DNA from: Clostridia bacterium
Lineage (GTDB): Bacteria; Bacillota; Clostridia; Oscillospirales; CAG-382
Assembly (NCBI GenBank): GCA_017397805.1
Contig: JAFQHW010000066.1
Location: forward strand, 1 to 54,811
Direction: 5' to 3'
Length of the DNA stretch: 54,811 bases
Part shown: in pieces, positions 1 through 54,811 of the stretch
Layout: every line of letters begins with the position of its first letter
Numbering within the stretch: position 1 is the first letter of the stretch
Notes under the pieces: model-generated
Told to the model about the DNA's origin: nothing
Databases searched by the model: none
Seen by the model: the letters and a program-made list of their open reading frames with translations, nothing else
Position numbers and translations under genes: made by a program

Positions 1-110
1 ACGAACGAAGTGAGTAATGGGGTGGCATAACAGCTATCGCCTCGGTTCGTCTTGCCTGCGCTCTTTCTCAGCGCTCTGCCAAGCTGATGACAAGGTTTGT
101 CATCAGCTTG
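1..110. repeat. Structured dispersed repeat, copy 1
   Basis: Bases 40-109 match the reverse complement of 43981-44050 at 67 of 70 positions. The segment contains two internal hairpins: GCGCT/AGCGC around 59-75, and a near-perfect hairpin at 81-109 with arms AAGCTGATGACAA and its complement. Bases 1-50 start and end in complementary ACGAAC/GTTCGT, and the second copy has a similar CGAACC/GGTTCG closure around a different interior. No protein is encoded. It may continue left of the window. Confidence 0.8.
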
Positions 111-146
111 AGGCTACGGTTATTAAGACCGTAGCCTATTTTTCGT
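111..146 (+). terminator. Hairpin with T-run at the end of the repeat
   Basis: AGGCTACGGT and ACCGTAGCCT form a 10-bp stem around a 7-nt loop (111-137), followed by ATTTTTCG. It has the form of a rho-independent terminator for whatever lies left of the window, reading into the zinc operon. It directly abuts the repeat. Confidence 0.6.
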
Positions 147-207
147 ATCCCCACTAAGTTTTTAGACTTCGGTGAGGGGATTATGTGAGGGTAATACTGC
201 TTTTCTA

Positions 208-249
208 TTGACAAGTGTGATAAATAGTGGTAATATTAAATTGATATTA
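208..249 (+). promoter_or_regulatory. Sigma-A promoter of the zinc operon with a palindrome over the -10
   Basis: TTGACA (208-213), a 17-nt spacer and TAATAT (231-236) form a strong vegetative promoter 40 nt upstream of the Fur-family gene. The -10 is also the left arm of a 6-7-6 palindrome, TAATAT / ATATTA, at 231-249. A repressor bound there would block polymerase, so this is a candidate autoregulatory site for the regulator it precedes. It does not match a Zur-box consensus closely enough to call it one. Confidence 0.65.
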
Positions 250-275
250 AGTCTTAATTTCAATTTGAGGGTAGT

Positions 276-680
276 ATGAATTTGCAAAAGCAGAGATATA
301 ACACAAAGCAAGAAACTATTTTGATTGATTTTTTTGAAAAAAACAGTAATAAACATTTTAATGCCGACGAGGTGTGTTCTGCCGTTGTTTCGGAAGGTAT
401 TTCCAGGGCGACCGTTTACCGAAGACTTGAGAGGCTTGTTGAGGACGGAATATTGCTTAAGTTTAATTTAGGCAACGGGTTGGGTGCTTGTTACCAATTT
501 TGCAATTCTAACCATCACGGCTCCATTTTTCACTTCGTATGCACAAATTGTAAATCGGTTAAGCATTTGGATTGTTCCGTTGTGGACGACGTGCTCGTGC
601 ATTTAACCGAACATCATAATTTGAGAATTGATAATGAACGTACGGTTTTTTACGGTCTTTGTGAGGAGTGCTTGAAATGA
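276..680 (+). CDS. zur: Fur-family metalloregulator, probably Zur
   Basis: This 134-residue protein has the Fur-family layout. A winged-helix DNA-binding half (about residues 1-80, with the recognition stretch SRATVYRRLERL) is followed by a metal-binding dimerisation half containing CTNC near residue 90 and CEEC near the C-terminus, the usual structural zinc ligands, plus a His-rich stretch (NHHGSIFHF). It is the first gene of an operon with a zinc-type ABC transporter, so zinc-responsive repression (Zur) is the most likely role. PerR or Fur specificity cannot be excluded from sequence alone. The start ATG has GAGGG upstream. Its stop overlaps the next start as ATGA. Confidence 0.88.
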   Translation: MNLQKQRYNTKQETILIDFFEKNSNKHFNADEVCSAVVSEGISRATVYRRLERLVEDGILLKFNLGNGLGACYQFCNSNHHGSIFHFVCTNCKSVKHLDCSVVDDVLVHLTEHHNLRIDNERTVFYGLCEECLK

Positions 681-1588
681 TAAAAAAGATTTTAACCGTT
701 TTATTTATGCTTGCGTTTTTGGTTACTGGTTACGGTTGTGAAAACAGCGAAGAGTCCCAAGGAATCAAAGTTGTTGCCACCCTTTTTCCGCAATATGATT
801 TTGCAAGAGCGATAATCGGCGATAATGGAAGTGTTGATTTGTTGTTATCTCCCGGTAGTGACAGCCATAGCTTTGAGCTAACGTCCGAGGATATATTAAG
901 CATTAATAAATGTGACGTATTTATCTATACCGGTCCCAATATGGAAATTTGGGTCGACAGTATCATCGGTTCGATCAATGATGGCGTTGCCGTATTAAAT
1001 CTTTCTGACGGTATCGATCTTAAACATACCGAGCCTGCTGAGCTTGAAGAGCATGACCATATTATAGATCCGCATATATGGACCAGTCCCGTTATCGCGA
1101 TGGAAATGTTGAAAAAGATCTATAATGCCATATGTGCCGTAGATCCCTATAACAAAGACGTATACACCGATAATTATAACGTTTATTTGGGAAAACTGAA
1201 AAATCTTGATGAAAGTTTTCGGAATTTGACCGAAGACCATGCATACGATACCTTGTATTTCAGCGGTAAATTTGCTTTTAAATACTTTTTTGACGAATAT
1301 CAATTAAATTATTATGCCCCGTTTAACAGCTGTTCAGATTTGCAGGTTGAGGACTTGGCCTCCGTTGCCTATTTGATATCTGAGATGAAAGAACGTGAAG
1401 TTAAGTATATTTTTTATGAAGAGTTTGCAACTGCCGATACGTATTCAACCATCGCAAGAGAAACGGGCGCCGCTCCATTATTGTTGCATAGTGCTCATAA
1501 CGTAAGCAGTGATGATTTTAAAAACGGTATTACTTACGTTGATCTAATGAACAACAATCTTATTAATTTGCAGAAAGCGCTTGGATAA
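677..1588 (+). CDS. znuA: Zinc-type ABC transporter substrate-binding lipoprotein, atypical metal site
   Basis: This is an extracellular metal-binding lipoprotein of the ZnuA/TroA (cluster A-I) family, 303 residues from the ATG at 677, which has GAGGAG 8 nt upstream and overlaps the regulator stop. The lipobox ends at Cys21. Family ligands His64 (DSHSFE) and His133 (DPHIW) are present, with a short acidic/His loop between (His117, His126, His128). The usual third ligand, in the conserved S/T-H-D-A-F segment, appears replaced: the aligned stretch reads FSGKFAFKYF. Two histidines occur instead in HSAHN near residue 275. The protein delivers metal to the ZnuB/ZnuC pair encoded downstream. Family assignment is secure; exact metal preference is not. 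Confidence 0.9.
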   Translation: MIKKILTVLFMLAFLVTGYGCENSEESQGIKVVATLFPQYDFARAIIGDNGSVDLLLSPGSDSHSFELTSEDILSINKCDVFIYTGPNMEIWVDSIIGSINDGVAVLNLSDGIDLKHTEPAELEEHDHIIDPHIWTSPVIAMEMLKKIYNAICAVDPYNKDVYTDNYNVYLGKLKNLDESFRNLTEDHAYDTLYFSGKFAFKYFFDEYQLNYYAPFNSCSDLQVEDLASVAYLISEMKEREVKYIFYEEFATADTYSTIARETGAAPLLLHSAHNVSSDDFKNGITYVDLMNNNLINLQKALG

Positions 1589-2307
1589 TGGAAAAATTAC
1601 TTGAATGCAAAAATTTATGCGTTAGTATCGAGGGAAAACCAGTGCTTAACGACGTATCCTTTGATGTGTGTGAAAACGATTTTTTGTGCATTGTAGGAGA
1701 AAACGGTGCGGGTAAAACTACGTTAACCAACGCAATTTTAGGGCTGTTACCTATAGCATCAGGACAGATATTACTTAACGGTATAGGAAAATCCGATATT
1801 GGTTATTTGCCTCAAAAACTTAAGCTAAGCAATAATTTTCCCGCTTCCGTTAAAGAGGTGGTTATGTCCGGATTCGTGGGCAAGCGTTTCTTTTCGCCGT
1901 TTTACTCCGAAACTCAAAGGTGTCGTGCCGACGACAGCATGAAGCTTATGAATATTGATAAGCTGAAGAATCGTTCTTATTTGGAGCTGTCAGGGGGTCA
2001 ACAGCAAAGGGTTTTGCTGGCAAGAGCGATTTGTGCCGCTGAGAAGCTGGTCTTTTTAGATGAACCTGTAACAGGTCTTGACCCGTTGGCAAGCGATAAT
2101 TTCTATAAGCTTTTAAATCATTTGAATAAACATCACGGAGTAGCCGTGGTAATGGTGTCCCACGATATAAAAAATTCTGTTAAGTATTGCAGTAAAGTGT
2201 TGCATTTAGGTAATAAAGAGCGCTTTTTCGGCAGCGCTGAAGAGTATATCGAAAGCGGCTTTTATAAAGCTTATATAAAAAGGGAGGGGATTGAAAATGA
2301 ATTTTGA
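1588..2307 (+). CDS. znuC: Zinc-type ABC transporter ATP-binding protein
   Basis: Cytoplasmic ATPase of the metal importer, 239 residues. It shows the Walker A GENGAGKTT (about residues 37-45), the Q-loop LPQK, the ABC signature LSGGQQQR, the Walker B VFLDEP and the switch-region His in SHD, in the normal order and spacing. The start overlaps the last base of znuA and the end overlaps znuB by 11 nt, so translation is probably coupled across the three transporter genes. Family members power uptake of Zn or Mn through a ZnuB-type dimer. Confidence 0.95.
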   Translation: MEKLLECKNLCVSIEGKPVLNDVSFDVCENDFLCIVGENGAGKTTLTNAILGLLPIASGQILLNGIGKSDIGYLPQKLKLSNNFPASVKEVVMSGFVGKRFFSPFYSETQRCRADDSMKLMNIDKLKNRSYLELSGGQQQRVLLARAICAAEKLVFLDEPVTGLDPLASDNFYKLLNHLNKHHGVAVVMVSHDIKNSVKYCSKVLHLGNKERFFGSAEEYIESGFYKAYIKREGIENEF

Positions 2308-3133
2308 AAACCTCGCTTTAATTAAAGATTTTTATTTCCAAGCGTTTACGGTAGGTCTGCTCATTTCCGTATGCACAGCGCTTCTTGGCGTTGAGGTCGT
2401 GCTTAAAAAGTATTCCATGTTGGGGGACGGACTCTCACACGTCAGTTTTGGTACTTTGGCAGTTGCCGCTGCATTTGGAGAAGCCAGACTTGAGATTGCT
2501 TTAGTTGTGGTCGTTTTGGTCGCTTTTTTACTTTTGCAGATACGTCAGAACAGTAAAATTAACGGGGACGCGGCGGTTGCAATCGTTTCAGGTGCGTTTA
2601 TGGCACTTGGAATTTTTGCAACAAGACTTGAAAACGGAGCCAATACCGATTATAATAGTTACTTGACGGGGAGTTTGTTTGCAATAACCGATGATAATTT
2701 CCTGCTTTGCGTTATTATGTCAATAGCTGTTGTTGTTATCTACGTGTTTTTTTACAATAAGTTTTTTGCTGTTACGTTTGACGAAAATTTTTGTCAGGCA
2801 ACGGGCGGAAAAGTCGGCGCGTATAATTTTATAATAGCGTCCCTTACTGCCGTAACTATTGTAATAGGCATGCGCCTTATAGGAGCCTTGTTGATTTCAA
2901 GCTTAACTGTTTTTCCCGTTGTGTCGTCTTTAAAGATTTCAAAAACGTATAAAGGGTGCGTTTTATTTGCAGTAATAGCTTCGGTTGCTTCTTATTTGCT
3001 GGGGTTTGTACTAAGTTTGTGTTCGGTGTCGGTTCAATTTCCCATAAGCTCTGCGGTTATTTTGGCAAACCTTATAGTTCTTTTGATTTGTTTAGGCGTA
3101 TCGTATTTTAGAAAACACAAAAAACTTCGTTGA
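2297..3133 (+). CDS. znuB: Zinc-type ABC transporter permease
   Basis: Polytopic ABC-3 family permease of 278 residues with about eight hydrophobic segments. It carries the family segments GLSHVSFG in the first cytoplasmic region and RLIGALLISSLTVFP near the middle. I place the start at the ATG at 2297, which has GGGAGGGG upstream. A TTG two codons earlier is too close to that site. It forms the membrane channel for the ZnuA/ZnuC pair. Only 16 nt separate it from the following lipoprotein gene, so they are probably co-transcribed. Confidence 0.95.
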   Translation: MNFENLALIKDFYFQAFTVGLLISVCTALLGVEVVLKKYSMLGDGLSHVSFGTLAVAAAFGEARLEIALVVVVLVAFLLLQIRQNSKINGDAAVAIVSGAFMALGIFATRLENGANTDYNSYLTGSLFAITDDNFLLCVIMSIAVVVIYVFFYNKFFAVTFDENFCQATGGKVGAYNFIIASLTAVTIVIGMRLIGALLISSLTVFPVVSSLKISKTYKGCVLFAVIASVASYLLGFVLSLCSVSVQFPISSAVILANLIVLLICLGVSYFRKHKKLR

Positions 3134-3149
3134 ATTAGGGGTATTAGTT

Positions 3150-5144
3150 ATGAAAAGAGTAGTGTCGGTTGTATTATTAATAGCTGTGCTGTTTACAACT
3201 ATGGGCTCGATAGTTGGGTGTAATAGCTTTTTGGGCGGCATAAAAGCTTTTATAGAAACTGATAATTTTTATGAAAAAATAGGTAACGTATTGCTTAGTA
3301 TTGTGGGCGGCAGTAATTCATCTTTTCCTCTGTTGAATGACGAGACGTTGGAATTGAAGGCAAACGTTACATTTGATAATTATACCGTTGACGATAAGCT
3401 GATGGGAAACGGCAAGGGCGAAATTGACTTAAACTTGCTTTTGACCGAGGACTTAGATTATGATTTGTCTTATGCTTTTAAGGGGTTTGACGACCAAATC
3501 AATACCTTTAAGCGTCTTGTTCAGGTTGAAAATAAGATGCTTGTTGACTTTGGTGAAAGATTAAGCAATAAACCTTTGTGTTATTTTGATGAAGGGTTTA
3601 ACTGCTTTACCTATGGCAGAGACGGGCTATTCGATATTATTAAGAACCTTGAATTTAGGGACGATACGGACGGTTATAAGCTTGACGGAAAGACTTTTAA
3701 AACCGATACCGTTGAGTTTACTATAAACAGTGATAAACTGGACCAATGGGCAGGTGATTTATCGGGTAAGTTGTATTCTTCACTTTCTACGCAGTATAAT
3801 GATAACGCTGACCCTGCAAATCAGGTTTATGCAAAGTGGCATTATCCTGTAACGGATATGTGGTATTTTATACAAGATTACGATATACACATCACATGGA
3901 AAAGACACTTTTCAGACGGTTCTTTATGCAGAGAAGAAATTAGGATTCACGACCCAAATAATCACAGCATTGATATAGATATTGCATATTCCGAAGATGA
4001 CGATAAGGAGATCGTTGAGATTTCCGTCGAAGGCTATAACGGCAGTATTCATTTTGATATTTTCGCTCTGTCTGCTGAAAAAACCAATACCGACGGTGGT
4101 TTTGTAACTAAGGCAAAAGCTATTATAGGGGACGAAATATTGATTACCGCAACCAACAGCGGCAATGAATTGAAGTCCGAGGGAACTGCAAATATTAATC
4201 TTTATAACGTCATTGGCGAACAAAGCTTTCCAATTAGCTATTCCTACAGTGCAGAAAGGGTAGGGGAAGGTAATAACGGCTTGGGACTTGACCAGAGCTT
4301 TGTTTTTGATATTGATAATCTTTTAAACTATACTAATGATAGGTATATAAGTTGTGACTTGGAAATTAATTTGTGTGCTTCGCTGACTGATAAGGCACCG
4401 ATTATTGATTATGAAGGCGATTATTATGATTTAGGTACCCTGAGTGATATTTATTACCATAATACCGTCGGTGAAGATATAAAAACCGCGGCAATTGATG
4501 CTTTTACGTCATACCTGAATGGCGATAAACCTGATTTCGTTAATCCCGGTCCGTACGTTGAGGACTTTGAACTCGAAATAACCTATGACGACGGAACGGT
4601 TTATGAAACGGACGGTCTATACGGAAAGGAATATATAGATATTCTTAATTCAGATAAGTATATGTATAAGTTTACGTATAACGCAAACGTTGCCAGCTAT
4701 CCGATGTGCAGTGCAGTTTTGTGTCGTGACGGCGATAAAAAGATGTTCAGCTATGATTATTCCGACGGTACGGAATATGATGAGTTCCACGACGGTATGA
4801 CCATATACGAGGTTCACCACGATATAAAGACGATAATATATTCAACCTATGATGAAGAAAATTATATTATTGATTTTCCCGATACGGTGTACAACTATTA
4901 TCAAAGCGGATATTGTGAGTACGATAACAGAAAGCTTGTGTACGAGAAATACTATGACTACTCAAATAACAAGTATACGCTGATTTTTGATGAAGAAAAG
5001 AAACCGGAGCTTATGGTTATAGAGTCGTCTATAGACGGTTCGTTTATGTATACGTACCTGGAGGAAATAAGTGCTGATGTTCCCGGTGATGCTTTCGAAA
5101 TTGCTGATTATGAAAAAGTAAGCGCTTTGGATTTCTATCAATAA
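3150..5144 (+). CDS. Large unknown lipoprotein at the end of the zinc operon
   Basis: I do not recognise a named family. The 664-residue protein begins with a type II signal peptide (lipobox IVGC, Cys24), so it should be anchored on the outer face of the membrane. The rest is acidic and rich in alternating polar/hydrophobic strands with many Tyr, Asp and Asn residues, suggesting one or more large beta-sheet domains. No catalytic motif is evident. The 16-nt gap from znuB and the terminator directly after it place it in the zinc operon, which suggests but does not prove a role in metal-related envelope function. The start ATG follows a modest purine stretch (TTAGGGG). Confidence 0.75.
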   Translation: MKRVVSVVLLIAVLFTTMGSIVGCNSFLGGIKAFIETDNFYEKIGNVLLSIVGGSNSSFPLLNDETLELKANVTFDNYTVDDKLMGNGKGEIDLNLLLTEDLDYDLSYAFKGFDDQINTFKRLVQVENKMLVDFGERLSNKPLCYFDEGFNCFTYGRDGLFDIIKNLEFRDDTDGYKLDGKTFKTDTVEFTINSDKLDQWAGDLSGKLYSSLSTQYNDNADPANQVYAKWHYPVTDMWYFIQDYDIHITWKRHFSDGSLCREEIRIHDPNNHSIDIDIAYSEDDDKEIVEISVEGYNGSIHFDIFALSAEKTNTDGGFVTKAKAIIGDEILITATNSGNELKSEGTANINLYNVIGEQSFPISYSYSAERVGEGNNGLGLDQSFVFDIDNLLNYTNDRYISCDLEINLCASLTDKAPIIDYEGDYYDLGTLSDIYYHNTVGEDIKTAAIDAFTSYLNGDKPDFVNPGPYVEDFELEITYDDGTVYETDGLYGKEYIDILNSDKYMYKFTYNANVASYPMCSAVLCRDGDKKMFSYDYSDGTEYDEFHDGMTIYEVHHDIKTIIYSTYDEENYIIDFPDTVYNYYQSGYCEYDNRKLVYEKYYDYSNNKYTLIFDEEKKPELMVIESSIDGSFMYTYLEEISADVPGDAFEIADYEKVSALDFYQ

Positions 5145-5157
5145 TCACGGTAAATTC

Positions 5158-5186
5158 AAAACGGCTTCCGATCGGAAGCCGTTTTT
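5158..5186 (+). terminator. Terminator of the zinc operon
   Basis: A 28-nt perfect palindrome (arms AAAACGGCTTCC and complement, centre GATC) ends in a T-run 14 nt after the lipoprotein stop. Its A/T-flanked form lets it act in both directions between convergent genes. Confidence 0.9.
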
Positions 5187-5249
5187 GCCATCTTTGCAAT
5201 TTATAAAACACAAGGGGAACAAGCCACTCTTCGTATTATATGCGAAACC

Positions 5250-5281
5250 CTACTATACAAAATGAAAATTTTGTATAGTAG
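5250..5281. terminator. Perfect 14-bp hairpin in a convergent gap
   Basis: CTACTATACAAAAT and its exact complement flank GAAA. It lies 30 nt beyond the DUF6873 stop (minus strand), so it may end that transcript. It is AT-rich with no G/C-rich base, so a different role is possible. The remainder of 5187-5310 holds no ORF or promoter that I can support. Confidence 0.55.
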
Positions 5282-5310
5282 AAGAGGGAGCGAAAACAAA
5301 ATTTTTGACC

Positions 5311-6009
5311 TTATAAGCTTATATAGCCGCCGTAATCATATAAATTACCGTTTGATAAGCTATACGGCTTAATATTATAGTTATTGCAAAAAGCTTTTAT
5401 ATTATGATAGTCAGGATGCGTTTTTATATCACCGCTGAACGCTATGATTTCTTTATCGCTGTACAGCGCGCATCCGCCTATAAATCCGCAGTTATAACCG
5501 TTTAGATTTATACCGTTATTTGTTACTGTCAACACATCAAATCCAAGATTTCTCAGCGTTGCTGAAATACCGTCATCCGAGCATATATAGGAGCTTGCAT
5601 GAAGCCTTACGGTACTGCAAGCAGCATAGCCTTGGTTTACGCGGCATATAGAATATCCGTGGGTTGTAGCATCGTTTAATATTTCGCGCGCCGTGGATTT
5701 TCCGCAAATCAAATTGCTTCCGGCTGTAAAGCAGTTGAAAATACAGTCAAGAGGATATTTGCTGCCAAGCAATTCCCTGCTTTCTAAAATTTTAACATTT
5801 GTGTCTAAGTTGTGAACAAAACCTTTTTCGGTAAGTAAGGTGCCGTCAGATAGCTTGTAGTACAGCATATCGGTGTGAAATGCGGTTTCACCCTGTATAT
5901 TTTTGGATTTTCCCGATTTTAAACAGTTGATTCCCAAGGTGTTTAATTCATTTATAATGTTATCTTTAACTAATGAACTGATAATTATGTGTTTTTTGTC
6001 CATGATCAT
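5311..6009 (-). CDS. DUF6873-like protein of unknown function
   Basis: This 232-residue soluble protein resembles the clostridial DUF6873 (GME-fold) family in its overall pattern: FTAGSNLICG, the Cys/Gly-containing CRVNQGYAACST, and a C-terminal CGFIGGCAL...FSGDIKTHPD segment. No biochemical role is known to me. The start overlaps the radA stop by 4 nt (ATGA), so it is translationally coupled to radA. A second in-frame ATG two codons later is an alternative start. It is the last gene of the long minus-strand directon. Confidence 0.7.
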   Translation of the reverse strand: MIMDKKHIIISSLVKDNIINELNTLGINCLKSGKSKNIQGETAFHTDMLYYKLSDGTLLTEKGFVHNLDTNVKILESRELLGSKYPLDCIFNCFTAGSNLICGKSTAREILNDATTHGYSICRVNQGYAACSTVRLHASSYICSDDGISATLRNLGFDVLTVTNNGINLNGYNCGFIGGCALYSDKEIIAFSGDIKTHPDYHNIKAFCNNYNIKPYSLSNGNLYDYGGYISL

Positions 6010-7379
6010 TGCTTTAATAGTCTTAACAAGTCATAAACGCTTTTTACGCCAACAATTTCCGTACCGCTATACGATTTCTTAAGCTTGGAGATTGAATGAT
6101 AAGGAACTGCTATGGTTTTAAATCCTAATCGAATTGCCTCGTTAATTCTAAGCTCCATACCGGCAACGGTTCGGCACTCGCCGGCTAATCCTATTTCACC
6201 GAAGGCAATTAAATCTTCGGGTATTGGAATGTCCTTTAGAGAAGAAATAAGAGAAAGCGCGGTTGCCATATCCGATGCGGTTTCATATAAAGATAAACCG
6301 CCCGTAACATTAAGATACACCTCGGTGGAAGAAAACTTGAGGCCTAATCTTTTTTCAAGTACAGCCAAAATAAGAGCGGATCTGTTATAATCTATGCCCG
6401 AAGACATTCTTCGAGGTGAAGGCATGGGCGACGGATTAACAAGTGCTTGTATTTCTGCAATAATTGGGCGAGACCCCTCCATGACGCATACTGCACAGGA
6501 GCCCGAAACATCGTGAGGACGCTGTGATAGCAATGTTTCCGAAGGATTGGGCACCTCAGCTAAACCATTGTCACACATCTCAAAAACGCCTATCTCGTTG
6601 GTTGAGCCGAATCGGTTCTTAACTGTTCTGATGACTCTGTAAAGCAACTGTTTGTTGCCCTCAAAATATAAAACCGAGTCAACCATATGTTCAAGAACCT
6701 TTGGACCGGCAATTGCACCGTCTTTGTTAACGTGGCCTACTATTATGACAGCCGTTCCCGTATATTTGGCGATGTTAATCATAGCCATTGCACTTTGTTT
6801 AACTTGGGTAACCGTTCCCGGCATTGATGACAGATTATCGTCGTACATGGTTTGGATTGAGTCAATTATTACGATTTTAGGGGAATTTATTTCTATTTCT
6901 GCGGAAATATTATTGATGTTTGTTTCGCATAATACAGACAAATTTTCCGTATGGATTCCTAAGCGCTCAGCGCGCATTTTTAACTGGGGCGCACTTTCTT
7001 CACCCGAAACGTATAAAATGCCCGCGCTCTCCCCTACCGAATCACATATTTGGAGCAAAAGAGTGGATTTGCCAATGCCGGGTTCACCTGATAAAAGTAC
7101 TACACTGCCTTCAACTATGCCACCGCCCAACACGCGGTCAAATTCACCGATGCCGGTCGAAAACCTAAGTCGGTCAGAGTATTTTATATCCTTGAGTTTT
7201 TGGGAATTGCCCTGCCCTATCGTTTTTTTAGTGTCGGTACCGGGTATTTTTATTTTACTCTTTTTTTCGGGTTCTGCGTTTTTTTCTACCATGCAGTTCC
7301 ATTCACCGCACATTGGGCAACGACCTGCCCATTTGGAGCTTGTATATTCGCAGTTTTCGCACACAAATACGGTTTTCAT
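6006..7379 (-). CDS. radA: DNA repair ATPase RadA/Sms
   Basis: RadA promotes branch migration and processing of recombination intermediates. The 457-residue protein has the diagnostic N-terminal zinc finger (CENC...CPMC, residues 7-25), a RecA-like core with Walker A GEPGIGKST near residue 98, the RadA signature KNRFGSTNE near 255, and a C-terminal Lon-like domain. Length and order are normal. The start shares a base with the amidase stop (TAATG). No sign of damage. Confidence 0.97.
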   Translation of the reverse strand: MKTVFVCENCEYTSSKWAGRCPMCGEWNCMVEKNAEPEKKSKIKIPGTDTKKTIGQGNSQKLKDIKYSDRLRFSTGIGEFDRVLGGGIVEGSVVLLSGEPGIGKSTLLLQICDSVGESAGILYVSGEESAPQLKMRAERLGIHTENLSVLCETNINNISAEIEINSPKIVIIDSIQTMYDDNLSSMPGTVTQVKQSAMAMINIAKYTGTAVIIVGHVNKDGAIAGPKVLEHMVDSVLYFEGNKQLLYRVIRTVKNRFGSTNEIGVFEMCDNGLAEVPNPSETLLSQRPHDVSGSCAVCVMEGSRPIIAEIQALVNPSPMPSPRRMSSGIDYNRSALILAVLEKRLGLKFSSTEVYLNVTGGLSLYETASDMATALSLISSLKDIPIPEDLIAFGEIGLAGECRTVAGMELRINEAIRLGFKTIAVPYHSISKLKKSYSGTEIVGVKSVYDLLRLLKQ

Positions 7380-8116
7380 TAACGTCCTCCAAGGTATTTT
7401 GTAATCCCTCCGAATATAACGTAAGCAAGCTCTTGTTGATACTTTTCGGTTTTCAGCTTTGCTGCATCATCGCTGTTGGATAAAAATCCGCATTCAATCA
7501 AAACGGAGGGTTTTTGTGAATGCTCAAGTATATAAATATTACCGTTATCGGGTTTGATTTCTCTTTTGTTTTCGGGGTCTAATATTTTTGCGTACTCTTG
7601 TATAACGGTTGCCAATTTTTGACTTTCTATATTGTTTGATGAATAAAACGTTTGCAATCCTTTGGCAGCGCTCTCGCTGAATTTGTTCATATGGATGCTG
7701 ACAAAAATACAATTTTCCGTCTGCTCAATAATATTTAACCTTTGCTTTAAATCGTCTCTTTTAAAATTCACGTCACTTTGTCCCGAGCTTAGAAGAGCAT
7801 CCTCGTTTCTTGTCATAATTACGTTATAGCCTGATAGAGATAAAAAAGATTCAAGCTTTTGCGCTACCGAAAGATTTATATCTTTTTCGATTAAGTTGTT
7901 GGCGATGGCACCCGGATCTTTTCCTCCGTGTCCTGCATCGATTATAATAGTGGTTTCTGCCTTTGCAGATAACGTAGATGCGGTCGGTACACCGCTACCG
8001 CTGCCTGATGAATAACCGTATGAAGAGGAGAAAGCAACGATGCAGAAAAACGCAATAAAAAACACGCAAAGAACCAAGAGTAATATAGCGTAAGCTGAAA
8101 TCCTGTTATACTTCAT
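7379..8116 (-). CDS. N-acetylmuramoyl-L-alanine amidase, membrane-anchored
   Basis: This 245-residue cell-wall hydrolase has an N-terminal membrane segment (about residues 8-30), a Ser/Gly linker and an Amidase_3 domain. The zinc ligands are visible in DAGHGG, IEKDIN and SIHMN, and the catalytic Glu in LIECGFLSN. It should cleave the bond between muramic acid and L-Ala in peptidoglycan outside the membrane. The start is unusual: the only Shine-Dalgarno-like sequence (GGGGTG) is the 3' arm of a terminator-like hairpin that ends 5 nt before the ATG. Confidence 0.92.
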   Translation of the reverse strand: MKYNRISAYAILLLVLCVFFIAFFCIVAFSSSYGYSSGSGSGVPTASTLSAKAETTIIIDAGHGGKDPGAIANNLIEKDINLSVAQKLESFLSLSGYNVIMTRNEDALLSSGQSDVNFKRDDLKQRLNIIEQTENCIFVSIHMNKFSESAAKGLQTFYSSNNIESQKLATVIQEYAKILDPENKREIKPDNGNIYILEHSQKPSVLIECGFLSNSDDAAKLKTEKYQQELAYVIFGGITKYLGGR

Positions 8117-8121
8117 AAAAA

Positions 8122-8153
8122 CACCCCGTCTGATTTACATATATGACGGGGTG
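8122..8153 (-). terminator. Hairpin with T-run overlapping the amidase ribosome binding site
   Basis: Arms CACCCCGTC / GACGGGGTG (9 bp, 14-nt loop) precede TTTTTATG on the minus strand. It reads as an intrinsic terminator after the membrane-protein gene, yet the T-run abuts the amidase start codon and the stem holds its only SD-like bases. It could therefore act as attenuator and translational switch at once. Confidence 0.7.
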
Positions 8154-8159
8154 ACTGCT

Positions 8160-8816
8160 TTAATGCGTATTTTTATTGTCTTTTGCCTTTTTTGTATCAG
8201 CACTTAACGCAGGTTTTGCACCGAATATTGTTTTTATCTGTTTGTCGGCAAGACCTAAACGGTAACCGAGTAAGTATGCTAAAACGGCGGGGATCAAACA
8301 AGCAACTGCAATAAGCATGGAAATATCGTCACCGGTTACTTGAGTAATGCCATTAGCTTGGGTATATTTAACGGGACTGGTACCTAAAAAGATTCCGAAA
8401 TACGTGCCGTTGGTAAGCAAAATTATTGCTTTGCATACGGCTTCAACAGAGCTTAATATATCCTTACCGCAAAGTCTTATAATCGTGCTTATAACCGCAG
8501 GTGTTAAAAATATAAGCGTGGGTATATACGCAAACAATGCTATTTTTGCACCGTGAAACGGTCTGAATTTTAATCTGCCGTTTGTCACTCTGTTTCTGTC
8601 CCTGAAACCCTCATCCCAGGCGTTGTCATATAGCAAAGCTGCAAAAAAGAATGAAGATAATACGGATGCAACGATTGCCCACGTTGTTCCGAAGGAACTA
8701 AGGGCGCCGCACACCATAATGCCAAATATAGACATTGCTATCTGGTTGATCCAAAACTTATTGACAAGCTTCATGTTGTCAAAATAAAAATTTTTGATGC
8801 CTCTAAAAAACTTCAT
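8160..8816 (-). CDS. Unknown five-helix membrane protein
   Basis: I do not recognise the family. The 218-residue protein has about five hydrophobic segments (near residues 24-42, 45-64, 90-110, 130-145 and 165-185), a positively charged N-terminus and a hydrophilic Lys/Asp-rich C-terminal tail. No enzyme or transporter motif is visible. It sits between a small zincin gene and the amidase and is followed by a terminator hairpin. The ATG has an AAATATTTT leader with only a weak SD. Confidence 0.75.
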   Translation of the reverse strand: MKFFRGIKNFYFDNMKLVNKFWINQIAMSIFGIMVCGALSSFGTTWAIVASVLSSFFFAALLYDNAWDEGFRDRNRVTNGRLKFRPFHGAKIALFAYIPTLIFLTPAVISTIIRLCGKDILSSVEAVCKAIILLTNGTYFGIFLGTSPVKYTQANGITQVTGDDISMLIAVACLIPAVLAYLLGYRLGLADKQIKTIFGAKPALSADTKKAKDNKNTH

Positions 8817-8834
8817 AAAATATTTCCTCAGACT

Positions 8835-9221
8835 TTAAAACTTGGATATAGGCAGAAATTTGCCTGTATTTTTATAATGCTCGATTTGGGCACGGTCCTT
8901 TTCCGCCAAGCTATCTATACCTGCCAATGACTCATTGTGGTGTGTAAGCTCGTGCAGAACAACCTCGCGTAGTTTTTTACACCAAGCATTGCGGTTTGCG
9001 GTGGCAAGGGCAATTTTAAACGAACCGTAATAAAGCAGGATATAACGCCCCATTTGTTTGTTTTTGAAATATTTGCCCAAAGTATATAACCCACTACCGT
9101 TATCGCTTGCTTGTGCTTGAGGTACAAGACTAATTCCGCCGTTTAACTCTCGCAGTAAAACTTCTGGCAACTCATCGACGATCGTATCAAGGTAATCGGC
9201 AGCTTCTTCGAATGACAACAT
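8835..9221 (-). CDS. Small zincin-like metallopeptidase
   Basis: This 128-residue protein carries HELTHHNE near residue 90, a HExxH zinc motif, in the context VVLHELTHHNE typical of the small metallopeptidase family (PF06262-like) found as single-domain proteins in many Firmicutes and Actinobacteria. The substrate is unknown. No signal peptide, so cytoplasmic. Its start is 1 nt beyond the xth stop, so the two are co-translated. Confidence 0.82.
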   Translation of the reverse strand: MLSFEEAADYLDTIVDELPEVLLRELNGGISLVPQAQASDNGSGLYTLGKYFKNKQMGRYILLYYGSFKIALATANRNAWCKKLREVVLHELTHHNESLAGIDSLAEKDRAQIEHYKNTGKFLPISKF

Positions 9222-9222
9222 A

Positions 9223-9975
9223 CTATATATCCATTATTAACCCAACGGGACAGTGGTCACTGCCTAAAACGTCGGGATAAATAATGCTGTCCTTAATTTT
9301 TTCTTTGATAGAATCGGAAACGATAAAATAATCGATCCTCCAGCCTACGTTGTTGGCGCGGGCGTTTGAACGGTAAGACCACCAAGTATAGGCATCGGTT
9401 TTTTCGGGATATAAGTATCTGTAGCTATCCGTAAAACCCGCATTAAGCAGTGAAGAAAAACAGCTTCTTTCCTCGTAGGAAAAACCGGGATTACCTATGT
9501 TGCTTTTCGGGTTTTTTAGGTCGATCTCCTTGTGCGCAACGTTAAGATCTCCGCATAAAATTACGGGCTTGCTTCTTGAAAGACAGGATAAATACATACG
9601 CATATCTTCTTCGTATTGCATACGGTAATCTAATCTTTTAAGCTCAGGCTGTGCGTTGGGAGAATAGCTTGTAGCAATATAAAACGCATCAAATTCCAAG
9701 ACTATAAGTCTGCCCTCGTCGTTGTATCTGCCGTCTATACCATACGTTACGGATATAGGCTTTTTTTTGGTAAGTATCAGTGTGCCTGAATACCCTTTTT
9801 TATCTGCACTGTTCCAATAGCAGTAATAGCCGTCAAAGGAAAAATCAGCTTGTTCGGGTTGCATTTTAGTTTCCTGAATACAAAAGATATCGGCATCCGA
9901 TTCCTTGAAAAAATCAAAAAAACCTTTTGTAACACAAGCGCGTAGTCCGTTAACGTTCCAAGATATAAGTTTCAA
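9223..9975 (-). CDS. xth: Exodeoxyribonuclease III / AP endonuclease
   Basis: This is a 250-residue ExoIII-type nuclease of the EEP superfamily for base-excision repair at abasic sites. The metal Glu lies in CIQETK, the catalytic core in GDLNVAHKEIDL, and the C-terminal Asp-His in GSDHCPVGL. Length is normal for the Gram-positive ExoA/Xth form. It follows the beta-lactamase-like gene by 2 nt, so it appears to be transcribed with the envelope operon, perhaps by read-through. Confidence 0.96.
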   Translation of the reverse strand: MKLISWNVNGLRACVTKGFFDFFKESDADIFCIQETKMQPEQADFSFDGYYCYWNSADKKGYSGTLILTKKKPISVTYGIDGRYNDEGRLIVLEFDAFYIATSYSPNAQPELKRLDYRMQYEEDMRMYLSCLSRSKPVILCGDLNVAHKEIDLKNPKSNIGNPGFSYEERSCFSSLLNAGFTDSYRYLYPEKTDAYTWWSYRSNARANNVGWRIDYFIVSDSIKEKIKDSIIYPDVLGSDHCPVGLIMDI

Positions 9976-9977
9976 AT

Positions 9978-11177
9978 TTAAAGCCCCATTTCAACCTTAT
10001 AAGCGTTGTGTTCAACCATCAGTTCGGCTAAAAGTTTGGTTATTGCGGTAAATTGTATTTGACTGCGAGGGTCATCAACACCGCTTCTGCCGCATAAAAC
10101 CACAAGAACGTATTCGTGCCCGTCTGCAAACACTACGCCTGCATCGTTAAAGGCTTTGCCGCTCCAACCGGATTTGTGTGCCGCTTCGTATTGAGGTATT
10201 GAGCGCCAAATGTAGTTATAAGCCGCGTGCATATATCTGTCAAACAAACCCGCACCGCTTTCGCAGGTAAGGCTGTAGTAATATATTTCGCGCCAAGCGG
10301 ATGCCATTTCCTCAGCGGTGATATATCCCCAATTAGAACCGTCGGGTATTATTTGAGAGCAACCGAGAGTTTCCATCATATAATTGAAATTTTTCGCCCC
10401 AACCAGCTCTTTAAGCATCAGATAAGCCTGGTTATCGCTTATTCTGATCATGTAATCCATCAAAGTTTCTACGCTGAAAGCGGTTCCGTAGCTAAAGTTT
10501 TGCACTTGCCCCGTGCTATGCTCTTGAAAATGACGAGGCTGATAAGTTTTGTATGTATCCCAGGTTATAAGACCTGCATCAATGCATTTATTAACGTAAA
10601 GGCCCACAGGCCCTTTGATAGAGCTTGCAGTAGCTATCTTCGTGTCCTTGGAATAGGCAAAAGCCATATTTGTATCAAGCTCTATAAGCATTATGGATTG
10701 AGCGTTTGCAAAAGAGTTGATTTGGTTTTTAAACTTTTCCGCTAAAGCTTCACTCATCCTGAATTCGGTGTTATAAAGCTCCAATCCATCGCTTTCCCAT
10801 TCCAGGCCGTATTCAATATCAGGTGCATATATGACAAAAGAATCTTCAAGATTCGGTTCGGAATCTTGACTTACATCATCGCTCGAAATTTCTTTCGAAA
10901 CCTCTTCGCTTATTTCTTCAGAGGATTCAAATGAATAAGAGCTTTCTTCCATGCTTTCTTCAGCGCTTAGTTCTGCAGAGAGTTCATCCTCCGAGGATTC
11001 CATGCTCATAGACATATCTTCGCTTGTTTCATCGGAAGAAGTACCGCTTTCAACGGTAATTGAATCTTCATCGTCAATATTAGAGCTTGTGCCACCGTTA
11101 TCATCGGTTTTAGTGCATGCAACAGATAACATCATGGCTAGTATTAACAGAAAACATAAGGTTCTTTTATAAATCAT
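9978..11177 (-). CDS. Beta-lactamase-fold serine hydrolase lipoprotein
   Basis: The 399-residue lipoprotein has a lipobox ending at Cys21, a Ser/Glu/Asp-rich low-complexity linker (about 25-115) and a class A beta-lactamase-like domain. All three active-site motifs are readable: SSIK (Ser185/Lys188), SDN (247-249) and KSG (335-337). It is therefore a predicted active serine hydrolase, but the fold also covers D,D-peptidases and esterases, and drug resistance should not be assumed. It starts 4 nt after the ACP stop, tying it to the MBOAT/FkbH operon. Acting on the modified cell-wall polymer or peptidoglycan is my inference. Confidence 0.85.
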   Translation of the reverse strand: MIYKRTLCFLLILAMMLSVACTKTDDNGGTSSNIDDEDSITVESGTSSDETSEDMSMSMESSEDELSAELSAEESMEESSYSFESSEEISEEVSKEISSDDVSQDSEPNLEDSFVIYAPDIEYGLEWESDGLELYNTEFRMSEALAEKFKNQINSFANAQSIMLIELDTNMAFAYSKDTKIATASSIKGPVGLYVNKCIDAGLITWDTYKTYQPRHFQEHSTGQVQNFSYGTAFSVETLMDYMIRISDNQAYLMLKELVGAKNFNYMMETLGCSQIIPDGSNWGYITAEEMASAWREIYYYSLTCESGAGLFDRYMHAAYNYIWRSIPQYEAAHKSGWSGKAFNDAGVVFADGHEYVLVVLCGRSGVDDPRSQIQFTAITKLLAELMVEHNAYKVEMGL

Positions 11178-11181
11178 AGTC

Positions 11182-11418
11182 TTATACTCTTTCTGCTATT
11201 ATTGATGCCATTTCACCAACGTTTTTCATGGAAGAAACCTCTTTCATCTTAAAACGCATACCAAATTCAGCTTCAACGGCAGAAATAAGGGTTATGTGCG
11301 AAAGACTATCCCAATCCTCAACGTCTTCCGCAGTAGTTTCGGGACTTAGTTTAATTTCTTCGTCGAAAATATCGGCAAAAATCTCTTCAAGCTTTTCGTA
11401 TATTTCTTTTTCTGACAT
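11182..11418 (-). CDS. Acyl carrier protein of the MBOAT/FkbH operon
   Basis: This 78-residue acidic helical protein has the phosphopantetheine site DSL at residues 37-39 (Ser38) in EDWDSLSHI, the form common in secondary-metabolism and DltC-like carriers rather than fatty-acid AcpP (DSLD). An SD (GGGAG) lies upstream. It is sandwiched between the FkbH-like gene (14-nt gap) and the beta-lactamase-like gene (4-nt gap). By FkbH precedent it should carry a thioester-bound acyl unit made by that enzyme and hand it to the MBOAT protein. Confidence 0.93.
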   Translation of the reverse strand: MSEKEIYEKLEEIFADIFDEEIKLSPETTAEDVEDWDSLSHITLISAVEAEFGMRFKMKEVSSMKNVGEMASIIAERV

Positions 11419-11432
11419 AATAAAATCTCCCT

Positions 11433-13208
11433 TTAATTAACGTCTATATATCGATTTTGTTTTTTGTAATCATCAAGTTTTAAGCACCACTCGCTGTTTC
11501 CTATCTCGTCTTCCGAGAAAAGAGCAAATCCGAAATCACGATATAAATATTTCACCATATTGTTTTTGGCAGTTGGATAATAATAACCGCGTATTTCGTT
11601 TATGCCTTGCTTCTTGCACTTTTCAACAAGGGTATCAAGCATTGCAAACTCCATACCCCTCTTTAATACTCTGCAAGACATAAGCCATAATCTCATATGG
11701 AGAACGTTTTCGTCGACCTCACCGATTAGTACGGAAACTACGCCGTTATCACCGAATTTATCGGTGAGCTTGCCGTAAAGCGTTATATATTTATCAGTTT
11801 CGCTTATTGCGGTTATCTCCTCGGCAGAATATCTTCTCGTGGTTAGATTGAACTGATTGCTTTTGTTGGTAAGCTGTGCGATTCTCTGTAAATAAACAGG
11901 CGCAAAAGCTTTTATTTCTGCTTTCATATTCAGGCTAATGAGATAGTCGCCGTAATTTTCAAAAGCGGAAAGCTCTTTTTCTCTTGCGGCGTTTGCCTTA
12001 TACATCTCGTTGCGCTTTATATCGTCTTCGGAAATAGCGACAGCTTCAAAATATCCGTTGCGGTCGATGGTTTTGATATAAGATTCAACGGTGCCGATTT
12101 CAGGCACTGCGCACGGCAGCGATTCTCTTACTATGGCTCTTTCGGCCGGATTATCATCTACAAAAACCAAAGAGTCTGACATTATGTTAAGCTCCTTGGC
12201 TATAGAAGCGATATTCAGGTGCTTAGGTTCCCAATTAGCCTTGATTTTTATAAAATCATCAGGCAAAAGAACCGAATCGGGGTGATTTAACCCAGATATC
12301 GCATTTTCGTGATCGTTTTTAGAGCAAACGTTAAGCATTATACCCAAGTCTTTGTGCTTTTTTATATAGCTTTGAAACTCTGTAAATGCCTGTGCAACGG
12401 GAGTCTCTGTACCAAGCTCTAAGCCTTCTACGCCGTCGTCGCCGACGATACCGCCCCAAAGGGTATTGTCCATATCGAGAACAAACGCCTTTTTACTTTT
12501 GCCGTATATAGCCCTGATAATATTTGCAAGATTGAATGCAAATTCGGGTATTGCGTCCAGACACATGGCATATTTGAACATATACCAAAATGACAGATCG
12601 GACCATTTATCAAGACCAAAGCAAGAAGAAATATAATCAACGTCGTTCAGGTAAAACGATTTTGTATTTATTGCGTGTTCCGCAACGAAGTCGTTCATCT
12701 TGCGCACGAAATATGTGCTACCGTGTATATCAGCGCCATCCATGTTACCAAGCAATCTGTAAGTGGGCAACTCAAAATTGTTTTGAATAACTGGACAACG
12801 GAACTTGTTTTCCAAATTGGTCCACATATCCGAAAAGTGCTTTTGAGCCGACTCAAGCTTGCCGATTAATGCTTCTGCGCCATCAGTGATTTTAGGCAAA
12901 TACGCTTCAAGATTTCGCGTGGTGGTGTGGATATAAATTATATCGGGATTGAATGAATCGAGTTCTTTGTTTCCGAACATGGCATCCTGCCAATACATTG
13001 CGTATTCGGATTGATAAAACTTAGGCTCTATACCCGCATCAAGCAAAAATAATTCAAGCATATCCTTGATGTGATCAACCGTTGACCCGCCAAGGATGGC
13101 AATGTTCTTGGAAATCCTGTTGCTTCCGTCGGCAAGCAAAGCCTTCTTATACTTGCGCTTATTTTTCAGTAAATCGTTTGCGTTGAGCGGATATGAAAAT
13201 AGCGACAT
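11433..13208 (-). CDS. FkbH-like HAD-IIIC enzyme, acyl-ACP loading
   Basis: The 591-residue protein has the full FkbH layout. An N-terminal SGNH-like domain (IAILGGSTVDH near 37-47) is followed by a HAD-IIIC domain with the nucleophile motif LDMDNTLWGG (Asp245, Asp247), the conserved Cys295 in NVCSKND and the acidic motif FVDDNPAERA, then a C-terminal GNAT-like region. Characterised FkbH relatives dephosphorylate 1,3-bisphosphoglycerate and load the glyceryl group on an ACP through that Cys. The ACP gene 14 nt downstream fits. Whether the unit here is glyceryl is inference. Confidence 0.9.
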   Translation of the reverse strand: MSLFSYPLNANDLLKNKRKYKKALLADGSNRISKNIAILGGSTVDHIKDMLELFLLDAGIEPKFYQSEYAMYWQDAMFGNKELDSFNPDIIYIHTTTRNLEAYLPKITDGAEALIGKLESAQKHFSDMWTNLENKFRCPVIQNNFELPTYRLLGNMDGADIHGSTYFVRKMNDFVAEHAINTKSFYLNDVDYISSCFGLDKWSDLSFWYMFKYAMCLDAIPEFAFNLANIIRAIYGKSKKAFVLDMDNTLWGGIVGDDGVEGLELGTETPVAQAFTEFQSYIKKHKDLGIMLNVCSKNDHENAISGLNHPDSVLLPDDFIKIKANWEPKHLNIASIAKELNIMSDSLVFVDDNPAERAIVRESLPCAVPEIGTVESYIKTIDRNGYFEAVAISEDDIKRNEMYKANAAREKELSAFENYGDYLISLNMKAEIKAFAPVYLQRIAQLTNKSNQFNLTTRRYSAEEITAISETDKYITLYGKLTDKFGDNGVVSVLIGEVDENVLHMRLWLMSCRVLKRGMEFAMLDTLVEKCKKQGINEIRGYYYPTAKNNMVKYLYRDFGFALFSEDEIGNSEWCLKLDDYKKQNRYIDVN

Positions 13209-13220
13209 AAATTATCTCCC

Positions 13221-14504
13221 TTAATAAGCGGTACGTATTCTTTCTATGTTTTTGTAAACGCTTCCCGTGGCAGTAAAGCCCGAAACGACAAAGGCAACAT
13301 CGGTAGCACCCACGTCTTCGCAAAGCTTTATTCCGTTGCGTCTATAGTTGCGAATATCAACGACGTATATCTCATCAAAAGAACCTATGGTAAAAGGTGC
13401 GAAAGCGTTACCGTAGCTGTCCTTGAATATAACGAGCTTTCTACCCGTGTTATTACCTGTTACAATTTTCACCCATACGGAGTCACCGCCCAAAAATGCG
13501 CCTGCGTAGCTTTTTACGTTAAAAACTACGGTATCTCTGCTGTAATTATACTTTTCAAAATCATAATTACCTTCGTTGCAGAAATATGCAGTATATTCTC
13601 TTGTGGGTTTATAAATTGTGAAATCCTCCGGATTGCTTGAGAGAACGGAAGATTTGGAGAAGGCATAAAGCGACCCTACAAAACCTTCCTTGACTATTTT
13701 TTCATAGGTTTCAAGACCGTCAAAGCTTACGTTCGCCATTTTTGCAAACTCCTCGGCGGCATAATACGCGCCAAGTGCATTCCAATGATGTTCGGTTCTG
13801 GGATAAATATCTTCATCAACGTGATTTGCTAAGGTTGCATATACGTCAACGTAATTAACGTTTGAAGCGGTGGTGTTTTTAAGGTTGTTAAAGTTTACCT
13901 GCCCTCTTGTAAGTAAGTTTGAATACTCTTCGGGAGCGTAATAACAGCTTGCATGAGGTACAACTATGGAATATACGTTTACGTTATCTGCCAAATCGTT
14001 CTTAAAAGCGGAAACGTAAGCGGAGTATTGCGTGCCGGAGGTTTCGGAGCCGTAATACTGCTCCATACCTCTTGTGCCTGCAATCAAAATACCGTTTGAA
14101 ACGAAAACTTTCCCGTCAGGTTCGACGGTGGAAGCAGAAGAGCTATCGTTGGTTTCAGGCTCGGAAATTGAGCTGTCCTGAGTGTTATCGGGTTTGCTTT
14201 CTGTTTCCGTTTTGCTCTCGCTCGTGCTGTCTGCATCGGTTTCGCTTTCGGTTTCAGATTCGTTATTGCCAAGTTCCGAGTTTTCCGATACAGTGCTTTC
14301 TTCGGTGCTGATTATGCTCTCAACGCTTTCGAAAAATTCAACAATAGAACTTTCTTCATCGGAAGCTTCTTGGCTTGCCGTATATTCCGAAGATTCGGAT
14401 TCGTTTTTAGATATTTCGCTGATGTCATTTTCAGATTCAATGGAAGCGCAAGCGGTTGAAAACAACAGTATCGTTGAAAGTGCTAATAAATAAATTTTTT
14501 TCAT
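13221..14504 (-). CDS. DHHW/AlgX-like lipoprotein 2 with E-H-H-W motif
   Basis: The 427-residue lipoprotein (lipobox Cys19) has a long Ser/Glu/Thr/Asp linker (about 20-130) and a DHHW-family SGNH-like domain. The catalytic-type motifs are RTEHHW (Glu238, His239, His240) and FKDSYGN (Ser363). Compared with the sister gene upstream (DWHW), Asp is replaced by Glu. DHHW proteins relate to AlgJ/AlgX, which acetylate polysaccharide outside the membrane with an MBOAT partner. It lacks the usual N-terminal RHLA...FP region of the family, which is encoded separately upstream. The start overlaps the sister stop as TAATG. Confidence 0.88.
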   Translation of the reverse strand: MKKIYLLALSTILLFSTACASIESENDISEISKNESESSEYTASQEASDEESSIVEFFESVESIISTEESTVSENSELGNNESETESETDADSTSESKTETESKPDNTQDSSISEPETNDSSSASTVEPDGKVFVSNGILIAGTRGMEQYYGSETSGTQYSAYVSAFKNDLADNVNVYSIVVPHASCYYAPEEYSNLLTRGQVNFNNLKNTTASNVNYVDVYATLANHVDEDIYPRTEHHWNALGAYYAAEEFAKMANVSFDGLETYEKIVKEGFVGSLYAFSKSSVLSSNPEDFTIYKPTREYTAYFCNEGNYDFEKYNYSRDTVVFNVKSYAGAFLGGDSVWVKIVTGNNTGRKLVIFKDSYGNAFAPFTIGSFDEIYVVDIRNYRRNGIKLCEDVGATDVAFVVSGFTATGSVYKNIERIRTAY

Positions 14505-15730
14505 TATCTGCGCACCATTCTACCGATATTGAGGCAATTGGGACCCATTGCGGAGAAGGAACTGAGCGCAAAGATAACGTCGGTTGCGCCTACGTCCTGG
14601 CAGAAGGTTACGGAATTGCCTGTGAAATATCTGAAGTCTACCGTATATACGGTTTCAAACATAGAGCTGAGCATAGGGGCAAAGCAGTTGCCGAAGCTAT
14701 CCTTGAACACAACTGCTACCCTACCGTTTTTCGTGCCGGTGTTGATCTTACATACGTTATTGTCAGCATCAAGGAAGGTCATGTACCAAGAGCTAACGTA
14801 GTCATCGGAGATGTTGGGATAACAAGTGGTGCGAGTTGTTTTAAGCTTAGTACCAGTTTCTCTGTCATAATAATCAACGGTGTATTCGTGGTTAAATTCA
14901 TACCAGAAAAATTCTTCAGGACTGTTCTTCAGGGCTTGAGGGCGACCTGCAGAAGCATAAAGAGAGCCTAAGAATGGTTTGAAGCTGCCGTCTTCGTTAT
15001 ATTTGCCTGCTTTTGTGTAATAGTCGCTGTTGATGTCAGCGATTTCAAGACCCGCTTTTTCACCGAGAAGCTTAGCGGCATAATAAGCACCGAGCTGTGT
15101 CCAGTGCCAGTCGGTTCTGAAATATATAGCCTCATTCCAATGTTCGAACAAGGTATCGTAAACGTTAACGGAAACAACTTTATCGTCTTCCTCGAAAAGT
15201 TCATCAAGGTAACCAAGCTTATCAACCTGCTTACCGCCGTACTTATCGTAATAGTTTTCGCCGTCAATTACAAGCTCCTGCAAATATATGGAGGAAGCCG
15301 TAGGAACAACCATGGAGTAAACGTTAACGTCTTCACCTAATTTATCCTTGTGTTCGGTTACGTATTGATAGTAAAGATTTGCGTTGTCGTAGCTGCCGCC
15401 AAAAGACTCCATACAACGGTCGCCGATTAAAAGCAAGCCGTTGGGGAAAGAAAATTCACCGCCTTGAGGTTCGTAGGCGGGGTTTTTGCTTTCGGTTTCG
15501 GGCGTTTTGCTTTCGTCTTCGGAGGAGTTACCGTCAGTAGCGGAAGAAATTTCGATCGGGGCTCCGCCGGTGGAATCGTCAGGAGCGCTTGAGTTGTTCA
15601 ATTCACTTTCGCTGTTTTGGGTGCCGGTTTGACTGCTGTTGTCCTCGTTAATGTCAATTTCGTTGCCGCAAGAAACGAATGCGGAAACCAAAATCATTAC
15701 TGCTAAAACTAAAGATAAATACTTTTTCAT
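14504..15730 (-). CDS. DHHW/AlgX-like lipoprotein 1 with D-W-H-W motif
   Basis: The 408-residue lipoprotein (SAFVSC, Cys21) has an acidic Ser-rich linker to about residue 90, then a DHHW domain with TDWHWT (Asp207, His209) and FKDSFGN (Ser345), the likely catalytic triad of an extracellular acyl-transferase or esterase. I start at the ATG at 15730 with AAAGGA upstream rather than the TTG 15 nt earlier. Sister of the next gene (aligned throughout the domain), so probably a duplication. The DHHW N-terminal segment is missing and appears as the separate upstream gene. Confidence 0.88.
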   Translation of the reverse strand: MKKYLSLVLAVMILVSAFVSCGNEIDINEDNSSQTGTQNSESELNNSSAPDDSTGGAPIEISSATDGNSSEDESKTPETESKNPAYEPQGGEFSFPNGLLLIGDRCMESFGGSYDNANLYYQYVTEHKDKLGEDVNVYSMVVPTASSIYLQELVIDGENYYDKYGGKQVDKLGYLDELFEEDDKVVSVNVYDTLFEHWNEAIYFRTDWHWTQLGAYYAAKLLGEKAGLEIADINSDYYTKAGKYNEDGSFKPFLGSLYASAGRPQALKNSPEEFFWYEFNHEYTVDYYDRETGTKLKTTRTTCYPNISDDYVSSWYMTFLDADNNVCKINTGTKNGRVAVVFKDSFGNCFAPMLSSMFETVYTVDFRYFTGNSVTFCQDVGATDVIFALSSFSAMGPNCLNIGRMVRR

Positions 15731-15757
15731 AATAATTCCTTTCAAAATCTTATATAG

Positions 15758-16132
15758 TTAAGCAAGAGGGTCGGATACGTTTCCATCGGGTCTTTCGTCA
15801 TCTATACCTTCCTGCACGTTATCCGTGTTTATTTCTACGTCTTCGCCTTTTTCGTTCTTCGCAATATAATCGGTACCGTAAAGCTCACGTATATTGCTGG
15901 CGATGTCCAATATCAATTCCCTTTCGGGAATAGTATCGGAAAACCATTTTGAAATACCTTCCGTGTATTCACCTTCAAAATATGATTCGAATGAGAATTC
16001 GGGAAATGTGGCAAGATGTCGGGTTTCTGTTTTTGATATACCGCTTGACCTTGGAAAAAAAGCCATACATCCGATTATAATTGCGGTTACAGCCGCAATC
16101 GTGATGATATTGATTTTATAAAACTTTGACAT
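15758..16132 (-). CDS. Stand-alone N-terminal segment of a DHHW protein
   Basis: The 124-residue protein has one N-terminal membrane segment (about 7-26) and then TETRHLATFPEFS and EYTEGISKWFSDTIPERE, the segment that normally opens full-length DHHW proteins just after their anchor. It then ends with an acidic tail and a proper stop, and the next gene begins with its own signal peptide, so this is a gene split and not a frameshift. It probably forms a complex with one of the two lipoproteins. It lies 11 nt after the MBOAT stop. Confidence 0.8.
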   Translation of the reverse strand: MSKFYKINIITIAAVTAIIIGCMAFFPRSSGISKTETRHLATFPEFSFESYFEGEYTEGISKWFSDTIPERELILDIASNIRELYGTDYIAKNEKGEDVEINTDNVQEGIDDERPDGNVSDPLA

Positions 16133-16143
16133 AATTACCTCCG

Positions 16144-17577
16144 TTAAAACCTGAAGTAAAGGAAAGGGTTAGAGGCATTTTCCGCCAATAAAAGCGTACA
16201 TATTACCAAAAGAGCTACAGAAGAAGCCGTTGTTAAATAAGCGGCTACGCACTGTGCCTTCGGGTGAAGTGCCAGCTTCTTCTTTATTAACGGTAAAATC
16301 GGCATACTAAGCACTGCCGCAGCTATAATCAAGTAAATACTTCCGTATATCGTGGCTTTGTCAACGGTGTTGATAAATGCATTGCCGTTGGCAAATACCA
16401 AGTTTTTAAAGAACGTACCTAAATCCTTTAAATTTTCGAAGTAGAAAATACCGAATCCGATAATGATAACCAGCAAGGCGTATACGTTTGTAAGACCTAT
16501 CGGTATCTTCTTCATCCGCTTTTTGCCTATCAACTGTTCGATCAAAATGAATGAACCGAAGTACAAACCCCATATTATAAAGTTCCAAGAAGCGCCGTGC
16601 CAGAAGCCTGTGCAGAACCAAACAAGGAAAAGACTGAAATACTTTCTTCTTTTTCCGAACAACGGAACATACAGCAGATAATCTCTGAAAAAGCTACCCA
16701 AAGATATGTGCCATCTCTGCCAGAACTCCGCAATGTTTTTGCTGGCAAAGGGATGCTTAAAGTTTTCGTCAAAATGAAAACCGAAAATTCTGCCGATACC
16801 AATTGCCATGTCTGAGTAACCTGAAAAATCGTAATAAACGTAAAGCGCAAAACAAACGACACCCATAAAAGTAGCAACAAAGCTTTTTTGAGCCAAAGTC
16901 GCGCCAAGGTAATTAACATCACCGCCGTAAGTGCCTAAAAGCTGGTCAACGACGTCATATAAGCCGTTTGCAAAGATTACTTTTTTAGCAAGCCCCACGA
17001 TGAATCTTGTAAGGCCTTCACTTATATCTTGCGCGGTGCTCTTTCTGTCGTTGATTTCCTCTTCAATAGTGGAGTATCTGACGATAGGACCGGCAACCAA
17101 CTGTGGGAACAAAGAGATGTATAGCAAAAGTCTGGGATAACTTCTTTGGACCTCTACTTTGCCCCAATAGCAGTCAATTATATAAGACATTATTTGGAAG
17201 GTAAAAAAGCTGATACCGATAGGCAAACGTATATCGGGAACGGAAATGCTTGAACCAAGTAATGCGTTAATGTTTTCAACAAAGAAGCCGGTATATTTAA
17301 ATACCAAAAGCAAGCCGATATTAAAAATCAAGGCAACGGTAATAGTCGCTTTTGCTTTTTTTGTATCCCTGAATTTTTCAATCAGCAGACCTGAAAAATA
17401 GTTAACAAGTGTTGAAACGATCAACAATCCTACGTAAATCGGTTCGCCCCAGGCATAAAACAACAACGAAAAAACTATAAGAACGGCGTTTTTAGCCTTT
17501 ACACTTTTTACGGAAAAGTACGAAATAAAACACGCCGTCAAAAAAACGAATACAAAGAATAAATCAGAAAAAACCAT
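16144..17577 (-). CDS. MBOAT-family O-acyltransferase (DltB/AlgI type)
   Basis: The 477-residue polytopic membrane protein has the MBOAT hallmarks: FWQRWHISLGSFFRDYL (His290) and the nearly invariant His327 in TGFWHGASW, with hydrophobic helices throughout. Family members take an acyl group from a cytoplasmic donor (DltC thioester for DltB, acetyl-CoA for AlgI-like proteins) and pass it across the membrane. As first gene of an operon with an ACP and FkbH-like enzyme, a carrier-bound donor is likely, as in Dlt. It is preceded by a strong promoter. Confidence 0.93.
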   Translation of the reverse strand: MVFSDLFFVFVFLTACFISYFSVKSVKAKNAVLIVFSLLFYAWGEPIYVGLLIVSTLVNYFSGLLIEKFRDTKKAKATITVALIFNIGLLLVFKYTGFFVENINALLGSSISVPDIRLPIGISFFTFQIMSYIIDCYWGKVEVQRSYPRLLLYISLFPQLVAGPIVRYSTIEEEINDRKSTAQDISEGLTRFIVGLAKKVIFANGLYDVVDQLLGTYGGDVNYLGATLAQKSFVATFMGVVCFALYVYYDFSGYSDMAIGIGRIFGFHFDENFKHPFASKNIAEFWQRWHISLGSFFRDYLLYVPLFGKRRKYFSLFLVWFCTGFWHGASWNFIIWGLYFGSFILIEQLIGKKRMKKIPIGLTNVYALLVIIIGFGIFYFENLKDLGTFFKNLVFANGNAFINTVDKATIYGSIYLIIAAAVLSMPILPLIKKKLALHPKAQCVAAYLTTASSVALLVICTLLLAENASNPFLYFRF

Positions 17578-17628
17578 CTATATACCTCATCAAACGAGTA
17601 ATTGCATTGCAACATACATGTTCATATT

Positions 17629-17657
17629 ATTATATACTAAATTAATCTTTAAGTCAA
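17629..17657 (-). promoter_or_regulatory. Sigma-A promoter of the MBOAT/FkbH operon
   Basis: On the minus strand TTGACT (17652-17657), 17 nt, TATAAT (17629-17634). It starts the transcript about 45 nt before the MBOAT ATG. No other good promoter is seen until past the ACP gene. Confidence 0.85.
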
Positions 17658-17695
17658 TATGTCAACGCGATATAGTTGTGTTTTTTGCATAAAAT

Positions 17696-17726
17696 ACCCC
17701 ATAAGTTTGATAAAAACCTATGGGGT
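17696..17726 (-). terminator. Terminator of the oad-like operon
   Basis: Arms ACCCCATA / TATGGGGT with an inner TTT/AAA pairing, followed on the minus strand by TATTTTATGC and further T-runs. It lies 12 nt after the carboxyltransferase stop. Confidence 0.85.
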
Positions 17727-17737
17727 GAATTTATAAG

Positions 17738-19138
17738 TTATTCTTCTTCTACTTTGGTAACAAACAGAGCCTTAGCATCGGCTTCTTTTTCAGCCAGCTC
17801 TTCTTTGCGTTTGTTAAAGTATTTAACCGCTACTTGCTCGAACAAAGCGTAGGAAAGAACGTCTTCATCCTGAATAGCGTATTCAGAGCAAGCCTTCTTG
17901 AGCTTGCTGAGTTCGGGTTCAAGCGCATCTGCGGGACGGCTCGTGATGGGTTGTTCATCTCCGAGTATCTTCTTGGTGAACTCGGGAGAAATGGGAGCGG
18001 GAGTTCTGCCGTATTCGCCCTTAACAACACCCTTGAATTCCTTAGTTACCATCTTGTATCTTTCGCCGAGGGTAACGTTAAGCACTGCCTGGGTACCAAC
18101 TATCTGAGAAGTGGGAGTAACGAGAGGAGGATAACCTGCGTCCGCTCTTACACGGGGAACTTCTTCAAGAACCTCAAGAAGCTTATCGGACTGACCTGCT
18201 TGCTTAAGCTGAGAAACCAAGTTGGAAAGCATACCGCCGGGAACCTGATAACGCAATGCGTTTACGTCAACCTTAAGTACTGCGGGATCAATAAGACCGG
18301 ATTCTATATACTTACCTCTGAGGTCGGAGAAGTACTTGGAAACAACGTCAAGCTTGTCCAAATCAAGACCTGTATCGTAAGGAGTGCCTGCCAAGGTAGC
18401 AACGATAGGCTCCGTCGGAGGCTGGGAAGTACCCAATGCAAAAGGAGCGATGGCTGTGTCGATTATATCAACGCCTGCTTCTATAGCCTTAAGGATGGTC
18501 ATGGAAGCCAAGCCTGTTGTATAGTGAGTGTGAAGCTCCAAGGGAAGGTTGCACTTTTCCTTAATAGTTTTAACGAGCTCATACGCATCATAGGGCTTTA
18601 AAAGACCTGCCATGTCCTTAATACAGATGGAATCAGCACCCATATCTGCAAGTTGGCATGCCAAATCAGCAAAAAACTCGTTATTATGAACGGGACTTGT
18701 TGTATAGCTTAAAGCTGCCTGAAGATGACCTTTTTCTTTCTTTGTTGCCTTTATTGCGGTTTTAAGGTTTCTAACGTCATTAAGTGCATCAAATACACGG
18801 ATTATATCAATACCGTTAGCGATAGACTTTTGAACGAAGTATTGAACAACGTCATCGGAGTAATGTCTGTAGCCAAGTATGTTCTGACCACGGAAAAGCA
18901 TCTGAAGCTTCGTGTTCTTAACGTTTTTACGAATAGTGCGAAGTCTTTCCCAAGGGTCTTCGTTAAGGAAACGCAAGCAAGAATCAAAAGTTGCACCGCC
19001 CCATGCTTCAAGTGCGTGATAGCCAACGTTATCAAGAGCCTTGAGTATGGGTAACATTTGTTCCGTAGTCATACGGGTTGCGGCCAAAGACTGATGAGAG
19101 TCACGAAGGACTGTTTCTGTAATTTTTACTTTTGCCAT
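17738..19138 (-). CDS. oadA: OadA-type carboxyltransferase (oxaloacetate decarboxylase alpha / pyruvate carboxylase B-like)
   Basis: This 466-residue enzyme has a DRE-TIM metallolyase barrel: TVLRDSHQSLAATRM near the N-terminus, the metal-ligand His pair in LELHTHYTTG, and the lysine region SICIKDMAG. A conserved carboxylase domain (PGGMLSNL, YGRTPAP) follows. It moves CO2 between an oxo-acid and biotin. Unlike many OadA proteins it has no fused biotin domain; the carrier is the separate gene upstream. Oxaloacetate decarboxylation or PycB-type carboxylation cannot be separated by sequence alone. Confidence 0.92.
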   Translation of the reverse strand: MAKVKITETVLRDSHQSLAATRMTTEQMLPILKALDNVGYHALEAWGGATFDSCLRFLNEDPWERLRTIRKNVKNTKLQMLFRGQNILGYRHYSDDVVQYFVQKSIANGIDIIRVFDALNDVRNLKTAIKATKKEKGHLQAALSYTTSPVHNNEFFADLACQLADMGADSICIKDMAGLLKPYDAYELVKTIKEKCNLPLELHTHYTTGLASMTILKAIEAGVDIIDTAIAPFALGTSQPPTEPIVATLAGTPYDTGLDLDKLDVVSKYFSDLRGKYIESGLIDPAVLKVDVNALRYQVPGGMLSNLVSQLKQAGQSDKLLEVLEEVPRVRADAGYPPLVTPTSQIVGTQAVLNVTLGERYKMVTKEFKGVVKGEYGRTPAPISPEFTKKILGDEQPITSRPADALEPELSKLKKACSEYAIQDEDVLSYALFEQVAVKYFNKRKEELAEKEADAKALFVTKVEEE

Positions 19139-19156
19139 ATCCCTACTCCTTTACGC

Positions 19157-19567
19157 TTATGCTATAACAAGGATAAGGTCGCCGGCGTTAAGCATAGCAC
19201 CTTCGGAAGCGTTAACGGAAGCAACGGTGCCGCTGTAAGGAGAACGAATCTCATTTTCCATCTTCATAGCTTCGATAACGCAAAGCAAATCACCTTCGTT
19301 AACGGAAGCGCCCTGCTTAGCAACGAGCTTAAGGAGGGTACCGGGAAGAGGAGAAGTAACTTTGTTACCGTCTGCAGGAGCCGCTGCGGGTGATGCTGCG
19401 GGAGCGGGAGCTGCCGTGGGTGCAGGAGCTGCTACAGGTGCTACGGCAACGGGAGCTGCTACGGGAGCCGCAACTACGGATTCCTTAGCACTCTTAACAA
19501 CGCCGTTTTCTTCAACTTCAACTTCGTACTTATTACTATCGATTGTTACAATATACTTTCTTGTCAT
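19157..19567 (-). CDS. Biotin carboxyl carrier protein
   Basis: The 137-residue protein has an N-terminal strand-rich segment, an Ala/Pro/Val-rich flexible linker (about 33-66) and a C-terminal biotinyl domain with the biotinylation site EAMKMENE (Lys102). The start is fixed by GGAGG 8 nt before the ATG at 19567; a longer reading frame has no such site. It lies between the OadG-tail-like gene and the carboxyltransferase (18-nt gaps), so it is the mobile biotin arm of this decarboxylase. Linkers of this composition are typical of gamma-subunit-associated carriers. Confidence 0.94.
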   Translation of the reverse strand: MTRKYIVTIDSNKYEVEVEENGVVKSAKESVVAAPVAAPVAVAPVAAPAPTAAPAPAASPAAAPADGNKVTSPLPGTLLKLVAKQGASVNEGDLLCVIEAMKMENEIRSPYSGTVASVNASEGAMLNAGDLILVIA

Positions 19568-19585
19568 TTTGATATCCTCCAAAAA

Positions 19586-19747
19586 TTAAAGCATTTTAAT
19601 AGATTTGATTCTGAAATTAACCTTACCGTCGCCGTTTGCGGCGGCAATAGCGGCGGAAATAATAGCGGCTAATTCAGCGGCGCTCATTCCGTCAATAACG
19701 CTGTCTTTTGTAATTAAACCGTTGTTTGCAACCTTGTTATTTGCCAT
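19586..19747 (-). CDS. 53-residue OadG-tail-like small protein
   Basis: The minus-strand ATG at 19747 has GGAGG at an 8-nt spacing and a near-consensus promoter, and the frame encodes 53 residues. The second half (GMSAAELAAIISAAIAAANG, then VNFRIKSIK) resembles the soluble C-terminal segment of OadG/MmdD gamma-type subunits of sodium-pump decarboxylases (ELVAVIAAAIAA...VRSI). The usual N-terminal membrane helix of OadG is absent. It is the first gene of the operon with the carrier and carboxyltransferase. In OadG this tail helps hold the alpha subunit; a free tail could be an assembly factor. The resemblance is by eye. Confidence 0.72.
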   Translation of the reverse strand: MANNKVANNGLITKDSVIDGMSAAELAAIISAAIAAANGDGKVNFRIKSIKML

Positions 19748-19788
19748 TCACAATACCTCCAAAATCCAAAAATACCATTTTCTCACAC

Positions 19789-19817
19789 ATTATACACTAA
19801 ATATTGTTGCATTTCAA
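19789..19817 (-). promoter_or_regulatory. Sigma-A promoter of the oad-like operon
   Basis: TTGAAA (19812-19817), 17 nt, TATAAT (19789-19794) on the minus strand. It supports the small upstream gene as a real first cistron. It diverges from the hpt promoter 45 nt away. Confidence 0.88.
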
Positions 19818-19862
19818 TAAGCAAATGCTAAAAACTTTTTAGTTATTAATGATAATTAATTG

Positions 19863-19891
19863 TTGAAAAAAACAAAAAACAGTGTTATAAT
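19863..19891 (+). promoter_or_regulatory. Sigma-A promoter of hpt
   Basis: TTGAAA (19863-19868), 17 nt, TATAAT (19886-19891). The start codon follows 33 nt after the -10 with GGAGG in between. Confidence 0.88.
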
Positions 19892-19923
19892 ACGTTTGCG
19901 ATTTATTTTGTGGAGGTATACAC

Positions 19924-20466
19924 ATGCATAAAGATGTGGAAAGAGTTTTAATTTCCGAAGAAGAATTGAAGGCGAAGGTTGCTGAATTGGGTAAGCAAAT
20001 ATCAGAAGATTACAGGGGCAAACCCTTATTGCTCGTTTGCATTCTCAAGGGCTCTGTTGTTTTTATGTCCGACCTTATGCGTGCAATAGATATAGATTGT
20101 AAGATAGACTTTATGAGTATGTCTTCCTATTATTCCGGTACGAAAAGCAGCGGGCAGGTACGAATCGTTCTTGACTTAAACAAACCCGTTCAAGACTATG
20201 ATCTGTTGATAGTGGAAGACATACTTGACAGCGGTATTACTCTCTCCTACATCAAGGAGCTTCTGCTTCCCCGTAAACCTCGCAGCATTAAAATTTGTAC
20301 CTTGCTTGATAAGCCCGAAAGACGCGTGGCTGATATTAAGGCTGATTACAGCGGTTTTTCCATACCCGATGAGTTCGTTATAGGCTACGGACTTGATTAT
20401 GACGAAAAGTACAGAAATTTACCTTATGTCGGTGTAATTAAACCCGAAGCTGTAAAAAATAATTAA
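19924..20466 (+). CDS. hpt: Hypoxanthine phosphoribosyltransferase
   Basis: This 180-residue purine-salvage enzyme converts hypoxanthine (and usually guanine) plus PRPP to IMP/GMP in the cytoplasm. The PRPP-binding motif [15 protein letters not shown] is near residue 100, and [15 protein letters not shown] and the C-terminal [13 protein letters not shown] are in place. Length is standard. GGAGG sits 8 nt before the ATG. It has its own promoter and is followed at 33 nt by an unrelated LCP-like gene. Confidence 0.97.
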
Positions 20467-20499
20467 TATTAAAGAATAATTGCGAAAGGAGGACTACCT

Positions 20500-21483
20500 T
20501 TGTCCGGTGCAGTACGAAATTTTCTCGTAATGTTCTTTCTGTTTTTGCTGATTTTCGGTATATGCGGGCATTTTATTGCAACAGAGCTTATTCCGAGCAT
20601 GATCAACGACGGTGATGAGGATTCATTTGTTGATAATGATAGCGTTTTGGAATCTCAACCCGAGGAAAGTGTTCCCGAATATAATAACGAAAGTGATTCC
20701 GTTGTCAGCGGTGCCTCTTATACATTTGCATTTTTGTGTTTAGGGCCTGACGATGAACTCGTCAGTGTCTATTTAATGCATGTTAACGAAGGATATAAAT
20801 CATGCGTTTCGGCTTCGATTCCCGCTTATTCGGCTACAGAAGTAGGCGGATCTACCTTGAACGAGATTTACAAGTTTAAAGGTAGTGATTTCTTAATTAA
20901 AAAGCTGCAGTATCTAACAGGTTTCGTTGTGGATGATCACGCTACGCTTTATACTGTTGATATAAAAGGCAACGGTCATACCGTCACCGCGTTGAGCAAT
21001 CGTTTGGGATACAGATACAGAATTAACGATGCCTTTAAGTATCCTAATCCTTTATACGAAGGTGATATAGTCGGTGAAGAATCCGAAGAAGTTTCCGAAG
21101 AAGTTGATATAAGCGGCGATGACGACGATGGTGAATATTTTACTATCGAACCCAACAGCTACGCCCTTAACGGCATAACTAACGGATTGAATAACTATTC
21201 CATTCTTTTAGATCCGGAGTGGAATCCTAACGCGCATGAAATTTTTCAGGAGCTTTTTAAAAGAATTTTTGACGATAAGGCGATATGCAGTAACGTTTCC
21301 GAACAGAATTCGATTATGAATTTTATGGAGAACGAAACCTTTTCAAGTTATACCAACTCCACAGCCGCAAAATATTTATTTAAATACAAGAATCAGCCTT
21401 TTGAATGTGAATGCCAGCGTATATCCGATTGGGATAACGTTAAAAATACCATACTTGCCAAAGAGCAAGGTGAAAATGAATGA
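20500..21483 (+). CDS. Degenerate LCP-like membrane protein
   Basis: The 327-residue protein starts at TTG, chosen because AAAGGAGG precedes it at good spacing and no ATG fits. A membrane segment (about 8-28) is followed by an acidic linker and an extracellular domain. The stretch FLCLGPDDE...VSVYLMHVN...SIPAYSATEVGG, STLNEIYKFKG and LIKKLQYLTGFVVDDHATL follows the order of LytR-CpsA-Psr proteins, which attach wall teichoic acids and capsules. The arginines typical of the LCP active site (RSD and IPRD motifs) are missing, so catalysis is doubtful. A binding or decoy role is possible. Confidence 0.65.
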   Translation: MSGAVRNFLVMFFLFLLIFGICGHFIATELIPSMINDGDEDSFVDNDSVLESQPEESVPEYNNESDSVVSGASYTFAFLCLGPDDELVSVYLMHVNEGYKSCVSASIPAYSATEVGGSTLNEIYKFKGSDFLIKKLQYLTGFVVDDHATLYTVDIKGNGHTVTALSNRLGYRYRINDAFKYPNPLYEGDIVGEESEEVSEEVDISGDDDDGEYFTIEPNSYALNGITNGLNNYSILLDPEWNPNAHEIFQELFKRIFDDKAICSNVSEQNSIMNFMENETFSSYTNSTAAKYLFKYKNQPFECECQRISDWDNVKNTILAKEQGENE

Positions 21484-21503
21484 TTATAGAGAGGTAAACC
21501 ATA

Positions 21504-22772
21504 ATGAAAGTAGAAACGAAATGTATACAAGAGGGGTACAAGCCCGCAAACGGTGAGCCCGTTGCTCTCCCAATATACCAAAGCACGACCTACGCTTATG
21601 ATTCAACCGAGCATATCGGCAGACTTTTTGACCTGAAAGAAGCCGGACATATGTACAGCAGAATTTCCAACCCCACGGTTGCATACGTTGAAGAGAAAAT
21701 TGCCGCTTTGGAAGGCGGTGTTGCCGCTGTGTGCGTTACCGCAGGTCAGACTGCTTCTTTCTTGTCTTTGTTCAATATTTTGGGTGCAGGCGACAGCTTC
21801 CTTTGTTCTTCTAAAATATACGGTGGTACGATAAATCTTTTCTCGGTAACCATGAAGAGAATGGGCATAGAATGCATCTACTTTGACGATGAAAGCTCCG
21901 ATGAAGAAATAGAGAGTTTGATAAAACCCAACACTAAGGCAGTTTTTGCGGAAACCCTTGCAAATCCCGCACTGACCGTTCTTGATATCAGAAGGCTTGC
22001 TGATTTATCTCACCGTCACGGTTTGCCCTTGATCATCGATAACACCTTCCCTACCCCCATCCTTTGCAGACCTATTGAACACGGTGCCGACATAGTCATT
22101 CATTCCACAACCAAGTATATGGACGGTCACGCTGTTCAAGTGGGCGGCGTTGTGGTTGACAGCGGTAATTTTGACTGGGAAAAGAACGGATACGCTTGCC
22201 TTACAGAGCCCGATGAATCCTATCACGGCGTTATTTATACCGAGAGCTTTGGCAGAGCCGCTTACGCCACCAAGCTTAGAACCCAGCTTGTAAGAGATTT
22301 TGGTACTTGTCCTCCCGCAAGCGCAGCTTTTTTACTTGATTTAGGCTTGCAGACCTTAGCCGTAAGAATGGAAAAACACAGCGCTAATGCGATGGCAGCG
22401 GCCAAGTATTTGGAAAACCATCCCATGGTAGACAGCGTATCTTATCCCGGTCTTGAAAATGATAAATATCACGAACTGGCTAAAAAGTATTTACCCAACG
22501 GTTGCAGTGGTGTCGTTTCCTTTAACATCAAGGGCGGTAAAGCAAATGCAGTTAAATTTATGGATGCTTTAACGATGGCTAAGAACGTTGTGCACGTTGC
22601 AATGGTACATACTTGCGTTCTCCATCCCGCCAGCGAAACTCACCGTCAGCTTACAGACGAACAGCTTGTAGCCGCCGGTATAAACCCCGGTATGATCAGA
22701 CTTTCCGTTGGTATAGAAAATATTGACGATATAATTGCCGATTTGGAGCAAGGTCTTAAAGCATGCGAATAA
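21504..22772 (+). CDS. metY: O-acetylhomoserine sulfhydrylase / Cys-Met metabolism PLP enzyme
   Basis: The 422-residue PLP-dependent gamma-family enzyme has YSRISNPTV, the PLP aspartate region IIDNTFPTP, the Schiff-base Lys in HSTTKYMDGH and the C-terminal RLSVGIENIDDII. Length and SVGIE ending fit O-acetylhomoserine aminocarboxypropyltransferase better than cystathionine gamma-synthase (about 380 residues), so direct sulfhydrylation to homocysteine is the likely reaction. The gene end overlaps rlmH by 10 nt. No SAM or T-box element precedes it; it appears to be transcribed with hpt. Confidence 0.88.
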   Translation: MKVETKCIQEGYKPANGEPVALPIYQSTTYAYDSTEHIGRLFDLKEAGHMYSRISNPTVAYVEEKIAALEGGVAAVCVTAGQTASFLSLFNILGAGDSFLCSSKIYGGTINLFSVTMKRMGIECIYFDDESSDEEIESLIKPNTKAVFAETLANPALTVLDIRRLADLSHRHGLPLIIDNTFPTPILCRPIEHGADIVIHSTTKYMDGHAVQVGGVVVDSGNFDWEKNGYACLTEPDESYHGVIYTESFGRAAYATKLRTQLVRDFGTCPPASAAFLLDLGLQTLAVRMEKHSANAMAAAKYLENHPMVDSVSYPGLENDKYHELAKKYLPNGCSGVVSFNIKGGKANAVKFMDALTMAKNVVHVAMVHTCVLHPASETHRQLTDEQLVAAGINPGMIRLSVGIENIDDIIADLEQGLKACE

Positions 22773-23242
22773 CCTTGATTTATGTAGGCAGCACGAGTGA
22801 TAAATTCTATTTGGAAGCCGCTTGTGAATATGAAAAGCGAATAGGAGCTTTCGGAGATTTTAAAAGCGTTTGCATAAAAGAGGAAAGGCTTGAAAACGAA
22901 AGTTCACAAGCTCTCATAGAAAAAGCTCTTAGCTTGGAGGAACAGCGTATAAAGGCGGCAATTCCCAAGGGTTCTGCCGTGGTTTGTATGTGTATCGAGG
23001 GTAAGGAGCTGTCATCCGAAGGATTAGCGAAATACATTGATGATTGCGGCGGTAAGGGTATATCTTCGATTTGCTTTATCATCGGGAGCAGTCATGGTAT
23101 ATCTCAAAGCTTAAAAGCTGTTTCAAGCTTAAAATTGTCTATGTCACAAATGACTTTTCCGCACATGCTGGCGCGAGTTATGCTTACGGAACAGATTTAT
23201 AGAGCATTTACAATAATTAACGGCAAAAATTATCACAAATAA
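22763..23242 (+). CDS. rlmH: 23S rRNA pseudouridine-1915 N3-methyltransferase
   Basis: This 159-residue SPOUT-fold methyltransferase has CIEGKELSSEGLA, the SAM-binding knot loop FIIGSSHGIS and the invariant C-terminal end RVMLTEQIYRAFTIINGKNYHK-type motif spread over the last 25 residues. It methylates the pseudouridine in helix 69 of 70S ribosomes. Length is exactly that of the family. It overlaps metY by 10 nt in another frame, so translation is coupled. Confidence 0.97.
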   Translation: MRITLIYVGSTSDKFYLEAACEYEKRIGAFGDFKSVCIKEERLENESSQALIEKALSLEEQRIKAAIPKGSAVVCMCIEGKELSSEGLAKYIDDCGGKGISSICFIIGSSHGISQSLKAVSSLKLSMSQMTFPHMLARVMLTEQIYRAFTIINGKNYHK

Positions 23243-23254
23243 TTAAAATTGCAC

Positions 23255-23283
23255 TTGAAATACGCAGATGAATGTGATATATT
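23255..23283 (+). promoter_or_regulatory. Sigma-A promoter of the ferredoxin gene
   Basis: TTGAAA (23255-23260), 17 nt, TATATT (23278-23283), just after rlmH. The ferredoxin ATG lies 31 nt further with AGGAGGG between. Confidence 0.82.
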
Positions 23284-23314
23284 ATGGATGTAAAAACTCA
23301 AGGAGGGTACAATA

Positions 23315-23488
23315 ATGGCATTTTCTATTTCTAAAGACTTGTGCATAGGCTGTGGTACCTGCGAAGGCGAATGCCCCGTTGGCGCTATTGCTGTAGATGC
23401 AGACGGTAAGTACGCGATTGATGCAGACGCATGCCTTGGCTGCGGTGCATGCGCAGGCGCTTGCCCTGTTGATGCAATTGCGGAGTAA
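23315..23488 (+). CDS. 2[4Fe-4S] ferredoxin
   Basis: This short 57-residue frame starts at an ATG with AGGAGGG at 7 nt. It holds two cluster motifs, CIGCGTCEGEC-P and CLGCGACAGAC-P, each the CxxCxxCxxxCP of clostridial bacterial-type ferredoxins. It is a low-potential one-electron carrier of the cytoplasm, expected in an anaerobe. It has its own promoter and a terminator hairpin, so it is a monocistronic unit. Its own strand encodes it cleanly; an opposite-strand frame here is a shadow. Confidence 0.97.
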   Translation: MAFSISKDLCIGCGTCEGECPVGAIAVDADGKYAIDADACLGCGACAGACPVDAIAE

Positions 23489-23506
23489 TTTTCGCACATA
23501 GTATTC

Positions 23507-23549
23507 CGCCCACCGACCGTGTTATTACATAGGTTGTGGGCGCTTTACT
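23507..23549 (+). terminator. Ferredoxin terminator
   Basis: CGCCCAC / GTGGGCG arms (23507-23513, 23536-23542), with further ACC/GGT pairing inside, followed by CTTTACTTTTT. It lies 18 nt after the stop. The SD of the next gene begins 12 nt past the stem. Confidence 0.78.
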
Positions 23550-23566
23550 TTTTAAGGGGAACGAGA

Positions 23567-24232
23567 GTGGATTTTTATAAGATTACGCAAATCAACAATA
23601 ATATAAATTTAAAGGAATATACAGACGGTTTGCTTTTCGGTACCGATGCTTTGTTATTGTCGCGCTTCGTCAAGGGCGGTTGTAACAAACATTGTGTCGA
23701 TTTAGGTACAGGCAGCGGTGTAATATCGCTGTTATTGCTTTCGGAAAATAAGGCTTCGACGATTACCGGAATAGAGATTCAAAGCAAGTATGTAAGTTTG
23801 TCCACAGAAAACGCAGTTTCCAATGGGTACGGTGACAGATTTACGTGTGTCGAGGGTGACGTTTGTTCACCTAAGAACTTATTCCCCTCTGAAAAAGCTG
23901 ATTTTGTGGTTTCTAATCCACCGTTTATGAAGTCTAATTGCGGCAAATTAAATGATAGTGAAAGCAAGACTATCGCTCGGCACGAAGAATACTTGCCTGC
24001 CGATAAATTGTGTGCCGCCGCAAGCATGTACTTGAAATACGGCGGTAAGTTCTATGTTGTTTACAGACCGGAGAGGATGTGTACTCTCATTACTGCCATG
24101 AAGAACAACGCTCTTGAGCCTAAGCGAATCGAGTTTGTGTTCAGCGGAAATGCCGCATCGCCTTCTCTGGTCTTGATAGAGGCCAAAAAAGGCGCTTCCG
24201 AAGGCGTAATTATTACTAATCAAAAGATATAG
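23567..24232 (+). CDS. TrmN6-like tRNA (adenine-N6)-methyltransferase
   Basis: The 221-residue class I methyltransferase has the SAM motif VDLGTGSGVISLLL and the adenine-N6 catalytic motif NPPF in VVSNPPFMK, preceded by the family N-terminal pattern DGLLFGTDALLLSRF. Relatives include the tRNA1(Val) A37 enzyme YfiC/TrmN6. The substrate in Firmicutes is less sure. The GTG at 23567 is chosen because AAGGGGA lies 6 nt before it; a 16-codon upstream extension would run through the ferredoxin terminator. It is followed at 33 nt by the giant subtilase. Confidence 0.88.
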   Translation: MDFYKITQINNNINLKEYTDGLLFGTDALLLSRFVKGGCNKHCVDLGTGSGVISLLLLSENKASTITGIEIQSKYVSLSTENAVSNGYGDRFTCVEGDVCSPKNLFPSEKADFVVSNPPFMKSNCGKLNDSESKTIARHEEYLPADKLCAAASMYLKYGGKFYVVYRPERMCTLITAMKNNALEPKRIEFVFSGNAASPSLVLIEAKKGASEGVIITNQKI

Positions 24233-24265
24233 TGCACCGCAAACTTAAACGAAAGGAGAATTGCT

Positions 24266-27200
24266 GTGAAAAGATTAATTGCTTCATTACTCGTAGCTTT
24301 GTTTATATTAATACAAATTATACCTACGGTTACTGCTATGGATTTTCATAGCAATCCTTTTGATTATGCTGATGAAAAGCGGCAGGAGAGCATCGAGTCA
24401 TCTCTCGGCACTTCCGTTCCCGCTAAAAAGCCCACCGTAGCTCCCATTACCGCCGTTGGCACAAGATACGCCGTGAAGTTTAAACAGACTGCTTCTCTAT
24501 CAACTGTTTATGACTGTGTTAAGCATTACGGCTATGAGCTTTTGGGATACAGCGAACAGAGAATTTTCAGCATTTATATCAGTGATATCAGTGAATTCAG
24601 AAGCAATTATAAAGGCATTGTCGAGATAATTGAGGAGGATGCAGTTTTAAGCTTATCTGCAACCGTTAACGATCCTTTGGCAAAGAATCAATGGGAATTA
24701 GAAGCTTTGAATTTATACGAAGCGTGGGATATTTCCAAAGCGAAGAATGATATAACCGTTGCGGTTTTGGACAGCGGAATATACCGCCAACACGAAGAGT
24801 TTGATAATTGCGAGATATTGTCCGGATTTGATGCGGTTACCGATACTGACGGTATAGATTTTGACTGTAACGGCCACGGTACAAAGGTTGTGTCTATCCT
24901 TGCCGCCGCAAGCAATAACAGATTGGGAATGGCAAGCGCCGCCCACGGAGTTACCGTTTTGCCTATAAGGGTGAGTGACAATACCGGATTTGTATATTCA
25001 ACAGACTTTATTCAAGCATTATATTATGCGGCTGATAGCGGTGTTGACGTAATTAATATGAGCTTTGGCGGATACGTTTACTCAGCAGCAGAGGAATCTG
25101 CAGTTGAATACGCTGCGAGCAAGGGATGTATTATGGTTTCTGCCGCGGGAAACGAGGGCCTGGATAACAAATATGCAGGCATGAAATCCTATCCCGCCTC
25201 CTACAACAACGTAATAAGTGTTGGCTCAATTAATGAAAACGGTGAGGTGTGCGCTTTTTCACAATATAACGACTCCGTTGACTTAGTTGCTCCCGGTTCG
25301 GGATTAACGGTAGCCAATTTTGAGGGTGGGTACGAAAACGAAAGCGGAACTTCTTTTTCTACTGCTTATGTAAGCGGTATTATTTGCCTTGCCCTTTCCG
25401 CAATCGATGAAGGTTATAGTTTTACCTCCGACCAATTCGTTAATTTAATTGCTGAAATTAACGGTTTTGCAAAAACAAACTCCGAAGGCTATGGAACGAT
25501 AGATGCGGTCAAGGTGCTGGAAAATATAAATTTGCCCATGTACTCAGGCGTGGCAGACGAAAGTATTTATCATCATAATATTACCGTGTATTTTAATCGT
25601 GGTGTCGCAAAGCTTGACGGCGAAGAGTTTAAAAGCGGCGATATGGTTGTGGTAAGCGGCAGACACGTTTTAAACATCGAAGACGGTGAAAACGTAAAGG
25701 AAATAAGCTTCGTTACCGACAACATACCGTTGACTTACGAATACACGGAAACGAATAATAAAGCAAGCATAATCTTTGACAGAGGTTCTGCCACTTTAGA
25801 CGGTGCTCCTTATATTTCCGGATCTGATATAACAACTGACGGTAAGCACTATTTTATAATTACCGGACCTTACGGAAACACTGAAACTTATGAGTTTGAG
25901 TGTAGCTTTTCTGCCCCCAAAATTTTTGGTGTTAAAAACGGCGGCTATTATACTTCTCCCGTTTATTTCTCTACTTCCAAGGCTGAATCCGTTACGTTAA
26001 ACAACACTCCTATCGAGCACGGTAAAGCCATAACCGCCAATGGCTCATATACCCTTACGGTTAAAAACAAAAATGCCGAACAAACAGTTTATTTTACGGT
26101 TGCTATCCCAAACATTAAAAATTACGATTCTTCTGTTGCCAACGGGAAAATCGCAGTGGATAACGAAAATAGTGCAGTTTATTTGTACAATAGCGTTTTG
26201 TCGGGCATCAGAGTGCTCAGCGAGTCAAATCTAAACCAAACACAAAGCTTTGTAAGGACAAATGACGGCATTATCGGGCACGCCTTCAGTAACGGTAATT
26301 TTATTCTTCTTCACGAAAAAGGAATTTCTATAATCCCGCAAGACGAAATTTCACAGGGCAATTCGTATAATCTCATATACTTCCCCTTTAAGGGTACAGC
26401 AAAATCCCCTGTTTTTGCCAACGATAAGGTTTATTATATCAGCACTGACAGCAACGGTGCGTGTGCACTAAGATGCATGAGCACCATTAACGGAAACGAC
26501 GAGGTCGCATTCACGTTTGTTGATACCTTTACGCATTTGGCACACAGTGACGGCACGTTTTTGCTTGCTTCAGATAGCGGAAGCATAAGTGCATACGACG
26601 CTAACGGTGTAAGGAAGTTTAAAATTAATACAGCCGTACCTACGAGTAAGCTGGTATTTGCCGACGGATATTTTTCCAACGGTAGTTTGGTATATGATGT
26701 GGACAGTAAATCCGAACTTTTTGCCTTGAAAGACAATGAGAAGCCGTTGAGAATCCAAAGCGGAATTCTTATAACAAATTGTTCGGTCTATACAATTGCC
26801 GATTATCAAAGAGTCGGTGCTTTTGAGACCGAGCTCTCCGATTTTGTGATAGATGATAATAACAAGGTGTATAAATATCTTTCCAATCAAAAGCTGCAGA
26901 TAATAGAAGACACAAGCGTTTTCTCGGTAAAAAATGCAAACAGAAAGTTGAACGCCGCACCATTGAACGAAACTATTGAATTGGAAGCAACGCAAAGTTC
27001 GGTTTTTGAACAGAGCGTCTTGTTACCCGCGGACGTTTCGCTGATAGAAGGGGCTTTAATTGAGAACGTCAAAGAGCTTTTTGCGATTTCCGCATCCAAC
27101 AAAGCCTTGTATATATTTGACAGTGATAGCCTTCAGTTGAAAAAGAAGTTGGACTTGAGATTCAGTCCGTCTTCTATTTGCAGTGACGGTACAAATATAT

Positions 27201-29749
27201 ACGTATCCTTTGCAAATAAGGAGTATATTTATAAATCCAAAGGAAGCACTGACAGCGGGATTTATATTGTAACCAATCACGCATACGCTTCCATCAAAAT
27301 TTATAACGAAAACATATACGCTCTGACTGCATCGGGTGATTTGTTTGCGTTTTCCTCTGCAGACGCGGTTAATACCGAACGTGTAATAATCAAAAATCAA
27401 AAGGTTAACAGCTTTGATGTTGAAGGCGATTATATTTATGCACATCTATCCCCTGCTTCATTATCGTTTATTTACAAAATAAGAATCTCAAGTTGCGAAG
27501 TTGAGGAAACGGCTGTTATCACCGCAAGCTCTAACCGTGTTTTTGCAACGAGCAATTGTATTATTGTGGGCAGTACTGCTTATTCGATTAATGACTTAAG
27601 TGCTTTGTTTAGCTTTAAAAACAAGGTTAGTTTTGCAGATGACAATTATATTCTTACCGAAGATGGACTGTACAGCGATAGTTTTGAACTTTTAGGCGTT
27701 CACCGCCACAGTACCTTAGGCGCTGTATTTGATAAGAATTATAACTATTACAGCGTTCACAATGACAGCGTAATAAAGATTAGATCACACGGCGATACTC
27801 TTTCAGCCCTTCCTGAAATCGACGGAATAATTCAAGACGAGACTCTTGACGGGCCCGTGTATCCGGTATATAGCTTTGGTTTAGGCTATATTGACGGTGT
27901 TTATATTGAATCGGGAACGCCTATTGAAAACGGAGGCAAGCACGTCTTTACGATTTGTAAACCTTTCGGCGTTTCAAAGGAATGCAGCTTTTATATTAAG
28001 GCTGTAATTAACAAAATTCAATTGAGCTATCCTAAAACTACTATTGCCGTAAACGAAACGCTGAAAGCAACTGTTTCTGCATTCCCCATCGTAACAGTTA
28101 ACGTGGACACGGTTTTCAATGCCGAAAACGGCAACGCCGTGGTTTACAGTGATGGCACGGTTATAGGCGTTAAACCGGGAACCTGTACTATAACCGCCAC
28201 CACTTCAGACGGCTTGCATAGCGCTTCGTACACACTGACCGTTGTAGAAAGCAAAATAGAATTCGACAGCAGTTATTTCAAAGAAGAAGAGGGCGGAGTC
28301 GTTGGAAATATTGCTCCGGGTACAAGTATTGAAACGTTGTACTCAGCCGTTGAGCTTACCAATGGCAAGGTGGTTGTGACAACAAAAGACGGTACCGAGG
28401 TTAACGTGGGTGTTATTTCCACCGACATGAAGGTTCTGTTGTACGACATCAACGGTGACGTTATAGACGAACGAGCCTTGTCCGTTTTTTGTGATGTGGA
28501 CTGTGACGGATATATCACCGCAAATGATTATTATACCTTGCAAAAAATATCGGAGCAACCGTATTCAATCTCCTTGGCGCTTAAATATGCCGCCGATACG
28601 GATAGAAGCGGCAAGGTTGACGTATTCGATTTGCTTGTGTTGAAAGAACATCTGCTCGGCAAAGAACGACTAGAAGAAGCAGTAGCTATGCCGGAACGAA
28701 CGGCAAGGGCTATTCCTTGGATAATAATGCCGCGTTATATCACCCGCGGCACGGATATGACTATCAGCATAACCTTATCGGAATCACAGAACGTCAGTGC
28801 GATTTCGGGCGTTATTACTTATTCCTCTACCGTTTACACCGTTACAGACGTTCAAGTGCCCGACGACGTTTCCGAGGGATTCTTTTCCATCGAATCAGAC
28901 GGTATTTATTTCTTTGCAAACTGTAATCCCTTGTGGGACAGTGAAGTTATTATTACCGTAAGTTTTGCAATTTCAGAGCTATACAATGAAACAGATGATG
29001 CGTTTATTGCTTGCTCTGAACTAAAGCTCTATGACGGAAATGCCGCTTCTTGTGAAAGCGTAAAGAATACCCCTGCTTTTTCAAAAAATACGATTGAGGA
29101 TATCTGTATATTCAATATGCCGGGATTTGAATTTGAGAAAGATACAACATATTATGAGTTAGAGTTTCCGAAAGCTTCTCATCACGTGTATATATCAGCG
29201 TATCCTGATGGTGATTTTGTAATAACCGGTAACACCGCATTTTCAGAAGGAACGGCGGCATTCTCCGTTGTTAAAGAGGATGACAGCGAAACAAAATATA
29301 ATTTCGTGTGCAAATCGGAATTAGGCGATGCACCCTTGCAGAGTGAAACCGAAAGCAGTAAAAACAATAATTCATTTTTACAAAGCGTTACCGTAGAGAA
29401 CGGCACGCTTTCCCCCGAATTCAGCAAGAATATATTTGAATACTATATTGTGTGCAAAGATTTTGATTTGGTGAAAGTTGCTGCCACCCCCGAAGCCGAA
29501 AGTTCCTTGGTTGAAATAAAGCCTCTCGACAAAGAGGCAAACGCGATAACGGTAGAGTGTACTGCTAACGGTGGTAACACAAAGATTTACACTTTTAAGC
29601 TCGTGCATAACACTCCTGCTGATATTGATTACCCCGAAGATCCTATTAATTTTGTTTGGCTGTGGATTTTGCTTGGTGTTTTTATAAGTGCAGGGCTTGC
29701 AACTTTGGTCGTGTATCAGCATAAATTGATTACAAGCGATAAGGAATAA
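24266..29749 (+). CDS. Giant modular subtilase with propeller, Big2, dockerin and cohesin-like domains
   Basis: The 1,827-residue surface protease starts at GTG (AAAGGAG 7 nt upstream). In order: signal peptide (1-24), propeptide (about 65-130), S8 peptidase with Asp169, His204, Asn296 and Ser363 (GTSFS) all intact, small repeats (about 425-610), a probable beta-propeller (about 610-1180), a Big2 Ig-like domain (1251-1328, ending GTCTITATTSDG), a type I dockerin (about 1408-1465: two DxDxDG-like calcium loops, DVDCDGYITANDY and DTDRSGKVDVFD), a cohesin/CBM-like beta-sandwich (about 1478-1590), a cadherin-like domain (1705-1783) and a C-terminal membrane helix (1795-1817). A dockerin and a cohesin-like module in one anchored protease is unusual. 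Confidence 0.9.
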   Translation: MKRLIASLLVALFILIQIIPTVTAMDFHSNPFDYADEKRQESIESSLGTSVPAKKPTVAPITAVGTRYAVKFKQTASLSTVYDCVKHYGYELLGYSEQRIFSIYISDISEFRSNYKGIVEIIEEDAVLSLSATVNDPLAKNQWELEALNLYEAWDISKAKNDITVAVLDSGIYRQHEEFDNCEILSGFDAVTDTDGIDFDCNGHGTKVVSILAAASNNRLGMASAAHGVTVLPIRVSDNTGFVYSTDFIQALYYAADSGVDVINMSFGGYVYSAAEESAVEYAASKGCIMVSAAGNEGLDNKYAGMKSYPASYNNVISVGSINENGEVCAFSQYNDSVDLVAPGSGLTVANFEGGYENESGTSFSTAYVSGIICLALSAIDEGYSFTSDQFVNLIAEINGFAKTNSEGYGTIDAVKVLENINLPMYSGVADESIYHHNITVYFNRGVAKLDGEEFKSGDMVVVSGRHVLNIEDGENVKEISFVTDNIPLTYEYTETNNKASIIFDRGSATLDGAPYISGSDITTDGKHYFIITGPYGNTETYEFECSFSAPKIFGVKNGGYYTSPVYFSTSKAESVTLNNTPIEHGKAITANGSYTLTVKNKNAEQTVYFTVAIPNIKNYDSSVANGKIAVDNENSAVYLYNSVLSGIRVLSESNLNQTQSFVRTNDGIIGHAFSNGNFILLHEKGISIIPQDEISQGNSYNLIYFPFKGTAKSPVFANDKVYYISTDSNGACALRCMSTINGNDEVAFTFVDTFTHLAHSDGTFLLASDSGSISAYDANGVRKFKINTAVPTSKLVFADGYFSNGSLVYDVDSKSELFALKDNEKPLRIQSGILITNCSVYTIADYQRVGAFETELSDFVIDDNNKVYKYLSNQKLQIIEDTSVFSVKNANRKLNAAPLNETIELEATQSSVFEQSVLLPADVSLIEGALIENVKELFAISASNKALYIFDSDSLQLKKKLDLRFSPSSICSDGTNIYVSFANKEYIYKSKGSTDSGIYIVTNHAYASIKIYNENIYALTASGDLFAFSSADAVNTERVIIKNQKVNSFDVEGDYIYAHLSPASLSFIYKIRISSCEVEETAVITASSNRVFATSNCIIVGSTAYSINDLSALFSFKNKVSFADDNYILTEDGLYSDSFELLGVHRHSTLGAVFDKNYNYYSVHNDSVIKIRSHGDTLSALPEIDGIIQDETLDGPVYPVYSFGLGYIDGVYIESGTPIENGGKHVFTICKPFGVSKECSFYIKAVINKIQLSYPKTTIAVNETLKATVSAFPIVTVNVDTVFNAENGNAVVYSDGTVIGVKPGTCTITATTSDGLHSASYTLTVVESKIEFDSSYFKEEEGGVVGNIAPGTSIETLYSAVELTNGKVVVTTKDGTEVNVGVISTDMKVLLYDINGDVIDERALSVFCDVDCDGYITANDYYTLQKISEQPYSISLALKYAADTDRSGKVDVFDLLVLKEHLLGKERLEEAVAMPERTARAIPWIIMPRYITRGTDMTISITLSESQNVSAISGVITYSSTVYTVTDVQVPDDVSEGFFSIESDGIYFFANCNPLWDSEVIITVSFAISELYNETDDAFIACSELKLYDGNAASCESVKNTPAFSKNTIEDICIFNMPGFEFEKDTTYYELEFPKASHHVYISAYPDGDFVITGNTAFSEGTAAFSVVKEDDSETKYNFVCKSELGDAPLQSETESSKNNNSFLQSVTVENGTLSPEFSKNIFEYYIVCKDFDLVKVAATPEAESSLVEIKPLDKEANAITVECTANGGNTKIYTFKLVHNTPADIDYPEDPINFVWLWILLGVFISAGLATLVVYQHKLITSDKE

Positions 29750-29754
29750 CATTA

Positions 29755-29801
29755 AAAGGTGCTGTTTCAAATGCAAAAACTGCATTTGAAACAGCACCTT
29801 T
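29755..29801. terminator. Very long perfect terminator hairpin
   Basis: A 21-bp perfect stem (AAAGGTGCTGTTTCAAATGC plus one base and its complement) with a 5-nt loop separates two convergent genes. A/T tails on both sides fit bidirectional termination. Confidence 0.9.
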
Positions 29802-29854
29802 GATCGTTTGATATTTTATTAGGAGTCGCTGATTATACGGTAAATTATTTAGAT

Positions 29855-31552
29855 TTACTTGATTTCTTCGTGCCTCTTTATCTTTGCGGTAGTAGTTTTT
29901 ACCATCGGAGTCGTCTGCAGAGCTATGCTTTTTATATGCTTATAAGCCGCAACGCCCTCGTTAATCTTGGTTATATCGGATTTTACTAAATTGTAAATTT
30001 CCTCTTCTTCGAGCACTACCCCGTCCTTTTTAAAATAGTCCTTGTTATATACAATTTTTACCGCAATAACAGAGCTTTCCGCCCGTTTCTTTGCATAAAC
30101 CAAAACTTCGTTAACGTATGGAAGTTTGCTAACGAGCTCCTCAAGTTCTTCGGGATAAATGTTTTTACCGCTTTTAAGTACGATTACGTTTTTCTTTCTG
30201 CCCGTTATATACAAATAACCGTCCTTATCTATTCTGCCAAGGTCGCCCGTATAAAATTTGCCGTCTTTTAATACTGCGGCTGTTTCGTCTGGCATTTCGT
30301 AGTACCCGAGCATAACGTTAGGTGCCTTTGCAGCTATCTCTCCGATGCCGTCTTCGTTAGGGTTTTCGATGGTAATTTCCACCGAAGGCATAGCCTTGCC
30401 CACGGAGCCAAGACGAATATTTTCGGCGTTTTCCGCCGCTAAAACGGGCGCTGTTTCCGTAAGTCCGTAGCCTTGTACGGTGAGAATGCCCATATCGTTA
30501 AAGCCTTTTGCGACCTCGCGTTTTATTGCAGAAGCGCCACTGATTATAAACCTAAGCTCGCCGCCGAGCTCGTCAAGGACTGCTTTAAACAGTTTGCGTC
30601 TTGCATCTATACCGAGCTTTCTTAAACCGTTACTTGCTTTGATGGCAAGTTTTATGGTTCTGAGTTTTCCTTGCTTTTCCGCATTTACCATAATGTTACG
30701 ATACACAGCCTCAAGAAGAAGCGGTACGCAAACGAAGGTGGTAATTTTATATTCCTTTAAGTTCTTCTGCACGTGCCTGAGTCCGTCACAGAACATATTG
30801 CAAGCACCGTTTGCAAGGAAAAACAAAAGTCCGGTGGAGCCGAAGGTATGATGCAATGGCAGAAAAACAAGGTTTCTGTCTGTTTCAAGTATTTTTTCAG
30901 TAGATAAAAGGTCAAATAAATTGGCGGCAATATTTCGATTTGAAAGCATAACGGCTTTCGAAGAGGATGTAGTGCCGGACGTGAAAATAATTGTTGCTAC
31001 GTCGTCAGGATCGGGAGAATAGCTGTCGTAGGATGTGTCGTTTTTAAGATGTAAAGAGCCAATCTCCGTAACTTCATTAACACTAAGCACGTCTTCCTTT
31101 ATTTTCTTCGTGGAGATAAAATGTTTGATCTCGTATTCTTCGTTACCTCTCAAACCTAATAAAAGCTCAGCGTGTCTCTCGTCGAATACAACTGCGTCTG
31201 CTTTGCTTCTCTTCAAGGAAAGGAGAATTTCCACATCTGAAAGTTCTTTATCCAAAGGAACAACAACACCGACACCGCAAATAACCGCAGTATATGTTAG
31301 TATCCATTCATAGCAGTTAGCGGCAATAATAGCAACGCGCTTGCCTGCAAGCCCCATCTTTAACAGACCGCTTCCGTATTCCCTGAGCTGTTTACCAAAT
31401 GAAAAATAACTTACGTGGCGGTAGTGGGTGTCATTAATATTATCTTTTATCGTAAAAGCGCGGTTATCAGCGTAACGCTCAACACTGTCGTTAATATAAT
31501 CCTTTACAAGAGTATGTTTGCAAGCGGTTAAAATCGGTGTCAATGTGTACAT
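29855..31552 (-). CDS. AMP-forming acyl-CoA/acyl-ACP ligase
   Basis: The 565-residue ANL-superfamily enzyme activates a carboxylate with ATP and transfers it to CoA or a carrier. Visible motifs are the P-loop IIFTSGTTSSSKAV, the aromatic YGLTETAP, the hinge YTGDLGRIDKDGYLYITGRKKN and a late catalytic Lys in TTTAKIKRHEE. Most similar in pattern to long-chain fatty-acid ligases. No signal peptide, so cytoplasmic. It stands alone with its own promoter. Chain length and acceptor are not decidable here. Confidence 0.9.
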   Translation of the reverse strand: MYTLTPILTACKHTLVKDYINDSVERYADNRAFTIKDNINDTHYRHVSYFSFGKQLREYGSGLLKMGLAGKRVAIIAANCYEWILTYTAVICGVGVVVPLDKELSDVEILLSLKRSKADAVVFDERHAELLLGLRGNEEYEIKHFISTKKIKEDVLSVNEVTEIGSLHLKNDTSYDSYSPDPDDVATIIFTSGTTSSSKAVMLSNRNIAANLFDLLSTEKILETDRNLVFLPLHHTFGSTGLLFFLANGACNMFCDGLRHVQKNLKEYKITTFVCVPLLLEAVYRNIMVNAEKQGKLRTIKLAIKASNGLRKLGIDARRKLFKAVLDELGGELRFIISGASAIKREVAKGFNDMGILTVQGYGLTETAPVLAAENAENIRLGSVGKAMPSVEITIENPNEDGIGEIAAKAPNVMLGYYEMPDETAAVLKDGKFYTGDLGRIDKDGYLYITGRKKNVIVLKSGKNIYPEELEELVSKLPYVNEVLVYAKKRAESSVIAVKIVYNKDYFKKDGVVLEEEEIYNLVKSDITKINEGVAAYKHIKSIALQTTPMVKTTTAKIKRHEEIK

Positions 31553-31581
31553 AAAGATTCTCCTATCTCGTTTTCGAAACT

Positions 31582-31610
31582 ATGTTAACACATTCTTATA
31601 ACCCTGTCAA
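31582..31610 (-). promoter_or_regulatory. Sigma-A promoter of the acyl ligase
   Basis: TTGACA (31605-31610), 17 nt, TAACAT (31582-31587) on the minus strand, 30 nt before the start codon, with AGGAG between. Confidence 0.8.
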
Positions 31611-31664
31611 CCCATATTAAAAATTTAAAGAGATTTATATTTGTTTTTTGAAGAGTCAAGCGTT

Positions 31665-32240
31665 TTAAAGAGAAATATTATCAAGCGGCTCAAAAAATGC
31701 CTGCAGAAAATGCTTTCTGAAGTAATCAAGTTCAGGGCACGTCATATCGTCAAGAGCTTTTTGGGTAGAAATTACAGCGTGAGAGAACTCAATATTGCCG
31801 CTTTGTTTTTCGTTAACGCACTTAATATACGCGCAAAGCTTGTCAGCGGCTTTTATGATAATTCTTTCTTCGTCGTTTAAACTGAATATTTTATCGTAGT
31901 ATCCTTTCATATCGGCGGGCAACAGAGAAATCAATTTGTTCTCTGCGCATTTTTCTACCGTGGCATAGGCGCTTCGTATATCGTTATTATAGTATTTGAT
32001 GGGGGTCGGCAGATCCCCCGTCATTATTTCGGTTGCGTCGTGAAACATAGCTTTTAATGCAATATCCTCGCAGTTGTACGTTTTATCAAAATACGTATTA
32101 CCTATATTGGCAAGAGCGTTTGCGATTATTGCCACCTCCAGCGAATGCTCAGCTAAGTTTTCTTTAGTATTACAGCGCATAAGTGCCCATCTATCAATAT
32201 GCTTCATTCTGAAAAGCAAAGCGTAAAATCCAAAACTCAT
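31665..32240 (-). CDS. yfbR: 5'-deoxynucleotidase YfbR-like HD-domain protein
   Basis: The 191-residue HD-domain phosphohydrolase closely follows E. coli YfbR, which dephosphorylates deoxynucleoside 5'-monophosphates. The order is RWALMRCNTKENLAEHSLEVA, the HD pair in AMFHDATEIMTGDLPTPIKY, and KAADKLCAYIKC. The start at 32240 is set by GGAGG 8 nt upstream; an earlier GTG would place that SD inside the gene. It diverges from dapF, each with its own promoter. Confidence 0.93.
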   Translation of the reverse strand: MSFGFYALLFRMKHIDRWALMRCNTKENLAEHSLEVAIIANALANIGNTYFDKTYNCEDIALKAMFHDATEIMTGDLPTPIKYYNNDIRSAYATVEKCAENKLISLLPADMKGYYDKIFSLNDEERIIIKAADKLCAYIKCVNEKQSGNIEFSHAVISTQKALDDMTCPELDYFRKHFLQAFFEPLDNISL

Positions 32241-32278
32241 ATAACAAACCTCCACATTAATGATTTATTAACGCTATC

Positions 32279-32307
32279 ATAATATCACAATTGAAAAAAA
32301 TTGTAAA
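32279..32307 (-). promoter_or_regulatory. Sigma-A promoter of yfbR
   Basis: TTTACA (32302-32307), 17 nt, TATTAT (32279-32284) on the minus strand. It lies back to back with the dapF promoter. Confidence 0.78.
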
Positions 32308-32326
32308 TATAATTATAAATTATGTA

Positions 32327-32354
32327 TTGAAATTAATGCGAATGATGATATAAT
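32327..32354 (+). promoter_or_regulatory. Sigma-A promoter of dapF-murE, decides the dapF start
   Basis: TTGAAA (32327-32332), 16 nt, TATAAT (32349-32354). Transcription would begin about 32361, past the first in-frame ATG (32358), which therefore cannot be translated from this promoter. The ATG at 32376, with GGAG 7 nt upstream, is the real start. Confidence 0.85.
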
Positions 32355-32375
32355 GGTATGGAATGGAGCGATAGT

Positions 32376-33248
32376 ATGAAGTTTACAAAAATGCAAGCGT
32401 ACGGTAACGATTATATTTATATATCTTTATTTGATCAGGAAATGACCAATCACGGCGCTTGGGCAAGATACGTTTCCCATCGTCGTTTCGGCGTGGGCAG
32501 TGACGGTATGGTTCTCATTTGTCCGTCTGAAGTTGCGGATTTTAGAATGAGAATATTTAACCCCGACGGTTCCGAGGCTGAAATGTGTGGAAACGCGCTC
32601 AGAAGCACGGGAATGTATGTGTATGAAAAAGGGTTAACGAATAAACCCAATTTTACCGTTGAAACCATAGGCGGTATAAAAAAGATTTTTCTTGACGTTG
32701 AAAACGGAAAGGTGAAAAATATTACCGCCGCCATAGGTGCTCCTATTTTAAATCCTTCCGCGATACCCGTAAATTGTGATGGTTCGAGGAATAATGCATT
32801 GGGGATAAAGGTCAAAGCTCTTGACAAAGAATTCGTTCTTAATGCGATTTCATTAGGTAATCCCCATTGCGTGGTTTTTGTTGACGACGCTTTTAACTTC
32901 CCTATCGATAAATATGGAATTGCTATTGAAAAGCATCCCGTTTTTCCTAAAGGCGCAAACGTTGAATTTGTAGAGATTGTTGACGATAACAACTTGCGTA
33001 TGAGAACGTGGGAGCGTAATTGTGGTGAAACCTTAGCTTGTGCAACCGGATGCAGTGCCGCCACCGTTTGCGGTTATCTTTGCGGCAAGTGCAGCAATGA
33101 AACGACAGTTCATCAATTAGGCGGAGATATAGGAATAAAATATAATACAGATGAGGATTGTATATATATGACGGGTCGCTCTTGGTTTGTTTTTGACGGT
33201 ACCGTCGACGATAATGCATATAAGGAGTTTTTACATGAAGCTGAATAA
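32376..33248 (+). CDS. dapF: Diaminopimelate epimerase
   Basis: The 290-residue enzyme interconverts LL- and meso-diaminopimelate for lysine and peptidoglycan synthesis. The two catalytic Cys are in AEMCGNALR and ACATGCSA, in family position. The end overlaps murE by 14 nt, and the pair forms one operon: DapF makes meso-DAP, MurE adds it to the wall precursor. The start is discussed under the promoter entry. Confidence 0.96.
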   Translation: MKFTKMQAYGNDYIYISLFDQEMTNHGAWARYVSHRRFGVGSDGMVLICPSEVADFRMRIFNPDGSEAEMCGNALRSTGMYVYEKGLTNKPNFTVETIGGIKKIFLDVENGKVKNITAAIGAPILNPSAIPVNCDGSRNNALGIKVKALDKEFVLNAISLGNPHCVVFVDDAFNFPIDKYGIAIEKHPVFPKGANVEFVEIVDDNNLRMRTWERNCGETLACATGCSAATVCGYLCGKCSNETTVHQLGGDIGIKYNTDEDCIYMTGRSWFVFDGTVDDNAYKEFLHEAE

Positions 33249-34685
33249 TTTGCTTAACAAAATAGAATTTACTGCTGATAATTATAATCCCGATACGGAG
33301 ATTGCAAATATATGTTACGACTCAAGGGTGGCTAAAGACGGTGATATTTTCGTTTGTATTAAGGGTTACCAAAGTGACGGTCATAAATTTGCAAAAAACG
33401 CGTACAACAACGGCGTTAGAGTTTTTGCCGTTGAAAAGGTTCTTGATTTGCCCAAAGACGCAACGATAATTTATGTTAAGGATACAAGAGTATTTCTTGC
33501 TTTGGCTTCCGCCGCATTCTTTGAATATCCCGCCGAAAAACTCACGACTGTAGCCATAACCGGCACAAAGGGTAAAACAAGCGTAAGCTTTATGATAAAG
33601 AGCATACTTGAAAAAGCGGGGATCCCCACGGGTGTTATGGGTACCACGGGCATTTATTATGCCGACGTTGCCATTAAAACCGAAAATTCCACTCCCGAAT
33701 CTTATGAATCCATAAGCATTTTGCCGCAATGGCAGAAAAAGGCTGTAAAGCCGTTGTTATAGAAACAACTTCCCAAGGATTTATGCTTAACAGAACCGCA
33801 GGCATTAACTTTGATTACGGTATATATACGAATCTTTCTCCCGACCATATCGGCGGTAACGAGCACAAAGATTTTGAGGAATATAAGGCTTGTAAAAAAA
33901 TGCTGTTCTCTCAATGCAAATTAGCTATTGCAAATAAGGACAGTGCGTACTACGAGGAAATGGTAAGTGATGCCAAATGTCCCGTAAAAACCTTTAGTAT
34001 CAATACCGATGCTGATATTATTGCCAAGAATTTGGAGTTTTCTTGCCGCGGTAAGCAGTTGTGCACAAGCTTTGTATATGAGGCGGGCGAATATAAAGAC
34101 GACATTAATCTCAACATCCCAGGTGAGTTTTCGGTACATAACGCTTTAGCCGCTATCCTTGTTGCCATCGAACTTGGTGTTGACATTAAGCACATAAAAT
34201 CCGCACTTGCCGAAACCTTTGTAAAAGGCAGAATGGAAACCGTTCCCCTCGACGGCGGCAAGACCGTAATAATCGATTACGCACACAACGAGCTTAGTGT
34301 GCAAAGCCTTTTTGATACCATAAAACTGTATTCACCGGAAAAAATAACCGTTGTTTTCGGTTGCGGCGGAAACCGTTCGAAGCTACGCAGATATTCAATG
34401 GGCGAAATCATCGGTAAGAATGCAGATCTATCCGTAATCACCTCCGACAACCCGCGTTTTGAAAGAGTTGAGGATATTATTGACGATATATTAGTGGGAA
34501 CTAACAGAACGGACGGAAAATATATAGTCATTAAGGACAGAAAAGAAGCTATTGAGTACGCCGTTAAAAACGCTATCCCCGGCGAAGTCGTTTTGATAAT
34601 AGGCAAAGGTCATCAGCTTTATGAAGAAATAGAGGGAGTTAAGCTTCCTTTTGATGAAAGAGAAATAGTAACAAATATAAAATAG
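33235..34685 (+). CDS. murE: UDP-MurNAc-tripeptide synthetase MurE, single frameshift
   Basis: MurE adds meso-DAP to UDP-MurNAc-L-Ala-D-Glu. The start at 33235 (AAGGAG 7 nt before) gives a first frame with the P-loop ITGTKGKTS that stays homologous to about 33707 (TPESYE). Homology then continues in the +2 frame (HKHFAAMAEKGCKAVVIETTSQG) to the end, with SDNPRFE, the DNPR motif of the DAP-adding type. One missing base near 33706-33709 (GAATCC where GAAATCC would restore IHKHF) explains everything. Restored length is 483 residues, normal. A sequencing or assembly error is likeliest in an essential gene; a true mutation is possible. Confidence 0.9.
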
Positions 34686-34696
34686 AAAAAATTAAT

Positions 34697-34718
34697 GGGA
34701 GAGCGTTTCTGCCCTCCC
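34697..34718. terminator. Terminator between murE and trmB
   Basis: GGGAGAGC / GCCCTCCC (one mismatch, 6-nt loop) followed by GTTATTTTATG on the plus strand and AT-rich sequence on the other side. It serves the convergent ends. Confidence 0.75.
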
Positions 34719-34737
34719 GTTATTTTATGTTATTCAA

Positions 34738-35373
34738 TTAAATAAAAGCCTCAAGATAATTAATGGTAAAACCTTTAGCGGAAAAGTTTTTTTCATATTC
34801 CGTGGGTATATTAGTTTCGTTCATGGGTGAATTGTGCAGGTCGAAGCAAACGTTATCCAAAGTGAAACCTGCTTCAGTAAAGGTTTCAAGAGAATAGTCA
34901 AATAATTCTCTGTTATCCGTTTTGAAAAATATACGAGCGTTTTCTGCTAAAACTTTTTTGTATTTTTCTAAGAAGATAGGAGAAGTAAGACGTCTTTTTG
35001 CATATCTCTTCTTTGACCAAGGATCGCAGAAATTGATAAACAATGCACTAATTTTATTTTCGCCTAAAAGAGTGCAGATGTTTTCAGCATCGCCGTCATA
35101 AAATTTTAAATTTCCGCAACCTTCCCTATCTGCCTTTTCCATAGCCATAAGCATTACGTCTCTAACTTTTTCAAATGCTAAGTAATTCACCTCGGGATGT
35201 CTTGCGGACATCTGAGTGGCAAAAGCACCCTTGCCGCAACCAAGCTCAACCCAAAGCGGTCTTTTGTCATTAAAGCTTGAATCTATATCAATAACATCCT
35301 CGTTAACGACACATAGCATGTGCTCTACTTTTTGAAGTCTCTCTTCTCTGTTCTTCTTTGCTCTCATTCTCAT
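34738..35373 (-). CDS. trmB: tRNA (guanine-N7)-methyltransferase
   Basis: The 211-residue methyltransferase makes m7G46 in tRNA. It has LWVELGCGKGAFATQ (SAM motif), FINFCDPWSKKRYAKRRLTSP (the family NFPDPWpK...RR core) and the C-terminal TNIPTEYEKNFSAKG segment, all typical of TrmB. Length is standard. It stands alone, divergent from the DUF378 gene. Confidence 0.96.
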   Translation of the reverse strand: MRMRAKKNREERLQKVEHMLCVVNEDVIDIDSSFNDKRPLWVELGCGKGAFATQMSARHPEVNYLAFEKVRDVMLMAMEKADREGCGNLKFYDGDAENICTLLGENKISALFINFCDPWSKKRYAKRRLTSPIFLEKYKKVLAENARIFFKTDNRELFDYSLETFTEAGFTLDNVCFDLHNSPMNETNIPTEYEKNFSAKGFTINYLEAFI

Positions 35374-35461
35374 AGCAAAAACCTCTTAAAATTTTGAAAT
35401 TTTTGTTTGCATAGTTTTATTTATCTCTGTACAAAATATCAGCAAGAGAGGAGATGAAACT

Positions 35462-35677
35462 ATGCTTGATAAGATTTCATTAGCGCTCGTTATAATAGGC
35501 GCACTTAACTGGGGTTCTATCGGACTTTTCCGTTTTGATATTGTAGCATGGATTTTCGGCGGTCAAGCAGCACCTTTAAGCCGTATAATATATACGCTGG
35601 TAGCACTGGCAGGTATATGGTGTATCAGTTTGCTGTTTAATAGAGATACCGAAGTTGAACCGGAGCATATAAGATAA
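35462..35677 (+). CDS. DUF378 small membrane protein
   Basis: The 71-residue protein has two hydrophobic helices (about 5-25 and 38-60) and the DUF378 pattern ALVIIGALNWGSIGLFRFDIVAW...LSRIIYTLVALAGIW, as in B. subtilis YuzA. Function unknown; a short integral membrane protein. A good SD (GAGGAG) precedes the ATG, and a terminator follows the stop. Confidence 0.9.
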   Translation: MLDKISLALVIIGALNWGSIGLFRFDIVAWIFGGQAAPLSRIIYTLVALAGIWCISLLFNRDTEVEPEHIR

Positions 35678-35686
35678 CCTACAAAG

Positions 35687-35711
35687 GCAGGAAAGCGTAT
35701 AACTTTCCTGC
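35687..35711 (+). terminator. Terminator between DUF378 gene and hisK
   Basis: GCAGGAAAG / CTTTCCTGC with a 7-nt loop, followed by ATTTTTG. On the other strand it follows the last his gene and is flanked by CTTTG, so it may also end the his transcript. Confidence 0.85.
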
Positions 35712-35727
35712 ATTTTTGTGGGGGTGA

Positions 35728-36546
35728 TTATATCTCCCTTTCGTAAAATCCACTTGCGGATAGTTCACATACGGCTTTAAAGCCCACACTTCTCAATATA
35801 TCCGCTGCCATATCCGTGTTGGAAACGAGCATATCAACGTTATGTGCATCGGTAGTGATAATTACCCTGCCTTTTTTCTCCAATATTCTCTTCAAAATGA
35901 AGTCGGCAGGATAGGGTTTATCTCTGTAACCGCGGGCAATGCATCCCGTATTGACCTCAATGACCGAATCGTTCTCAAGAATAGCATCAATAGCTTCCAA
36001 GGCTATATTTTTATAATTGGAACTTTCTTCATCAAAGTACTTAGAACCGCGGTTAAACTTTGTTATTAAATCAAAGTGACCGACGATATCGGGCTTGGTC
36101 TTCAAAACAAAATCACACAGTTGGTCGTAGTAGCCACTGCACAAACTTAAAAAACTGCCTCCGAACCCTTCTTCGGCTGCGCTGACGAACCTATTAAGAC
36201 TTCCGTCAATGACTCTGTACATACCAAAATTATCAGTTATAGCGTGAACCGAGCCTATTATATAATCAAACTTTGAAGTGTCGATAGTGTCAGCGGAAAA
36301 TTTATCAAGCTCTATACCACAAAGGATATCCATTTTGCCTTCATATAAGCTCTTGAGCCTGCTTGACTCGGCGAGATACTCATCAAGCTTGTGGGGCAAA
36401 ATTCCGAAATCGTCTATACTGACGTAACTGTGACCGGAAAATCCCACAGCTTTTAATCCTAACGAATATGCCTTTTCTGCCATTTCCGATAGGGTGTTTT
36501 TTCCGTCGCAGAAACTTGAATGTGTATGAACACAGCTATCTATCAT
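35728..36546 (-). CDS. hisK: Histidinol-phosphatase, PHP family
   Basis: The 272-residue PHP-domain phosphatase catalyses step 8 of histidine synthesis, replacing the HAD phosphatase fused to HisB in enterobacteria. It has the metal motifs [32 protein letters not shown] and TTDAHN. Its start overlaps the hisIE stop by 4 nt. Last gene of the operon. The HisB here is monofunctional, which fits the need for this enzyme. Confidence 0.94.
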
Positions 36547-37178
36547 TTCATAGTCTCCTGCTTAACCTTGTGGTCAACTATGTGGCGCTTAGCCAACTCG
36601 TTTTTAATGTCATCAAGGCTTATTCCGCTTTCAACCATAAGAACCAAGCAGTGATAAACCAAGTCAGCCAGCTCGAATATCGTTTCTTCTTTATCTTCTT
36701 TGGTGCCCGCAATGATAACTTCGGTACACTCCTCGCCAACCTTCTTTAAAATCTTGTCCTTGCCCTTGGCAAACAGATAACTTGTATAGCTTCCCTCTTT
36801 CGGATCGGACTTTCTGCCCAATAAAAGATTGTAAAGTGATTCTAAACAAAAATCTTTTACGTCTTCGTCCATGTATATTTCGTTAAAAAAACAGCTTTCG
36901 CTACCGGTAGGGCAAGCGGGGCCGCTTTTTTCAACACCGATTACCAAAGCATCGGCATCGCAATCAGCTTTAATGGAAAGCACTTTTTGTACGTTTCCGC
37001 TTGTTTCACCCTTGCGCCATAAGCAATGGCGGCTACGGCTGTAAAAAACGGTTCTCTTTTCCGCCAAGGTAAGCGCCAAGCTTTCTTCGTTCATATAAGC
37101 AAGTGTTAAAACCTCTTTTGTGTGGAAGTCTTGTACTATTGCAGGTATTAAACCGTGGTTATCAAATTTAAGCTCCAT
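36543..37178 (-). CDS. hisIE: Bifunctional PRAMP cyclohydrolase / PRATP pyrophosphatase
   Basis: The 211-residue fusion has an N-terminal HisI domain (about 1-110: [32 protein letters not shown]) and a C-terminal HisE domain (about 120-205: [24 protein letters not shown]). It performs steps 2 and 3 of the pathway. Both active-site sets look intact. Confidence 0.96.
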
Positions 37179-37188
37179 TATAATTCTC

Positions 37189-37947
37189 CTATATCCTCAT
37201 CTCTATATTCTTTGCACTAAGAAATTTCTTTAGGTCGGAAATCTTTACACTTCCGTTATGGAATATGCCCGCCGCCAAGCCCGCATCGATTCGCGGTAAA
37301 GTTTTAAATAAATCATAGAAGTGTTCCATGTTTCCCGCGCCGCCTGATGCAATTATCGGAATACTTGTAACGTCGGCAATAGCTGAAAGCATTTCCATGT
37401 CAAAGCCACCGCGAACCCCGTCGGTATCTATGCTGTTTATTACAAGCTCTCCTGCTCCGTTGGCTTCACCGAATTTAGCCCACTCAATAGCATCTATACC
37501 TGTATCATCTCTGCCGCCTCTTGAAAAAACGCGAAACGAACCTTCCACTCTTTTGACGTCCATTGATAGCACAACGCATTGGTCTCCGTATAGCTTAGCG
37601 GCTTCCCCTATCAACTTGGGATTCTTGATCGCGCCGCTGTTAACGCTTACCTTGTCTGCGCCGCATTTAAGCACGCGGTCAAAGTCTTCCACTGTGTTAA
37701 TTCCGCCGCCAACGGTTAATGGTATGAAAACCTGAGAAGCAACGTCTTTAAGTATATCGGTAAACAATTTTCTTCCGTCGAAGGTTGCGGTAATATCGTA
37801 AAAGACAAGCTCGTCGGCGCCGCTGTCATTATATATTCGCGCCATTTCAACGGGGTCGGCAACGTCTTTAACGTTTTCAAAATTTGTACCCTTGACCACT
37901 CTGCCGTTTCTTACGTCAAGGCAAGGGATTATTCTTTTTGTAACCAT
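37189..37947 (-). CDS. hisF: Imidazole glycerol phosphate synthase, cyclase subunit
   Basis: The 252-residue TIM barrel carries catalytic Asp in [14 protein letters not shown] and the second Asp in [13 protein letters not shown], with phosphate loops [10 protein letters not shown] and [10 protein letters not shown]. It forms a complex with HisH, which supplies ammonia. It starts the base after hisA stops. Confidence 0.97.
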
Positions 37948-38667
37948 TTAGTTTGCTCCTACTGTTTCAATAACGGTTTTTAAGTCAATCAAACCTTCGT
38001 ATAAAGCTTTGCCGAGTATGACGGAATCAATTCCCATAGCTTTAAGCTTAATCAATTCGTCGATACTGCTTATACCGCCGCTGGCAGTAACCTTAAGTCC
38101 GTTAATTTTTGCAAGTTCTTCATAAACTTCCATATTGGTTCCGGACATCATGCCGTCTTTTGATATATCCGTGTAAATAACGGAAGAAACACCTTTGTTC
38201 ATTAATTCCTTGCAGTATTCAATACCGTTTACGTTCGTGGCTTCTAACCAACCGTTTACGGCAATTGAACCGTTTTTAGTGTCAACACCAACGCATATCT
38301 TATCACCGTACAGCACAACGGATTTTGCTAACAGTTCAGGGTCTTTTATTGCCGCGGTGCCGAGTATGACTCTGCCCACACCGCTGTCAATATATGCCTT
38401 TATGCTGTCAAGACTTCGGATGCCGCCGCCTACCTCGCAGTACATACCCGTAGCGGCTACTATTTTTTCTATAACCGTAAAGTTCCTTGTGTAGCCGTCT
38501 TTTGCGCCGTTTAAATCTACTATGTGCAAATATCTCGCACCGTCATCACAAAAGCTTTTAGCTACGGCGCACACGTCGGAATCATATACCTTAACCTTGC
38601 CGTAATCGCCTTTGGAAAGTCTAACGGCTTGTCCGTCTATTAAATCTATGGCAGGAAATATCTTCAT
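37948..38667 (-). CDS. hisA: ProFAR isomerase
   Basis: This 239-residue TIM barrel has catalytic Asp in FPAIDLIDGQAVRL and YTDISKDGMMSG, and phosphate loops GGGIRSLDS and SGGISSIDE. It performs the Amadori isomerisation of step 4. Three nt follow hisH. It is clearly homologous to hisF next to it, as is usual for the pair. Confidence 0.97.
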   Translation of the reverse strand: MKIFPAIDLIDGQAVRLSKGDYGKVKVYDSDVCAVAKSFCDDGARYLHIVDLNGAKDGYTRNFTVIEKIVAATGMYCEVGGGIRSLDSIKAYIDSGVGRVILGTAAIKDPELLAKSVVLYGDKICVGVDTKNGSIAVNGWLEATNVNGIEYCKELMNKGVSSVIYTDISKDGMMSGTNMEVYEELAKINGLKVTASGGISSIDELIKLKAMGIDSVILGKALYEGLIDLKTVIETVGAN

Positions 38668-38670
38668 TGC

Positions 38671-39294
38671 CTACTCCTTTTCACAAAAGGCTTTAAGCAT
38701 CAAAAGCCCGTGCTTTCCGCTTTTTTCGGGGTGAAATTGCGTGCCGTAAACATTTGCGTTTTTTACGGCGCCCGTAACTTTTATAGAGTAATCACTGTTT
38801 GCAATTATATAGCTATCATCTGTATCCGCATAATAGCTATGCACGTAATACACATACGCTTCAGAGTCGATATATTTAAACAAATCTTCGTCTTTTTTGT
38901 ACGCAAGCTTGTTCCACCCGATGTGCGGAACCTTTAAATCTGCGTCAATTTTGCCCTTCAGAGGCACTACGGAACCGGGTATAAGTCCAAGTCCTTTGTG
39001 GTTTCCGTATTCCAAGCTGTTATCAAAGAGCATTTGCATACCCAAACAGATGCCAAGCAATGGCTTACCGTTTTTCGCACACACGGTTACCGTTTCATCA
39101 AGTCCTGTTTGTCTTAACTTTTTTACTGCATCCTCAAACGCTCCCACGCCGGGCAAAATTATACGTTTAGCATTGATTAGCTCTTCTTTTTTGTCGGTAA
39201 CTATCACGTCGCAACCTAAAAATTCAAGAGAAGAACGAAGGCTGAACAGATTACCAACACCGTAATCAACTATAGCGGTTACATTATTGCTCAT
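38671..39294 (-). CDS. hisH: Imidazole glycerol phosphate synthase, glutaminase subunit
   Basis: The 207-residue class I glutamine amidotransferase has the nucleophile Cys in LLGICLGMQM, His and Glu in YGTQFHPEKSG, and the N-terminal VDYGVGNLFSL. It releases ammonia to HisF. One nt separates it from hisB. Confidence 0.97.
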   Translation of the reverse strand: MSNNVTAIVDYGVGNLFSLRSSLEFLGCDVIVTDKKEELINAKRIILPGVGAFEDAVKKLRQTGLDETVTVCAKNGKPLLGICLGMQMLFDNSLEYGNHKGLGLIPGSVVPLKGKIDADLKVPHIGWNKLAYKKDEDLFKYIDSEAYVYYVHSYYADTDDSYIIANSDYSIKVTGAVKNANVYGTQFHPEKSGKHGLLMLKAFCEKE

Positions 39295-39295
39295 A

Positions 39296-39874
39296 TTACA
39301 GAATTCCTTTTGTGCTGGGGATTTTATCGTTAATTATTTCCAAAGCTTGATTTAAACTGCGTCCAAAAGCTTTAAACGCGGCCTCGATTATATGGTGGCT
39401 GTTTGTACCGTCGAGAAGCTTAATGTGCAGTGTTATTCCCGCTTGACGGGTAAAAGCAACGAAAAATTCGTTTACAAGCTCAGTATCAAAGTCACCAACT
39501 TTTTGTGTCGGTATGGGTAAATTAAACTGTAAGTGACCTCTGCCCGATACGTCAAGTGCACACAGAACCAAGGTCTCGTCCATGGGAAGCATCGCGCTTC
39601 CGTATCTGCGGATACCCTTGCAATCTCCCAAAGCATCTTTTAAAGCAGTTCCCAAAACGATACCTATATCTTCAACAGTGTGGTGATAATCCACATAAGC
39701 ATCACCATCACAGTCCAGCTCTAAATCAATAGAACCGTGCTTGCTGAAAAGAGTAAGCATATGGTCAAAGAAGCCGCACCCGCTTTTTATTTTAGACTCG
39801 CCTTGTCCGTCAAGGGTTAAGGAAAGTTTTATATCAGTTTCGGCTGTTTTTCTGTTTACGGTGGCAGTTCTCAT
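39296..39874 (-). CDS. hisB: Imidazoleglycerol-phosphate dehydratase
   Basis: The 192-residue monofunctional HisB has metal motifs GFFDHML, DYHHTVEDIGI and NSHHIIEAAFKAFGR. It has no N-terminal phosphatase domain, which is provided by the PHP protein at the operon end. It overlaps hisC by 4 nt. Confidence 0.97.
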   Translation of the reverse strand: MRTATVNRKTAETDIKLSLTLDGQGESKIKSGCGFFDHMLTLFSKHGSIDLELDCDGDAYVDYHHTVEDIGIVLGTALKDALGDCKGIRRYGSAMLPMDETLVLCALDVSGRGHLQFNLPIPTQKVGDFDTELVNEFFVAFTRQAGITLHIKLLDGTNSHHIIEAAFKAFGRSLNQALEIINDKIPSTKGIL

Positions 39875-40935
39875 TTGCTTACCTCCTGCAAAATTTCTTT
39901 TATGACATCAAAAAGACGATCTGTTTCGTTATCGGTACCTATGGTTATTCTGCTGTAGTTTTCAATGGTTTTAATATTAAAACGGCGGATCAATATACCT
40001 TTTTCTTTTAGTTTTGTATATAAAGTATCACCGGGCAACTGCGGATGTTCAGCAAAAACGAAGTTTGCCCTACTTTCAATAACGTTAAAGCCAAGATTTC
40101 TTAGCTCTGCGGTTAATCTGCCACGGGTATTTATAATCTTGAATACGCATTCCTTAAACCACGTATCATCCTTGATTGCTTCAGCACCCGCAATGGCCGT
40201 AAGCCTGTTAACGTTATACGGGTTAAAGCTGAATTTGATACGGTTAAGGTCGGAAACAAGCTCCTCGTTGGCCATTGCAAAGCCCAGTCTTGCACCTGCA
40301 AGCTGTCTTGATTTCGAAAACGTTCTCACAACTATTAAGTTGTTGTATTTTTCAATCAGACTGACAGCGCTCTCTCCGCCGAAATCCACGTACGCTTCAT
40401 CAACCAATACAATACTTTCAGGATTTTTTATCAGTAAATCTTCGATAGAAGACAAGGGCGCCGAGAGTCCTGTAGGAGCGTTGGGGTTTGCAAAAACTAT
40501 AAGCCCACCCTTGCCGTCGAAATCGGTAAGATCTAAAGAAAAATCCTTTTTTAAGGCAACAGTGGTGTAATTAAGATTATAAAGCTGAGCAAATACGGGA
40601 TAAAAACCGTAGCTGATACTCGGAAAAGTAACACCCTTGTCGCCCCAAGCCAAAAAAGCAAAGCTTAAAACTTCATCACTGCCGTTTCCGCAAAATACAC
40701 AGTTTTTGTCTACTCCGAAATAATCGGCTATCGTTTCAGTCAATACCTTCAAATCGGGGTCGGAATAGAGTCTTAAATCTTTAATCTCTTCCGAATTGAT
40801 GGCTGAAACCACCTTGGGAGAAGGCGGATACGGTGATTCGTTGGTATTAAGCTTGATATATTTTTTATCTCTCGGCTGTTCACCGGGAACGTAGGGTTTT
40901 AAAGACAAAAGCTTTTGGGACAAAAATTTGCTCAT
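39871..40935 (-). CDS. hisC: Histidinol-phosphate aminotransferase
   Basis: The 354-residue fold-type I PLP enzyme has KLNTNESPYPPSP, GNGSDEVLS, NPNAPTG, DEAYVDF and the Schiff-base Lys in RTFSKSRQLAGARLG. It performs step 7. The start follows hisD by 13 nt with a purine-rich SD (GAGGTTT). Confidence 0.96.
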   Translation of the reverse strand: MSKFLSQKLLSLKPYVPGEQPRDKKYIKLNTNESPYPPSPKVVSAINSEEIKDLRLYSDPDLKVLTETIADYFGVDKNCVFCGNGSDEVLSFAFLAWGDKGVTFPSISYGFYPVFAQLYNLNYTTVALKKDFSLDLTDFDGKGGLIVFANPNAPTGLSAPLSSIEDLLIKNPESIVLVDEAYVDFGGESAVSLIEKYNNLIVVRTFSKSRQLAGARLGFAMANEELVSDLNRIKFSFNPYNVNRLTAIAGAEAIKDDTWFKECVFKIINTRGRLTAELRNLGFNVIESRANFVFAEHPQLPGDTLYTKLKEKGILIRRFNIKTIENYSRITIGTDNETDRLFDVIKEILQEVSK

Positions 40936-40948
40936 ATATAAACCTCGA

Positions 40949-42220
40949 CTATTTGCGAACCGTTATGCTTTTTGCGTGGGCGGTAAGCCCTTCCCTTTCT
41001 GCAAAATCCGCAACTCTATCGGAAACTTTCTTTAATTCATCTTCGGTATAGTACAAATAGCTTGTACGCTTTATAAAATCGTCAACACCCAAGGGGCTTG
41101 CAAACCGTGCGGTTCCGCTTGTCGGCAACGTGTGATTGGGACCGGCAAAATAATCCCCCATGGGTTCGGGCGTATAGTGGCCTAAAAATACACTGCCTGC
41201 ATTTAAAACGGAAGGAAGAAGCTTAAAAGGTTCATCAACCGCAAGCTCAAGGTGTTCGGGAGCGTATTCGTTAGCGAGCCTGATAGCTTCGTCAATATTC
41301 GCGGTAACGATAATTTTGCCGTTGTTGTCAATGGACGTGCGTGCGATCTCAGCTCTTGACAGGAGAGGAATTTGCACTTCAAGCTCCTTTGAAACCTTTT
41401 CAGCTAAATCGGCACTGTCGGTAATCAAAACCGAAGAAGACAGTTTATCGTGTTCAGCCTGACTCAAAAGATCAGCCGCCACGTAAACGGGGTTAGCGCT
41501 ATCATCTGCAATAACTAACACTTCGCTGGGCCCCGCCACCATATCTATTGCTACTTTACCAAAAACCATACGTTTGGCAGTGGCAACAAACACATTACCG
41601 GGACCTACGATCTTATCAACGGCAGGTACGCTTTCGGTGCCGTATGCCAATGCGGCAACCGCACCCGCACCGCCGATTTTGAAAATTTTGTCAACGCCCG
41701 CAATCTTGGCGGCGGCTAAAATCTCTTTTTCAATCTTACCATCCTTGTTCGGAGGGGTAACCATTATAATTTCTTTTACGTTGGCAATTTTTGCAGGTAT
41801 CGCGTTCATAAGCACGGTGCTTGGGTAGGAAGCGGTGCCACCGGGCACGTAGATCCCCACCTTTTCGAGGGGCAAAACGCGCTGACCTATAACAATACCA
41901 CCGTCTTTTTTTATCTCGTATCCGCTTTTAAGCTGTTTTTTATGATATTCTTCAATATTTGCTTTCGCATTTTGAAGTGTTTCTATAAAATAGCTATCGG
42001 TTGCGGAAACTGCTTCGTTAATTTCTTCCTCGCTCACGGCGAGAGAATCAAGCTCTGCCCTATCAAACCGTCTTGCATATTCGTAAAGAGCATTATCTCC
42101 GTTTGCTTTAACGTCCTCAATTATCCCTTTTACTATTTCGTCAACGGCAGCACTTTCAGGAACGTTACGGCTTAAAAGCTCCTCGTCTGTGTGGTTTTTA
42201 GCATACTGAATCTTAATCAT
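40949..42220 (-). CDS. hisD: Histidinol dehydrogenase
   Basis: This 423-residue NAD- and zinc-dependent enzyme does the last two oxidations. Motifs are [45 protein letters not shown] and GPNHTLPT, in family order. It overlaps hisG by 8 nt. Confidence 0.97.
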
Positions 42221-42836
42221 CTATAGCCTCTTTCAAGCATTGAAGCATTTTGTTAATTTCTGTTTCGTTGAACTTATAGCTGGACACATTGGCAAAAAAA
42301 CGAGCCGAAATGGGCATGAACTCTTCGATTACAACCAGATTATTTTCTCTGAGGGTGCTTCCACTTTCAACTATATCTACGATAACATCGGACAGTCCCA
42401 CGATCGGAGCAAGTTCAATACTTCCGTGAAGATTTATAATATCTATGTTTCTGCCTTTTTTTGCAAAATGTGTTGAGGCTATTTTTACAAATTTCGTAGC
42501 TACTCTCAGCGTTCTGTCGGGATTTTCAACGTAACCTTGAGGGGCCGCCACAGCCATTCTGCACTTGCCGAAGCCTAAGTCCATAAGCTCGTACACCTGC
42601 GCTTCGGATTCCTCGAGAATATCCTTTCCAGCTATGCCAACGTCAGCAACGCCGCGTTCTACGTATACCGGTACGTCAGTAGGTTTTACAAGCAAATATC
42701 TTACGCCTGCATCTTTGTTTTCTAACACAAGTTTTCTTGTGTCGTCATCCATTTCGGGGCAAGCATAGCCTGATTTTTCCAAAAGCTTATACACTTTACT
42801 GCCAAGTCTGCCCTTGGGTAATGCTACCGTTAACAT
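42213..42836 (-). CDS. hisG: ATP phosphoribosyltransferase, short form
   Basis: The 207-residue HisG of the short (HisGS) type has VALPKGRLGSK at the N-terminus and the PRPP loop VDIVESGSTLRENNL, and it lacks the C-terminal regulatory domain. It therefore needs HisZ, encoded next to it. The start is the ATG at 42836, 9 nt after GGAGG and overlapping the hisZ stop (TGATG). Confidence 0.95.
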   Translation of the reverse strand: MLTVALPKGRLGSKVYKLLEKSGYACPEMDDDTRKLVLENKDAGVRYLLVKPTDVPVYVERGVADVGIAGKDILEESEAQVYELMDLGFGKCRMAVAAPQGYVENPDRTLRVATKFVKIASTHFAKKGRNIDIINLHGSIELAPIVGLSDVIVDIVESGSTLRENNLVVIEEFMPISARFFANVSSYKFNETEINKMLQCLKEAIDD

Positions 42837-43774
42837 CAGCAATTACCTCCAATATTAGAATAAAACTGTTCAAGCTCGTCAAAATACAACGCAAATCCGA
42901 TCGCACTGCAGTCTTTACCGAGCTTTTCCAACAAAGCATCATACCTTCCGCCGCTTAGAACTCTTGCGGGAACGCCTTTTACGTAACCGCTGAATATAAC
43001 GCCGTTATAGTACTCTTCTTCCCCGATAAGAGATAAATCTAATTTAACGTTGCAAATACCGTTCTGTTTATTCAATTCCTTACAAATTGTTTCCAATTCA
43101 TTAATCGAAGCTTCTATTTCGGTATTTACACATAGCTTTCTTGCGCGATCAATAACAGTTTCTGCATCGCCGTGTAGGCTTGGTAAGGAAACAAATATAT
43201 TAAAAGCTTCTTCTGAAAGAAACGTTGAATCACACAGCTTTTTAATGTCGGAAACGTTTTTCTGAGAAATCAACGCAAGCATCTCTTTAGCAAAACCCAT
43301 ATCCGGACTATACTTTTTTAGAAGCGTTCCGACAAAACCGCAATGACCTATCTCTAAAATGCTATTCTCGGAAACCTCTTTCAAGCTTTTTGCAGCTAAA
43401 GCAACAACCTGGCAAACATTTTCGCAATCAAGTCTGCCGATATGCTCCAAGCCGATTTGCGCAATTTCTTTAAAACTACGCTTATTTCGGTCGGGTCGGT
43501 ACACGTTTTCAGTATAATATAGCTTCATGTCGTTACCGTCAGCATGTTTTACGATCGAAAGAGTAACGTCAGGTTTAAGCGCCAGCAACCTGCCGTCCAA
43601 ATCCGTAAACGTAATAACGGAATCACTCAACAGAAAATTTTTATTTTCCAAATAAAAACCGTATTCCTCAAAGCAATTCATTCGATACATTCTGTATCCG
43701 TGTTCCTCGTATATGGAACGTAATTTAAGCTTTAATATTTCATCAGGCTTTAAAACCCTTAATATTTTATCCAC
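42836..43774 (-). CDS. hisZ: ATP phosphoribosyltransferase regulatory subunit
   Basis: The 312-residue HisRS-like protein lacks tRNA-binding parts. It has YRMYRMNCFEEYG, DLDGRLLALKPDVTLSIVKH, ENVYRPDRNKRSFKEIAQIGLE (class II motif 2-like), and LSGGRYDALLEKLGK. It joins short HisG in a hetero-octamer and carries histidine feedback control. The GTG start has GGAGG 6 nt before it. First gene of the operon. Confidence 0.95.
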   Translation of the reverse strand: MDKILRVLKPDEILKLKLRSIYEEHGYRMYRMNCFEEYGFYLENKNFLLSDSVITFTDLDGRLLALKPDVTLSIVKHADGNDMKLYYTENVYRPDRNKRSFKEIAQIGLEHIGRLDCENVCQVVALAAKSLKEVSENSILEIGHCGFVGTLLKKYSPDMGFAKEMLALISQKNVSDIKKLCDSTFLSEEAFNIFVSLPSLHGDAETVIDRARKLCVNTEIEASINELETICKELNKQNGICNVKLDLSLIGEEEYYNGVIFSGYVKGVPARVLSGGRYDALLEKLGKDCSAIGFALYFDELEQFYSNIGGNC

Positions 43775-43785
43775 GGTTTACCTCC

Positions 43786-43848
43786 TCACTTTACTTTGCT
43801 AAAGTGAACTCTTGGCTTGATTATATCATAAAGTTTTAAAAAAAGCAA
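43786..43848 (-). promoter_or_regulatory. his operon promoter with 8-6-8 palindrome in the leader
   Basis: TTGCTT (43843-43848), 17 nt, TATAAT (43820-43825) on the minus strand. Just downstream of the likely start site is a perfect palindrome, TCACTTTA - 6 nt - TAAAGTGA (43786-43807), directly next to the SD of hisZ (GGAGG, 43781-43785). It could be a repressor operator or an RNA hairpin over the ribosome site. No T-box is present. Confidence 0.75.
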
Positions 43849-43947
43849 TACCAAATTATAACAACATATAATATACAACTAATGACAAGAAAAGTCAACA
43901 TTTTTATAAACCAAATCATGGCTTTGCATCGTGAGATTAAAGGAAAA

Positions 43948-43977
43948 TGCAGTAACCAAGATGTATCAGTTACTGCA
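43948..43977. repeat. 30-bp hairpin repeat, copy A
   Basis: TGCAGTAAC ... GTTACTGCA, a 9-bp stem around a 12-nt loop. It differs at one position from the copy at 44207-44236, and together they bracket the structured repeat and terminator. Confidence 0.85.
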
Positions 43978-43980
43978 TAC

Positions 43981-44100
43981 AAGCTGATGACAAACTTTGT
44001 CATCAGCTTGGCAGAGCGCTGAGAAAGAGCGCAGACAAAACGAACCGAGGCGAGAACTGTACTGAGTACTGTGAGCCGAGGTTCGTTTTGAACGAAAAAA
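43981..44100. repeat. Structured dispersed repeat, copy 2 (inverted)
   Basis: The reverse complement of 43981-44050 matches 40-109 at 67 of 70 bases. It begins with a palindrome at 43981-44009 (AAGCTGATGACAAA and complement), then GCGCT/AGCGC, then an arm pair CGAACC / GGTTCG around a 34-nt interior that differs from copy 1 and contains its own ACTGTACT-like palindrome. Non-coding. Confidence 0.85.
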
Positions 44101-44115
44101 TATAACAAAATGCAG

Positions 44116-44145
44116 AAAAATAAGGAGGCGAGCCTCCTTATTTTT
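44116..44145. terminator. Terminator after trkH
   Basis: AAAAATAAGGAGGC / GCCTCCTTATTTTT, 14-bp perfect stem with a 2-nt gap, tails A/T on both sides. It lies about 100 nt after the trkH stop on the minus strand. Confidence 0.85.
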
Positions 44146-44206
44146 CTACTTCATTGTATTTGTTTGTTTTCTTTTTCGTGCTCTGTGCCTTTGTCAGTGG
44201 TCTGAA

Positions 44207-44236
44207 TGCAGTAACCAAGATGTATCGGTTACTGCA
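44207..44236. repeat. 30-bp hairpin repeat, copy B
   Basis: TGCAGTAACC ... GGTTACTGCA, 10-bp stem, 10-nt loop. It ends 5 nt from the trkH stop codon and is nearly identical to copy A at 43948-43977. Confidence 0.85.
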
Positions 44237-44241
44237 TAAAT

Positions 44242-45687
44242 TTATTTCTTCTTCCACATTAACGGATTAAGACCGAGAAGCAATGGGAAAATCTCAAGCC
44301 TTCCCAAAAGCATTGCCAACGACAAAACGATCTTCGAAAAATCCGAGTATACAGCATAATTTGAGGTGGGGCCAACAGCTCCAAGACCCGGACCGACATT
44401 ATTGAAGCACGCTAAAACCGCTGATAAATTCGTTTGCATATCGAATACTGATTCTATACTAATAATCACATATAATCCTATAATTATAACGATATAAATG
44501 GCAAAATATGAATACACGCCGTTTAATGTCTGTTCGTCAACACGTTTCAGTTCCATATTAACGGTTCTTACAGAGCGAGGATGTAAGAGCCGCTTAATTT
44601 CTCTGTAGATAGACTTGAGAAGTATTATAACGCGCGAAACCTTAAGACCGCCGGCTGTTGAACCGGCACACCCACCCACAACCATCAATAATAATATTAT
44701 CGACTTAGACAGCTCCGGCCATTGATTAAAATCCACCGTGGCATAACCTGTTGTGGAAACTATGGAAGATACTTGAAACGAGGTGTGGCGTAATGTATCC
44801 GAAAGCGTGCCGTATATGCTGTAAACGTTAACCGATATCACGATAACGGAAATTAGTACAAATCCGCCAAAGAACAACAATTCGGTGCTTTTTAATACAG
44901 ATTTGAATTTTTTTGTGAGTAACAAATAATACAAGTTGAAATTAACGGAAAACAACAGCATAAATACCGTTATTATCCATTGTAAGTAAGCGGAATAACT
45001 TGCTATGCTATCATTTTTAATACCAAAGCCGCCAGTACCTGCGGTACCAAACGCATGTACCACACTTTCAAAGAGAGACATACCGCCAAACAAAAGCAGA
45101 ATTATTTCAACAAGAGTCATTACTACGTAGATGATGTATAAAATTTTCGCAGTATCTCTTGCTTTTGGTAAAAGTTTTCCAACGGTAGGACCCGGCATTT
45201 CTGCGCGCATAATGTTCATCGAGCGATCGGCTACATTGGGTACAAGCGCCATCACAAACACCAACACTCCCATGCCGCCTACCCAATGAGTAAAGCTTCT
45301 CCAAAACAGAATACCTTTGGGTAAAGACTCTATCTCAGTTAAAACAGATGCGCCCGTAGTAGTAAAGCCGCTTACCGTTTCAAATATGGCATCCACAAAA
45401 GAAGGGATGGAGCCGCTTAAATAAAAAGGTAAAGCGCCCAACAAAGACATTAACAACCACGCAAAGGCAACTATTGCAAACCCTTCTTTGGCATATATTA
45501 CGCGTGTTGAAGGTTTTGAAAAAAATCTTAACAATAATCCCAAAACCAAAGCAACCGACGCAGATACAGCAAAAGACCAAACTGCTTTTTCGCCGTACAA
45601 CAGTGATATGAATAGCGGCAACAGCATCAGCGCAGATTCCGTGACTGCTATATGTCCTATCGTGTTTAAAACCATCCTGCGATTCAT
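44242..45687 (-). CDS. trkH: Potassium uptake membrane subunit TrkH/KtrB
   Basis: The 481-residue polytopic protein has the four selectivity-filter-like segments of the Trk/Ktr/HKT family: TTGASVL, GTGGFGI, TTGYATVDF and NNVGPGLG. It forms the K+ pathway gated by the cytoplasmic NAD(H)/ATP-binding TrkA encoded just upstream (19-nt gap). Length fits TrkH-like proteins better than KtrB. Confidence 0.94.
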   Translation of the reverse strand: MNRRMVLNTIGHIAVTESALMLLPLFISLLYGEKAVWSFAVSASVALVLGLLLRFFSKPSTRVIYAKEGFAIVAFAWLLMSLLGALPFYLSGSIPSFVDAIFETVSGFTTTGASVLTEIESLPKGILFWRSFTHWVGGMGVLVFVMALVPNVADRSMNIMRAEMPGPTVGKLLPKARDTAKILYIIYVVMTLVEIILLLFGGMSLFESVVHAFGTAGTGGFGIKNDSIASYSAYLQWIITVFMLLFSVNFNLYYLLLTKKFKSVLKSTELLFFGGFVLISVIVISVNVYSIYGTLSDTLRHTSFQVSSIVSTTGYATVDFNQWPELSKSIILLLMVVGGCAGSTAGGLKVSRVIILLKSIYREIKRLLHPRSVRTVNMELKRVDEQTLNGVYSYFAIYIVIIIGLYVIISIESVFDMQTNLSAVLACFNNVGPGLGAVGPTSNYAVYSDFSKIVLSLAMLLGRLEIFPLLLGLNPLMWKKK

Positions 45688-45706
45688 AAAAATTTCTCCG
45701 CAAAAT

Positions 45707-47065
45707 TCAAGCTATAATATCTGCGAGATCGTAAAGAACGTGCCCCGTGCTGATAACCACTACTTTGTCTTCAGGAAGAATAAAATCGTCGCCCGTGGGT
45801 ACGAATGCTTTGTTTTCTCTAAGCAAGCCTCCGATTAGTATGTTCGGCTTAAATTTAATATCTTTTAAGGGAATATTAATGTGTTTAAAATTGGGATGCA
45901 CGTTAAAAAGTAATGCCTCGGCTTGCCCTTCCATTATTTTGTAAAGCTTCTCAACGTTGCTGCCGACGGTGTTTTGTAAAGCTCTTGCATATCTTACTAA
46001 AACATCCGAAGTGGTTCTGATGGGTGAAACTATCGTATCAAGTCCCAAGCGTCTTGCAATAGGCAGAAATTCTTTGTTGTTAACTTTGGTTACAACTTTG
46101 GAAACTCCTTGTGAAGCTGCAAAATAAGAAATCAAAATGTTGTTTTCGTCAAGCCCCGTCAACGACACGAAAGCATCCATATTTGCAAGACCTTCTTCCA
46201 ACAAAAGTTCCTGATTTGACCCGTCTCCCATAATTACGGTAGCGTTAGGCAAGGTTTCGGAAAACTCATCACACTTAACAGGATTCTTGTCTATGATCGT
46301 AACGGAACTCCCTAAAGAAATAAGCAACTTAGCCAGATAATAAGTCGTTTTGCTCGCACCGAGTATCATTATGTTTTTAACCTGCTTTTTAACAAGCTTC
46401 AAACTTTTAAGCAGTTTGTGAATTTCCGAAGGTGCCGCTGTAAGCGCTATTCTGTCACCTGCTTCAAACACAAATCGGCCGTCGGGTATAATCACTTCGC
46501 CGTTGCGACTAACGGCACATACCAAGAATTTGGCGCTATGTTTTTTTCTTAAATCAATTATAGGTGTGCCGATGAGAGGTGAATCGTCCTTTAATATCAA
46601 CTCTATTATTTCAAAATTTCTGGTTGAAAAGTTTTCGATATGAGCGGCTCCCGGTAATTTCAACAAGTTATAAATATCGTACGCTGTGAACATTTCCGGG
46701 TTGATAGACATCGATATTTGCAGCTTTTGCTTCATAAAGTCTAAACTTTTATCGTTGTACTCCCTATCTCTGATACGCGCAACGGTGTTTTTTGCACCTA
46801 ATGTTTTTGCGATATAACAGCTAAGCATATTAAGCTCATCAGAGCTTGTGGCGGCAATAACTATATCTGCTTTCGCTGCCCCCGCCTCTTCGAGCACCTC
46901 GTTATCCGTGCCGATACCGCATACACCCATCACGTCGTAAGCGTTTGTAACCTGTTCTATAACGTCTCCGTCTGTGTCAACAACGGCAACGTCGTGTCCT
47001 TCGCAGACGAGGTTAGAGATTATTGACTGGCCGATTTTACCGCATCCAACAACTATAATGTTCAT
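45707..47065 (-). CDS. trkA: Potassium uptake regulatory subunit TrkA
   Basis: The 452-residue protein has two RCK units. The first opens with MNIIVVGCGKIGQSI and the second with NIMILGASKTTYYLAKLL, each followed by a TrkA_C domain. In the second, the Rossmann glycines are partly altered (GASKTT rather than GxGxxG), so nucleotide binding may differ between halves. I choose the ATG at 47065 (AAGGAG upstream); a longer frame would run into the tRNA terminator. It gates TrkH. Confidence 0.93.
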   Translation of the reverse strand: MNIIVVGCGKIGQSIISNLVCEGHDVAVVDTDGDVIEQVTNAYDVMGVCGIGTDNEVLEEAGAAKADIVIAATSSDELNMLSCYIAKTLGAKNTVARIRDREYNDKSLDFMKQKLQISMSINPEMFTAYDIYNLLKLPGAAHIENFSTRNFEIIELILKDDSPLIGTPIIDLRKKHSAKFLVCAVSRNGEVIIPDGRFVFEAGDRIALTAAPSEIHKLLKSLKLVKKQVKNIMILGASKTTYYLAKLLISLGSSVTIIDKNPVKCDEFSETLPNATVIMGDGSNQELLLEEGLANMDAFVSLTGLDENNILISYFAASQGVSKVVTKVNNKEFLPIARRLGLDTIVSPIRTTSDVLVRYARALQNTVGSNVEKLYKIMEGQAEALLFNVHPNFKHINIPLKDIKFKPNILIGGLLRENKAFVPTGDDFILPEDKVVVISTGHVLYDLADIIA

Positions 47066-47121
47066 AATTTTACGCTCCTTAGCAAAAAAAATAATTACTA
47101 TAATTGAGCTTAAAATAGAAA

Positions 47122-47147
47122 AACCGACCTGTAAAAACAAGTCGGTT
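47122..47147 (-). terminator. Terminator after tRNA-Arg
   Basis: AACCGAC / GTCGGTT with partial inner pairing, followed on the minus strand by TTTTTCTATTTT, starting 4 nt past the CCA end. Confidence 0.85.
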
Positions 47148-47151
47148 CTTC

Positions 47152-47228
47152 TGGCACGCCTGGAGGGATTCGAACCCCCGACCTACTGGTTCGTAGCCAG
47201 GCACTCTATCCAGCTGAGCTACAGGCGC
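47152..47228 (-). tRNA. tRNA-Arg(ACG)
   Basis: A complete 77-nt cloverleaf on the minus strand: acceptor GCGCCTG/CAGGCGT, D-arm GCTC...GAGT, anticodon stem CTGG/CCAG with loop CTACGAA (anticodon ACG, normally edited to ICG), and T-arm with GGTTCGAATCC. CCA is encoded. It reads CGU/CGC/CGA codons. Confidence 0.97.
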
Positions 47229-47332
47229 ATATCATGCCCTACGGCACTTGATGAATATAGCACAAAAAAATGACTTTGTCAAGTTTTTTCTTGAAAATAC
47301 TTAAAGTATTTTTTTTTGATATTAAAATTTTG

Positions 47333-47361
47333 TTGATATTTAAACCTTTTAATGCTATAAT
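47333..47361 (+). promoter_or_regulatory. Sigma-A promoter of topB
   Basis: TTGATA (47333-47338), 17 nt, TATAAT (47356-47361), 33 nt before the topB ATG. Confidence 0.85.
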
Positions 47362-47394
47362 ATTTCAAAGTTTTAGGTAAGGAGAACTATTTTT

Positions 47395-49563
47395 ATGAAA
47401 TCCTTGGTTTTGGCGGAAAAACCCTCCGTAGGTAAGGAGCTTGCCCGTGTTTTGGGTTGCAAAAAGCGCGGCGAAGGTTTTATTGAGGGTGATAAATATA
47501 TCGTAACTTGGTCTCTGGGGCATTTAATTACCCTATCGGATCCTGAAGCCTATGACGAAAGATATAAAAGATGGAGTATGGATTATTTACCTATGCTTCC
47601 CAAAAAGATGAAGCTGATGATAATTAAAAATACCTCCAAGCAATACCGTGCCGTAAGCGCGCTTACAAAACGCAAAGACGTAGGTGAGCTTATAATCGCC
47701 ACCGACAGCGGAAGAGAAGGCGAGCTTGTTGCACGATGGATAATGGCTAAATGCGGATGGAAGGGCCCCACCAAAAGGCTTTGGATCTCATCCCAAACGG
47801 ATAAAGCCATAAAAGAAGGTTTTGCCTCTTTGAAGGATGCAAAACAATACGATAATTTATATAAAAGCGCTGAGGCACGTGCTCATGCGGATTGGATTGT
47901 CGGTCTTAATATTTCCAGAGCGTTAACTTGCAAATTCAACACCTCGCTATCTGCGGGACGAGTACAAACCCCTACTCTTGCGTTAATTGTCGAGAGAGAA
48001 GAAGCTATTCACAACTTTAAACCAAAGGACTATTTTACAGTAAATATAAAAACCGATTCCTTTACCGCTTTATATAAAGCAAAAAACGGCATAGCAAGGA
48101 TGTTTGACAAAGCAGAAGCTGATAAGATAGTCAACGCCGTAACAGGCAAGCAAGGCAAAATTACAGCTCTTAACAGCGATAAGCGCGAAACCCCTCCCCC
48201 TGCCGCATACGATTTAACGGAGTTGCAAAGGGATGCAAACAAAAAGTTCGGATACTCCGCAAAAGAAACCTTGGCGGCAATGCAATCTCTATACGAGTAT
48301 CATAAGGTATTAACTTATCCGCGTACGGATTCAAGATATATAACCGAGGATGTGGCGGAAACGCTTGGCGAAAGGCTTCGCAATTTATTACTTACACCGT
48401 ACGGAGATCTTGCCCGCCCATTGTTAAAGAACAAAATACAGACAAAATACATAGTTAATTCCGCTAAAGTTACGGATCACCACGCGATAATTCCCACGGA
48501 GCAAAAACCAAATTTTGCCGATATGTCTTCCAAAGAACGGGCGATATACGATTTGGTGGTCAAGAGATTTCTTGCCGTATTAATGTCCCCTTGCAAATAT
48601 GAAGAAACTAAACTCGTGTTTGAGTGTGAAGGTTACAGCTTCCACGCAAAGGGAAAAGTAACTTTGGAAAACGGTTGGAAGAGCGTGTACGGCGCCGTAA
48701 TCTCTGATGAAGATGAAGCGGACGAAGACGAAAAAAGCCAAAGCCTACCTCCTCTTACTAAAGGCAGTGTGTTAGCCGTAAAACAAGTGAAGCTGAATAC
48801 TGCAAAAACTAAGCCGCCCGCACGTTACACCGAGGCTACCCTACTTTCTGCCATGGAGCATCCCAGTGTTGACGATAAAGCTTTAAATAAAGTTCTTACG
48901 GAAACCAGCGGACTTGGCACACCTGCAACCAGAGCCGATATTATTGAGAAACTTTTCAGTTCCTTCTACGTTGAACGAAACGGCAAAGAGATATATCCCA
49001 CACAAAAAGGAATACAGCTTGTTGAGTTAGTTCCGCCCGACCTGAAATCGGCAATAATGACCGCTAAATGGGAAGAAAGGCTTGCCCAAATTGCCAAAGG
49101 TACGGCTGACAGCAAAAAGTTTATTTCGGAGATGGAGGTTTACACACAAGGGCTTATTGATAGCGTAAAATCCTCCAACCAGAAGTATAAGCACGAAAAC
49201 GCCACAAAAGAGCGTTGCCCCGAATGCGGCGAGGTGTTGCTTGATGTGAACGGCAAAAAAGGCAGGCTTTACGTATGCTCTAACCCCGAATGTCATTACA
49301 GAAAAAGTCTTTCCGTTAACACAAATGCCCGTTGCCCCGAATGTCACAAAGCGATGCAAATAAGGGGAGAGGGCGATAAAAAAAGCTTTTATTGCGTATG
49401 CGGCTTCAGAGAAAAGGTATCTGATTTTGAAGCGAAAAAAGCAAGAGACGGAGCTTCAAAATTTGAAGTTAAAAACTTTTTGGCGAAGCAGGAAAAGGAA
49501 AACAAAGGTTTTAATAACACCCTTGCCGCCCAGCTTGAAAAGTGGAAGAATTCCAATAAATAA
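47395..49563 (+). CDS. topB: DNA topoisomerase III
   Basis: The 722-residue type IA topoisomerase has the Toprim motifs VLAEKPSVGKELA and TDSGREGEL, the active-site Tyr308 in TYPRTDSRY, and SAGRVQTPTL. The C-terminus has two zinc-ribbon-like units (CPEC...CSNPEC near 610-640 and CPEC...CVC near 645-670). It decatenates and relaxes single-stranded-gapped DNA. AAGGAG lies 10 nt before the ATG. Chromosomal and mobile-element copies both exist; the flanks here look chromosomal. Confidence 0.95.
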   Translation: MKSLVLAEKPSVGKELARVLGCKKRGEGFIEGDKYIVTWSLGHLITLSDPEAYDERYKRWSMDYLPMLPKKMKLMIIKNTSKQYRAVSALTKRKDVGELIIATDSGREGELVARWIMAKCGWKGPTKRLWISSQTDKAIKEGFASLKDAKQYDNLYKSAEARAHADWIVGLNISRALTCKFNTSLSAGRVQTPTLALIVEREEAIHNFKPKDYFTVNIKTDSFTALYKAKNGIARMFDKAEADKIVNAVTGKQGKITALNSDKRETPPPAAYDLTELQRDANKKFGYSAKETLAAMQSLYEYHKVLTYPRTDSRYITEDVAETLGERLRNLLLTPYGDLARPLLKNKIQTKYIVNSAKVTDHHAIIPTEQKPNFADMSSKERAIYDLVVKRFLAVLMSPCKYEETKLVFECEGYSFHAKGKVTLENGWKSVYGAVISDEDEADEDEKSQSLPPLTKGSVLAVKQVKLNTAKTKPPARYTEATLLSAMEHPSVDDKALNKVLTETSGLGTPATRADIIEKLFSSFYVERNGKEIYPTQKGIQLVELVPPDLKSAIMTAKWEERLAQIAKGTADSKKFISEMEVYTQGLIDSVKSSNQKYKHENATKERCPECGEVLLDVNGKKGRLYVCSNPECHYRKSLSVNTNARCPECHKAMQIRGEGDKKSFYCVCGFREKVSDFEAKKARDGASKFEVKNFLAKQEKENKGFNNTLAAQLEKWKNSNK

Positions 49564-49570
49564 AAACAAT

Positions 49571-49608
49571 AAATGCCGATGTAGTTTCAATGAATTACAT
49601 CGGCATTT
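49571..49608. terminator. Terminator between topB and metF
   Basis: AAATGCCGATGTA / TACATCGGCATTT, 13-bp perfect stem, between convergent genes. Confidence 0.88.
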
Positions 49609-49614
49609 CAAATA

Positions 49615-50490
49615 TTAATCCAAAATATCGAAAAGATTGGATTGGATTTTTTCGGCAACCTCCGGCTTGTTCATGGAATAAACGTGCACGTTTGTGATTC
49701 CATTAGCATAAAGGTCGATGATCTGGTCGGTAGCGTAGGCAATGCCCGCTTGCTTCATGGCATCGGGGTTTGTTCCAAACTTATCAACCAAGCTCTTAAA
49801 CCTTTGCGGCATAAAGGAACCCGAAAGCTTTATGGCTCTTGCAACCTGATTACCGTTGGTAATGGGCATAATTCCGGGGATGACGGGAACGGTTATACCG
49901 GCTTCTCTAATCTTGTACAGGAAATTGTACAGCAGATTATTATCGAAAAACATCTGCGTAGTAAGAAAATCACAGCCCGCATCAACCTTTTCCTTAAGAT
50001 ACTTTATATCTTCCTTTTGGTTTTCGCTTTCGGGGTGTATCTCGGGATAACACGCGCCGCCGATGCAGAAATCTTCATCGATGGCTTTTATGTCGCGAAT
50101 CAAATCGATTGCGTGGCGATAATCCCATGTGCTTCTGTCGCTGTTTTCAAGCTCGGGAGTCAAGTCCCCTCTAAGCGCCATTATATTTTCAATTCCTGCT
50201 GCTTTTATGTCTTTTATCTTTTGCCTTACGGTTTCCTTTGTAGAGGAAACGCAAGTAAGGTGTGCCAAAGTAGGTACGGAATAATTATTGTTTATATTTT
50301 TTGCAATGTCAAGAGTGTATTGACTTGTTCCGCCGCCTGCACCGTATGTAACGCTCATAAAAGCGGGTTTTAGCTTAGCAATCTCTTCGGTAGCCACTTT
50401 AACCGTTTCGAAGTTTGAGTTGGTTTTTGGGGGGAAAACCTCAAAAGATATGGTAAGTTTCTCTTTATTCAATATCTCGCTGATTTTCAT
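49615..50490 (-). CDS. metF: Methylenetetrahydrofolate reductase
   Basis: This 291-residue flavin-dependent TIM barrel makes 5-methyl-THF for methionine synthesis or acetogenic metabolism. Motifs: ISFEVFPPKT, SVTYGAGGGTS, HLTCVS, NIMALRGD, CIGGACYPEIHPE, TQMFFDN and PGIMPI. Standard length for bacterial MetF. No metV-type partner is adjacent, so a MetF of the classic NADH type or another partner is possible. It is the last gene of its directon. Confidence 0.96.
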   Translation of the reverse strand: MKISEILNKEKLTISFEVFPPKTNSNFETVKVATEEIAKLKPAFMSVTYGAGGGTSQYTLDIAKNINNNYSVPTLAHLTCVSSTKETVRQKIKDIKAAGIENIMALRGDLTPELENSDRSTWDYRHAIDLIRDIKAIDEDFCIGGACYPEIHPESENQKEDIKYLKEKVDAGCDFLTTQMFFDNNLLYNFLYKIREAGITVPVIPGIMPITNGNQVARAIKLSGSFMPQRFKSLVDKFGTNPDAMKQAGIAYATDQIIDLYANGITNVHVYSMNKPEVAEKIQSNLFDILD

Positions 50491-50509
50491 TTTAATACCG
50501 CCTTTTTGA

Positions 50510-51058
50510 TTAATACAAAGCTTTTTTGTCTTTTTTTAGCTTGAAATAAATGATAGAAACGATGGTAACCGTAAGCTCTACGGAAAATGATATTGTGGAA
50601 AATATCGGCGCCGAAACCATCATGTTATAAATGATCGCCAACACGTGCGGAGCTATTATTACGTACCGTACTAAATTAAGATTGCGTATATTGAAAACCA
50701 CCGCATACAAACAATACGAAAGTATAATTAATGCATCCTCCACGGTTGGGTCAACGCCCGTAATGCGGTTAACGACAAAATAATTCGCGGTGGTAATGAC
50801 ACAAACCAATATAACGATATAATTAGGTGCCGAACTACCCTTTTTTTCGTAAGAGTAATATATAACGGTTCTTACTGAACCTATGAGAACCGCGAGCATC
50901 GCCAAATACTGTTCAATAAAAAGATATGACAACGCAAGGCAGGAACTGCCAAAACATTGAAACATCAAATACGTACTTTTTTTCTTGAAAAAGTAACTGG
51001 ACGAAAACATCAGCAATGCGAAAAAGCTGATTATCAAAGAAACCGTTGAATTGAACAT
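50510..51058 (-). CDS. YgjV-like membrane protein
   Basis: The 182-residue protein has about six hydrophobic helices and the Imp/YgjV pattern (SYFFKKKSTYLMFQCFGSSCLALSYL, SVRTVIYYSYEKK), as in E. coli YgjV, of unknown function. A short basic C-terminus. It lies between the SIS gene and metF with 19-20 nt gaps, so it is probably co-transcribed. Confidence 0.82.
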   Translation of the reverse strand: MFNSTVSLIISFFALLMFSSSYFFKKKSTYLMFQCFGSSCLALSYLFIEQYLAMLAVLIGSVRTVIYYSYEKKGSSAPNYIVILVCVITTANYFVVNRITGVDPTVEDALIILSYCLYAVVFNIRNLNLVRYVIIAPHVLAIIYNMMVSAPIFSTISFSVELTVTIVSIIYFKLKKDKKALY

Positions 51059-51078
51059 ATGAAAACAGCCGTCCTGAT

Positions 51079-51804
51079 TTATAGGTGTCTTATCCGCGGC
51101 ATATACCTGTCAATAAGCTTTTTATTAAACTCACTGCCGCCTGCAACGTTACCGCTTTTGTATATAGGAACTTCCGTATCCTTTGATGCTATTTCAGCAC
51201 CATCAATCAGAACGGAGTTTAGTACCAACGCACTCGCCGCCGTAGAAACCGCGCCCATTTTCACATCGCCGATATCCGTAACCGCATCACCGCACGGAAC
51301 ACAGTTATCAAGAAATACGTCTGCACATTGATATAGCAATTTTCCCGACGAATGCCTTGAAGGCTTATCGAAATACGAGGACGAGCAAATGGCAACCGTA
51401 AATACGCCGTGACTTTTACCAAGACTTACCATTTCAACGGGGACGGAATTAACGCCGCTGCTTGATATTACGAATAGGCAATCTTTTTCCGTAGGTGAAT
51501 ACCTTCTGTATATGTGTTCAGCTAAACCTTCCATGCGCTCAAAAGCACTGCTTTTTGCGGCACCGTTATGTAGCATCAAATCCGTATCAAACATAGCGCA
51601 CACGTTTGCAAGCCCGCCGGCTCTGTAAAACGCATCACCGGCTATAAGATGGCTGTGACCGCAACCGAAAACGTATATAATGCCGTCCGCCTTTATGGTT
51701 TCGGCAACCTTTTCGGCAACTACAGAAAACTTTTCACGCTGTGTGGAATTGATTGCAGACAGCGTATCGATTAACGCATCATAATATAATTCAGACTTAC
51801 TCAT
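51079..51804 (-). CDS. SIS-domain phosphosugar-binding protein
   Basis: The 241-residue single SIS domain protein has VFGCGHSHLIAGDAFYRAGGL and FVISSSGVNSVPVEMV, the phosphosugar-binding Ser clusters. It resembles UPF0309-type predicted sugar isomerases, often beside N-acetylglucosamine or sialic acid-like genes. The start overlaps the CBM9-like gene by 4 nt. Predicted cytoplasmic phosphosugar isomerase or lyase, substrate unknown. Confidence 0.88.
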   Translation of the reverse strand: MSKSELYYDALIDTLSAINSTQREKFSVVAEKVAETIKADGIIYVFGCGHSHLIAGDAFYRAGGLANVCAMFDTDLMLHNGAAKSSAFERMEGLAEHIYRRYSPTEKDCLFVISSSGVNSVPVEMVSLGKSHGVFTVAICSSSYFDKPSRHSSGKLLYQCADVFLDNCVPCGDAVTDIGDVKMGAVSTAASALVLNSVLIDGAEIASKDTEVPIYKSGNVAGGSEFNKKLIDRYMPRIRHL

Positions 51805-52394
51805 TCTATAACTAACTCTCCAAAATATTCAGGTCTGTGAAAATCAGGCTTTTCCGTGCCGACGGGATTCCACATACCGAAATGAGGATACTCGGTATCG
51901 TCACCGCATTTATAAAAGTTACCCTTGAAAGTATAACCTGATACGTAATCAACCTTGCCAAACAGTTTTTCAAGCACTTCAAAGCTGAAGAAGTATTCAA
52001 CCTGCCAATATCCGCCTGTTTTAACAACGTTGGTCTTTGCTATGGGGGCAATATCTGCAGAATCACGCTTCGATTCCCTGCTCTCTCTAAGACCCATCAA
52101 AAAAGCACCGGCAGAGTTCATCTCCAAATTTATGTATAACTTGCTTTCGTTGTTAAAAGAAGCAAAGAATTCAAGACAGCTGTCAAGCCAAACAGAATCG
52201 TTATAATTCTTATAAACAGCCTTTGGATTCTTTTCATAACAAGTCATTTGCAAAGCAAAGCCTTTGCCTTCCACAAGAACAAGCTTTGCGTATGCGGCGG
52301 GACGATATATGCCGCCCCAAACGTAATTGTTTATATATGCGGGTGCTACCTTGCTGAAATCAAGCTCTTTTTGTCTTTTTACTACGTAACTCAT
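51801..52394 (-). CDS. CBM9-like carbohydrate-binding protein
   Basis: The 197-residue protein resembles the CBM9-like family (PF16011): beta-strand rich with VWLDSCLEFFASF, INLEMNSAGAF, GYWQVEYFFSFE and the C-terminal PHFGMWNPVGTEKPDFHRPEYFG ending, characteristic of the group. No signal peptide is visible, so it may be intracellular. It overlaps the TIM-barrel gene by 35 nt at its 5' end and the SIS gene by 4 nt at its 3' end. These suggest tight coupling and a shared sugar. Confidence 0.85.
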   Translation of the reverse strand: MSYVVKRQKELDFSKVAPAYINNYVWGGIYRPAAYAKLVLVEGKGFALQMTCYEKNPKAVYKNYNDSVWLDSCLEFFASFNNESKLYINLEMNSAGAFLMGLRESRESKRDSADIAPIAKTNVVKTGGYWQVEYFFSFEVLEKLFGKVDYVSGYTFKGNFYKCGDDTEYPHFGMWNPVGTEKPDFHRPEYFGELVIE

Positions 52395-53289
52395 TTTTCT
52401 TCTCTCTTTCTACAGTTAATCTTAAAGTCTCGGCAGACATAAACAATCTTCTAGCAGTATCTAAATCCGAAGAATCTGTCTTTACCTCCAAGCTCAAAAC
52501 CCCGTTATAGTTTATCTCTGCCAATGATTTTGCAAATTCTTCCCAATTAATTATTCCTTTGTATGGTGCTTGATGTTTATCGCGCTTCCCGTCGTTGTCA
52601 TGTATGTGCAAAAGTCTTAGTCTGTGTGCAAGCTTTTGCACCATATACGGCAAATCTCCGCCACCCGAAAGCATACAATGCCCCGTGTCAAGGCAAGCAA
52701 CGTACGCATCTTCACCAACCATGTGATTAAGCGTATCAATTATATATCTCATGCATTCAACGGTACTTGCTACGGTTGGTAACGGACAGTCGTTTTCTCT
52801 ATTCCAATTAAACATATTCTCAACGGCAAGTTTTACACCCGTTTGTACGAGCAGGCTGAAAAACTCCCGATAAAAATCAATGCTCATTTCAACTGCTTCT
52901 TTAATTTCGTCCGCCGTTTTTGCTTCGGGAGGAACCAACGGGTGCACCACCACGTATGGTGAACCTATAAGCGCCGCAATGTAAATTGCATTCTCTATAT
53001 ATTCTTTAACCTCTTTGCGTTTACGCTTTAAAGGAAAATAAGTGGGATACGGAGCGTGCACCTGAGAAATATAAACCTGTGCTTCTCTTGCCGTCTTCTT
53101 AATGGAAGCGGCATATTTCTCTTGCTGTACAACGGTCATATTCCAAAAGGGGTTAACGGGATCTCTTACGCTGTATCTGTTCAGGTTTAAATCGATGCAT
53201 TTAAAACCTGCTCTTGCCAAAAGCTTTATGGCTTCTTCGTCGCTTTCACCGTTGACGGTGAAGGAAAAAGTATTACATCCTATAAACAT
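52360..53289 (-). CDS. Xylose isomerase-like TIM-barrel sugar epimerase/isomerase
   Basis: The 309-residue AP_endonuc_2-family protein has metal-ligand motifs VHAPYP, VVHPLVPP, LAVENMFN, CLDTGHC, LLHIHDND and LSLEVK. This family includes tagatose-3-epimerase and inosose isomerases. The start ATG at 53289 with GGGTGG upstream is preferred; a 17-codon longer frame has no promoter room. It has its own promoter and leads the SIS/CBM9-like trio, so a shared sugar-phosphate pathway is likely. Confidence 0.88.
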   Translation of the reverse strand: MFIGCNTFSFTVNGESDEEAIKLLARAGFKCIDLNLNRYSVRDPVNPFWNMTVVQQEKYAASIKKTAREAQVYISQVHAPYPTYFPLKRKRKEVKEYIENAIYIAALIGSPYVVVHPLVPPEAKTADEIKEAVEMSIDFYREFFSLLVQTGVKLAVENMFNWNRENDCPLPTVASTVECMRYIIDTLNHMVGEDAYVACLDTGHCMLSGGGDLPYMVQKLAHRLRLLHIHDNDGKRDKHQAPYKGIINWEEFAKSLAEINYNGVLSLEVKTDSSDLDTARRLFMSAETLRLTVEREKKNELRSKKTKRA

Positions 53290-53311
53290 ATATAACACCA
53301 CCCGACTATTA

Positions 53312-53340
53312 AATATATCACATTTTTCCACAACTTGCAA
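53312..53340 (-). promoter_or_regulatory. Sigma-A promoter of the sugar operon
   Basis: TTGCAA (53335-53340), 17 nt, TATATT (53312-53317) on the minus strand, between the sigG remnant and the TIM-barrel gene. Confidence 0.75.
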
Positions 53341-53345
53341 GGTTT

Positions 53346-53840
53346 TTATAGCTTGTTTCTCACCTTTTCTAAAGCTGTTTTTTCAATTCTGCTCACTTGA
53401 GCTTGTGATATACCTATTTCTTTTGCAACCTCGGTTTGAGTCTTTCCTCTGAAAAATCGCATGGCTAAAATGTTTTTTTCTCTTTTGTCCAGTTTTGCAA
53501 TCGCCTCTTTTAGTGCTATTGTGTTTATCCACGATTCATCGGTGTTTGAAGCATCCCTTATCTGGTCCATTATATAAAAAGAATCGGCGGAATCAGAATA
53601 GACGGGCTCGTATAGAGAAACAGGATCGCTTATTGCGTCAAGCGCGTTAATAACTTCGGATTTTCCGACGGATAACTCTTTTGCGATTTCTTCTAATTTT
53701 GGTTCACGCAGTAACTGTGCCGACAGTTTTTCCTTTGCTTGCAACGCCTTATATGCTAAATCCCTAAGAGAGCGCGGTACGCGTATCGAGTTATTATCCC
53801 TAACGTATCTTCGCATTTCTCCCAATATCATCGGAGCGAT
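53346..53840 (-). pseudogene. sigG: Sporulation sigma-G, 5'-truncated
   Basis: From about residue PMILGEMRRYVRDNN onward the frame matches sigma-G: SIRVPRSLRDLAYKALQ, ALDAISDPVSLYEPVY, YIMDQIRD and the helix-turn-helix KTQTEVAKEIGISQAQVSR (regions 3 and 4). Sigma-G is about 257 residues; here only about 165 are native. Upstream of 53840 the frame reads through 16-17 unrelated codons to a TTG that has no SD, so region 2 (core binding, -10 recognition) is missing. The gene is cut at the region 2/3 boundary by foreign-looking DNA. A programmed interruption, a deletion or an assembly chimera could each explain it. Confidence 0.85.
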
Positions 53841-53876
53841 ATGAGAATGGAGAAATTCAGAAAAGGAGTTTCTACC

Positions 53877-54452
53877 ATGACCAGAAAACAAGCGCTACAG
53901 AGAGCAATTACCCTACTTTCTGAGAACCCTGAATATACAGAGGAAGTCCGTATATTGCAGGAAATCAGCGACGAGCTGCCCTTAACTCATTGGTCGGACG
54001 GCTCTATCCGTGATGCAGTTGAACAATTTATCCTCGACAACGGCAGAGTCCCTACCGCATCAGACTTCAAAAAAAGAGGTATGCCGCCACATCCTGTTAT
54101 TAAGCAGAAGTACAAGACCACATTGAAAGAGTGGCTACAGAAGCATTATCCCGTTTACAAGCCTACATACGAAGAGCGAAGAGAAAAATACACTCAGATG
54201 TTCATTGAGGAGTATTGCCGCATCAAACCCAAAAGTCAAGAAGCGTTCAATCGAGGAAAGAGCCCCGAAACAAAAGGCTGGCAAACCGTTGCTAATTATC
54301 ATCGCACCAAATCGTGGCGCAAGCTATTGGAGATATTGGAGTTACCATCGTATTCCGATGCATTAAAAGACCGCGAGCCACAAAAGTTTAAAGTTAACTT
54401 TTTTCTCGATGTTGATTTGTCTTGCCTGAACGAACCTCGTACAAAGCTATAG
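53877..54452 (+). CDS. Unknown protein with HNH-repeat-like motifs
   Basis: The 191-residue basic protein starts at an ATG with AAAAGGAG upstream. A middle segment (SIRDAVEQFILDNGRVPTASDFKKRGMP, then KEWLQKHYP) looks like the small helical homing-endonuclease-associated repeat, and a related second copy may follow (IEEYCRIKPKSQEAFNRG ... WRKLLEILELP). Such proteins occur in phage and integrative elements. No nuclease motif is present. It overlaps nothing, but its 5' flank is the broken sigG gene. Assignment by eye only. Confidence 0.55.
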   Translation: MTRKQALQRAITLLSENPEYTEEVRILQEISDELPLTHWSDGSIRDAVEQFILDNGRVPTASDFKKRGMPPHPVIKQKYKTTLKEWLQKHYPVYKPTYEERREKYTQMFIEEYCRIKPKSQEAFNRGKSPETKGWQTVANYHRTKSWRKLLEILELPSYSDALKDREPQKFKVNFFLDVDLSCLNEPRTKL

Positions 54453-54458
54453 AAACAG

Positions 54459-54534
54459 CCGGAGTTACCAATAGGTGGCTCCGGCCCAGATTACCGACAA
54501 ACCCGTCTTTGGAGGCGGGTTTGTCAGTAATCTG
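54459..54534 (+). terminator. Pair of hairpins after the HNH-repeat-like gene
   Basis: CCGGAG / CTCCGG (54459-54484) and a 19-bp stem with one mismatch, CAGATTACCGACAAACCCG and its complement (54487-54534). The first has no T-run. Dense inverted repeats fit a mobile-element end or a multi-stem terminator. Confidence 0.6.
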
Positions 54535-54536
54535 AA

Positions 54537-54567
54537 CTGATTCCGTGCGATGACGGAATCAGTTTTT
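54537..54567 (+). terminator. Intrinsic terminator
   Basis: CTGATTCCGT / ACGGAATCAG, 6-nt loop, followed by TTTTTGTTTTG. It also lies 25 nt past the stop of the minus-strand TOBE gene. Confidence 0.88.
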
Positions 54568-54591
54568 GTTTTGCTTGAATTTTTATATGAG

Positions 54592-54811
54592 CTATACTAT
54601 TATGATATCCAGCTTTCTGTCCTTTACGGTGATGCGTGCAGGATCAATCCTGATGTTAACGCTATCCCCTACTTTGCCGTCATAGGCAACTGTGATGCTC
54701 TCACCGTTTACGCTGACCTTGGCATATCGGATATGACCGTAGTCAAGTACCTCGGTAACGGTACCGCTCAGAGTAGCGTATTCAACTGCCTTGTCTACCA
54801 CGGAAACGGCA
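54592..54811 (-). CDS. C-terminal TOBE domain of an ABC ATPase, partial
   Basis: The open frame runs off the right edge, so only about the last 73 residues are seen. They match a TOBE-type beta-barrel (SGTVTEVLDYGHIRYAKVSV, then DSVNIRIDPARITV), found at the C-terminus of sulfate, molybdate, polyamine and maltose-type import ATPases. The 5' part lies outside the window. A GTG in frame at 54801 is not evidence of a start. Composition is more GC-rich than most of the window by eye. Confidence 0.7.
   Translation of the reverse strand, partial: AVSVVDKAVEYATLSGTVTEVLDYGHIRYAKVSVNGESITVAYDGKVGDSVNIRIDPARITVKDRKLDIIIV

Follow-up and report, generated by a model that had tools for sequence, protein, structure and literature searches.

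The stretch of DNA analysed here (the window; 54,811 nucleotides from a Clostridia bacterium, contig JAFQHW010000066.1) contains an operon that probably encodes a Dlt-like pathway for envelope acylation, with an FkbH enzyme in place of DltA. The operon comprises seven minus-strand genes at positions 9978-17577, in the order MBOAT acyltransferase, DHHW anchor fragment, two DHHW lipoproteins, FkbH, acyl carrier protein (ACP) and beta-lactamase-fold lipoprotein (Table 1). A first-pass annotation had described these seven reading frames as one tight operon, and all of them were located in the sequence where it had placed them, with intergenic gaps of 11, 27, -1, 12, 14 and 4 nt, followed by 2 nt to exoA (the 27-nt gap assumes that gene 3 starts at the ATG at 15730, the better start, and becomes 12 nt if TTG is used). 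A promoter-like site 52 bases upstream of the MBOAT gene and the terminator-like hairpin of the preceding gene bound the 5' end of the operon; the number of promoter-like sites in 9000-18500 is at or below the shuffled-sequence level. The MBOAT, DHHW, FkbH, ACP and beta-lactamase-fold assignments of the annotation held in family profile searches, except that its "two lipoproteins" are complete DHHW/SGNH proteins.

Table 1. Features of the operon and of its upstream boundary (positions in the window)
Feature	Position	Strand	Evidence or remark
Promoter-like site, TTGACT-17-TATAAT	17629..17657	-	11/12 consensus matches, best in 9000-18500
Terminator-like hairpin of preceding gene	17726-17696		Bounds operon 5' end with promoter-like site
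MBOAT acyltransferase, 477 aa, predicted catalytic His327 in GFWHG	16144..17577	-	PF03062, 81 bits
MBOAT cytoplasmic loop, about aa 300-316, YLLYVPLFGKRRKYFSL	16630..16680	-	Alignment to DltB helix HC; without P-L-G-G
Acyl-shuttle motif FLYFRF (FXYXXF), Tyr474	16147..16164	-	MBOAT C-terminus, by sequence
124-aa protein, one N-terminal membrane helix	15758..16132	-	PF14286, positions 1-56 only
DHHW/SGNH lipoprotein 1	14504..15730 (15745 if TTG start)	-	PF14286, 119 bits
DHHW/SGNH lipoprotein 2	13221..14504	-	PF14286, 122 bits
FkbH protein, 591 aa: FkbH_N + HAD-IIIC (D245, D247) + acyltransferase-like C-terminal part	11433..13208	-	TIGR01686, PF21211, PDB 3slr
ACP, 78 aa, DSL with Ser38	11182..11418	-	PF00550, above cut-off
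Beta-lactamase-fold lipoprotein, S185xxK, S247DN, K335SG; accessory	9978..11177	-	PF13354 (Beta-lactamase2), 110 bits

To examine the conservation of the gene neighbourhood, we compared 92 FkbH loci, 80 of them holding the nearest FkbH relatives in public genomes, together with relatives of the window's genome. The order MBOAT-DHHW(-DHHW)-FkbH-ACP was found in 54 of the 92 loci, and several of the remainder are short contigs. Against near-relative bias, we also sampled 148 genomes across the class, which gave 23 FkbH matches above cut-off. An MBOAT gene lies within 5 kb of FkbH in 10 of these 23 and in 9 of the 11 whose frame is full-length, where chance would give about 0.5% per FkbH, as calculated from a roughly estimated average MBOAT density. 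The neighbourhood is thus conserved rather than random, as had been anticipated. Within the genus, the operon occurs in three of seven genomes (all draft assemblies), a patchy presence as for an accessory trait; in an empty-site comparison, the flanking gene was present in the three operon-bearing genomes alone.

The same functions occur in three arrangements, whose MBOAT and SGNH proteins belong to different lineages. Besides the window's order, there is FkbH-ACP-MBOAT-DHHW (L114 and L115, the FkbH of L114 being just 37-38% identical) and FkbH-ACP-[MaoC-SDR]-MBOAT, the latter in many loci with an SGNH protein of another family. The FkbH-ACP-MBOAT type is found in Lachnospiraceae and Treponema, and many of these loci encode a membrane-anchored protein that matches no Pfam family; its predicted model (pLDDT 80) is an SGNH/GDSL hydrolase (GDSL esterases, Z 13; PatB, Z 11.7). 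A sequence search of this second SGNH family against the PDB had returned no meaningful match, but the predicted structure did match.

The MBOAT protein resembles DltB in sequence (phmmer E 9e-21) and in predicted structure. Its model (pLDDT 89.6) matched DltB 6bug best, with Z 29.1 and an rmsd of 3.1 over 362 aligned residues, against Z 23 for the runner-up family. Although DltB is the closest solved fold, the protein is not a DltB equivalog (TIGR04091, 153 bits against a cut-off of 375). The DltB-like part covers residues 1-388 of the model; beyond it are extra C-terminal helices which end in the FLYFRF motif, and an alignment of 45 MBOATs shows no variation at the motif residues F472 and Y474. 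The tyrosine of the FXYXXF motif carries the acyl group in DltX and PatA (PMC12148441). The window's proteins thus have the parts of an MBOAT/SGNH pair: His327 and the C-terminal Tyr474 motif in the MBOAT, and Ser and Asp/Glu-His motifs in its DHHW partners.

What is new here is a loop signature that separates MBOATs linked to a carrier from those that are not. DltB receives DltC at its cytoplasmic helix HC, where residues 302-317 make contact (PMC11035591). At the equivalent loop, ordinary MBOAT/SGNH proteins have Y-I-P-L-G-G-N/S. The P-L-G-G motif is absent in 61 of 63 MBOATs linked to FkbH and ACP and present in 32 of 35 unlinked ones (Fisher p 5e-20, from rows that are not independent). 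The two linked exceptions that keep P-L-G-G are L160 and L012:7423; in the latter case, another MBOAT adjoins the ACP. As to the three unlinked exceptions without it, one is the sole protein in that search to exceed the DltB family cut-off, one has an AMP-ligase and an ACP directly upstream, and one lies 6.6 kb from an FkbH gene. On the MBOAT tree, P-L-G-G loss requires about five changes, at least three of them forced by well-supported branches, which are too few for an independent-pairs or sign test; the loop signature therefore has few independent origins, and the large counts are not independent.

The signature was then applied to a fresh set of 39 further MBOATs, with weaker family matches chosen first. 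A carrier was found within the stretch read for 11 of the 17 MBOATs without P-L-G-G and for 1 of the 22 with it (p 7e-5), counts that reflect raw automatic ACP detection, by which divergent carriers are missed. At L185, ACP-like and AMP-ligase-like reading frames that follow the MBOAT were missed in this way, and so was an AMP-ligase-like frame beside the MBOAT of L189 on the opposite strand. Several of the motif-less MBOATs sit in DltA/DltC-like pairs. The sole carrier near a P-L-G-G MBOAT (L204), 2.5 kb away, resembles a housekeeping fatty-acid ACP.

These results bear on whether the MBOAT and DHHW proteins could be an ordinary acetyl-CoA-dependent O-acetyltransferase of the PatA1/PatB1 or CcsH/CcsI type, with FkbH and ACP making an unrelated product. 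MBOAT/DHHW pairs without any carrier are indeed common, one of them in the window's own genome (L084), the known ones are O-acetyltransferases, and PatA uses acetyl-CoA (PMC12148441). However, three arrangements link FkbH-ACP to MBOAT, and the linked MBOATs lack the loop that nearly all unlinked pairs keep, including an unlinked pair in the same genome with the loop YIPLGGNRKG (L082), so that we regard this explanation as quite improbable. Because most carrier-linked MBOATs lack the P-L-G-G loop and most unlinked ones have it, there is good but not conclusive evidence from sequence that the putative donor of the MBOAT is the FkbH-linked ACP and not acetyl-CoA.

Both lipoproteins belong to the DHHW family by profile match (PF14286 coverage 61-385 and 73-385, in the order listed), by a DHHW-type motif and by a Ser nucleophile motif. 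These motifs are TDWHW, KDSFGN and DFRY in lipoprotein 1, which matches 4NZK (E 1e-49) and B. cereus PatB1 (E 3e-5), and TEHHW (Glu for Asp), KDSYGN and DIRN in lipoprotein 2. The 124-aa protein is the detached N-terminal part of a DHHW protein and probably serves as an anchor or docking piece. Since the same split is found in L002, L003 and L107, it is genuine rather than an artefact of sequencing; other relatives have a one-piece DHHW protein.

FkbH was assigned by its domain profile TIGR01686 (289 bits, cut-off 147), and D245 and D247 of the HAD-IIIC domain are present in all 122 FkbH proteins compared. The first-pass annotation had proposed that an FkbH-loaded ACP feeds a Dlt-like MBOAT/SGNH relay, with Cys295 as the conserved FkbH cysteine. 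The relay itself is well supported by the conserved gene association, the C-terminal shuttle motif, the DltB-like fold and the remodelled loop; the cysteine was not borne out. Position 295 is Cys in just 73 of the 122 proteins, which rules it out as the conserved cysteine, and Cys512 of an M-S-C-R motif is instead among the positions at least 97% invariant over the 122 proteins, and is also conserved in a set of 23 proteins. Cys512 is thus the better candidate for acyl transfer or for the acyl-enzyme cysteine. The ACP, with 2lml as its closest PDB chain, carries the EDWDSLxHIT signature conserved in ACPs that adjoin FkbH genes. The beta-lactamase-fold gene was found just in the window and in the same-genus loci L002 and L003, and for this reason it is placed outside the conserved core. 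Its product does not reach the class A beta-lactamase equivalog level (NF033103, 53 bits against a cut-off of 200), and inspection by eye found no ExxLN after SDN, with SxxK, SDN and KSG present.

In the pathway that we infer, from acyl group through each transfer step to acceptor, FkbH would take a C3 acyl group from 1,3-bisphosphoglycerate, the HAD domain would remove the phosphate, and glyceryl would be passed to the phosphopantetheine of the ACP. This step is modelled on characterised FkbH enzymes, a family reported to load glyceryl from 1,3-bisphosphoglycerate on an ACP (PMC7489565), with Cys512 as the candidate acyl-enzyme cysteine. Glyceryl-ACP would then dock at the remodelled MBOAT loop, as the loop statistics suggest, and its acyl group would cross the membrane by way of His327 to reach Tyr474, following the PatA and DltX precedents. 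From the acyl-Tyr, the group may move to the nucleophilic Ser of the DHHW lipoproteins, which the 124-aa fragment would anchor at the MBOAT, and the DHHW proteins would finally esterify a hydroxyl of some wall or capsule polymer.

Glyceryl is the likeliest acyl group, and a C3 identity is made plausible by the FkbH family and by genes in sister loci. MaoC dehydratase and SDR reductase genes are present in six of these (L012, L014, L035, L071, L159 and L165), and genes for a methyltransferase and a glyoxalase-fold protein lie between FkbH and MBOAT in L029. Such extra genes would be expected for processing of a C3 acyl-ACP, for example from glyceryl to lactyl. The relay could then operate as proposed with lactyl, 2-O-methylglyceryl or another C3 acid in place of plain glyceryl, as MaoC and SDR could turn glyceryl-ACP into lactyl-ACP. 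We consider this unlikely for the window, where the operon has no MaoC, SDR or methyltransferase genes and unmodified glyceryl is thus the simplest product, although such enzymes may be encoded elsewhere.

As to the acceptor, TagF-like glycerophosphotransferases, often with Stealth proteins, are encoded upstream in 12 window-order loci of rumen relatives (counted among those with enough upstream sequence) and point to phosphate-rich polymers in those relatives. The window's genome has no TagF-like protein although relatives have them, and wall teichoic acid was therefore rejected as the acceptor in this organism. It is also distinctly unlikely that the acceptor is a glycolipid, a lipid-linked oligosaccharide or a small secreted molecule. 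FkbH is known from natural-product synthesis (PMC7489565, PMC13122637), and polymer genes do not adjoin the window's operon; against this, it is envelope polymers on which DHHW proteins and MBOAT/SGNH pairs are known to act, a number of rumen relatives carry the TagF-like and Stealth polymer genes upstream, and PKS or NRPS genes were not noticed in the window-order loci.

More broadly, we give about even chances to a combined proposal: that bacterial envelope MBOATs fall into two donor classes, one using acyl-CoA with the P-L-G-G loop and the other a carrier without it, and that glyceryl or lactyl esters loaded by FkbH form an undescribed class of surface decoration, widespread in Clostridia and in some spirochaetes. 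If the proposed pathway is true, it would add a second carrier-fed branch, one that draws its acyl groups from a glycolytic intermediate and joins Dlt-like export to polyketide-type FkbH chemistry, and glycerate or lactate esters would join the list of surface modifications. Operons of this type occur in many Clostridia of the gut and rumen, and the loop motif gives an easy way of predicting which donor an uncharacterised MBOAT uses.

The gene set was not found in any of the open-licence papers covered by the search, among which those that combine FkbH with MBOAT, polysaccharide or acyltransferase were natural-product papers alone; in one such pathway, FkbH and MBOAT act at separate steps (PMC13122637). 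The closest known system is the Dlt pathway (DltA-DltB-DltC-DltD-DltX) for teichoic acid D-alanylation, which likewise has a dedicated carrier (here the ACP with its DSL motif), a DltB-fold MBOAT, an outside SGNH transferase and a probable acyl-Tyr relay, all in one operon. Unlike in Dlt, the loader here is FkbH and not the adenylating DltA, the MBOAT itself carries the shuttle motif at its C-terminus where Dlt has a separate DltX, DHHW lipoproteins take the place of DltD, and the predicted acyl group is glyceryl, not D-alanine. The D-alanine ligase DltA is absent from the operon, and neither DltA nor DltB was found above cut-off in the window's genome (15 TIGR01734 matches, the best at 138 bits against a cut-off of 560; assembly 89% complete); a separate DltX microprotein with FXYXXF is not in the operon either, the 124-aa protein being a DHHW fragment. 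Lacking DltA and DltX, and with an MBOAT that falls below the DltB cut-off, the operon does not belong to Dlt proper, yet very probably works in the same way.

The O-acetylation systems PatA/PatB, AlgI-AlgJ/AlgX and B. cereus PatA1/PatB1 share an MBOAT with a C-terminal FXYXXF motif and a DHHW/SGNH partner. These systems have no carrier protein, whereas here ACP and FkbH are linked to the MBOAT and its cytoplasmic loop differs. The clostridial cellulose acetylation operon ccsZABHI also combines MBOAT and DHHW proteins, but it includes a cellulose synthase, and FkbH or ACP is not reported for it. Glycerate loading by FkbH in polyketide pathways (tetronates, methoxymalonyl-ACP; for example Mad7/Mad8 of tetromadurin) similarly pairs FkbH with a stand-alone ACP and has 1,3-bisphosphoglycerate as the proposed source; there the consumer is a polyketide or peptide synthase, whereas here it would be an MBOAT/SGNH export relay.

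The genome of the window carries a second MBOAT/DHHW pair, in which the P-L-G-G loop is present and a carrier is absent; the pair serves as a natural internal control within the same genome.

Among the public-genome loci compared (L numbers), a MaoC dehydratase and an SDR reductase accompany FkbH-ACP in L012, L014, L035, L071, L159 and L165, most of which have an adjoining MBOAT. Together these genes could possibly form a lactyl-ACP route toward surface lactylation, and the gene set of L029 is a possible source of a methylated glyceryl donor. Stealth and TagF-like polymerases immediately precede FkbH-ACP in L037, L077 and L081, and no MBOAT was found anywhere in the sequence read for each.

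Coordinates of the features (L-prefixed, within the locus; others, window)
Feature	Position	Remarks
Beta-lactamase-fold lipoprotein	9978-11177	SxxK, SDN, KSG present
Secreted subtilisin-like protein	24266-29749	1827 aa
FkbH - methyltransferase - ACP - glyoxalase-fold protein - MBOAT	L029:11274-14326	
Second MBOAT/DHHW pair	L084:6082-8751	G000:C71
AMP-ligase - ACP - MBOAT - SGNH	L170:3975-8492; L175:2246-6689; L176; L177; L178; L182; L183; L192	

The beta-lactamase-fold lipoprotein, in which ExxLN was not found, is possibly a wall enzyme or an ester-removing enzyme; apart from the window, just two of the loci compared, both of the same genus, have its gene. Elsewhere in the window, the subtilisin-like protein has, as judged by eye, a dockerin-like repeat around its C-terminal third.

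A further carrier-fed MBOAT family has an AMP-ligase at its head, FkbH being absent from all eight loci listed for it in the table; the MBOAT itself carries the shuttle motif, and L170 additionally has a PLP decarboxylase. The members tested scored under the DltA and DltB cut-offs, which suggests that the cargo is perhaps an amino acid other than that of Dlt.
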